Below the pieces are notes generated by a model that had not been told where the DNA came from, made no database searches, and saw only the letters and a program-made list of their open reading frames with translations. From the NCBI GenBank assembly GCA_022340485.1, contig JAJDNX010000005.1:1-39970 (forward strand): a stretch of 39,970 nt of DNA, written 5' to 3'. The position numbers and the translations under genes are program-made. Shown in pieces: positions 1 through 39,970 of this stretch (position 1 is the first letter of the stretch; the number at the start of each line of letters is the position of its first letter). The stretch comes from Gammaproteobacteria bacterium (GTDB lineage Bacteria > Pseudomonadota > Gammaproteobacteria > UBA9214).

Positions 1-2
1 AG

Positions 3-194
3 GTCATGGCAAGCATGCTGCCCGGAACACTCTCTGCCCATCCGCATGTGATCGCGGCCATCGCGGCAGGCCTGCTGTTTGTCTTTGCCTGGCTGGGTGC
101 CGACTGGGCAACCCGCTTTCAGTATGTGGTGATGGCGATCCCGGGGTTTGGCGAGAAGCGCGAAGGGCACCATGCGGCGACGGTGGAGTGCTGA
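3..194 (+). pseudogene. Fragment of an APC/SLC12-like permease, cut by the window start
   Basis: The frame is open from the left window edge and ends at a stop at 194. The stretch LLFVFAWLGADWATRFQYVV reads like one transmembrane helix plus the following loop of amino-acid or cation-chloride permeases, where a similar 'ADxATRxQYxxMA' motif precedes the next helix. After 'VVMAI' the similarity stops and is replaced by a short polar tail (PGFGEKREGHHAATVEC) unlike any permease. A real permease would continue for hundreds of residues, so the gene is truncated at its 3' side. What lies upstream cannot be seen. The family assignment rests on a short motif and is tentative. Confidence 0.4.
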
Positions 195-232
195 AGAAGG
201 AACTGAGATCTGTTCGCAGTCGTGTCAGGGGC

Positions 233-649
233 TCAGTGGCCGGTCAAGGTGCCGCGGCTGCTGTTCGCGGCCGGTGCAGGCCGTTTGAGAAACCAGACCA
301 GCGGCGTCATCACGATAAAGCTCCAGGTCACCAGCCAGAAGGCGTCGACGAAGGCACGCATACCTGCCTGACGATTGAGCTCGCCAGCGAGCTGTTGGGC
401 CGTGAGCGGATCATTAAGCGGCAAACCGTGCGCACTCAGCCAGCTGTGCAAGTCCGGTTTGAAAGGGTTGATGTAACCTCCCAGCATATCCCAATGGTGC
501 TGGGTACGGCGTGTGAGCATCGTGGCGATGACAGAAATACCGATGGATCTGCCTATGGTGCGCATCAGGTTGAACAGACCGGCAGCCTCGGCTGTAGCTT
601 CCCTGGGCAGGGTGTCAAAGGCCAGCGTGGACAATGGCACGAAGATCAT
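233..649 (-). pseudogene. C-terminal remnant of an EmrB-type (DHA2) multidrug MFS permease
   Basis: The 138 residues match the last quarter of EmrB-like 14-helix drug:H+ antiporters. They begin at IFVPLSTLAFDTLP, continue through GLFNLMRTIGRSIGISV (a conserved late helix), a periplasmic loop rich in H/P/L, and the final helix FWLVTWSFIVMTPLVWFLKRP. The family is usually about 500 residues, so roughly 370 N-terminal residues are missing, including the antiporter motif region. Upstream in the same direction lies a piece of an EmrA-like adaptor in another frame. This suggests one deletion that removed the end of emrA and most of emrB. A product of this length could not transport. The start ATG at 649 is internal and probably unused. 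Confidence 0.8.
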
Positions 650-936
650 GCCCCTGTTTCGCCGCGCTGGTCGATGGCTTGCCGGAGCGTTGCCTGTACG
701 GCAGTGACGGTTGCACGTGTGCTTTCACGCTGGGCTTCAGCATGGTCACCATCTGCCCTGGAGACGGTGCCCTCCTGTACCAGCGTCTGTATTCTGCGTG
801 CGTTCTTCGCAGCCTCGTGGTACGCGGCCTGTGCCTGGCTGACCTGCGCTCTCGCCGTTTCGACAGCGGCAGTCGCCGCTGCCACATCCCGCTCCCGTTC
901 CCGGATGGTGAAACGATCCTCACTGTGAGCTTTCAT
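646..936 (-). pseudogene. Coiled-coil fragment of an EmrA/HlyD-type adaptor
   Basis: The 96 residues are a heptad-rich helical hairpin (RERDVAAATAAVETARAQVSQAQ, then RIQTLVQEGTVSRADGDHAEAQ). This is the layout of the alpha-hairpin domain of EmrA/HlyD membrane fusion proteins, including the typical 'LVxxGxVSxxxxDxA' turn. The N-terminal membrane anchor, the lipoyl halves and the beta-barrel are all absent. A TGA lies just upstream of the ATG at 936 in this frame. Its stop overlaps the first codon of the EmrB remnant, but in a different frame. Together the two pieces are the scar of an emrAB operon. Confidence 0.6.
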
Positions 937-1142
937 CGGCAGGGTGTTTATTCACGATGCGCTCGGCGGTATGCAACTCGCTGATTGAAAACGTTTGCAG
1001 TGTCATGTCCTGTCTTATGCGCTCCTGTGCCCGGGAAATGTAAAAGTTATCGGTGACTCCTGCCGGTTATTGCGCATGACGAGTCCCTGATCAATACTGC
1101 ATGTTATCCATTTCACCACACTGGATACTCCGGAAGGAAACC

Positions 1143-1589
1143 ATGCAAATGTACAAGGATGTCACCCGCGGCATACTCTCCGGGCTACTGGCGACCAGTC
1201 TTCTTTCCCTGTTGACGCTGGGTAGTGGGCTGGTGCCGCAGTTTAAACTTGTAACCCTGCTGATTGGCATTACCCGGGCCGTACTGGAAGGCAGCGGCTT
1301 GCCGGCTCCTTTGGCGGGCTGGCTTTGGTTCTTTGCCATCGGCGGCGTTTGGTGGGGAGCCTGGTTCGCGATCATTGCGCCGATAATTCCTGGACGCTCG
1401 TTCGGGATCAAGGGTACAGTGTTCGGGCTCGTTATTGGTTTGGCGGTTATCTGGACAATCATGCCACTTGCGGCAGGTGGGGCACTTGGTATGCAGCTGA
1501 GCTTCTGGCAACCGGTTGTTACCATATCCGAGCATCTCCTCTATGGTTTGTCACTGGGGTTGATCTACAGCTGGCTAAGCAAACACTAA
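1143..1589 (+). CDS. Small four-helix membrane protein, DUF6789-like
   Basis: This 148-residue protein has four predicted membrane segments: GILSGLLATSLLSLLTLGSG, LAGWLWFFAIGGVWWGAWFAIIAP, GTVFGLVIGLAVIWTIMPLAAGG and ISEHLLYGLSLGLIYSWL. The order, spacing and motifs (GWxxHF/FxIGxxxWGxxFA, PIxPGxSxxxKGxxFG, MPxAGxGxxG) recall the DUF6789 family of unknown function. I chose the ATG at 1143 over the upstream in-frame codon at 1101 because GGAAGGAAA lies 4-10 bases before it. Neighbours on both sides are gene remnants, so it has no evident operon partner. It is full length for the family and appears intact. No function can be proposed. Confidence 0.7.
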   Translation: MQMYKDVTRGILSGLLATSLLSLLTLGSGLVPQFKLVTLLIGITRAVLEGSGLPAPLAGWLWFFAIGGVWWGAWFAIIAPIIPGRSFGIKGTVFGLVIGLAVIWTIMPLAAGGALGMQLSFWQPVVTISEHLLYGLSLGLIYSWLSKH

Positions 1590-1766
1590 CGGCTGGTACT
1601 GCTTCAATCCAATAATGACGGATGTGCTTCCGTGGCTATTCAATAAATTTGGTGTCCAGCTTACCTATAGTTCAGCATCCGTTATTATCAGCTTGAAAGA
1701 GCAGTGGCAGTATACCCGATTAGGGATTCGATTTTTTCTGTCTATGTTTGTCTGATACCTGCGACC

Positions 1767-2591
1767 TCAGCGAGCTTCTCGAAGAATATGCTCGGCGAGC
1801 GCCTGGTAATTGCCGCCGAAATGATGGCCGCCGGACATTTTCAGCACCTTCGGCGTGCGCCGGGTCCAGAAATAGTGCAGCGCATCCAGGCCAACACTGG
1901 GAATGCCGTCGGCGGCCAGCGCCTCGGCCAGGGATTTATCGATACTGGCCCAGCCACCATCACCGGAGATTATGACGGCGAAGGTCTTGCCCGGCTGCTT
2001 GACGGGTACCTCGATAAGCGGCAGGTTCGCCAGGCTGGTAGATTTTGCTGACTGCGGTGCATGCGCATCTGCGACCAGTTGATTGAAGCTCTCCTGGAAC
2101 TGTGGCAGCCAGTTGCGCTGTACGGAAAAGCCGTGACCCACCCTGGGCAACTTGACCACCCGGGCCTGGCCAGTTTGCGCGACGAAGTGTGCCACGGTGT
2201 TTGCGTCGCAGACCTGGTCGATGTCCCCCTGCAAGGCAATCCAGGGCGTCGGCAGCTCCGCTACTGGCAGGAAATCATAACCCTTACCGCTGGCACCGGT
2301 GGTGAATTTGAGGCCGCTGCCGCGGCACATCGGTTTGGTCATTGGCAGGTCGGGGCAGAAACCCAGGCTGATGCCGCCACGGAAGGTGTTTGGCGGTCCC
2401 TGCGCGAGGGTGGCATAGACCAGCGTCGCGCCGGAGGAGTAGCCGACCAGTACCGGTGCAACATAGTCCGGAAGGCCGTAGCGCTTTTGCAAAAACTGGC
2501 TCAAGCCCTCGAAATCCGCGGCCGGATAGCTGCAGGCTTCCTTGCCGGACTCAAGACGCTTGAGACAGGCCGTGATATCAATTCCGGCCAC
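1767..2591 (-). pseudogene. acvB: AcvB/VirJ lysyl-phosphatidylglycerol hydrolase remnant (N-terminally truncated, internally deleted)
   Basis: AcvB/VirJ proteins are periplasmic serine hydrolases with two alpha/beta-hydrolase-like halves. The Agrobacterium and Rhizobium members hydrolyse the lysyl-PG made by the adjacent MprF/LpiA enzyme. Here the first half starts abruptly at 'VAGID' with no signal peptide. It retains LVGYSSGATLVYATL, CPDLP and GHGF. The second half retains ISGDGGWASIDKSLAEAL and YFWTRRTP, then jumps directly to KVLKMSGGHHFGGNYQALA, the family's C-terminal end. Roughly 110-130 residues between these points, including the C-terminal GYSxG nucleophile segment, are gone, in frame. 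The only start is an internal GTG at 2591. It lies downstream of mprF and the DUF599 remnant. Very unlikely to be active. Confidence 0.85.
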
Positions 2592-3122
2592 CCGCCGAGC
2601 GTATAGTGTGTGCCGCCGCGCTCGAGAATTTTAACCACGTCTCCGACACTGATTTCCGTGTGGGCATCGGTCGGCAGGTTGATCATGAAACCGGTGTGAT
2701 TGAAGTAGCGTACGGCCAGGGTGAAGTTAAAAAAACGCGAACAGAAAATCTGCGCCCAGCAGGATGAGTTTGCCGAGCCATAAACCGGGATGATCGTTGC
2801 CGAAATGGTTGATTAGCAGCGACAGCTCGCCCTGTTTGTCCGCGGTAATCGCCAGATTGAAGATCCCCAGCCCGATCAGGATGGCGGTGGAAGCGAGGAA
2901 GGTCGCCGCCATGGTCCAGTTGCGCAGGGTTTGAATCGCCAGGATATCCTTATTACTCTGCATTATATTATGTACCCACAAGGCGCGTATGCGATGCGCC
3001 AGCCCCAGGGAGGTGCTCAGGGGGTCGCTGCGTATTTTGTGGTAGAGATACACGTGGTACATAAGCAACAGCAGCAATGCCACGGGGCTCAAGCCAAACT
3101 CAATGTGACGCAGCATGTCCAT
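2592..3122 (-). pseudogene. DUF599 membrane protein, frameshifted and 3'-truncated
   Basis: Translation from ATG 3122 gives a DUF599-type protein: VALLLLLMYHVYLYHKIRSDPL, then the hallmark ILAIQTLRNWTMAATFLAS, and two more hydrophobic helices. It stops at 'FLFAFF' inside a run of seven T (plus-strand A run 2729-2735). Removing one T continues the family sequence as NFTLAVRYFNHTGFMIN, then DVVKILERGGTHYTLG, where DUF599 proteins go on with 'MRGYYLA' and a last helix. That final part is replaced by the acvB remnant, out of frame. There are thus two lesions: a homopolymer frameshift and a deletion fusion. The gene starts 15 bp after the mprF stop, so it was probably in the mprF operon. DUF599 function is unknown. 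Confidence 0.8.
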
Positions 3123-3137
3123 ACTGTTGTTTCCTGT

Positions 3138-5816
3138 CTAGTCGGATTTGAAAAATATGCGCCGGTAGCCGCCTGCAATCAATGCGGCGCTGTCCATCAG
3201 CAGCAAGGGCAACGGAGTGAGGGCGGGGTAGGCGAGGTAGGCGCTGCGCCATTCGGGGTGAAACTTCTCCTTGAAGCTGCGCAGCCCCTTGTAATTATAA
3301 AAGCGGTTGCCGTACTCGAAGGCCAGGCGGGCGACTCTCTCTCCGGCGCGCGCATAGCGACTTTCACCCACGCCGGCAAGTGGCGCCATGCCCAGGTTGA
3401 AGTACTGATAACCCTGTTCCCTCGCATACTGAATCAGCTCGACAAACAGATAATCCATGGTGTCGTGCGGTGCATCAGAGTGGTAGCGCATCAGGTCGAT
3501 ACTCAGTTCCGTGTGACTGCCATAGTCCGGCACCACGTTGGTGAAGGCAACGATGCGCTGCTGCACCCTGATCACGGCGACAGGACTGCGACCCAGATAG
3601 GCTTCATTGTAATTACCCAACGAGAATCCCTTTTCGGCAGCGCCGCGCTCGGACAGCCAGGCGTTTGAAATGGCGCGCAATTGCGGCCAGATGTCATCAC
3701 CGAGCGGCTGCTCGAGCAGTTCAAACACTGCGCCACCGCGCCTGGCGCGATTGACGCTGTGGCGCAGTGATTCTCCGCGTTTACCCGTGGTGGTGAAGGT
3801 CGCCAGCTCAACCACCGCCTTTTCGCCCAGCTTGAACAAGGCGAAACCGGCATCGTGATAGCGGTGCATATGGGTTGCGCTGACTTCATAGAGGCACGGG
3901 GTCAGGTTATGCCGGTCGGCATGGTCGCGGAATGCAATGATGGCGGCATCGAAATCATCCACATCGCCACAGGGGTCACCGAGCGCGAACAGGCGCTCGC
4001 GTATCTGCGCGTACTGGATGAATGCCTTGCGAGAGGGTGACCACAACAGGGATTTGTCGCCGAGAAACAGCAGGTGGGCAAACTCGCTGCCGCCGTACTG
4101 ATTCAAAACGGCCTCGGCCTCGCCCAGCGTCTGTGAGTCAGGACCGGCGGGTACTGTTCTGGGGCGCTGAAAGAATGACCAGCCAATGAATCCGGTGGCC
4201 ATCGCGGCGGCGATCAGCAGGCCACGCGCGAATCGCGGTGCCTCCTGGGTGGGCGCGAAACGCGAAAGGTGCTCCCATCCCAGCGGAATATTGCCATGTA
4301 CCCAGTCACCCAGCCAGGCAAAGCCAATCACGGCTATGACGAGCCCCGCCAGCCATATCAGACTGCGGGGACTCAGCAGCGGATAACTCGCGCGGTAGAA
4401 ACGGCCACGCTGACGCCTGAGCAGCAGGGCCACGGTGAGCAGTATAATCGCCTCCTCGTAATCGATACCCTTGAGAAAGCTGAAAAGTGCACCGCTGATG
4501 AGCAAGCCCAGGGTCAGAAGGTAGGCGTTGCGAACCTGTTCGGCAATACCGCGCGACAGCGCGATGAGCAGCACGCCGGTCGCAATCGACAGCAGATGTG
4601 AAATCTCGATGGCTGCAAGCGGCACATAACTGTGTAATATCGCGAGGCGATTGCTCAGGGCTGGAAAGGCAGCGGAGGCGAGCAGCACTACACCCGCACC
4701 GAAGGTCAGGTAGGCCAGTGCCCGTACACCGAGGGAGGCGAGTACATCTAACGGCAATCTCAGCAGTGCCGGTAACTTGCTATCGCCCCACTGGCGTGCC
4801 AGCGCCGTGTGCTGCCAGTGTTGCGGCAGCGCCAGCTTGTCCGCACCCAGGTAAACCGCGATGAGCCAGGGCACCAGGTAATAGCAGAGGCGATACACAA
4901 GTACACCCGAGACCAGGGTTTCCGTCCCTGTGGCGAAGGGTGCAAGCAACACCACCAGCGCGGTGTCGAATACACCCAGTCCGCCCGGAATCAGGCTCAG
5001 AATGCCAAGTGTGGAGGCCAGCACAAAACCGGAGAGAAACTGCGGCCAGGGTATGGCAGCGCCACTGAATTCGAGTGCAACCCAGGCAGCCGTTGCGGCA
5101 ATCAGCCAGTCCAGGGTCGAGATGGCGATCAGCCCTGCGAGCGACACTGCCGTTTGGGGTGCAAGACCGCGGAGCAGGCGCGCAAACATCCCTTTGTATA
5201 ATGTGAGCAGGTAGAACGGGAGATAGGCGGCAAATAGGCCAAGCGCCAACCAGGCAGTCCAGGCCGGGATCGGCAGTCGCTCTGTACCCGGTCCACCGGT
5301 GAGCAGCAGCGGCCAGCTCATTACTGCCAGGCCTGTCGGTACGGAAGCCATGATCAACGCCGAAAACGATGCGGCCCGCCGCGCGTCGATGCCTTCAGCA
5401 CCAAGCAGCAGCATGCGGATGCCTGATCCCGCCAGGCCGGAGAAGCCAACGAGGTTATTGAATGCGTTGGCGATCCAGGCGTTACGGATCAGTGTGGGCA
5501 GTGCGAGCCCCAGACCAAATACACGCGCGGCACGCCAGTCGTACAGGCTCATCGCCAGTATGCCTGACAGGGCAACCAGCTGGATGATCAGCAGCTGGGA
5601 CAGGGTGAGCGCCTGCAGCACCGCGCGCACGGCGTGAATATCAAGTCCACGCAGCTCGCGGGCCGCGAGTGCCGCGATGATTACAAGGAATACCGCCGGC
5701 AACAAGCGTTGGATCCAGCGCAGTAGTTGAGAGGATGCAGTGTCCGCCATGTCGCTGGGCTGTGTCCCGGTTGTCGGGTCGACCCGGTGCGTGTTCAGGT
5801 GCTTACTGGAATGCAT
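3138..5816 (-). CDS. mprF: Bifunctional lysyl-phosphatidylglycerol synthase/flippase MprF
   Basis: MprF transfers lysine (or alanine) from aminoacyl-tRNA to phosphatidylglycerol at the inner membrane and flips the product outward, lowering surface negative charge. The N-terminal ~540 residues form many membrane helices (for example FLVIIAALAARE, LLSLIPGGLGVFDTALVVLLAP and a helix block near residues 390-540), matching the flippase domain. The C-terminal ~330 residues are the DUF2156 synthase: LLFLGDKSLLWSP, SLRHSVNRARRGGA, YQYFNLGMAPLAG and LRSFKEKFHPEW. At 892 residues it is close to the family's 840-880. ATG 5816 has AGG at a suitable distance; an in-frame TTG at 5840 and ATG near residue 23 are alternatives. 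DUF599 and acvB remnants follow directly, so the matching hydrolase appears lost. Substrate amino acid cannot be read from sequence. Confidence 0.93.
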   Translation of the reverse strand: MHSSKHLNTHRVDPTTGTQPSDMADTASSQLLRWIQRLLPAVFLVIIAALAARELRGLDIHAVRAVLQALTLSQLLIIQLVALSGILAMSLYDWRAARVFGLGLALPTLIRNAWIANAFNNLVGFSGLAGSGIRMLLLGAEGIDARRAASFSALIMASVPTGLAVMSWPLLLTGGPGTERLPIPAWTAWLALGLFAAYLPFYLLTLYKGMFARLLRGLAPQTAVSLAGLIAISTLDWLIAATAAWVALEFSGAAIPWPQFLSGFVLASTLGILSLIPGGLGVFDTALVVLLAPFATGTETLVSGVLVYRLCYYLVPWLIAVYLGADKLALPQHWQHTALARQWGDSKLPALLRLPLDVLASLGVRALAYLTFGAGVVLLASAAFPALSNRLAILHSYVPLAAIEISHLLSIATGVLLIALSRGIAEQVRNAYLLTLGLLISGALFSFLKGIDYEEAIILLTVALLLRRQRGRFYRASYPLLSPRSLIWLAGLVIAVIGFAWLGDWVHGNIPLGWEHLSRFAPTQEAPRFARGLLIAAAMATGFIGWSFFQRPRTVPAGPDSQTLGEAEAVLNQYGGSEFAHLLFLGDKSLLWSPSRKAFIQYAQIRERLFALGDPCGDVDDFDAAIIAFRDHADRHNLTPCLYEVSATHMHRYHDAGFALFKLGEKAVVELATFTTTGKRGESLRHSVNRARRGGAVFELLEQPLGDDIWPQLRAISNAWLSERGAAEKGFSLGNYNEAYLGRSPVAVIRVQQRIVAFTNVVPDYGSHTELSIDLMRYHSDAPHDTMDYLFVELIQYAREQGYQYFNLGMAPLAGVGESRYARAGERVARLAFEYGNRFYNYKGLRSFKEKFHPEWRSAYLAYPALTPLPLLLMDSAALIAGGYRRIFFKSD

Positions 5817-5969
5817 AGGCCTGAAGCTGGCTATTCTCAAGTGAGGTTAGGGTCGGATCGGTATCGTCCCTGATGAACAGACACCCAGAATACCACGGCT
5901 TGTCTCCTGACACGCGTTCCCGGTATGGCGAAAAGCATTGGTGTCTCGTTGCGGCCTTCGAGTGGCCCG

Positions 5970-8900
5970 TTACTCCGAGACACTGACCTCGCCTTTCAGC
6001 AGGTGGAACACCACCGGCATGGCGATCAGCACCAGCGGCAGTTGCACCAGCAATCCGGCGATAATGGCGATGGCCAGTGGCTGCTGCATGGCAGATCCCT
6101 GACCCAGGGCCAGGGCAAGCGGCAGCAGTGCGAGTATTGCGGCCAGTGTCGTCATGGTGATCGGACGCAGTCGTTTGCGCCCGGACTCGACCAGCGCCGC
6201 CATGTGCGCGAGTCCGTTGCGGCGTTGTTCATAAAGTTCGGAAAAATAGAAGATCGATACCTCGGTGATGATCCCGACGATCATGGTCATGCCCATCATG
6301 GCGGTGATGTTGAGTTCTGTACCGGTAACCCACAGGCCAGTAAAGACGCCGCCCAGCGCCAGCAGTGGCATCAGCAGAATTGAAATCGCGACCCGGAAAC
6401 GCTCGTACAGGAACAGCAGCAACACAAACACCAGGGCCAGCGCGGCAAAAAATACGGCAATCAGGCCTTTGAAGGCAATCTGCTGCTGTTGATAGAGCCC
6501 GCCCAGTTCATAGTACACATCGGCGGGCAGCATGCCAGGTTGTGCCAGTACCTGCTTGACTTCACGAATGGTGGAACCCAGGTCTCGCCCACTGATACGA
6601 CCGGTGACAGCGATCATGCGCTTGAGATTGTCACGCATAATCTGCGGCTGGCCGATTTCAGTCCTGACGGTTGCGATGCGCTTCAACGGGACGCGATGGC
6701 CATCCGGTGCGCGCAGCCATAGCTGCTCGATTTGTTCGCTATAGCGCCGGGCCTCGGGTGGAACCCAGACACGGACGCCGATGAATTTGATGTCTTTCTG
6801 AACCTGGGTCGTCACCAGGCCTTCGAACCAGGCCTGTAGTTGCCGGGTGACCTCGTCGGGGTCGATGCCTTCGAGGGCGGCCTTGTCGCGTTCAACTTGT
6901 ATGTTGAGCGCATTACCTGCCACAACGATACCGTCGTTGACATCGACTACGCCGGCTATTTTTGTAATGGCATCAGCGACCTTTGGCGCAGTACCCAGCA
7001 AATCATCGAACTTGTCGCCATAGAGTTTGATTTCGATCGGCTGCGGCACGGCAGTCAGGTCACCGATCAGGTCTTCCATCAGCAGTGCCATCTCAACCTC
7101 CAGGCCGGGTACCTCGTTCTCAACCCGATCACGAATGTTATCCATCACCTGGTCGATCGGTAGACGCGGCAGCGGTTTCAGGCGCACGAAGAAATCACCT
7201 TCATTGGCCTCCGTGAGTCCGCCGCCGAGCTGTGCGCCGCTGCGTCGTGAATAGGTTTGTACATTTTGATCAGCGGTGAGGATGGTTTCAACCTGCCGAA
7301 GCAGGCGGTCCGCCTCGGTCAGCGAGGTGCCGGACGCTGCACGGTAGTCGAGGATGAACCCGCCTTCGTCCATGTGTGGTATGAAGCCTGAACCGACCTG
7401 GTGGTAAGCGAACCCCCCGATGATGAGGAGCGGCACCAGTCCGGCAGCCAGCCACACGGGTCGTAGCAGCATCGCAGTGAGGGTTCGGGTATAGATCTGC
7501 AGGATGCGTTCGAACAGCGGGCCGCTGTCCTCGCGTTCGGCATCGGTTGTTTTCAGCAGGTGTTCGGCCAGCAACGGTACTGCCAGCCAGGTAATCAGAA
7601 AGGATATAAACAATGAGGTCGCCATGGTCAGCGACAAGGCCTTGAAGAAGGCACCGGTCACGCCACTCAGGAAAGCCAGGGGGGCAAAAATCACGATAGT
7701 CGCCGCCGATGAACCTGCCAGTGGCACGGAAAACTCGACGGCAGCCTCGCGCACCGTGTGCGCCAGCTCCCCCGGCCGTTCCCGCAGGCGGCGCACCAAG
7801 TGTTCGATCATGACAATTGCGTCATCAACGATCAGCCCCACTGCAGCGGCCATGCCACCGAGTGTCATGATGTTGAAACTCATATTCAGCGTGTGGAGCA
7901 GCAACACGGCGGTTGCCAGCACGGAGGGAACCACAATGATCGCGATAAAGGTGATCCTGGCACTGCGCAGGAATAGCAGCAGCACAACGGCCGCGAGCAC
8001 AGCACCGATCAGGATCGAATCGCGTACACTGCTGGCCGAGGCGACGATCAACTCACTCTGGTCATACCAGTTCGCGATGCTTACGTCTTCTGGCAGGGTG
8101 TGGCGATAGCTTGCAAGGCGTGCCTGTACATCGTGGACGATATGTACGGTGTTGCTGCCCGGCTGCTGGTAGATCTGAACCAGTACCGCATCGTGACCAT
8201 CGGCTGTCACTCGCAGCCATTGTGGTGCGGTGCTGCGGTAGACTCGGGCAATATCATCGAGCCGGACCAGGCCATTTTCACCGCTCTTGAGTACCGTATT
8301 TTCAATATCCGAGAGAGAGCGAATACGGGTATCGGATATCATAAGATAAAGTTTGTCGTGATCTTCCAGTCGCCCGATGGCCTGCAGGATGTTGGTTGCC
8401 GAGACGGCGGTCGCGACGTCACTGAAGCTTAGTCCGTAGGCCTGCAATTTTTCCGGATCGAGCTCGACGCGGTACTCGGCTTCCTCGCCGCCCATCACTG
8501 AAACGCGTGCAACCCCGTCGATAGCCGAAAGCAGGGGGATCAGCTGGTACTGACCGATGTCACGCAAGGCAACCTTTGACTCGGTCGCAGAGGTGAGGCT
8601 GAAGGCTGCGATCGGGAACACGGTAGGGTCCATGCGAAGGACATTGAATGAGGTGCCCGGTGGCAATGCCGGCAAGACCTGGTTGACGGCCGATTCCACC
8701 TGCAGCATGGCGGAGATCATGTCCTCACCCCAGTTGAAGTTGATGGATAATTGCGCACTGCCGCGGCTGGTGGTCGAGCGCAGGCCGGCAACACCCGGCA
8801 CCGAGCGTACCACTTCCTCGACTGGCCGGGTTACCGCGATGACCATCTGATCGGCAGGACGGTCCGCGGTTTCCAGTGAAACCACGATGCGTGGAAAATC

Positions 8901-9020
8901 GACGTGCGGGAACAGGGCGACCGGCAGGCGCAGTGCCGCTGCAAGACCGGCAACAGCCAGCAACGCGACCAGAAACAGAATAGAGCGCCGGTGACCGGCT
9001 GCCCAGTGGGCAAGGCTCAC
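5970..9020 (-). CDS. RND efflux pump, inner-membrane permease subunit
   Basis: This 1016-residue protein is the proton-driven pump of a tripartite exporter. It shows the RND layout: helix 1 (ILFLVALLAVAGLAAALRLPV), a periplasmic porter domain (TRPVEEVVRSVPGV), helices 2-6 with the proton-relay GGMAAAVGLIVDDAIVMIEH (Asp pair), a second porter domain, and helices 8-12. TM10 reads MIVGIITEVSIFYFSE, with Glu near the site where AcrB has Lys940. This variant is, to my knowledge, typical of a CzcA-like/HAE1 subfamily. The start overlaps the adaptor stop by 4 bp (ATGA), so the two are translationally coupled. Substrate is unknown; multidrug or metal are both possible. Confidence 0.93.
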   Translation of the reverse strand: MSLAHWAAGHRRSILFLVALLAVAGLAAALRLPVALFPHVDFPRIVVSLETADRPADQMVIAVTRPVEEVVRSVPGVAGLRSTTSRGSAQLSINFNWGEDMISAMLQVESAVNQVLPALPPGTSFNVLRMDPTVFPIAAFSLTSATESKVALRDIGQYQLIPLLSAIDGVARVSVMGGEEAEYRVELDPEKLQAYGLSFSDVATAVSATNILQAIGRLEDHDKLYLMISDTRIRSLSDIENTVLKSGENGLVRLDDIARVYRSTAPQWLRVTADGHDAVLVQIYQQPGSNTVHIVHDVQARLASYRHTLPEDVSIANWYDQSELIVASASSVRDSILIGAVLAAVVLLLFLRSARITFIAIIVVPSVLATAVLLLHTLNMSFNIMTLGGMAAAVGLIVDDAIVMIEHLVRRLRERPGELAHTVREAAVEFSVPLAGSSAATIVIFAPLAFLSGVTGAFFKALSLTMATSLFISFLITWLAVPLLAEHLLKTTDAEREDSGPLFERILQIYTRTLTAMLLRPVWLAAGLVPLLIIGGFAYHQVGSGFIPHMDEGGFILDYRAASGTSLTEADRLLRQVETILTADQNVQTYSRRSGAQLGGGLTEANEGDFFVRLKPLPRLPIDQVMDNIRDRVENEVPGLEVEMALLMEDLIGDLTAVPQPIEIKLYGDKFDDLLGTAPKVADAITKIAGVVDVNDGIVVAGNALNIQVERDKAALEGIDPDEVTRQLQAWFEGLVTTQVQKDIKFIGVRVWVPPEARRYSEQIEQLWLRAPDGHRVPLKRIATVRTEIGQPQIMRDNLKRMIAVTGRISGRDLGSTIREVKQVLAQPGMLPADVYYELGGLYQQQQIAFKGLIAVFFAALALVFVLLLFLYERFRVAISILLMPLLALGGVFTGLWVTGTELNITAMMGMTMIVGIITEVSIFYFSELYEQRRNGLAHMAALVESGRKRLRPITMTTLAAILALLPLALALGQGSAMQQPLAIAIIAGLLVQLPLVLIAMPVVFHLLKGEVSVSE

Positions 9021-10063
9021 CGGGCAGCCTCCTGTACAGCCATGCCATCTTCTACCACATGACTGCCCACGGTGATGACCTTGTCACCGGCTTCGAGAGG
9101 GCCGCTGACGTTCAGCAAGGCGCCCTCGGCCAGTTCAATGTTGACCTCGATGCGTTTTGCCTTGCCGTCCTCAACCCGAAACACATAGGCACCGTCAACG
9201 CCAAGCTGCACCGCGTTTCTGGGAACGACCAGCTGGGCTGTTGTGTCAATGATGATTTCGGCTTGCACGGTGCTGCCAAGTGTGAGCTGCCCGGCTTGTT
9301 CTTCCGGGATCGGTACGACTACATCCACCAGCCGGGTGTCCGGGTTGATGAGTGCGTGTACGGCAACCACCCTGCTTTCAATCCGAACACCCGGATCGAA
9401 AACGGACGCGAGCACAACAACCTGGCCGGGTTGTACACGTTTGGCGTCTTCGGGCTCAGCGCCGAGAAGAACCAGTAAGCGATCCTGGTGACACAGCAAC
9501 AGGGCCGTTGTATCTGCCTGTACGCGTGTGCCCTGGGTAATGTTCAGTTGCGTGACAATGCCGTCGAAGGGTGCGCGTATGGTTTGCAGTTGCAAATCTG
9601 CACCGACCTTTTGCAGGGATTCAAGCCTGGTTTTGCTATCCGCCAGGTTCTTTTCTGCCGATTGCAACTGGTCACGCGTCGCCAGCTGTTCGTCCAGAAG
9701 ACGCTTGAAACGGAGTACTTCACTACGTGCAAAATCCATTGCTGCCCTGGCTTGCAGGTAATCCATGCGCGTACCCGGTGCCGTATCGATTTCCAGCAAC
9801 GGGTCACCTGCGGAAACCCGTTGTCCAAGCCGTACCATCAGCCGGTTGATCAGACCGGCGCGTGGCAGGTTGATACTGACCAGGGCATCCGGGTCCGGTT
9901 GCAGGCTGCCAAAGACTGCAAGCCGCGTTTCTGCGGGCGCTTCGCGTACCTCTGCCGTCTGCACGGTGGCCTCTGGCTCGGCATTGACGGCTGCGCAAGT
10001 CATAGCTGTCAGGGACGCCAGCAACAGTTGCATCAGGGTACAGCTAACGGTGATCCATTTCAT
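9017..10063 (-). CDS. RND efflux periplasmic adaptor (membrane fusion protein)
   Basis: The 348-residue adaptor links the pump to the outer-membrane channel. It has an N-terminal export signal (LMQLLLASLTAMTCAAVNAEP) and the split lipoyl domain (SINLPRAGLINRLMVRLGQRVSAGDPLLEID, later IRAPFDGIVTQLNI). A short alpha-hairpin between them has heptads (AMDFARSEVLRFKRLLDEQLATRDQL). Beta-barrel and membrane-proximal domains follow (RVQPGQVVVLASV, VPRNAVQLGVDGAYVFRV). Length is normal. It lies 2 bp after the tolC-like gene and overlaps the pump gene by 4 bp, in the order channel-adaptor-pump. Confidence 0.92.
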   Translation of the reverse strand: MKWITVSCTLMQLLLASLTAMTCAAVNAEPEATVQTAEVREAPAETRLAVFGSLQPDPDALVSINLPRAGLINRLMVRLGQRVSAGDPLLEIDTAPGTRMDYLQARAAMDFARSEVLRFKRLLDEQLATRDQLQSAEKNLADSKTRLESLQKVGADLQLQTIRAPFDGIVTQLNITQGTRVQADTTALLLCHQDRLLVLLGAEPEDAKRVQPGQVVVLASVFDPGVRIESRVVAVHALINPDTRLVDVVVPIPEEQAGQLTLGSTVQAEIIIDTTAQLVVPRNAVQLGVDGAYVFRVEDGKAKRIEVNIELAEGALLNVSGPLEAGDKVITVGSHVVEDGMAVQEAAR

Positions 10064-10065
10064 GG

Positions 10066-11466
10066 CTAATCAGTCTCCACGCAAGCGTCGATGTTCGTTT
10101 TGCCCAGCAGCGTCTCCAGTGCCAGTCGCGTTGTCCAGGATTGCTGTGCCAGGTCCAGTTGTTCGAGTTTCTTGTTGACCCAGGTGGTCTGCATGTTCAG
10201 GAAGGTCAGGGCACTGATGTCACCACCCTGGTAAGCCTTGCGCGCCTTGACGACCATGGATTCAAGCTCGGGCAGACGCTGCTCCAGCAATTGCTGTTGT
10301 TCGGTGATCAGCGATTGCACCCCAAACAGTCGCATTACATCAATTTGGCTCTGGTCAAGGCGTGCTTGATATTCGGCATGCAGTTGTTCCCGGGTTGCGC
10401 GCTCGATCGCGATAGTCCCGCGGTTGCCGCTGAACAACGGCAGGGTGAGGCTGATGGAAAGGCCAGAGGTGTAAACATTGCTGGTATCACGCGCACGCGA
10501 AACACCAAGGCCGAGTGACGGGAACTGGCTGAGTACGGCACGATGCACGCTGGCTTCCTGGCTTGAATAACCGGCGCTCAAGGCAAGCAGGTCGGGACGT
10601 CGTTGTGGCAACAGCTGCAACGCTGCTTCGATGTCCTGTTCAGATACAGGTTCAGCCGGTGGCGGCACCTGCAGGTCAAGCGATGCCTGTGGTAACAGTC
10701 CCAGCAGCTGGGCCAGGTCGTGTTGCTTGTTGTTGCGAGCCTGGCGGGTCTGGTTGAGTTGCGTGGCAGTATCAAGCAGCGCGGTAAGGTCCGTGCCGGT
10801 GGCCTCCACGGTCATATCCCCCTTGGCCAGTGCGGTGGACGAATGCTGATAGCGCTGCTGGTAAAGATCGAGCATGTGCTCCAGCAAGGCGACTTTCTGT
10901 TCCAGTGTCACCAGTTCGACATGCAGGGTGCGTGCCTGTTCAATTGTCTGCCATTCCTGCCACAACAAATCCAGAACAATCTGTTGTTGTGCAGCGCTGG
11001 CGGATTCGATACCGGTGCCGCGCGTGAGTAACGGGATGATGTCGTAGCTGAGGCCGTACGCATAGGCGTTTACGAGTCCCGCATCGTTCCCCGTTGGATG
11101 ATCCAGGCTGGCGGAGATTTGCGGATCGGGAAACAGGTGTGCTGCATATACCTGGGCTTCGGCAACGCCGCGACGGCTGCGCGCCGCTCGCAGGTCAGGA
11201 TTGTTCGCGACCGCCAGCATGGCAGTTTCCCATAGATCCAGACCGTCAGCCGGATCAAAAGGGTGTTGTTGAGCAGCAGCTAAATCCATGGTGTTGCGGT
11301 CTATCCGGATCGCGTCAAGGGCTGGTGCCAGGTTGTCGTGATCCGGCAAAGGCAGCGGTTGATAACTTGCACAGGCGTGCAGGGTGATTGCTGCCAGCAA
11401 CAAGGCAGGACGTACTGCGACCTGCCATTGGCCTAGAAGGCTGGATGCTGCCGGACGATCAATCAT
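10066..11466 (-). CDS. TolC-family outer-membrane efflux lipoprotein
   Basis: This 466-residue outer-membrane channel completes the tripartite exporter. The N-terminus is hydrophobic and ends in LHACASY, a plausible lipobox with the acylated Cys. TolC-type internal duplication is visible: two helical hairpins, each introduced by an 'A(L)xxNPDLxAAR/RRPDLLALSAGYSSQEA' segment and followed by LGLGVSRARD and SISLTLPLFSGNRG, the usual beta-strand plus 'PLFxG' motif. It is first in the operon. The 92-bp gap to dedA upstream could hold the promoter, but I see no clear hexamers. Confidence 0.9.
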   Translation of the reverse strand: MIDRPAASSLLGQWQVAVRPALLLAAITLHACASYQPLPLPDHDNLAPALDAIRIDRNTMDLAAAQQHPFDPADGLDLWETAMLAVANNPDLRAARSRRGVAEAQVYAAHLFPDPQISASLDHPTGNDAGLVNAYAYGLSYDIIPLLTRGTGIESASAAQQQIVLDLLWQEWQTIEQARTLHVELVTLEQKVALLEHMLDLYQQRYQHSSTALAKGDMTVEATGTDLTALLDTATQLNQTRQARNNKQHDLAQLLGLLPQASLDLQVPPPAEPVSEQDIEAALQLLPQRRPDLLALSAGYSSQEASVHRAVLSQFPSLGLGVSRARDTSNVYTSGLSISLTLPLFSGNRGTIAIERATREQLHAEYQARLDQSQIDVMRLFGVQSLITEQQQLLEQRLPELESMVVKARKAYQGGDISALTFLNMQTTWVNKKLEQLDLAQQSWTTRLALETLLGKTNIDACVETD

Positions 11467-11558
11467 TTTTCATTTCTCGGGAAATGGTTGTATGCAGTTG
11501 CGATCCGGCGCTTGCCTTGAATGTTTTTGGTACTCATGCACAGAAGAAGTCTTTATTC

Positions 11559-12128
11559 TCAGGAGGTGCTGTGGCCGGAGCGGCGGTGCCGGTAAAAGTG
11601 TACCAGCCAGATGACCATCGCTGTGCCGATGATGCCGGTCATCAACTCCAGCTCGTATTGTTTAATATCACCGAGCAGTGCTTGCATGGCCCGCCCAAAG
11701 TAGTAACCGGCAAACACGATACTGATTGTCCAGATGCCGGCGCCAATCAGATTGAGCAGGGTAAATTGCAGGTAGGATACGTTGCTCATGCCGATGGTGA
11801 AGGGTGTTACCGTGCGCAGGCCATACAGAAACCGGAAGCCCAGGAGGAGCAGGACCTGGTACCGCTCCAGTATGTGAAACACGCGTTGTGTGCGTGGCTG
11901 CCATGAGGGGTGTCGGGCCAGCAGGGTCTTTCCCTTGTGCCGGCCAAGGAAAAAATACAGCTGATCCCCGAGCAGTGTCCCGCAAAATCCACAGACAATC
12001 ACCCCGTCCAGCGACAGGTAACCCAGGTGCGCGGCGAGGCCACCCAGTATCAGGATGGTTTCGCCTTCCAGAAAGGTCCCGATGATGACGATCGGGTAGC
12101 CATAGGTAGTCAGCAGTGATTCCAGCAT
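11559..12128 (-). CDS. DedA/SNARE-associated family inner-membrane protein
   Basis: The 189-residue protein has the DedA signature: FLEGETILILGG near the N-terminus (the acidic residue in a re-entrant hydrophobic loop), GDQLYFFLGRHKGK, RFLYGLRTVTPFTIGMSNVSYLQFTLLNLIGAGIW with the conserved Arg/Gly cluster, and a final helix GIIGTAMVIWLVHFY. DedA proteins are needed for membrane homeostasis, and several act as undecaprenyl-phosphate or phospholipid translocases; which lipid applies here is unknown. It is read in the same direction as the efflux operon downstream, 92 bp away, so co-transcription is possible. Confidence 0.9.
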   Translation of the reverse strand: MLESLLTTYGYPIVIIGTFLEGETILILGGLAAHLGYLSLDGVIVCGFCGTLLGDQLYFFLGRHKGKTLLARHPSWQPRTQRVFHILERYQVLLLLGFRFLYGLRTVTPFTIGMSNVSYLQFTLLNLIGAGIWTISIVFAGYYFGRAMQALLGDIKQYELELMTGIIGTAMVIWLVHFYRHRRSGHSTS

Positions 12129-12296
12129 AGAAAAGGTGAACCTCTTTACCAGGGTATTCCAGCGCTACTTCACGCGGTGGTTTTAGAAAACGATTCCTCG
12201 GTACGACAGCGCCCGTGGGGTATCGCTGTCGAGTGGCTGGTCTGAATCCTCTTGTCTGGGTCTGGCAACAGGCGTCGTCAGTGCACGCGACCAACC

Positions 12297-13583
12297 TCAG
12301 GCGCGAGTGGTACGGATACGGGCAAGGATGTCCTGGCGGGCCTTGGCCAGCATCGAGTCACGGTCGATGCTGTCGAGTATATTGCGGATTACGCGTTTGG
12401 GACCGTCCTCGCCCCAGGAACAGCCGGCCGCGAGGTATTGCTCTGCCGCTCGCCCGACGACGTAGGTCGAGTAATAGGCAACGGCACCCTGTGCACCAAC
12501 GGTCAATAACGTCGACAGGCCGCCGCTGCCAGCCTTTAACAGTGACGCCACCAGATGCAGGAGCCAGGTGGCACCCATCAACAGCAATAACTCTCCACTG
12601 ATGGTCTTGATCAGTGTACCGGACTGGCTGCGGGTCATGGGCATGCCATAGACCTTGGACAGGTGCACTACCATGGAAACATCGACGGCCACCGCTGCGG
12701 CCAGATCTGCTACCGGCACCGGATTGAGAGCCACCGCCACCCCCTTCACCAGGCTATAGCTGTCGATGACGTTTTCACCCAGCTGCTTGCGCGCGGCAAG
12801 TACGCGAGCACCGACCTTGTCACTCAGGTCGCCGGCAAACAGGCTGGCATTGAGAGCGGCCAGGGTCTTGCCTTCGGCCTCGAGGATTTCCCAGATGCGA
12901 TCTTTCAGTGCCGTCACATCGGGCGGGATGAGACGTTCGGTCTCGGTTTCCCGGCCTTCGGCATCCACCGTGATGACGATGCGTGGTGCCGGGTCGGCAG
13001 CCACCTCGATCAGGTTCTCGGGGGGGATCAGTTGACCGAGGCGCTCCAGCAGGCTGTTTCTGAGCTGCTCTCGCTGTGCAGCGTTGTAGCGGTCGACCTT
13101 GTTCAGTACCAGTAGCAGCGGACGGTGTTCACGTGCCAGCCCCTGCAAGGCCCGGTACTCGCTGTCGGTCATGTCCCCATCGATGACAAACAGCACCAGG
13201 TCGGAGCGCTGGGACACCTCATGGGCCATGCGTTCACGCGCCTCGCCATCGATTTCATTGATGCCCGGTGTGTCAATCAGGAACAGGGCGCCACTTTCCT
13301 GTTCATTCCAGTGGGCCATTTCACTCTGTTTTGTCTCGCCATGCAGGGCACTGGTGGAAAAACGCTGTTCACCGATCAGGGCATTGAGTACCGAGGACTT
13401 GCCGACACTGACACGGCCCAGTACCGCAATGTGGATGTGGCCATGCTCGAGCTTGTCGAGCATGGCCTGCACCTGGCTGAAATCATCAGCGAGCTCCGCG
13501 CGCGCCTCGGGGGGCAGGCGTTCGTCCTGCAGCAACAGTTGCAGGCTGTCGCGGGCCTGGTCGAGATGGCTGTCCGTGCTCAT
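12297..13583 (-). CDS. GTPase with C-terminal DUF697-like membrane domain (second of tandem pair)
   Basis: The 428 residues begin with a helical region, then an Era/dynamin-like G domain: G1 GRVSVGKSSVLNAL, a switch-I Thr in ALHGETKQSE, G3 DTPGINE and G4 LNKVD. The second half carries hydrophobic stretches (LVKGVAVALNPVPVADLAAAVAVDVSMV, LLLLMGATWLLHLVASLLKAGSGGLSTLLTVGAQGAVAYYSTYVVGRAAEQYL) typical of DUF697/YcjF-type GTPases. These are thought to associate with the inner membrane. It starts 6 bp after the stop of a second, related GTPase, so the two are co-translated and may heterodimerise. Cellular role is unknown. Confidence 0.85.
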   Translation of the reverse strand: MSTDSHLDQARDSLQLLLQDERLPPEARAELADDFSQVQAMLDKLEHGHIHIAVLGRVSVGKSSVLNALIGEQRFSTSALHGETKQSEMAHWNEQESGALFLIDTPGINEIDGEARERMAHEVSQRSDLVLFVIDGDMTDSEYRALQGLAREHRPLLLVLNKVDRYNAAQREQLRNSLLERLGQLIPPENLIEVAADPAPRIVITVDAEGRETETERLIPPDVTALKDRIWEILEAEGKTLAALNASLFAGDLSDKVGARVLAARKQLGENVIDSYSLVKGVAVALNPVPVADLAAAVAVDVSMVVHLSKVYGMPMTRSQSGTLIKTISGELLLLMGATWLLHLVASLLKAGSGGLSTLLTVGAQGAVAYYSTYVVGRAAEQYLAAGCSWGEDGPKRVIRNILDSIDRDSMLAKARQDILARIRTTRA

Positions 13584-13589
13584 AGGCGA

Positions 13590-15077
13590 CTACTCATTCT
13601 GACGCTGTTCATTACGTACATCGAGCGCAAGCCGCAACAGCTTGCGTGCCTGTGACTCCACTCCACTGCTAAGATTGTCCCTGAACATCAGGCTTGCCGG
13701 GGCGGGCCGCAGTTCCCCGCGGGTTTCCAGGGTGCGGTTAACGGCACGTCCGAGTGCGTCGAAGATCAGACCGTAGGCGACGGCGTGCATCAATCCACCG
13801 GCCAGCGTTCCGACTCCCGGGAAGGCCTTGGCGGCATTGCCGGCAACGGCCAGCAGCAGGGGGAGGGCGGTGCGTGCCTGCTGCTGTGTCAGGCTCAGCA
13901 ACTTTTGCAATTCAATCTCGCGTACCGGCACTTCATACAGTTCACACAGTGACTTGACCATGCGCGTGCCCAGGTATCCCTGGATCAGGATGTCGGTGCC
14001 GGGAGTGATCGCGGCCAGTCCGCCGGCCACGGCACGCCGGGTATAGGTCTTGACCAGTTCGGCGGAGGCCGTTACCCGGTGCTTGGCCTTCGATTGTTCC
14101 AGTTTGCGCGCCGTCAGTTCGAATACGGCGCTGTCTCGCAAATGCTCCAGTAGCGCCAGGTTGCTGTCGAGAGCGGCCTGCACGGCCGCACGCAGTTCCT
14201 CGATCTCTGGCGGCAGGAGCTGTTCTTCCTCGTGCTCGACCCCATCTGCTCCGACCTTGATCACCCGGCGTGACGGCTGGGTGGCAATACCGGCAATGCT
14301 CACCTGCGGGCTGGATGCAAAGCGTTTCGCGAGGCGTTGGCGGATCAGTTGCTGGTCAGCCACGGAGTAACGATCCAGCTTGTTGAACGCAACAATCAGT
14401 GGCTTCTTCAGATCCAGCAGCGGTTGCAGTGCCTGGTACTCGTGACGTGTCAGGTCACCGTCACAGACAAAGATCACCACGTGTGCCCGTTGCGCCTCGT
14501 CCATGACAAGGTGGTCATATTCGCGCTCCATCTGGTTGAGGCCGGGTACGTCGACGAGTACCACTGCATCGCCGGATTCTCGCTGCCAGTGATAGTGCTG
14601 GATGGTGGTGGTGGTCCCGCCGACCACATCCGTCTCCACGCGGGCACCCGGTAACAGCGCATTGATGAGTGAACTCTTGCCGCTGCTGATCTCGCCGAAC
14701 AGTGCCAGATGGATGATTTCCAGCTCGCGGCGCCGAGACAGTTCCTGCAGTTCCAGCAGTGCCGAGCCGACATTGACGCCGGCAGCCGTGGCGTTATCAA
14801 GTTGACTCCGCAGCTCGGCTTCTGTGAGGGGTTTGGCCACCTTGCTGGCCCTGGGGCGGGGAGGGCGTACGATCCGCCAGCTGAGCCAGATGCCGAACAC
14901 CAGCAGCAGGCAGCTGACGGTTGCGATCAGTATCATGACCCAGAGCGGGGCGGCCTGTAATTGCTGCCACAATGAGAGGCTGAACTGTGCGGCACTCAGT
15001 ATCAGCGCCAGTAGCAGCATCAGTCCGACAAAGGCGACAGCGGCTAGGAACAGTCTGAAGGCGGCGCTACGGGGCAT
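13590..15077 (-). CDS. Membrane-anchored GTPase with DUF697-like domain (first of tandem pair)
   Basis: The 495-residue protein has two N-terminal membrane helices (FLAAVAFVGLMLLLALILSAA and LWVMILIATVSCLLLVFGIWL) that its partner lacks. The G domain follows: G1 FGEISSGKSSLINALL, switch-I GGTTTT, G3 DVPGLNQ and G4 FNKLD. The C-terminal half has the DUF697-type helical hydrophobic region (TPGTDILIQGYLGTRMVKSLCELYEV, ALPLLLAVAGNAAKAFPGVGTLAGGLMHAVAYGLIFDAL). It is first in a two-gene unit and is transcribed away from a small membrane/coiled-coil protein. The paired layout suggests a membrane-remodelling or stress GTPase couple, but no function is established from sequence. Confidence 0.85.
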   Translation of the reverse strand: MPRSAAFRLFLAAVAFVGLMLLLALILSAAQFSLSLWQQLQAAPLWVMILIATVSCLLLVFGIWLSWRIVRPPRPRASKVAKPLTEAELRSQLDNATAAGVNVGSALLELQELSRRRELEIIHLALFGEISSGKSSLINALLPGARVETDVVGGTTTTIQHYHWQRESGDAVVLVDVPGLNQMEREYDHLVMDEAQRAHVVIFVCDGDLTRHEYQALQPLLDLKKPLIVAFNKLDRYSVADQQLIRQRLAKRFASSPQVSIAGIATQPSRRVIKVGADGVEHEEEQLLPPEIEELRAAVQAALDSNLALLEHLRDSAVFELTARKLEQSKAKHRVTASAELVKTYTRRAVAGGLAAITPGTDILIQGYLGTRMVKSLCELYEVPVREIELQKLLSLTQQQARTALPLLLAVAGNAAKAFPGVGTLAGGLMHAVAYGLIFDALGRAVNRTLETRGELRPAPASLMFRDNLSSGVESQARKLLRLALDVRNEQRQNE

Positions 15078-15229
15078 GGTGGGCCAGGATTCCTGTTGTT
15101 ATACGCTTAATATACATGAGTTCCCTGTTCGGGAGCACGCCACCCCTTTGCAGGGTCGTACACGGTCTTCGCCGACGCCCGGGACTCCTGTGGGTGGCAG
15201 AAAAACGTCATCGGCAGCATACTCACAGT

Positions 15230-15829
15230 ATGGCAATGATTCCTTTCAGCATTGCGGCGTTTATCAAGTTCCTGGTCGGGGTTTTCCTGCTGCAGGGAGC
15301 GACCGCATTATTGGTGCTGTCTCTGCAGGATACCGGTCTGCGTGGCAGCGGCTGGCTGCTCGTTGCACTCGGTGCGTTGATCGGTGTGATCGCCGCACTG
15401 TGGTTTTCCACCATCACCAGTCATGCCAGCCAGCATACCTTCGTCCGTGCCAGCGAGAAGTTCAACCGCCAGCGTGATTACCTGCGTCGGCAGGCTGAAA
15501 AGGAGAAAACCAAGGAGATCCGGGACGGGCATCGCCGGATCCTGCGTGAAACCAGGCGTGTGCAGAACCGTTCGACGCTGAAGCTGGGAGTGGCGATCGC
15601 GGGCATTGCCGGCCTGGGTGTGTTGCTGCTGTTTACCCAGTTCATGACGCTGGGCCTGCTGGCCGTATCCGCAACCGGCGGTGCCCTGTTGGGATACACG
15701 GTCAGGGCACGCCAGCACCCGGCCATTGGCCGCATGGAGGAACCCGGGGCCGGCAGTTTGCCCGGAGAGTCACCGGGAAATCGCCTTCTATCCAGTGGTG
15801 AAAAGCTCATGGGCACTGACAAGCCCTAG
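15230..15829 (+). CDS. Membrane protein with central coiled coil, divergent from the GTPase pair
   Basis: The frame is open from 15116, but the first part (PPLCRVVHGLRRRPGLLW) is basic and unlike a protein start. ATG 15230 (or 15236) leads directly into MIPFSIAAFIKFLVGVFLLQG. The 199-residue product has two N-terminal helices (the second GWLLVALGALIGVIAALWFS). A strongly charged helical segment follows (FNRQRDYLRRQAEKEKTKEIRDGHRRILRETRR), predicted coiled coil. Two more hydrophobic stretches follow (LGVAIAGIAGLGVLLLF, LGLLAVSATGGALLGY), then a polar tail. I do not recognise a named family. About 150 bp separate its start from the GTPase operon start, so the two units may share regulation. Confidence 0.65.
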   Translation: MAMIPFSIAAFIKFLVGVFLLQGATALLVLSLQDTGLRGSGWLLVALGALIGVIAALWFSTITSHASQHTFVRASEKFNRQRDYLRRQAEKEKTKEIRDGHRRILRETRRVQNRSTLKLGVAIAGIAGLGVLLLFTQFMTLGLLAVSATGGALLGYTVRARQHPAIGRMEEPGAGSLPGESPGNRLLSSGEKLMGTDKP

Positions 15830-15864
15830 TCTTCAGGGCCTTCGCGCCATCCAAACCAGGTACC

Positions 15865-15893
15865 TTATCAATCCGTCTTGTACACCTTATAAT
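15865..15893 (+). promoter_or_regulatory. Sigma-70 promoter of the 4.5S RNA gene
   Basis: TTATCA (-35, 4 of 6 consensus) and a perfect TATAAT (-10) are spaced by 17 bp. The -10 box ends about 25 bp before the predicted mature 5' end of the SRP RNA. Strong constitutive transcription fits an SRP RNA gene, and readthrough into dnaX is likely. Confidence 0.75.
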
Positions 15894-15918
15894 GCAGCCT
15901 TGGATCGATGCGTTTTAT

Positions 15919-16030
15919 GGTGGCTTGTGCTGGTCCCCCCGCGACGATAAGCTGTGAACCCCGTCAGGCCCGGAAGGGAGCAGCGGCAGCAGTGGTTTCG
16001 AGCGCCGGGGTGTGGCTGGTACAGGTCACC
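15919..16030 (+). ncRNA. ffs: Bacterial small signal recognition particle RNA (4.5S RNA)
   Basis: 4.5S RNA pairs with Ffh to target nascent membrane proteins. The apical domain is unmistakable: GTCAGGCCCGGAAGGGAGCAGC, close to the E. coli GUCAGGUCCGGAAGGAAGCAGC that contains the Ffh-binding internal loops and the GGAA tetraloop. The ends pair over a long stem: GGTGGCTTGTGCTGG at the 5' side against CTGGTACAGGTCACC at the 3' side, with a few G-U pairs. The ends were set by this stem and could be off by a few bases. It sits just upstream of dnaX, a common arrangement. The ORF track extends dnaX across this RNA, which is an artefact. Confidence 0.93.
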
Positions 16031-16085
16031 TCCATTATTCGCCGCCTGTACAGCCTGGCGCTCGACAAAAAGGCAAAAATTATCA

Positions 16086-17669
16086 ATGAGTTATCAGGTT
16101 CTTGCACGTAAGTGGCGCCCCCGGGATTTTTCCGAACTGGTCGGGCAGGATCATGTGCAGCGGGCGCTGATCAATGCCCTGGATAACGATCGTCTGCACC
16201 ACGCGTACCTGTTCACCGGCACCCGCGGTGTCGGCAAGACCACCATTGCCCGTATCCTTGCCAAGTCACTGAATTGTGAAACCGGCGTCAGCTCACGGCC
16301 TTGCGGCAAGTGCAGCGCCTGCGAAGAAATCAATGAAGGCCGCTTCGTAGACCTGATCGAAGTTGATGCCGCTTCCCGCACCAAGGTGGAGGATACCCGC
16401 GAACTGCTGGAAAACGTCCAGTATGCCCCGACACGTGGCCGCTACAAGGTGTACCTGATTGACGAGGTGCACATGCTGTCGCAGCACAGCTTCAATGCCT
16501 TGCTGAAGACGCTGGAAGAACCGCCGCCGCATGTGAAGTTTTTGCTGGCAACGACCGACCCGCAGCGCTTGCCCGTCACCATCCTGTCACGTTGCCTGCA
16601 GTTTAATCTGAAAAGCCTGACCGTGCCGCAGATTACCGGACAGATCGAGAGCATCCTGAAAAAGGAGAAGATTGCTACGGATGAGGGGGCGGTACGACAG
16701 CTGGCCTTCGCGGCGTGCGGCAGTATGCGCGATGCACTGAGCCTGCTCGATCAGGCGATTGCCTTTGGCAATGGCACACTGCAGGAAGATGAGGTGCGCA
16801 GCATGCTGGGAACCATCGACCGGGATGTCATCTATCGCTTGCTGGAGGCCCTGTCGCAGGGCGATGCTGCGCGGCTGATGGGTGAGATTGCCCAGGCGGA
16901 TACGTTTGCGCCGGACTATGCGGCACTGCTTGCAGACGTGGTGTCCGTGCTGCAGCGTATCGCCATGGCACAGACACTGCCGGATGCGGTGGATGACAGC
17001 TACGGTGATCGTGACGCGGTCATCAGCCTGGCGGCAGGAATGCCAGCCGAGGATATACAGCTCTATTACCAGATTGCCCTGCTGGGCCGGCGTGATCTGC
17101 CGCTGTCACCGGACCCGCGTGGTGGCTTTGAGATGGTAATGTTGCGTATGCTTGCCTTTCGCCCCGGCGTTGCCACCCGCGTCGAGGTGCCTGCCGTCAG
17201 GTCTGTGCCGGTGCCCCCCGGGACTCAGGCCGGGGCTGCAACAGTCGTGGCACCCCAGACAATGGCCGCACCGGCCGCGGCGGAAAATAACGACTGGTCT
17301 GCCATTGTCGGGGCGTTGTCCATCAAGGGGATGGCGCGTGAGATGTCGGTAAATTGTGTCTTCCACGGGATTGAGGACGATGTTGTGAAACTGTCGCTGG
17401 ATCCCGCTCATGCCCATTTGCTGGGGAATACGCGTGTCGAGCAACTGGAGCGCGCATTATCTGATTACTACCAGCGAAAACTGCAGGTGAAGGTCGAGAC
17501 GGATGCACCACTGGCGAGTGAAACGCCTGCGGCCAAACGGGCCCGCGAGCTGAGCGAGCGGCAGCGACAGGCGGAATGTGCAATCGAGCAGGATGAGAAC
17601 ATCAGGGCGATTCAGGATGCCTTTGGTGGATCGGTGAACCGGGAAACAATACGACCGCGTAATGGATGA
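16086..17669 (+). CDS. dnaX: DNA polymerase III subunit tau (DnaX)
   Basis: DnaX is the ATPase of the clamp loader and couples the replisome polymerases. ATG 16086 gives the standard start MSYQVLARKWRPRDFSELVGQ; the ORF track's start at 15954 lies inside ffs. Visible motifs are Walker A GTRGVGKTT, the zinc-binding Cys set (CETG, CGKCSAC), Walker B LIDEVHMLS and sensor/arginine finger ILSRCLQF, followed by domain III. The C-terminal tau part is short, giving 527 residues against 643 in E. coli but comparable to other gammaproteobacteria. An A-rich heptamer (AAAAAGG near 16659) is too early to produce a gamma-like product. ybaB and recR follow, the conserved dnaX-ybaB-recR order. Confidence 0.96.
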   Translation: MSYQVLARKWRPRDFSELVGQDHVQRALINALDNDRLHHAYLFTGTRGVGKTTIARILAKSLNCETGVSSRPCGKCSACEEINEGRFVDLIEVDAASRTKVEDTRELLENVQYAPTRGRYKVYLIDEVHMLSQHSFNALLKTLEEPPPHVKFLLATTDPQRLPVTILSRCLQFNLKSLTVPQITGQIESILKKEKIATDEGAVRQLAFAACGSMRDALSLLDQAIAFGNGTLQEDEVRSMLGTIDRDVIYRLLEALSQGDAARLMGEIAQADTFAPDYAALLADVVSVLQRIAMAQTLPDAVDDSYGDRDAVISLAAGMPAEDIQLYYQIALLGRRDLPLSPDPRGGFEMVMLRMLAFRPGVATRVEVPAVRSVPVPPGTQAGAATVVAPQTMAAPAAAENNDWSAIVGALSIKGMAREMSVNCVFHGIEDDVVKLSLDPAHAHLLGNTRVEQLERALSDYYQRKLQVKVETDAPLASETPAAKRARELSERQRQAECAIEQDENIRAIQDAFGGSVNRETIRPRNG

Positions 17670-17727
17670 ATGCGCAGTCCTTCGCGTTACATTGGGAATC
17701 AGTACATATTCAATCTGAGGAAGCATT

Positions 17728-18051
17728 ATGAAAGGTGGATTGGGAAACTTGATGAAGCAGGCCCAGGAAATGCAGGCCAACATGCAGAAGGCACAGGAAG
17801 AGATCGCCAGCATGGAAGTAACCGGCGAATCCGGTGGTGGCATGGTGAAGATCACCATGACCGGCAAGTATGAAGTGCGGCGCGTCAGCATTGATGACAG
17901 CCTGCTGGCCGATGACAAGGACATGCTCGAGGACCTGGTGGCTGCGGCAATCAACGATGCCTCACACAAGGTGGAAGCCAATACCCAGCAACGCATGTCG
18001 GGTCTCACCTCGGGCCTGAATCTGCCGCCTGGAATGAAACTGCCGTTCTGA
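17728..18051 (+). CDS. ybaB: YbaB/EbfC nucleoid-associated protein
   Basis: This 107-residue DNA-binding protein forms a homodimer with long helices that grip DNA. It matches the family throughout: [27 protein letters not shown], then [41 protein letters not shown] and a Gly/Pro-rich end [22 protein letters not shown] lies just upstream of the ATG. It sits between dnaX and recR, with recR starting 3 bp after its stop. Confidence 0.95.
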
Positions 18052-18054
18052 TCA

Positions 18055-18651
18055 ATGAGTGGCTCGCGCCTCATCGGGCGTCTGATTGAAACGCTGCGCT
18101 GTCTCCCGGGTGTCGGTCCGAAATCGGCCCAGCGCATGGCCTTTCACCTGCTGGAATATAATCGGGATGGCGGCCGGCAGCTGGCGGAGGCGCTGCTCCT
18201 CGCCATGGACCGGGTTGGCAATTGCCGCGAATGCAGGACACTCAGTGAAGAGGCGGTGTGCGCGCTGTGTGCCAGTGAGCGGCGCGATCGCAGCCTGTTG
18301 TGCGTGGTGGAAACACCCGCCGATGTACAGGCACTGGAGCAGTCAACCGGCTACCAGGGACTGTATTTTGTGTTGATGGGGCACTTGTCACCACTGGACG
18401 GCATCGGTCCCGAGGCGCTCGGGCTGAATCTGCTGGAGGAGCGCCTCGCCTCGGGAGAGGTAAGGGAACTGATCCTGGCAACCAACCCGACGGTTGAGGG
18501 CGAGGCGACCGCGCATTTCATCAGTGAAATGGCACGTGCGCAGGGTGTGCGTGCGACACGCATCGCTCACGGTGTCCCGATGGGCGGTGAACTCGAATAT
18601 ATTGACGGTGGCACGTTGTCCCATGCGTTTGCCGGGCGACAGGAGTTCTAA
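18055..18651 (+). CDS. recR: Recombination mediator protein RecR
   Basis: RecR works with RecF and RecO to load RecA on single-stranded gaps. The 198 residues show, in order, the helix-hairpin-helix ([24 protein letters not shown]), a four-Cys zinc finger ([16 protein letters not shown]), the Toprim domain ([49 protein letters not shown]) and the C-terminal Walker-B-like region ([20 protein letters not shown]). Length is normal. It is tightly linked to ybaB. Confidence 0.97.
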
Positions 18652-18668
18652 CAGAAAAGGAGTACAGG

Positions 18669-19013
18669 ATGTCTGAGTGTTTGTTCTGCAAGATGGTGGC
18701 AGGTGACATTCAACCCGATGTTGTCTTCGAAGATGATGAGGTGCTGGTCTTTCGCGACCTGAATCCGCAGGCACCGCTGCATGTACTGGTGATTCCGAAA
18801 ACACACATTGCGACCACCAATGATCTGACGCCGGAAACGGCTGGCGTGCTCGGCAAGATGTACCTGGCCGCCAGAGAGGTTGCTGCTGCAGCAGGGGTCG
18901 CCGAACCGGGCTACCGGATGGTAATGAACTGCAACGCCGGTGCCGGTCAGTCTATTTACCATATTCACCTGCATGTTCTTGGCGGGCGTCCGCTGCACTG
19001 GCCACCGGGTTAA
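18669..19013 (+). CDS. hinT: HIT-family purine nucleoside phosphoramidase (HinT-like)
   Basis: HinT-type enzymes hydrolyse adenosine phosphoramidates and aminoacyl-adenylates. The 114 residues start with CLFCKMVAGDI and end with the catalytic histidine triad in QSIYHIHLHVLGGRPLHWPPG (HIHLH). KTHIATTNDL and GYRMVMNCNAGAGQS are also typical. A ribosome-binding GAAAAGGAG precedes the ATG, 17 bp after recR, so it is probably the last gene of the dnaX unit. Downstream it converges on rsgA. Confidence 0.93.
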   Translation: MSECLFCKMVAGDIQPDVVFEDDEVLVFRDLNPQAPLHVLVIPKTHIATTNDLTPETAGVLGKMYLAAREVAAAAGVAEPGYRMVMNCNAGAGQSIYHIHLHVLGGRPLHWPPG

Positions 19014-19154
19014 GCATGATCGCGGCGAGGGCACCGCTCTCGCAGGTCAGCACTTGGTGCAGGAGCGCTGCCTAGGGCACGATTCGGTACGTTACGCAGG
19101 CTATGCAAAAGAGCGCAGCGACAGGCCCAAGGTACCGCTCCAACTGCATATGGC

Positions 19155-20084
19155 TCATGCGCGACCGCTTTCAATCAACTTCCGATAACTCGCCATGCGC
19201 CGTTCAAGGATGCCACCTTCTGCAACCGCGGCAGTAATGGCGCACCCCGGTTCTGACAGATGGCGACAGTTATGGAACCGGCACTGGCCCAGATAGGGGC
19301 GAAATTCGCGGAAGCAGTAATCGAGTTCCTCGTCGGGTACCCTGGCGAGGTGAAAATCCCGTACACCTGGCGAATCGATCAGCTGACCACCATGCGGCAG
19401 GTGGTACAGGGTGGTCGCGGTGGTGGTATGTTTGCCCAGCCCGGACGCTGCTGATAATTTGCCGGTGACAATGTCGCGGTCCGGCAGCAGGCACTTCACC
19501 AGGGATGACTTGCCGACACCAGACTGACCCACCAGGATACTGGTCTTGCCGGACAGGCTGTCGGCAAAGGCCTCGATGCCGGTATTCATCAGGGCGCTGA
19601 TCAGCAGGGTTGTATAGCCGATGTGCCGGTATTCAATGATCAGCAGGCCGATACGCTCGCGGTCCTGCTCCTGCAGCAGGTCTGCCTTGTTGATCAGGAT
19701 CAGGGGTTCGGTGTGCGCCAGTTCTGCAGCGATGCAGTACTTGTCAATCAGGAAGTAATCCAGGGCGGGTTCCAGTGCGGCCTCGATAATGACCTGATCG
19801 ATGTTCGCCACCAGCGGCCGCTGGCCATGGTTGCCATCGGCACGGTGCAGCACCGTGCGCCGCGGCAGGATGGTCTCGATGACGCCGCTATTGTCACCAC
19901 CGGCCGGAAGCCACTCAACCCTGTCACCGCACACGATCTGTGGCAACCCGCGCCGGGCAACGCAGCGGCAGATGTCACCTTCCGTGGTTTCGACCAGTTG
20001 ACTCTTGCCATAGTTGACGATGACCAGCCCGCGAAGGGGGCTGGAATTTTTATTGTCCGTGCTGATACGAATGGGTCCCGTTCT
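19155..20084 (-). CDS. rsgA: Ribosome small subunit biogenesis GTPase RsgA, 5' end unusual
   Basis: RsgA matures the 30S subunit. The circularly permuted GTPase is clear: G4 LINKADLL, then G1 GQSGVGKSSLVKCLL, G3 DSPGV and the C-terminal zinc region (QCRFHNCRHLSEPGC). The OB-fold is coded upstream of the ORF-track start: RGLVIVNYGKSQLVETTEGD, RCVARRGLPQIVCGDRVEW. The track's TTG at 19946 would cut this fold. The frame opens right after the phhB stop (TAA 20087-20085) and contains no in-frame ATG, GTG or TTG before the OB-fold, only ATT (20072) and CTG (20027). The usual basic N-terminal tail of ~30 residues is missing. The coordinates given mark the open frame; the true start is unresolved. 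It may use a rare start by coupling to phhB, or have lost its start. Confidence 0.85.
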   Translation of the reverse strand, partial: RTGPIRISTDNKNSSPLRGLVIVNYGKSQLVETTEGDICRCVARRGLPQIVCGDRVEWLPAGGDNSGVIETILPRRTVLHRADGNHGQRPLVANIDQVIIEAALEPALDYFLIDKYCIAAELAHTEPLILINKADLLQEQDRERIGLLIIEYRHIGYTTLLISALMNTGIEAFADSLSGKTSILVGQSGVGKSSLVKCLLPDRDIVTGKLSAASGLGKHTTTATTLYHLPHGGQLIDSPGVRDFHLARVPDEELDYCFREFRPYLGQCRFHNCRHLSEPGCAITAAVAEGGILERRMASYRKLIESGRA

Positions 20085-20435
20085 TTATCCAGTGGCAGGC
20101 AACAGGGCATCAATTTTGGCCGCACAGATGAAGTCATTCTCCGAAAGCCCGCCAATGGCGTGTGTGCTGTAACGCACTTGGCAGCGACTGTAGCCAACCT
20201 CGATGTCCGGGTGGTGGTCCTCAGCGTGTGCGATCCAGGCAAGTGCATTGACGAAGGCCATGGTCTGATAGTAATTCTTGAAGCGGAAGCTTCTGCGGAT
20301 TTCCTTGCCGTCGTCCTCGATTGACCAGTCTTTATGCAGGTCTTTCAGGAAATCTTCTGCCTGCTCGCGGCTCAACGGGGCAACGCCGCCTTCGCATGGC
20401 TTGCAGTGCTTGTCAGTCAGGTTGCAGACACTCAT
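20085..20435 (-). CDS. phhB: Pterin-4a-carbinolamine dehydratase
   Basis: This enzyme dehydrates 4a-hydroxytetrahydrobiopterin. In bacteria lacking phenylalanine hydroxylase it may serve other pterins. Family residues are visible: CEGGVAPLSREQAEDFL, RSFRFKNYYQTMAFVNALAWIAHAEDHHPDIEVGYSRCQVRYSTHAIGGLSENDF, including the HxxHHP catalytic histidines (HAEDHHPD). I use ATG 20435, since the GTG at 20444 would overlap the cytochrome stop; 116 residues is normal. Its stop codon is in the same frame as rsgA directly downstream. Confidence 0.92.
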   Translation of the reverse strand: MSVCNLTDKHCKPCEGGVAPLSREQAEDFLKDLHKDWSIEDDGKEIRRSFRFKNYYQTMAFVNALAWIAHAEDHHPDIEVGYSRCQVRYSTHAIGGLSENDFICAAKIDALLPATG

Positions 20436-20440
20436 GGCAT

Positions 20441-20722
20441 TCACTTGAAGTGGTAAAAGGTCTGGTTGAGGTAGGCCGTCACATCATCGGTCTCTTCGTC
20501 GAACCATTTCAGTCCCAGCGCCGACTCGCAGCGTTGCACCTGGGTACGCAGCGCGGGGAGGCTGTTGACGCGACGTTCTTCACGGCTATACATGCTGTCG
20601 TCATGGCAGCTCATGCAGTGTTTTTGTTGCAGTTGCTTGCCATTGTTGATGTCTGCGGCAAGCAATGTGTTGCTTGTAACCAGGAGGCAAGCGGTTGTGA
20701 GTATTGCGAAAGTTTTGTTCAT
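20441..20722 (-). CDS. Small exported monohaem cytochrome c-like protein
   Basis: The 93-residue product has a signal peptide (MNKTFAILTTACLLVTSNTLLAAD) and a single haem-attachment motif HCMSCHDD. The C-terminal half (RRVNSLPALRTQVQRCESALGLKWFDEETDDVTAYLNQTFYHFK) resembles the helical end of small class I cytochromes. An extra Cys lies in QRCES. ATG 20722 has GGAGA upstream; the track's earlier start is not needed. It is sandwiched between the M48 protease gene and phhB with very short spacing. Electron partner unknown. Confidence 0.85.
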   Translation of the reverse strand: MNKTFAILTTACLLVTSNTLLAADINNGKQLQQKHCMSCHDDSMYSREERRVNSLPALRTQVQRCESALGLKWFDEETDDVTAYLNQTFYHFK

Positions 20723-20736
20723 TTTCGTTCTCCGTT

Positions 20737-21987
20737 TCAATGGGCACTCATGGTAGCGGATATGTGCGAGATTCGCACCGGTGCCGGCGGGTGCGAGTCA
20801 TGGAAGGCCGAGTACAGGGGGTCGGGTGTCAGGGTGCTGGCATTTTCGCGATACATCTTCACCAGTGCCTTGATCAGGTCGGCACCGTTCGCTTGCCTGA
20901 CCGCATAGGCATCTGCCTCGAATTCATGTTTCCGTGACAGCAGCGACATCAGTGGTTGCAGGAAGAAGGTGAACACCGGCATTGCCAGCATGAACAGCAG
21001 CAACGCCATCCACGGCGAAGGCTGGCTGATACCCAGGCCCTGGTAAAACCAGTCCTGTGCAGCCAGCCAGCCAAGCAGTGCGAGCGCAACCAGGCTCAAT
21101 GCAAAGGTCATGAGCAGGCGTTTCTGGATGTGCCTGAGCTTGAAGTGCCCGAGTTCATGTGCGAGTACCGCCTCGATCTCGGTTGGATTCAGTGATTCCA
21201 GCAGGGTGTCAAAGAACACGATGCGTTTGTTGTTGCCGAAGCCTGTGAAGTAGGCATTGCCATGACCGGAGCGCTTTGAGCCGTCCATGACAAAGATGCC
21301 CTTGCTACGGAAGCCGCATTTGTCCAGCAGTGCCTGGATGCGTTGCTTCAGTGCGTCGTTGTCCAGCGGGGAAAATTTATTGAACAGCGGTGCAATCACC
21401 GCAGGATAGGCCCAGTACATCACCAGCGTAAACACCATCCAGACGGCCCAGAGGTATAACCACCACAGCCCACCCGATGCCTCCATGATCCACAATGCCA
21501 GGGCGATTAACGGCCCGCCGATGACCACCAGCAGCAGTGCGTTCTTCAACAGGTCGGTAAAGAACACGGTGGGTGTGGAGCGGTTGAAGCCGAAGCGTTC
21601 TTCAACCACGAAGGTGTGATACAGGGAAAACGGCAGGTCCAGCAGCGTCATGATCACCAGGGCGCTGAACATCACGGCAGTGCCGGTGACGACCGGGTGC
21701 AGAGCGGCGCCGCGCCAGCTGTTGTCCAGCCACTCGAGACCGCCGCCAAGCGTCCAGCCCAGCAGCAGCAGGCTGTCGTAGAGCAGTGCGATCATGCCAA
21801 TGCGGGTATTGGTCAGGGTATAGTCTGCCGCCTTGTGGTGATCTTTGAGCGGAATACGGCCGGCAAATGATGCCGGGACTGTATCGCGGTGTTTGCGGAC
21901 GTGTGACAACTGACGTGCAGCCAGCCAGAAGCGAACGCCCAGTGAGCCGGCGAGGGCCAGCAGAAAAAAATAAGTGAAGGTATTCAT
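20737..21987 (-). CDS. M48 family metalloprotease, Ste24/CAAX-protease-like
   Basis: The 416-residue integral membrane zinc protease has the catalytic HExxH in VLAHELGHFKLRHIQKRL and the third-ligand Glu in HEFEADAYAVRQ. About six hydrophobic segments surround it, including FLLALAGSLGVRFWLAA at the N-terminus. A family block VVEERFGFNRSTPTVFFTDLLKN is present. FVMDGSKRSGHGNAYFTGFGNNKRIVFFDTLL matches the pre-catalytic region of Ste24-type enzymes. Length is normal. Such bacterial homologues are thought to act in membrane protein quality control. It is the first gene of the leftward unit with the cytochrome, phhB and rsgA, and is divergent from orn. Confidence 0.93.
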   Translation of the reverse strand: MNTFTYFFLLALAGSLGVRFWLAARQLSHVRKHRDTVPASFAGRIPLKDHHKAADYTLTNTRIGMIALLYDSLLLLGWTLGGGLEWLDNSWRGAALHPVVTGTAVMFSALVIMTLLDLPFSLYHTFVVEERFGFNRSTPTVFFTDLLKNALLLVVIGGPLIALALWIMEASGGLWWLYLWAVWMVFTLVMYWAYPAVIAPLFNKFSPLDNDALKQRIQALLDKCGFRSKGIFVMDGSKRSGHGNAYFTGFGNNKRIVFFDTLLESLNPTEIEAVLAHELGHFKLRHIQKRLLMTFALSLVALALLGWLAAQDWFYQGLGISQPSPWMALLLFMLAMPVFTFFLQPLMSLLSRKHEFEADAYAVRQANGADLIKALVKMYRENASTLTPDPLYSAFHDSHPPAPVRISHISATMSAH

Positions 21988-22078
21988 GCAATAAGATGGT
22001 CCCTTATAGTGGCATCTGGCAGATTAGCCTCTGCTACAATGCGACTCAACCTTACTCTTTGAATGGATGATGTACTAC

Positions 22079-22627
22079 ATGACGCAAGATGCCAACAACC
22101 TGATCTGGATTGACCTGGAAATGACCGGACTGGACACCACCAAGGACAGCATCATAGAAATTGCCACCATTGTGACCGATGCGCAACTAAATATCCTTGC
22201 GGAAGGTCCGGTGCTGGCGATCCGTCAATCCAGCGAAGTACTGGACGCCATGGACGAATGGAATACACGGCAACATGGCCAGTCCGGCCTGATCGAACGG
22301 GTACGTCAGAGTACCCTGGGTGAGGCCGAGGCGGAGCGACAGACGATCGACTTTCTGACTGAATATGTCCCGGCAGGTGCCTCGCCGATGTGTGGCAACA
22401 GTATCTGCCAGGACCGTCGTTTTCTGGCACGGTGTATGCCGGAGCTGGAAGCGTTTTTTCATTACAGAAATCTGGATGTCAGTACCATCAAGGAATTGAT
22501 GGCACGCTGGGCGCCACCGAATCTGCTGAGCGGGTTCAGGAAAGGCAGCACGCACCTGGCGCTGGATGATACCCGTGATTCGATCCGTGAGTTGCGTTAT
22601 TACCGGGAGTGTTTTTTTAAATACTAG
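22079..22627 (+). CDS. orn: Oligoribonuclease
   Basis: Orn degrades two- to five-nucleotide RNAs, including pGpG from cyclic-di-GMP turnover, and is essential in many gammaproteobacteria. DEDDh motifs are visible: [11 protein letters not shown] (Exo I), [11 protein letters not shown] (Exo II) and [11 protein letters not shown] (Exo III with the His). ATG 22079 gives 182 residues, starting [14 protein letters not shown] like E. coli. The upstream ATGs at 22067 and 22070 are less likely. The usual GNSIGQDRRF has Cys in place of Gly here, which should be tolerated. A TACAAT at 22035 may be its -10 box. Confidence 0.96.
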
Positions 22628-22711
22628 TCATAGTTCATGGGCAGCGACCCCGCAGCGACTCGTTGCATAAACAAGCCATCGTGCCGGGGACGGCGCTCCT
22701 GTAGCTGTGTT

Positions 22712-23527
22712 TTACTCGACGGGCAAATCAGGATTGTTGCCCCAGTCCGACCAGGATCCCGGATAGCCTTTCACCTTTTCAAAGCCAAGCTGCCTGAGCA
22801 TGATGTAGGTGTGCGCGGAGCGATGGTGAGTCTGGCAGTACGTGATCACCTCCTTGTCTGCGGTGACGCCAAGCGGTGACAATAATGCCGCTAATTCTTC
22901 GCTGGTCTTGAGCCGCATATTGCGAGCGGGATCGATGGCCTGGGTCCACTCGAAGTTCACCGCACCCGGAATATGACCGGCACGGTCGGCAAACTTCCTG
23001 GTTCCGTTGTACTCGTCAGGGCTGCGCGTATCCAGCAAGCAGCAATCATCATGGCCCAGCCTGTCTCTGATATAGGCACTGTCTACACTCGGCTCGCTGT
23101 TACGCCGGACGTGAAACGTTCTTGCAAGCGGCACGACCGGTGTGGCCTCAAGACGGTGGCCTTCGTTCGCCCAGGCATGAAGGCCGCCGTTGAGCAACGA
23201 GTACCGAGTATGCCCGGCCACCTCGAGTGTCCATAGCAGGCGCGCGGCGCGGCCGCCGCCCTCGTCGTCGTATGCGACCACGTGCGTGTGCTCGTCGATG
23301 CCCAGTGCGGAAAACACGCTGGCAAGCGTGGCATCGTCAGGCACCAGACCCATCGACGGCCTGCGGATGGCGATGATCTGGGGATATTCCAGGTGCACTG
23401 CACCGGGTACATGCATCCTGCGGTAGTTCTCCGGTTTGCACAGGTCAACAACCAGCAGATTGTCAGCGCCGAGTGAGCTCTCCAGTTCCTGCGGTTCAAT
23501 AACTAGCGGTAATAGATTGTCGTTCAT
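22712..23527 (-). CDS. Two-domain thiosulfate sulfurtransferase (RhdA-type rhodanese)
   Basis: This protein has tandem rhodanese domains. The first is catalytically silent (VVDLCKPENYRRMHVPGAVHLEYP, VVAYDDEGGGRAARLLWTL). The second ends in the active loop YCQTHHRSAHTY, with the persulfide-forming Cys. The CQTHHR loop is the one seen in Azotobacter RhdA, distinct from the CG(S)GVTA loop of mercaptopyruvate sulfurtransferases. ATG 23527 gives MNDNLLPLV and 271 residues, a normal length; the track's earlier start would overlap glcF. It follows glcF by 7 bp and so belongs to the glc operon. It probably serves sulfur transfer or cyanide detoxification. Confidence 0.9.
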   Translation of the reverse strand: MNDNLLPLVIEPQELESSLGADNLLVVDLCKPENYRRMHVPGAVHLEYPQIIAIRRPSMGLVPDDATLASVFSALGIDEHTHVVAYDDEGGGRAARLLWTLEVAGHTRYSLLNGGLHAWANEGHRLEATPVVPLARTFHVRRNSEPSVDSAYIRDRLGHDDCCLLDTRSPDEYNGTRKFADRAGHIPGAVNFEWTQAIDPARNMRLKTSEELAALLSPLGVTADKEVITYCQTHHRSAHTYIMLRQLGFEKVKGYPGSWSDWGNNPDLPVE

Positions 23528-23534
23528 GGTGATT

Positions 23535-24773
23535 TTATGACGGGTCCTGTTGGGGTATGAGTGGTTCAAGCAATTCTATCCAGTGCACCACCGGTACCCC
23601 GGCATGCGCGGACATGTGCGTCAGGCAACCGATATTGGCGGTCGCGATCATGGCAGGCCGGTCTGCTTGCAAGCTAGCCAGCTTGTTGCTACGCAGTGCG
23701 CCTGCGAGTTCGGGCTCCAGCAGCGAATAACTGCCTGCGGAGCCACAACAGAGGTGACTGTTCCTTACCTCGGTGAGTGTAAACCCGAGTCGGGTGAGGA
23801 TGTCTTCCACCTTGCCCGTGATGCGCTGGGCGTGCTGTAGTGTACAGGGCGAATGAAAGGCAATGCGTACATCCGTCCCCGTTTCTGCAAAGGCATCGCG
23901 TCTGAATTCGGCGCTAATGATTTCACTAAGGTCCCTTGCCAGTTCACTGACGCGTTTTGCCTTGCCGGCGTAGGCGCTGTCTGCAGCCAGCAGATGTCCA
24001 TAGTCCTTGACCATCGGTGCACAGCCACTGGCCGTTACGACAATGGCTTCTGCCCCTTGTTCGATTGCAGGCCACCAGGCATCGATATTGGCACGCATGA
24101 AGGCCCGCGCCTCACTGGCAGCGTTCAGGTGATAGCTGAGGGCGCCGCAGCAACCACTGCTTTTTTCGCTCGCCACGCGGATGCCCAGTGTATCCAGTAC
24201 CCGTATGGTTGCGCTGTTGATCTGTGGCGCGAGTGAAGGCTGTACACAGCCATCCAGTAACAGCATTAGCCGGTCGTGCGGCTTGCCAGGCAGTGCCCTG
24301 CGGATCACCTGCCTTGCAGGGATGTGCTGCTTCAGTGTTGCAGGCAGCAGTGGCCGGACCACCTGGCCGAGCCGCAACAAGGGGGCAAAACGGCCCGGCC
24401 ATGGTAGCAGCATACGCAGGGTACGCCGCAGCATGCGATCGCCGACAGTCCGTTCGACCCGTTGTTCTACCAGTTCGCGTCCGGTATCCAGCAGGCGGTG
24501 GTATTCCACGCCGGAAGGGCAGGTGGTTTCACAGGCGCGGCAGCTGAGGCAGCGGTCAAGATGATGCTGTGTCGTACGCGTTGCCTGCTGGCCCTCGAGG
24601 ACCTGCTTGATGAGATAGATGCGGCCGCGCGGACCGTCCAGTTCGTCGCCGGTCAGCTGGTAGGTCGGGCAGGTCGCATTGCAGAATCCGCAGTGCACAC
24701 AATTACGCAGGATTTCATCTGCTTCCTGTCCGCCTGTGGTTTGCAACAGTTGCTGTGGCAATGAGGTTTGCAT
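23535..24773 (-). CDS. glcF: Glycolate oxidase iron-sulfur subunit GlcF
   Basis: GlcF passes electrons from the GlcD/GlcE flavin dehydrogenase to the membrane quinone pool. Two 4Fe-4S motifs lie near the N-terminus: CVHCGFCNATCPTYQ and CLSCRACETTCPSG. Two CCG-type domains follow (SSGCCGALSYHLN, HLCCGSAGSYSLLEP). At 412 residues it has the usual length. Its start lies 2 bp after the glcE stop, and the rhodanese gene follows. Confidence 0.95.
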   Translation of the reverse strand: MQTSLPQQLLQTTGGQEADEILRNCVHCGFCNATCPTYQLTGDELDGPRGRIYLIKQVLEGQQATRTTQHHLDRCLSCRACETTCPSGVEYHRLLDTGRELVEQRVERTVGDRMLRRTLRMLLPWPGRFAPLLRLGQVVRPLLPATLKQHIPARQVIRRALPGKPHDRLMLLLDGCVQPSLAPQINSATIRVLDTLGIRVASEKSSGCCGALSYHLNAASEARAFMRANIDAWWPAIEQGAEAIVVTASGCAPMVKDYGHLLAADSAYAGKAKRVSELARDLSEIISAEFRRDAFAETGTDVRIAFHSPCTLQHAQRITGKVEDILTRLGFTLTEVRNSHLCCGSAGSYSLLEPELAGALRSNKLASLQADRPAMIATANIGCLTHMSAHAGVPVVHWIELLEPLIPQQDPS

Positions 24774-24775
24774 GG

Positions 24776-25831
24776 TTACAGCTCGCGGTACATCCGGCCC
24801 GGATTCAGTATTCCAGCGGGATCAAAGCTCATTTTTAAGCGCCGGTGCAGTGCCAGCAGTTCTGCTTGCAAGGGGTGAAATACCTCGTTACTGCGGTCGC
24901 CGCCACGAAACAGGGTGGCGTGTCCCCCGACAGAGCCGGTGATCGCACGGATGGTGCCGGCTGGCTGTTCGCTCCTGAGCCATCGTTGTGCACCCCCCCA
25001 GTCCAGCAGGGTGTCCCCCTCAATTGCAAGCGGTTCTGTTGCCGGTGGGACCGAAAGGCGCCACAGTGGCTGCTCACCCGAAAAAAATGCCAGTTGCTGT
25101 TCGCGTAGCTGTCGCCAGAAATCATCGGCAGCCTCAAGGACCTCGCCACCGATGCCGGCTGCTGCCGCCCTGACGCCCTGTTCCATGCCTGACAGGCGAA
25201 TAATCAGCTTGTTATCCACATGACAGCTGGCGGAGATCGGCAGTGACTTTGCTGCCAGCGTGTTGCAACGCTGGATCGCGGTTGCCGCGTCACACGCCAG
25301 CTGCAGCGTGATCTCGGTCTCCGGCCGGGGCAGCACGCGCAAATGAATGTCGAGAAGGACTGCCAGTGTGCCGAGTGACCCCGTCAGAGTCCTGGAGACA
25401 TCATAGCCCGCTACATTCTTCATCACCTGCCCCCCAAAACGCAGCCACTCGCCACTACCGTTGACACAGTTAATGCCCAGCACAAAATCCCGTGCCGCTC
25501 CGGCGTAGGGGCGGCGCGGGCCGGAGAATGCGCAGGCGATGGTACCACCCAGCGTGGCGCGGTCTCCAAAATGCGCAGGTTCAAAAGCCAGCATCTGGCC
25601 CTCCTCTGCAAGCACGGATTCCAGTTCGGTGAGCAAGGTCCCCGCACGTGCGGATATCACCAGTTCAGAGGGTGTGTAATCCAGGATGCCGCGGTGGCCA
25701 CTGACAGACAGGGCCTCTCCGTGCGGGGTGCGACCATAGAAGGTCTTGCTGCCTCCGCCCTGTATCGACAAGGGCGTACCACTGGCAGCGGCGACCTGTA
25801 TCTGTTCCTGGATGGTTTGAGTTTCAGACAT
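24776..25831 (-). CDS. glcE: Glycolate oxidase FAD-binding subunit GlcE
   Basis: GlcE is the second FAD-linked subunit of glycolate dehydrogenase. It shows a PCMH-type FAD domain: GTPLSIQGGGSKTFYG, ELVISARAGTLLTELESVLAEEGQMLAFEP, TLGGTIACAFSGPRRPYAGAARDFVLGI and VMKNVAGYDVSRTLTGSLGTLAVL. The last is diagnostic for GlcE. The C-terminus FDPAGILNPGRMY is shared with GlcD-type proteins. Its 351 residues are normal. It lies 44 bp after glcD and 2 bp before glcF. Confidence 0.95.
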   Translation of the reverse strand: MSETQTIQEQIQVAAASGTPLSIQGGGSKTFYGRTPHGEALSVSGHRGILDYTPSELVISARAGTLLTELESVLAEEGQMLAFEPAHFGDRATLGGTIACAFSGPRRPYAGAARDFVLGINCVNGSGEWLRFGGQVMKNVAGYDVSRTLTGSLGTLAVLLDIHLRVLPRPETEITLQLACDAATAIQRCNTLAAKSLPISASCHVDNKLIIRLSGMEQGVRAAAAGIGGEVLEAADDFWRQLREQQLAFFSGEQPLWRLSVPPATEPLAIEGDTLLDWGGAQRWLRSEQPAGTIRAITGSVGGHATLFRGGDRSNEVFHPLQAELLALHRRLKMSFDPAGILNPGRMYREL

Positions 25832-25875
25832 CAGATGTGGGTAGATAGCCGGTAGCTGTTGGTGTTGTACAGGAG

Positions 25876-27330
25876 TTAAAACCGTTCAAGCTCGGGATGT
25901 GGTAACTCTCCGTGATGTACATGCATGGCACCGAATTCGGCACAGCGGTGCAGGGTAGGGATAGCCTTGCCGGGATTCAGCAGATTGTCAGCATCAAAGG
26001 CTGACTTGATGGCATGAAACTGCCGCAGTTCGGCAGCATTGAACTGTACGCACATCTGGTTGATTTTTTCCAGTCCAACACCGTGCTCGCCGGTAATCGT
26101 ACCGCCAACCTCGACACATAATTCAAGAATCTTCCCGCCCAGTTCTTCCGTGCGTTCCAGCTCGCCCGCCTGGTTGGCATCGTAGAGAATCAACGGGTGC
26201 AGATTGCCATCGCCGGCATGAAAGACATTGCAGATGGGCAGGCCGTAGGCTTCCGACAGGGTGCTGATCTGATTCAGTACATGGGCCAGGTGCTTGCGCG
26301 GGATGGTACCGTCCATGCAATAGTAGTCCGGTGACAGTCTGCCCATGGCCGGGAAGGCCGCCTTTCTGCCTGCCCAGAAACGCTGGCGCTCTGCTTCGTT
26401 GTGTGACACCTGCAGATCGATGGCACCGGCTTCTTTGAATACCCGGTTGACGCGTTCAATCTGTGCCGTCACGTCTTCCTGTGTGCCGTCAAGCTCGCAT
26501 AACAGGATGGCGGCTGCGTGTTTCGGGTAACCGGTGTGGATGAACTTTTCGACGGCATCGATGGCCGGTTTATCGAGCAGTTCCAGACCGGCGGGTATGA
26601 TGCCGCTGGCAATGACGGCTGTGACACCCGCACCGGCCGCATCAACGGAGTCGAATGCAGCCATGACCACCTGTGCAACCTCCGGCCTCGGGAGCAGTTT
26701 GACGGTGACCTCGGTAATGACTCCCAGCATACCTTCAGATCCCGTCATCAGTGCGAGTAGATCGTAACCAGGTGCATCCAGTGCCTGTCCGCCAATGGTC
26801 AGGTGTGTGCCGTCGATGGTGAGTACCTCAAGCGCCTGTATGTTGTGTGTGGTCAGTCCGTACTTGAGGCAGTGGACACCACCGGCGTTCTCGGCAACGT
26901 TACCACCGATGGAACAGGCAATTTGCGAAGACGGGTCGGGCGCGTAATACAGTCCATCATCTGCAACTGCATTGGAAATCGACAGGTTGGTGACCCCGGG
27001 TTGCACCCGTGCAACCCGGTTGTGTACATCGATGTCCAGGATGCGGTTAAATCTTGCGAGGCTTAACAGCACGCCATTTTCCAGCGGCATGGCGCCACCG
27101 GAGAGACCCGTACCCGAACCACGGGCAACCACGGGCACCTTGTGTTCGCTGCACAGCCGCAACACCGACTGCACCTGCTCGAATGTGTCGGGTATGACAA
27201 CGACCATGGGCAGTTGCCGATAGGCTGACAGTGCATCGCATTCATAAGGCCTTAATTCTTCCGGCTGTGTGAGTACACGGCCTTTCGGCAGATGTTTGCG
27301 CAACGCGGTTGTAATCGAATCTAGAGACAT
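25876..27330 (-). CDS. glcD: Glycolate oxidase subunit GlcD
   Basis: GlcD oxidises glycolate to glyoxylate with FAD. The FAD domain reads PVVARGSGTGLSGGAMPLENGVLLSL, RVQPGVTNLSISNAVADDGLYYAPDPSSQIACSIGGNVAENAGGVHCLKYG and MTGSEGMLGVITEVTVKLLP. The C-terminal FAD-oxidase domain has CNVFHAGDGNLHPLILYD, GTITGEHGVGLEKI and FDADNLLNPGKAIP. ATG 27330 gives 484 residues, near the usual ~499; the track begins at the preceding TTG. It is the first gene of glcDEF plus rhodanese. No glcC regulator or permease is nearby. The operon suggests glycolate salvage, for example from photorespiration-like phosphoglycolate in an autotroph. Confidence 0.96.
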   Translation of the reverse strand: MSLDSITTALRKHLPKGRVLTQPEELRPYECDALSAYRQLPMVVVIPDTFEQVQSVLRLCSEHKVPVVARGSGTGLSGGAMPLENGVLLSLARFNRILDIDVHNRVARVQPGVTNLSISNAVADDGLYYAPDPSSQIACSIGGNVAENAGGVHCLKYGLTTHNIQALEVLTIDGTHLTIGGQALDAPGYDLLALMTGSEGMLGVITEVTVKLLPRPEVAQVVMAAFDSVDAAGAGVTAVIASGIIPAGLELLDKPAIDAVEKFIHTGYPKHAAAILLCELDGTQEDVTAQIERVNRVFKEAGAIDLQVSHNEAERQRFWAGRKAAFPAMGRLSPDYYCMDGTIPRKHLAHVLNQISTLSEAYGLPICNVFHAGDGNLHPLILYDANQAGELERTEELGGKILELCVEVGGTITGEHGVGLEKINQMCVQFNAAELRQFHAIKSAFDADNLLNPGKAIPTLHRCAEFGAMHVHHGELPHPELERF

Positions 27331-27462
27331 CAAAACAGAAATATGTCAAGCATTGGACCTGATTAAGATCCGTTCATTATCGCCGATAGCCGTTCAAATA
27401 CCAGCCTTCTGTAGGGCCTGTTATTTTTAAGCAGATACTCGTTAACATGATATGATTCTGTC

Positions 27463-27984
27463 ATGCATTTCACAGAGACACATTTTTTATACAACGGCAT
27501 ACCTGCACACAACTTCGCGGGACTGATGGAATTGTACGAGTGCAATTACATTCGCCTGCGCAACCTGGTGCCGGAACTCGATGCCATGTCTGACCAAGTG
27601 GTGTCACGTGTCGAGGGTGTACTGGATCTGCATCTGAATATCATCGAACGCTGCAAGTTCACCACTACACTCAATCTCAGCTATTATTTTCATGATGAGG
27701 AAGGCAGCTTCCCGGCTCCCGACATGCGGGTTCGCATGTACCACGATGCCCAGGTTGGAGAAGTCATTTCCTGTGGGCGGCGTCGTGGTGTTCGTCACGC
27801 GGTCTACAATCGCATGTACCACCGCTACACCCTGTCTGAAAAATGGCGTATGAATCGATTCCTGCAAAAATGGTTGGGTTATTGCCTCAGGCAGGGACAC
27901 CGATTCATCCCCGGAAGGGTACTGCTGCCGCATGACACCGTTCCGGGTTCATTCGACAAGCCGCTGTCGCGTGTAGGATTCTGA
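27463..27984 (+). CDS. DUF1249 (YqiB-like) protein
   Basis: This 173-residue soluble protein resembles E. coli YqiB: FAGLMELYECNYIRLRNLVPELDAM, then IIERCKFTTTLNLSYYF, PDMRVRMYHDAQVGEVISC and MNRFLQKWLGYCLRQGHRFIP. Family function is unknown. I keep ATG 27463 because homologues carry residues before 'GLMELYE'. There is no clear ribosome-binding site there, and a TATGAT hexamer (27451) lies only a few bases upstream, so a leaderless or shorter form from ATG 27526 cannot be excluded. It is divergent from glcD and precedes the isc operon. Confidence 0.85.
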   Translation: MHFTETHFLYNGIPAHNFAGLMELYECNYIRLRNLVPELDAMSDQVVSRVEGVLDLHLNIIERCKFTTTLNLSYYFHDEEGSFPAPDMRVRMYHDAQVGEVISCGRRRGVRHAVYNRMYHRYTLSEKWRMNRFLQKWLGYCLRQGHRFIPGRVLLPHDTVPGSFDKPLSRVGF

Positions 27985-28030
27985 GGTACCCCTCCCGCTT
28001 TATATATCCCTTCTGAGCAGGTCCAAAACC

Positions 28031-28059
28031 TTGCTCGTATTCCGAGTCTCCCGCATACT
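28031..28059 (+). promoter_or_regulatory. Probable promoter of the isc operon
   Basis: TTGCTC (-35, 4 of 6 consensus) and CATACT (-10, 4 of 6) are separated by 17 bp and lie about 80 bp before the iscR ATG. An IscR type-1-like site starts 2 bp downstream of the -10 box, a position compatible with repression. Confidence 0.45.
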
Positions 28060-28061
28060 TA

Positions 28062-28086
28062 GTACCTGAGCAATTTAGTAGGTTAT
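28062..28086 (+). promoter_or_regulatory. IscR type-1-like binding site
   Basis: The 25 bases, beginning GTACCTGAGC and ending TTTAGTAGGTTAT, match 20 of 25 positions of the E. coli IscR type-1 consensus (ATASYYGACTRWWWYAGTCRRSTAT) by hand alignment. The matches include the CYTGA and TAGT half-site cores. It sits between the predicted promoter and iscR, so [2Fe-2S]-IscR probably represses its own operon. Confidence 0.65.
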
Positions 28087-28136
28087 TATTTCACCTGGTT
28101 ACCACAGTCTTACGAGTGTGTGGACGGGTAAACATC

Positions 28137-28637
28137 ATGCGGCTATCAACCAAAGGGCGTTATGCAGTGACTGCCATGCTGGATCTTGCGATCCACTATG
28201 AGGAGGGGCCGGTGACCCTGGCGGGTATCTCAGCGACGCAGGGTATCTCGTTGTCCTACCTGGAACAGCTATTCGTGCGTCTGAAAAAGGACGGCCTGGT
28301 TGAAGGTTTGCGTGGCCCCGGGGGTGGTTACCGGCTGGCGCATTCACCTGAGGATATTTCCATTGCGCAGGTCATCAATGCGATCGGGGAGAATATTGAC
28401 GCCACCGTGTGCGGTGGCCGCGAGGACTGTCAGGATGGCCAGCGTTGTCTGACGCACGCATTGTGGGAAAAGCTGGGTAACGAAATCCATGAATTCATGC
28501 ATGGCATAACACTCGCCAGTTTTCTCAGGCGTGACAAGGTCAGTGCGGTGGTACGACGGCAGCAGACCGGTGTTGAAATTGCGGTTGTTGAACCCGCATT
28601 GAATAGTATGGCCGCCAGGCAGCAGTCTGGTTATTAA
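28137..28637 (+). CDS. iscR: Fe-S cluster assembly regulator IscR
   Basis: IscR is an Rrf2-family winged-helix repressor that senses cluster supply through its own [2Fe-2S]. The 166 residues start MRLSTKGRYAVTAMLDLAIHY, with the recognition region QGISLSYLEQLFVRLKKDGLVEGLRGPGGGYRLA. The three cluster Cys lie in CGGREDCQDGQRCLTH. The nearby His of RCLTH is the usual fourth ligand. ATG 28137 matches the family; the track's start seven codons upstream does not. It heads the isc operon. The C-terminal tail is short and Gln-rich. Confidence 0.96.
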   Translation: MRLSTKGRYAVTAMLDLAIHYEEGPVTLAGISATQGISLSYLEQLFVRLKKDGLVEGLRGPGGGYRLAHSPEDISIAQVINAIGENIDATVCGGREDCQDGQRCLTHALWEKLGNEIHEFMHGITLASFLRRDKVSAVVRRQQTGVEIAVVEPALNSMAARQQSGY

Positions 28638-28669
28638 CCTTAAGACGAAGTTTTTACAGGTAATTTGAC

Positions 28670-29890
28670 ATGAACGTTAGCATACCGATCTACATGGACT
28701 ACTCTGCCACCACACCGGTTGACGAGCGTGTCGCGGAAAAAATGTGCAGCTACCTGACGCGCCAGGGGCAGTTTGGCAACCCGGCCTCGCGCTCGCATGA
28801 ATTCGGCTGGAAGGCCGAGGAAGCCGTGGAGCAGGCGCGCAAGGAGGTAGCACAGCTGATCAATGCCAACCCCAAGGAAATTATCTGGACCTCGGGCGCC
28901 ACTGAATCGGATAACCTCGCCATCAAGGGTGCCGCACACTTTTACCAGAAAAAGGGCAAGCACATCGTAACCCTGAAGACCGAACACAAGGCCGTGCTGG
29001 ATTCCTGCCGGCAGCTGGAGCGGGAGGGTTATGAAGTCACCTACCTGGATCCGGAACCCAGCGGGTTGCTGGATTTGCAGAAGTTTGAAGCAGCCTTGCG
29101 TGGCGATACCGTGCTGGTGTCCATCATGCACGTAAATAACGAGATCGGTGTCATCCAGGACATAGCAGCCATTGGTGAAATCTGCCGCGAGCGCAATATT
29201 GTTTTTCACGTCGATGCCGCGCAGAGTGCCGGCAAGCTTCCCATTGACATGGAAAAGCTGAAGGTAGACTTGATGTCATTTTCGGCACACAAGATCTACG
29301 GTCCCAAGGGAATCGGTGCCCTGTATGTGCGCCGTAAACCGCGTGTACGACTGGAAGCCCAGATGCACGGGGGCGGTCATGAACGCGGCCTGCGTTCCGG
29401 AACGCTGCCAACTCACCAGATTGTCGGTATGGGAGAGGCCTTCCGGATTGCGCGCGAGGAAATGGTGGAAGAGGAAGCGCGCATACGCAGACTGCGTGAC
29501 CGGCTCTGGAATTCCCTGAAGGATATGGAAGAGGTCTATCTCAATGGCGATATGGATCAGCGTGTGCCGGGCAACCTGAATGTCAGCTTTAATTTTGTTG
29601 AAGGTGAAAGCCTCATTATGGCACTGAAGGATATGGCAGTGTCCTCAGGTTCGGCTTGCACCAGTTCCAGCCTCGAACCTTCCTATGTGTTGCGGGCACT
29701 GGGTCGTAACGATGAACTTGCGCACAGTTCCATACGCTTTACCATTGGCCGTTTTACCACCGAAGAGGAAATCGATTACGTGGCCAATCTGCTACGGGAA
29801 AAGGTCAATAAGCTGCGTGACTTGTCACCGCTCTGGGATATGTTCAAGGAAGGTATTGATCTGGATTCCGTCCAGTGGGCCGCTCACTAG
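28670..29890 (+). CDS. iscS: Cysteine desulfurase IscS
   Basis: This PLP enzyme removes sulfur from cysteine and hands it to cluster scaffolds and tRNA-modifying proteins. The 406 residues are typical of group I NifS/Isc[34 protein letters not shown], the PLP lysine in [12 protein letters not shown] and the catalytic loop [16 protein letters not shown] with the persulfide Cys. The C-terminus [22 protein letters not shown], which contacts IscU in E. coli, is complete. Its usual immediate neighbour iscU is missing; iscA begins 12 bp after the iscS stop. Confidence 0.97.
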
Positions 29891-29902
29891 CAGGTAGCGA
29901 TC

Positions 29903-30226
29903 ATGGCAATTACATTAACAGCAGCAGCGGCCGAACGGGTCAAAACATTTATCGACAAGCGCGGTAATGGCGTCGGACTGCGCCTTGCCGTGAAAACAAC
30001 CGGCTGTTCCGGAATGGCCTATGTCATGGAGTTCGCCGACCAGATTGAAGAGGATGATGTGGTATTCGAAGATCAGGGCGTCAAGGTGCTGATCAATCCG
30101 AAGAGCCTGGTGTACCTCGACGGTACCGAGCTTGATTACGCAAAGGAAGGACTCAACGAGGGCTTCAAATTCAACAACCCCAATGTCAAGGATATGTGTG
30201 GCTGCGGGGAAAGTTTTAACGTCTGA
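29903..30226 (+). CDS. iscA: Iron-sulfur cluster assembly protein IscA
   Basis: IscA is an A-type carrier that helps form or deliver [4Fe-4S] clusters. The 107 residues include the three ligand Cys: TTGCSGMAY near residue 35 and MCGCGESFN near the end. [18 protein letters not shown] is diagnostic for IscA rather than ErpA or SufA. It is directly preceded by iscS where iscU is normally encoded. hscB follows after 47 bp. Confidence 0.96.
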
Positions 30227-30273
30227 TGTCAGCTTGTTGCTGACTGCTGTCTTGTTTCCTGCTGGTTGTCCCC

Positions 30274-30828
30274 ATGGCTGCGGATCATTCCACAACCCAC
30301 TTTGAGCGTTTCGGTCTGGCAAAGTCTTTTGATGTCGATCTCGATTTGCTGGATGAACGCTATCGCGCCAGTCAGCGTGCCATGCACCCCGACCGGTTCG
30401 CGAATGCCACGGACCAGGAGCGTCGCATTTCCATGCAGCAGGCGACACTGATTAACGAGGGCTATCAGATCCTGAAGGACCCGTTGAAGCGCGGCCGTTA
30501 CCTGCTGCAACTGGCTGGTCGCAGCTTTGATGATGAACACCACACGAACAGTGATATCAACTTTCTGATGGAACAGATGGAGTTGCGTGAGGCACTGGAT
30601 GAGGTGCGCAATGTCGCCGATGCCTTTGCGGAGCTGGGTGTGATCATTGAGCGGATTGCAGATGATATTGCCCGACTGGCGAGTGGCTTGCAGCAGCAGT
30701 TCAGTGCCGGGGATGCGGACAGTCTTGATCTGGCAGCTGACAGCCTTACAAAGATGCAGTTTTACCGCAAGCTGCAGGAAGAGGCCATGGAGCTGGAGCT
30801 GGAACTGGAGGACGAACTTGCCGGTTAA
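30274..30828 (+). CDS. hscB: Fe-S cluster co-chaperone HscB
   Basis: HscB is a J-domain protein that brings IscU to HscA. The 184 residues show a J domain with MHPDRFAN (the HPD motif stimulating HscA ATPase) and LINEGYQILKDPLKRGRYLL. The C-terminal three-helix bundle (LMEQMELREALDEV, LTKMQFYRKLQEEAMELE) forms the IscU-binding surface in E. coli. It appears intact although its client gene is not in the operon. Confidence 0.95.
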   Translation: MAADHSTTHFERFGLAKSFDVDLDLLDERYRASQRAMHPDRFANATDQERRISMQQATLINEGYQILKDPLKRGRYLLQLAGRSFDDEHHTNSDINFLMEQMELREALDEVRNVADAFAELGVIIERIADDIARLASGLQQQFSAGDADSLDLAADSLTKMQFYRKLQEEAMELELELEDELAG

Positions 30829-30929
30829 CCGTGAGCGCAGTAGTTAAATTCCAGACCTCTCATCGTCTCAATGATGTATCCCACGCGCAGGCAGCGGGGA
30901 CGCTTGGTAAGTAGTTAGAACTTGATCAA

Positions 30930-32810
30930 ATGGCACTTTTACAAATATCAGAACCTGGTCAATCCAGCGCGCCACACCAGCACCGGTTGGCAGCAGGCAT
31001 CGACCTGGGCACCACCAACTCGCTGATTGCCAGTGTCCGCAGTGGTGTGGCAGAAACCCTGCCGGACCTGGAGGGGCGCCACCTGTTGCCATCGGTGGTG
31101 CGCTATCAGGCCGATGGCCCGGTGGTTGTTGGCCACGATGCACTGGCCGCGGCGACCGAAGACCCGCTGAATACCATTGCCTCTGTGAAGCGCCTGATGG
31201 GGCGTGGTGTTGAGGATGTGAAGGGCATCGGCGAGTATCTGCCCTATGAATTCGTGCCGGGATCGAGTGGCATGCCGTTATTGCATACCGCGGCGGGCGA
31301 CGTGAGCCCCGTCGAGGTTTCTGCAGAAATCCTGCGGGTACTCAAGAGGCGTGCCGAGGAGACCCTCGGCGGGGAGTTGAGTGGTGTCGTGGTGACGGTG
31401 CCCGCTTATTTTGATGATGCGCAGCGGCAGGCCACCAAGGACGCCGGGCGACTGGCGGGCCTGAATGTCCTGCGTTTGCTTAACGAGCCGACTGCCGCAG
31501 CGGTTGCCTATGGACTGGATAAGGGCTCGGAAGGTGTGATTGCAATCTACGACCTGGGCGGGGGTACCTTTGATGTTTCCATCTTGCGCCTCAACAAGGG
31601 TGTGTTTGAAGTCATGGCCACCGCGGGAGATACCGCACTGGGTGGTGATGACATGGACCGCCTGGTGGCCGACTGGATTATGCAACAGGCCGGCATGAAG
31701 GCGGATGCAGGCCATGTAGACATGCGCCGACTGATGCAGGTTGCACGAGCGGCGAAAGAAGACCTGTCAAGTCACTCCGCAAGCACGATTGAACTTGCAC
31801 TTGAAGGTGGCACGACCTGGAAAGGTCAGCTGTCCCGCGAACAGTTCAATTTATTGATTGCGCCGCTGCTGGAGCGAACACTTGGACCCTGCCGTCGTGC
31901 GTTACGCGATGCAGGCATACGCGCCGCCAGCGTCAAGTCCGTCGTCATGGTGGGTGGTGCGACCCGTGTGCCGCTGGTGCGCCAGCGGGTTGCCGAGTTC
32001 TTCGCTGCCGAACCCATGATTGATATTGATCCCGATAAGGTGGTCGCCGTCGGCGCGGCCATTCAGGCGGATATCCTGGCAGGTAACAAGCCTGATAACG
32101 AGATGTTGCTGCTGGATGTGATCCCGCTGTCGCTGGGGATTGAAACCATGGGTGGCCTCACTGAAAAGATTATCCAGCGCAACAGCACCATTCCGGTTGC
32201 CCGCGCCCAGGAATTTACCACCTTCAAGGATGGCCAGACCGCGATGTCCTTGCACGTGGTTCAGGGGGAACGCGAGCTGGTGGAAGATTGCCGTTCTCTT
32301 GCAAGGTTCGAGTTGCGCGATATCCCGCCAATGGTGGCCGGTGCAGCCCGTATCAAGGTAACGTTTCAGGTCGATGCAGACGGCTTGCTGAATGTAACGG
32401 CTGAGGAACAGACACAGGGGGTTAGCAGCAGTATCGAAGTCAAGCCATCCTATGGTCTGAATGACAGCGAAATCGAGACCATGCTGAGGGACTCCATGAC
32501 CTCTGCAGCCGCTGATCGCGATGCCCGGCGGCTGCGTGAGGAACAGGTCGAGGCGGACCGGGTGCTGGAAGCGCTGCATTCTGCCCTGGCCGCTGATGGT
32601 GACGAGTTGCTGGATGAAGCAGAACGCAATGCCATCGACGAGGCGGCAAAGCGGCTTGAAGAGCAGCGCGGTGGTGATGACTATCGCGCCATCAAGAGGG
32701 CGATTGAGGCCGTTGAAAAGGCCAGCAGTACCTATGTCGAACGGCGTATGAACAACAATATTCGCAAGGTAATGGCCGGACACAAGCTGGATGAATTCAA
32801 ACCCTCCTGA
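30930..32810 (+). CDS. hscA: Fe-S protein assembly chaperone HscA
   Basis: HscA is the Hsp70 dedicated to cluster transfer from IscU. The 626 residues begin [32 protein letters not shown], as in E. coli. They contain [33 protein letters not shown] and [14 protein letters not shown] of the nucleotide-binding domain. The linker [17 protein letters not shown] and a helical lid follow, with the substrate-binding beta-domain between. Full length. Known HscA recognises the LPPVK peptide of IscU, which is not encoded here. Confidence 0.97.
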
Positions 32811-32895
32811 GTATCAGCTGCAATCACTGCGCGTGGCCCGGGACGAGTGGGATGCTAGCGTTATTTTTACATGACTACCAATTGAGTAAGCCGTT

Positions 32896-33234
32896 ATGCC
32901 GCAAATTATTTTTCTGCCACATGAGGAAATCTGTCCGGATGGCGCCGTGATCGAAGCCGAACCCGGTGTCAGCATTTGTGATGCGGCACTGAAAAACGGC
33001 ATCGAGATTGAGCATGCCTGCGAGAAATCCTGCGCCTGCACTACCTGTCATGTGTATGTCCGGGAAGGTGCCGGTTCGCTGAACGAGTCCGATGAAGATG
33101 AGGATGACCTCCTCGACAAGGCCTGGGGCCTGGACCCGGATTCGCGCCTGAGTTGCCAGGCCATTGTCTCGGACCAGGACCTGGTGGTGGAAATACCGAA
33201 GTACACGATTAATATGGTCAGTGAAAATCACTAA
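32896..33234 (+). CDS. fdx: ISC-type [2Fe-2S] ferredoxin
   Basis: This adrenodoxin-like ferredoxin supplies electrons to cluster assembly. The 112 residues match E. coli Fdx: IIFLPHEEICPDGAVIEA, the ligand loop CEKSCACTTCHVYV, DEDEDDLLDKAWGLDPDSRLSCQAIV with the fourth Cys, and the acidic C-terminal region. Start and length are as expected. iscX follows 15 bp later. Confidence 0.97.
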   Translation: MPQIIFLPHEEICPDGAVIEAEPGVSICDAALKNGIEIEHACEKSCACTTCHVYVREGAGSLNESDEDEDDLLDKAWGLDPDSRLSCQAIVSDQDLVVEIPKYTINMVSENH

Positions 33235-33249
33235 ACCTCAGGAGTAGAG

Positions 33250-33450
33250 ATGGCTCTGAAATGGACTGACACCCTTGATATTGCCATTGAGCTTGAAGCG
33301 GCACATCCCGACGCAGACCCCATGCATGTGAATTTCGTCGATCTGCGCAACTGGGTCATGGCACTGGATGGGTTTGACGATGATCCTCAGCATTGTGGCG
33401 AACGAGTTCTCGAGGCCATCCAGATGGCATGGCTTGAGGAACGGGACTGA
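33250..33450 (+). CDS. iscX: Fe-S assembly protein IscX
   Basis: IscX (YfhJ) is a small acidic protein that binds IscS and iron and adjusts desulfurase activity. The 66 residues show LKWTDTLDIAIELEAAHPDADPMHVNFVDLRNWVMAL and FDDDPQHCGERVLEAIQMAWLEE, with the conserved acidic and DxDP motifs. AGGAG lies upstream of the ATG. It is the last isc gene. Confidence 0.95.
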   Translation: MALKWTDTLDIAIELEAAHPDADPMHVNFVDLRNWVMALDGFDDDPQHCGERVLEAIQMAWLEERD

Positions 33451-33462
33451 CATCTGTAGTGG

Positions 33463-33906
33463 GTGTTGCACGGGGTAAATCCTTCGTTCCACCTGACACA
33501 GGGCGGCTGGCAGGAACATAAACAGTCGCTGACTGCCGTTCGCTGCCAGGTGTTCGTCGTCAAACAGCAGGTCCCTGTAGTACTCAAACTGGATGAGCAC
33601 GATCCGCACTGTCACCATGTATTGGCGACGGATGCACAGGGGCGCCCCGTTGGTGCCGGCAGAATCAAAGCGGATGGTTACATCGGCAGGATGGCCGTAC
33701 TGAAAGACTGTCGCAGACAGGGCGTCGCTGCGGCGATGCTGGCAGCACTACTGGAATATGCCGTTTTGCAGGGACACACCCGCGTCTTCCTGCACGTGCA
33801 GATCAGCGCGGTACCGTTCTATGTGCGTTTCGGCTTTGTGGAGAGTGGAGGGCTGTTTATCGATGCCGGCGTCTTGCACCGGTACATGGTAAAGAGCCTG
33901 TATTGA
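33463..33906 (+). CDS. GNAT family N-acetyltransferase
   Basis: The 147 residues have the acetyl-CoA-binding GNAT core: IGRMAVLKDCRRQGVAAAMLAALLEYA (motif A, R/QxxGxG/A variant), then FLHVQISAVPFYVRFGFVESGG (motif B). RCQVFVVKQQVPVVLKLDEHDPHCHHVLA at the N-terminus resembles ElaA/YjcF-like members. The start is GTG (33463), 12 bp after iscX, so it is probably co-transcribed with the isc genes. Substrate unknown. Confidence 0.85.
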   Translation: MLHGVNPSFHLTQGGWQEHKQSLTAVRCQVFVVKQQVPVVLKLDEHDPHCHHVLATDAQGRPVGAGRIKADGYIGRMAVLKDCRRQGVAAAMLAALLEYAVLQGHTRVFLHVQISAVPFYVRFGFVESGGLFIDAGVLHRYMVKSLY

Positions 33907-33916
33907 ACACACTGTC

Positions 33917-35254
33917 ATGAGAGTTTCCCTCATCAGCCTGGCGTTGTGTCTGTTGCCGTGGTCACTGCATGCCGCAAGCCCCGTCGCTGCTTCAGTTGCA
34001 CCTGCTCCGGTTGTGCAGTCCACGGCTGCGGGCAAGGGTGAGGTCACAGTGGCTGAATCATCCGCCACGCAGGAGGCAGTCAATCGTGAGGCAGGCGCCA
34101 GTGAAGACCCCATGAGCGAGCAGGAGGTCGGTACCCTGGAGGAACCCGAGCAGCCTGTAATCAAAAAGTACGATTTCAGCCTCTATGGGAACTACCGCCT
34201 GCGATTCCGCAGTGTCGACGGCAGTGACTATGCACTGTCAGACGGTGGCTCGCGGGTTGGTGCCGATGCAAATTACCAGTTGTTACCAAAGCTGAAGGCC
34301 TTCGGACGCGTCGAGCTGGGCTTCAATCTGCTGAATGAGCTGAATTTTCTGATCAACAGCAAAGACAGCCCTCCGGAGGGCGAGTCGGGCAACAGTTTTT
34401 TCAAGCGCTTGTTATATGTCGGCCTGGAATCGCCCGGCTATTTCCTGACCTACGGCAAGAGCTGGTCAACCTATTACAAGGTGGCCGGTTTTACTGACCG
34501 CTTTGCCGGTACCGGCGGGGATGCCTCCGGAACCTACAACGCTGGTACGGATGGCGGTGCGACCGGCACGGGCAGGGCCCAGTCCGTCATACAGACACGA
34601 CTTCAGATCGGTAAATTATCCAAGGTCCTTGGCATAAAGCCATTTAACCTGAACCTGCAGGTGCAGCAGGGTGAACCCATTCCACTGGTCGACGGTGAAC
34701 ATTACGGTACAGCCGTCGGCCTGAGTGCCATCCACCATATCCGGCCCGAGTTTTCGCTGGGCATAGCCTATAATATTGCGGAAATTAAAGACCTTGATGA
34801 CCCCGATATCCGTCTTGCCGGACTCGATGGCAATGCGCAGGCGATCCTGGTGGGCACCCGCCAGTTTGGTGAAAAATGGTACCTGGGGACTGTCGTATCA
34901 CGCTTGCTGAATCACGAAACAACAGACCAGGGTACGTACTTTGACGGCTGGGGCTGGGAGGTGTACGGCCAATACCAGCTGCGTGAAAAGATCTGGTTGA
35001 CGGGCGGCTGGAATTATCTGCGTCCAGACAGCGACCGTTTGAGCGGGGACTATGAAGTCAAGTACGGCGTCATCGGCCTGCGGTATTCCCAGGATGGTTT
35101 TCAGAAAATGATCTATGCGAACGCACAGTTTGATCATGGCCGACTCACCGATGGTGAACGACTGGGTAATGTCTACACCATTGGCATGCGCTGGAATCTC
35201 GGTGAAATAGGGCACTGGATGCTTGGAAAATACCGACAACTATCCAGCCGCTAG
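33917..35254 (+). CDS. Outer-membrane porin-like beta-barrel protein
   Basis: The signal peptide MRVSLISLALCLLPWSLHAAS is followed by a low-complexity Ala/Val/Glu-rich linker of ~75 residues. The barrel then starts at KKYDFSLYGNYRLRFRSVDG. Alternating strands such as LKAFGRVELGFNLLNELNF, GLESPGYFLTYGKSWSTYYKVAGFTDRF and EFSLGIAYNIAEI match Gram-negative general porins. The end is odd: the last strand NVYTIGMRWNL is followed by a 16-residue extension (GEIGHWMLGKYRQLSSR) without the terminal Phe usual for porins. Length 445. It starts 10 bp after the GNAT gene. Confidence 0.85.
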   Translation: MRVSLISLALCLLPWSLHAASPVAASVAPAPVVQSTAAGKGEVTVAESSATQEAVNREAGASEDPMSEQEVGTLEEPEQPVIKKYDFSLYGNYRLRFRSVDGSDYALSDGGSRVGADANYQLLPKLKAFGRVELGFNLLNELNFLINSKDSPPEGESGNSFFKRLLYVGLESPGYFLTYGKSWSTYYKVAGFTDRFAGTGGDASGTYNAGTDGGATGTGRAQSVIQTRLQIGKLSKVLGIKPFNLNLQVQQGEPIPLVDGEHYGTAVGLSAIHHIRPEFSLGIAYNIAEIKDLDDPDIRLAGLDGNAQAILVGTRQFGEKWYLGTVVSRLLNHETTDQGTYFDGWGWEVYGQYQLREKIWLTGGWNYLRPDSDRLSGDYEVKYGVIGLRYSQDGFQKMIYANAQFDHGRLTDGERLGNVYTIGMRWNLGEIGHWMLGKYRQLSSR

Positions 35255-35277
35255 GGCTGATCTTGTCAATTACTCTC

Positions 35278-35305
35278 TTGAAGGCCAAGTCGTATACGGT
35301 AGAAT
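35278..35305 (+). promoter_or_regulatory. Sigma-70-like promoter for the downstream outer-membrane protein
   Basis: TTGAAG (-35, 4 of 6) and TAGAAT (-10, 5 of 6) are spaced by 16 bp. They lie about 48 bp before ATG 35353, which is preceded by AGGAGA. This makes the second barrel gene independent of the porin. Confidence 0.55.
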
Positions 35306-35352
35306 CCGTGTACCCGGCGCACAGGTGTGGGGTATTCACAGGAGATGGTTAC

Positions 35353-36180
35353 ATGAAATTTCGACTACTCGCGATACTGATTGGAAGTGCTCTTTCAGGC
35401 TCGGCCCATGCTGCTGGCAGCGACTCTCTCAACCCTATGCTGGATGATAAATTTACTTTCAGGCTTGGGGCTACTTGGTTGAAGGCGGACGGTGATTTCA
35501 GTTCCACGCGCAATGGCGAGCCTACGGATAAGCTCAGCACCAGTGATTTGGGTGTTGATGACACGGAAACAAATGCGGCCTTCTCAGCGCGCTGGCGGTT
35601 TACTGAGCGCTGGCGCCTTAGCTTCGACTATTTCGGCCTGGATATAGACGGTAACGTCCGCGAGGATTTCGATATTCTGGACTTCGGAGACATTCAGGCC
35701 TCGGGTTTTCTGGCGGTCGATACGAAGTTCGATACGGACTTTTATATCACCCAGGTCGGCTATTCCCTGCTGAAGAACGAGCGTGCCGAACTCGGTATCG
35801 GTGGTGGTATGCACCTCGTGAGATTCGATACGAAGCTCAAGGTCAGTGGTGGCATCAATGATAAGAGTGGCAGTGTCCAGTCAGATTCGGTTGACCTGAC
35901 GGCCCCGTTGCCGAATCTTCTGGGATTTGGCACCTATGCCTTCACACCGAAGCTGGCCCTGGAAGGTGGAGTCGGCTGGTTTGGCCTGGACTACAATGAT
36001 TACAGCGGTAATCTCACGTCGGCCTTTGCCAATCTTGAATATCGCATGACCGACCACTTTGGTGTTGGCATCGGTTACAACTACATTCATATGGACCTGG
36101 CAATTGATAAATCGAAACGAACGGACAAATATAATATCGATTACAAAGGGCCGGTTGCGTACGTGTCTGCCAGTTTCTGA
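35353..36180 (+). CDS. OmpW/OmpA-like outer-membrane beta-barrel protein
   Basis: ATG 35353 follows AGGAGATGGTTAC and starts the signal peptide MKFRLLAILIGSALSGSAHAAG; the track's longer start is not needed. The mature ~255 residues are made of amphipathic strands (FTFRLGATWLKADGDFSS, AAFSARWRFTERWRLSFDYFGLDIDG, DFYITQVGYSLLKNERAELGIGGGMHLV, FGVGIGYNYIHMDLAI) and end in VAYVSASF, a proper C-terminal Phe signal. It looks like a small eight- to ten-stranded barrel. Ligand or role unknown. Confidence 0.85.
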   Translation: MKFRLLAILIGSALSGSAHAAGSDSLNPMLDDKFTFRLGATWLKADGDFSSTRNGEPTDKLSTSDLGVDDTETNAAFSARWRFTERWRLSFDYFGLDIDGNVREDFDILDFGDIQASGFLAVDTKFDTDFYITQVGYSLLKNERAELGIGGGMHLVRFDTKLKVSGGINDKSGSVQSDSVDLTAPLPNLLGFGTYAFTPKLALEGGVGWFGLDYNDYSGNLTSAFANLEYRMTDHFGVGIGYNYIHMDLAIDKSKRTDKYNIDYKGPVAYVSASF

Positions 36181-36261
36181 AAACCAGTCCCCCTGTTTGC
36201 AGGTTAAGGCAGTGCAGGGTGGGGCAAACAATCAGGATTACCCGCTATTTCAACGCACAAC

Positions 36262-36297
36262 TGACATGATCCCCCCATCGGCGGGGGGATCATGTCA
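36262..36297. terminator. Perfect 15-bp inverted repeat between convergent genes
   Basis: The arms TGACATGATCCCCCC and GGGGGGATCATGTCA are perfectly complementary around a 6-nt loop. The position between the convergent barrel and repeat-protein genes suggests a bidirectional terminator. No T-run follows on either strand, so an alternative role (mRNA end protection or a protein-binding palindrome) is possible. Confidence 0.5.
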
Positions 36298-36335
36298 TGC
36301 CGTGTGTAAACCCTGTGCAGTCCTTGCCGTCTGTC

Positions 36336-37076
36336 TCAGCGATTTGGTGTGACCGGGATGGATGTCGTCGGGGCACTGCTGGCCCGAGGCGCGGACTTTT
36401 GATCGAAGCAGTTGATGCGGGGGGAGGTGCCCTCCGTACTGACATAGGAAATCAGGCATTCTTTATTGTTGGCCCGGTCGACGATCTTGCGCACAATGAG
36501 ATCACCTTCCCGCAAAAAACTGTTCTGTACCAGGCCGCCTTTGTCTCCTGATTGGCTGTTATAGCAGGTCAGAGAAGGCGCAGTACCACCGGTGGCGACA
36601 TAGGCTACCAGGCAGGTTTTGGTACTGTCCTTGTCGACGACCCGATAAACGTCAAGGTCCCCCTCCCGCAGATGCCCGCTTCGCACCAGGTCATCCGTGG
36701 CAGACTTTCTGCTCTTGTAGCAGTCGATGGATGGTGAAGTCCCCGGTGTGCCGACATAAGCCACCAGGCAGGATACATCGTTTACCGTATCTTTCATTTT
36801 ACGCACAATCAGCTGTTGTTCCTTGAAGTGTCCGACCTGGTTGATATTGGCGGCGTATCCGGAAACGGCGTCATAACAGTTCATCACGGGACTCGTTCCG
36901 GTGGTCCGAATATAGAATGCCAGGCAGATCCTGCTGCTTTCCAGGTCAGTAACGGTGCGCACGATGAGGTCGCTCTCGCGCATTTGACCGGTTTGTACCA
37001 ACAGTGTCGACTGGTAGGCCTCTGCCTGGCAGAGGATCGGCAGAATCAGAGTTAACAATAGTGGCAGCTTTTTCAT
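36336..37076 (-). CDS. Exported protein of four ~52-residue Cys-containing repeats
   Basis: ATG 37076 is preceded by GGGGG and starts the signal peptide MKKLPLLLTLILPILCQAEA; the track's start 19 codons earlier is unlikely. The mature part is four tandem repeats (about residues 21-75, 76-127, 128-180, 181-233). Each follows the pattern LV..G.LREGDLIVRK..D......CLVAYV.T.GTSP.I.CY. Each repeat has two Cys about 15-16 residues apart, eight in all, suggesting one disulfide per repeat in the periplasm or outside. A short Ser/Thr/Pro tail ends the protein. I do not recognise the family. It may be a beta-rich repeat domain with binding or structural function. Confidence 0.75.
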   Translation of the reverse strand: MKKLPLLLTLILPILCQAEAYQSTLLVQTGQMRESDLIVRTVTDLESSRICLAFYIRTTGTSPVMNCYDAVSGYAANINQVGHFKEQQLIVRKMKDTVNDVSCLVAYVGTPGTSPSIDCYKSRKSATDDLVRSGHLREGDLDVYRVVDKDSTKTCLVAYVATGGTAPSLTCYNSQSGDKGGLVQNSFLREGDLIVRKIVDRANNKECLISYVSTEGTSPRINCFDQKSAPRASSAPTTSIPVTPNR

Positions 37077-37477
37077 TATTACCCCCCGGGCGGTTTTGTT
37101 TGACGCCACAAACCAGGCAATCCGCAGGCTCATGGTCCTTCATTAGTTTGAATTCGAAACGGGCACTATTTCCCTGTTTCTGAGCGAAACTACTAGAGAC
37201 CGCTCAGTTGCGTATTTTTTCCTTGCTCCTGGTACCAGGGCACCGTTTCATAACATTATCATGCAATATGGTTGTAAATCACACAATATGGTTGTATATA
37301 TCATTGTAACGTTGCCAAATAAATAAAAAATTGCATGCCGATTATCTATAACCGGTAAATGCATCAGGGCGGCTCTCTTTAAGGTGTGCGCAGAGACTAT
37401 TGATCCGCCCGGATACTGGTTTAAACTCTTCGAACCCAGGTTCGTATCAGATAACGATAAACGTGAGGTAACCGTCA
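37077..37477. promoter_or_regulatory. 401-bp intergenic region with several repeat and palindrome motifs
   Basis: No gene is supported here. It separates the leftward repeat protein from the rightward sulfur-globule-like gene, so it should hold both promoters. It contains a 7-bp inverted repeat (CTGAGCG at 37180, CGCTCAG at 37201) followed by a six-T run on the plus strand, a 12-bp palindrome CCTGGTACCAGG (37228), a tandem 13-bp repeat (37264-37296), an AT-rich tract and a palindrome CGAACCCAGGTTCG (37430). GAGG before ATG 37478 is the downstream ribosome-binding site. I could not fix a clear -35/-10 pair. Confidence 0.4.
37264..37296 (+). repeat. Tandem 13-bp direct repeat with 20-bp period
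   Basis: CAATATGGTTGTA occurs twice, starting at 37264 and 37284, with an identical core and 7-bp spacer. A 20-bp period is about two helical turns, as expected for two copies of a regulator on one DNA face. It lies ~180 bp upstream of the sulfur-globule-like gene and at a similar distance from the repeat-protein gene. Confidence 0.6.
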
Positions 37478-37819
37478 ATGAATCGGAAAAAGATCACTTC
37501 AGTAGCGACAGCAGCCGCCCTTGGCGTGGCAATTCTAGCGGTGACGAACATCGCACACGCCTTCAATATGGGCAACATGTTGAACCCGGGCGAATGGTTT
37601 GACAACAACGATGATGATTATTACCGCTATGGCCGTGGTTACTACGGGGGGTATGGCCCCTATGGTTACGGCCCCTACGGGGGTGGCCCCTATGGATGGG
37701 GTGGCCCCTATGGCGGCTGGGGCGGCTACCCGGGCTATGGTGGCCAGCCGAGCACCATCGTGGTGAATCCCTCAAGTGGCAAGGAGCAGGCTCCACCTCC
37801 CCCCAGGCTGCCTGAATAG
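37478..37819 (+). CDS. Gly/Tyr/Pro-rich exported protein, sulfur-globule-protein-like
   Basis: The 113 residues begin with a signal peptide (MNRKKITSVATAAALGVAILAVTNIAHA), then FNMGNMLNPGEWFDNNDDDYYR. A Gly/Tyr/Pro repeat region follows (GYGPYGYGPYGGGPYGWGG) and a short tail STIVVNPSSGKEQAPPPPRLPE. The signal, 'NMxNPxxWF' motif and GY repeats match the sulfur globule family of sulfur-oxidising gammaproteobacteria, whose members coat periplasmic sulfur globules. The family also includes proteins in organisms with no known globules, so the role is likely structural in the periplasm but not proven. GAGG precedes the ATG. Confidence 0.65.
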   Translation: MNRKKITSVATAAALGVAILAVTNIAHAFNMGNMLNPGEWFDNNDDDYYRYGRGYYGGYGPYGYGPYGGGPYGWGGPYGGWGGYPGYGGQPSTIVVNPSSGKEQAPPPPRLPE

Positions 37820-37845
37820 GATTGAGTCCGGCAGGGTACGATCCT

Positions 37846-37867
37846 ACGGTCCGGTAAACCGGACCGT
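37846..37867 (+). terminator. Hairpin after the sulfur-globule-like gene
   Basis: ACGGTCCGG and CCGGACCGT form a perfect 9-bp GC-rich stem with a TAAA loop, 26 bp after the stop codon. No T-tract follows, so intrinsic termination is uncertain. Confidence 0.5.
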
Positions 37868-38110
37868 GTAGAGAAGCCGGTAGTTAAATCTGGCGATCTA
37901 GTCTGTTACGGTCACCGCACTGCTGGCCATGATACACAGACTTTCCCTGTCCAGAGACGCAAATAAAGGACGTACCTGCTACAGCGTATTTTGTTGTCTG
38001 AATACTACCCGTAGCGCTATTTGTCCGGCACCCTGCCGGTCTTGTTGTTCGCTCGGCACTCCTGTCATCCCTGCTACGGACTCACGATTGAGTCATCGCA
38101 TTTGGTCAGA

Positions 38111-38629
38111 TCAGTGTGACCCCGGGTTATCCTGAGACAGAAGGCCTGCAAGCCTGGGATTGTCAGAAACGACGAATGCAAAGTTTTCCCATTGTGCAGG
38201 GGTGAAACTTTTCATGACAAGATCCCTGCAGGAAAGCTTGATTACCAAAAGCTGGCGCTGTAATTCCTGGATTTCTGACTGAAACGAAATGAGCTGTTCA
38301 CTGCTGACGCTTGGCCTTAAAGACTCAACGCGAAACTGAACCATCTTCTCGATAATTTCATTCATGACATTCACCATATTGGTGTAGTTGTTCTTTCGCC
38401 ATGCGCGGAATGAAGTTACCTGCTCATCTGTGAGCTGAAGTATGTCTCTATTGCTCATGATGACCGGTAGCAGCGTCGGCATGAGACCACTGTTCTCAAG
38501 GAGAACAACTTTCTCCATGATTTCCTTCCAGTCCTCTGGAGACAAAGGGTGGTCACTGTTGTGCTTTGCCTGTGCAGCAGTGAAAAACAGGGTGAATATC
38601 AGGAGGATGCCAGCATGCTTCACGTTCAT
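38111..38629 (-). CDS. Spy/CpxP-like periplasmic helical protein
   Basis: ATG 38629 has AAGGA upstream and starts a signal peptide (MNVKHAGILLIFTLFFTAAQAKH). The mature ~150 residues are helical: LENSGLMPTLLPVIMSNRDILQLTDEQVTSFRAWRKNNY, then IEKMVQFRVESLRPSVSSEQLISFQSEIQELQRQLLVIKLSCRDLVMKSFTPAQWENFAFV. The two 'LTDEQ..' and 'FTPAQWENF' helix-capping motifs are the LTxxQ motifs of Spy/CpxP-type periplasmic chaperones and sensors. One Cys is present. It may act in envelope or metal stress. The partner is unknown; a response regulator lies ~450 bp away. Confidence 0.7.
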   Translation of the reverse strand: MNVKHAGILLIFTLFFTAAQAKHNSDHPLSPEDWKEIMEKVVLLENSGLMPTLLPVIMSNRDILQLTDEQVTSFRAWRKNNYTNMVNVMNEIIEKMVQFRVESLRPSVSSEQLISFQSEIQELQRQLLVIKLSCRDLVMKSFTPAQWENFAFVVSDNPRLAGLLSQDNPGSH

Positions 38630-38705
38630 ATCATCCTTGTGAATATACGTCAGTCTTGCGAAGCGTACCGGAGAGTCAAAAACAACTGAACTGGCTTTGT
38701 CGATA

Positions 38706-38846
38706 TTATTCGCAATCTTTATCCGGCTTCTCTACCGGGTTCGCCGGATTGCCTGCAGCAGCGACCTGGACTGCAACTTCTCCTGCAACCACTGGTGCCG
38801 CAAACAGCAGTAAAAGAATCATCAGTCCTTTTATGATGTTCATCAT
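38706..38846 (-). CDS. 46-residue exported peptide, too short for the ORF track
   Basis: A strong ribosome-binding site GGAGGACG precedes two ATGs at 38846 and 38843. The translation is MMNIIKGLMILLLLFAAPVVAG followed by EVAVQVAAAGNPANPVEKPD and ending KDCE. The first ~22 residues are a clean signal peptide or membrane anchor with a likely cleavage after VVAG. The mature peptide is ~24 residues with a single Cys at the penultimate position. No lipobox is seen. Frame integrity, ribosome site and signal argue for a real gene. It is read in the same direction as the Spy-like gene 77 bp downstream. Family unknown. Confidence 0.65.
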   Translation of the reverse strand: MMNIIKGLMILLLLFAAPVVAGEVAVQVAAAGNPANPVEKPDKDCE

Positions 38847-39085
38847 CGTCCTCCGTTAACGCAGACCTGTAGCCGTTCTTGCTGTGTGTGCCGGCATGGG
38901 AATCCCTGGTACTCATAAACGTCAGCTTGTTTCAGGTTTGCGGATAAAATACTGCGCCATATGCAGGAGCACAATTACACAAAAGTATTAACTTTCATGT
39001 GCCCGATTTGCTTATAATTACTGCTCTGTGCATGAGCATGTTGCAGTGAAAAAGGCAATAAGCATTCAGATCATGGAGCCTGTCA

Positions 39086-39739
39086 GTGCAGATTCTGATT
39101 GTTGATGATCACCCGTTGTTCATCGATGGTATACGGCATTTTATCAATTTGCTCGATGATGACGTTGAAATCATGGAGGCTACCTCAGCCGATGAGGCAG
39201 TGAGGAAACTGGATTCAGGTGCGCCACTGGATCTTTTGCTGCTTGATCTGCACATGCCGGGACTGGATGGTCTGGCGATCATGCAACACAAACGTGTCCG
39301 CAATACCTGTCTGCCAGTCATCATTATTTCGGGAGAAGATGACCCGCATGCCATCAACTCGGTGATTGCAGCGGGCGCCATGGGGTTTATACCCAAATCC
39401 TACTCCGGTAAGAAATTGCTTGGCGCTCTGCGTACCGTCATGGAGGGCGAGATCTTCATGCCCGATGAGATATGTAACCAGTTCCAGCGCCAGTCGCCGC
39501 TGCGGGTAGATGACGAGCATGACTGTGACGCGCCCGGTAACAGTGGCATCACTAAAAGACAATATGAAGTACTGAAATTACTGGCCTGCGGATATTCAAA
39601 CAAGCAGATATCGGGGATGCTGTTTCTGACTGAAAATACTGTTAAGGTACATGTGAGCGCGCTGTTGCGGGCGCTCGGTGCTGCAAACAGGACGGAATGT
39701 GTGAGTATTGCCCGTCGCCATGGACTCATCCAGGAATGA
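39086..39739 (+). CDS. NarL/FixJ (LuxR-type) response regulator
   Basis: The 217 residues contain a receiver domain: acidic pair in QILIVDDHPLF, phosphoacceptor Asp in LLLLDLHMPGLDGLA, and conserved Lys in GFIPKSYSGKK. A LuxR-type helix-turn-helix follows: ITKRQYEVLKLLACGYSNKQISGMLFLTENTVKVHVSALLRALGAANRTECV. The start is GTG with GGAG 11 bases before it. TATAAT at 39013 is a plausible -10 box, with no good -35. It converges on a receiver-domain protein gene at the window end that is probably its partner hybrid kinase. Target genes unknown. Confidence 0.93.
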   Translation: MQILIVDDHPLFIDGIRHFINLLDDDVEIMEATSADEAVRKLDSGAPLDLLLLDLHMPGLDGLAIMQHKRVRNTCLPVIIISGEDDPHAINSVIAAGAMGFIPKSYSGKKLLGALRTVMEGEIFMPDEICNQFQRQSPLRVDDEHDCDAPGNSGITKRQYEVLKLLACGYSNKQISGMLFLTENTVKVHVSALLRALGAANRTECVSIARRHGLIQE

Positions 39740-39746
39740 CCGTACG

Positions 39747-39970
39747 CTAAGTGAGCAGCTGATGGATGGCGGTACGCAGTTGAGCAGGTTTCAGCGGCTT
39801 GTGTAATACCCGGTAACCGCTTTGTCGGGCAAGGTGGATGCGTTCCGGCCGGGTGTCGCCCGTTATCAGAATGGCAGGGATATCGTTGCCCAGCCTGCTG
39901 CGGATCAGATCCAGTGCCTGAATGCCGTTTTCGTTACCAGGCAAGCGCAGGTCGGACAATATGAAGTCCG
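39747..39970 (-). CDS. C-terminal receiver domain of a response regulator or hybrid histidine kinase (cut by window end)
   Basis: The frame is open to the right edge and encodes the second half of a receiver domain: FILSDLRLPGNENGIQALDLI with the phosphoacceptor Asp, AILITGDTRPERI with the conserved Thr-type switch, and VLHKPLKPAQLRTAIHQLL with the conserved Lys. The protein ends right after it, as in hybrid kinases with a C-terminal receiver. The kinase part is not visible. It converges tail to tail with the NarL-type regulator, 7 bp apart. Confidence 0.8.
   Translation of the reverse strand, partial: DFILSDLRLPGNENGIQALDLIRSRLGNDIPAILITGDTRPERIHLARQSGYRVLHKPLKPAQLRTAIHQLLT

Follow-up and report, generated by a model that had tools for sequence, protein, structure and literature searches.

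Does an intact gene for an aminoacyl-phosphatidylglycerol (aminoacyl-PG) synthase beside a broken AcvB-type hydrolase gene mean that the hydrolase was selectively removed, or is the hydrolase one of several genes lost in a wider decay? This question is raised by one end of contig JAJDNX010000005.1 of a Gammaproteobacteria genome (GCA_022340485.1), of which positions 1 to 39,970 were analyzed (39,970 nt; the window). The first-pass annotation of this DNA had described mprF as kept while the neighboring acvB was destroyed, and had proposed that lysyl-PG would be made without its turnover enzyme, which may fix a permanently less negative envelope.

The synthase gene is full length, as that annotation had it. 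It lies on the minus strand at 3138..5816 (892 aa; 900 aa if a possible upstream TTG start at 5840 is used) and, according to domain and NCBIfam matches, encodes an intact bifunctional aminoacyl-PG synthase/flippase of the MprF/LpiA type. The product matched the NCBIfam equivalog for bifunctional MprF (NF033480) with 824 bits (cut-off = 600 bits) over profile positions 2-840 of 841, and both Pfam domains are complete (PF09924, 2-298 of 298; PF03706, 5-301 of 302). Conserved residues are kept, as the protein differs at 3 of the 145 columns that are invariant in nine homologues. It is 68% identical to the MprF of MAG UBA6920 (L064), and its sequence resembles structurally solved Lys and Ala enzymes alike. 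A promoter scan of positions 1600-6100 yielded nothing above chance.

What is left of acvB is an open frame of 274 aa on the minus strand (2591..1767), 57% identical to its nearest intact homologue, the AcvB of MAG UBA6920, and matching the AcvB structure 9xhm with E=1.3e-29. Homology to AcvB extends over both halves of the gene. Alignment with homologues and 9xhm divides the frame into a larger part, which holds the bulk of the non-catalytic N-terminal half together with the VirJ half up to about position 47 (1851..2591), and a C-terminal tail with a GGHHF motif (1767..1850); the VirJ profile (PF06057) was accordingly matched over positions 2-47 of 191 only (81 bits). Between the two lies a breakpoint (1848..1853) at which 117 codons of the catalytic half are gone in frame. 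Compared with 12 intact AcvB homologues, this gap is one clean block, with RRTP directly followed by KVLK at ~1850. The 5' end is missing as well, including the signal peptide, with 88 N-terminal residues of the UBA6920 protein absent here. We thus confirmed the reported absence of the signal peptide and of ~110-130 second-half residues with the GYSxG segment.

The missing block corresponds to residues 309-425 of Agrobacterium AcvB in the alignment to 9xhm. In that enzyme, Ser336 is the nucleophile, Asp340 and Asp370 serve substrate recognition and the Trp378/Leu379 loop serves membrane association (PMC13197417, PMC13135905); mutation showed that Ser336, Asp271, Asp340 and Asp370 matter, and lysyl-PG hydrolysis requires the C-terminal domain, which suffices for it on its own and binds LpiA (PMC13197417). 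The counterparts of Ser336 (in GYSxG), Asp340, Asp370, Trp378 and Leu379 all fall inside the missing block, while those of Ser269, Asp271 and the catalytic His433 are still present (SGDGGW and GGHHF are kept). The GYSSG that the remnant retains is that of the first half, which is non-catalytic. Judged by the published facts on AcvB, the remnant cannot be an AcvB-type lysyl-PG hydrolase, because the lost block carries Ser336, Asp340, Asp370 and the Trp378/Leu379 loop. Its product would probably be neither exported nor active as a hydrolase.

The damage is not limited to acvB. A gene for a DUF599 membrane protein (PF04654; 3122..~2597, minus strand), absent from the first-pass annotation, sits between mprF and acvB and is also broken. 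Its 5' part (2727..3122), recognized by a profile match, is cut short at ~2727, where the frame changes within seven consecutive T. The continuation in another frame (2597..2726; ~44 codons, with 77% identity to the intact gene of a congener, L145) is cut at ~2597, and the last ~39 codons of that gene have no counterpart. The coding pattern is kept before and after the change of frame. Comparison with homologues revealed that the loss of the DUF599 C-terminus and that of the acvB start (~88 codons) share one breakpoint (2591..2597, minus strand), which joins the two genes in different frames. Further out on the minus strand, family matches identified an EmrA fragment (936-649) directly against a C-terminal EmrB fragment (649-236). 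These fragments (236-936), joined by a large deletion, add two more to the decayed genes at this edge of the contig, DUF599 and acvB. An open fragment at 6-194 had no family match; by eye it resembles a truncated amino-acid permease. The damage does not reach beyond the outer 3.1 kb of the contig, where three neighbors of acvB (DUF599, EmrA and EmrB) are broken too.

We further placed this edge in its genomic setting. Upstream of mprF lies an RND efflux operon (permease, adaptor and a TolC-like gene; 5970-11466), and no close homologue of its permease was found in 12 congeners. Synteny with the congener G004 begins at ~12.3 kb, beyond this operon. From 12.3 to 25.9 kb the window is collinear with G004, with genes that are full length and mostly 76-94% identical. 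The same 12 congeners contain neither an LPG synthase domain nor a VirJ domain, and mprF and acvB are therefore accessory genes in this genome. A contaminant contig was considered and rejected, given the collinear stretch and a dnaX gene that is the genome's only full copy, is 82% identical to that of G004 and assigns the contig to this genus.

Two further observations concern other parts of the window. No common start codon was seen for the N-terminal part of rsgA (19155-20084), whose conserved reading runs upstream past the listed TTG to the preceding stop. The isc cluster (28116-33234) reads iscR-iscS-iscA-hscB-hscA-fdx, without iscU; that gene is found by itself on another contig, following a second Rrf2-type regulator (L032:6570-7465). 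An Rrf2-iscU pair without adjoining iscS or iscA was present at every full-length iscU locus checked in genomes of the family, including the single-contig G013; the split isc operon is family-wide. We accordingly discarded the idea that the missing iscU was a third deletion, of ~400 bp, marking an error-prone assembly.

Among 96 relatives, seven genomes carry an LPG synthase domain, and an intact VirJ domain occurs in only one of them (G015). Three members of the class outside the family (G050, G060 and G079) encode long MprFs in genomes without a VirJ domain. The same holds for two MAGs with close full-length homologues of the window MprF (Dive100, L066; Thiogranum, L067). MprF without AcvB is thus common in the class. 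G015, which belongs to the same family, is a mirror image of the window (L033:2431-6369): the catalytic half of its acvB is intact, and the adjoining mprF has an in-frame gap of ~45 residues in the synthase domain. The MprF of this genome is the closest to that of the window, but its AcvB clusters with AcvBs from purple sulfur bacteria rather than with those of the window and UBA6920, an apparent acvB swap. All that remains of mprF in another MAG (ES_M_Gamma_082, L125; 6001-6327) is a decayed C-terminal piece with 77% identity and an internal stop, and no VirJ domain was found in that genome. Among relatives, parts of the module have disappeared by other routes.

The broken genes show little sign of age. 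Between the window and UBA6920, the ratio of AcvB to MprF distance is 1.57, within the range of closely related pairs of intact modules (1.01-2.35), and the codon-position ratio of the remnant is 0.54 (intact pairs, 0.41-0.63). The remnant also keeps 50 of 53 invariant columns. Since it evolves like the intact copies, with no drift, the breaks appear to be recent, or else the lesions would be assembly errors at the contig end. We consider it likely that mprF, DUF599 and acvB form an accessory module and that the latter two are recent pseudogenes within the decaying outer 3.1 kb of a lineage-specific stretch. Under this reading, two deletions and one frame change would have made pseudogenes of both genes.

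All evidence comes from one fragmented metagenome-type assembly of one genome with the lesions at a contig end, and the main competitor is that the mprF-DUF599-acvB module is whole in the living strain, with both breakpoints and the homopolymer frame change arising from consensus or strain-mixing errors. The clustering of the lesions within 3.1 kb of the contig end, the position of the frame change in a T run, the coding pattern kept on either side of it and the remnants without relaxed evolution would all fit such an artefact. However, the core genes of the same contig show no comparable lesions relative to G004, the module has eroded independently in relatives, and no N runs were detected in the window or in ~230 kb of sampled contigs, which gives no sign of collapsed scaffold gaps; we therefore regard an assembly origin as improbable, though the most serious of the alternatives. 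The open and conserved remnant would also fit a retained function, with the shortened AcvB staying in the cytoplasm and serving a new role; its 274 codons follow an intact-gene pattern. Such a protein is very hard to credit, given that it lacks a signal peptide, that its GTG start at 2591 overlaps the broken DUF599 reading and is not preceded by a convincing ribosome-binding site, that both alpha/beta-hydrolase halves are cut, and that no relative shows this form.

The hydrolase might also not be lost at all, if an intact acvB/virJ or an unrelated aminoacyl-PG hydrolase were hidden in the unassembled part of the genome or had gone unrecognized. The assembly is 93% complete in 161 contigs, leaving 7% of the genome missing. 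A search of it for a second acvB/virJ copy, as the first-pass annotation had suggested, used the VirJ profile PF06057 and a full-length AcvB query and returned only the fragment in the window, even at E<=1. Intact modules in relatives, moreover, usually hold a single acvB adjoining mprF. We think it unlikely, though possible, that the missing part contains an acvB, and give the idea of a surviving hydrolase as a whole little credence. About as improbable, in our view, is that loss of the hydrolase was itself selected, such that a lineage rarely carrying MprF holds aminoacyl-PG constitutively, which would be nature's equivalent of deleting acvB in Agrobacterium. The locus can be explained without selective removal of the hydrolase, because acvB is one of several broken genes at a decaying 3.1-kb edge. 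Likewise, selection for a permanently altered envelope is unnecessary, because solitary MprF is common and the module breaks in other ways in relatives. The description of a hydrolase destroyed beside a kept mprF stands: the two genes form an LpiA/MprF-AcvB type pair of which only the synthase gene is intact.

If the recent-pseudogene reading is correct, MprF, if expressed, would make and flip aminoacyl-PG (probably lysyl-PG), a positively charged membrane lipid, without AcvB-type turnover, as in other bacteria that lack AcvB. The level of this lipid would then be set by mprF expression, the supply of lysyl-tRNA and PG, and dilution by growth. The proposal of lysyl-PG synthesis without a turnover enzyme is plausible and sound as an inference from the genes, with only the synthase gene intact and no second VirJ gene in the assembly, but it describes nothing special, as several class members have MprF without AcvB. 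A permanently less negative envelope would depend on expression, on the substrate (Lys or Ala) and on the lipid level. The locus offers a natural case in which a lysyl-PG hydrolase gene was freshly lost and the synthase gene kept, and one data point on the dispensability of AcvB outside acid-stressed plant-associated bacteria. It leaves the known picture unchanged: AcvB-less MprF is common in the class already, and there is nothing unusual in accessory genes decaying at the edges of islands.

The arrangement resembles the lpiA-acvB operon of Agrobacterium tumefaciens, in which a lysyl-PG synthase gene precedes that of a periplasmic lysyl-PG hydrolase, an AcvB-family alpha/beta-hydrolase of two halves, but differs in the DUF599 gene between the two, the broken hydrolase gene and the gammaproteobacterial family in which it occurs. 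Closer to home, it is similar to the mprF-acvB pairs of UBA6920, Thiobaca, Thiocystis, Thiodictyon and Povalibacter, where the genes are adjacent on the same strand; these pairs, however, have full-length AcvBs, and no DUF599 match turned up in their vicinity. With the solitary mprF genes of L066, L067, G050, G060 and G079, it shares a full-length MprF in a genome without an intact VirJ gene, whereas L066 and L067 showed no acvB remnant beside mprF. The gene content finally recalls the Delta-acvB mutant of A. tumefaciens C58, with synthase present and hydrolase absent. When acvB is lost in A. tumefaciens, lysyl-PG increases and growth at low pH suffers; loss of lpiA has no such effect (PMC13135905). 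Unlike the window, that mutant was made in the laboratory, and it has a strong acid-growth defect (PMC13135905).
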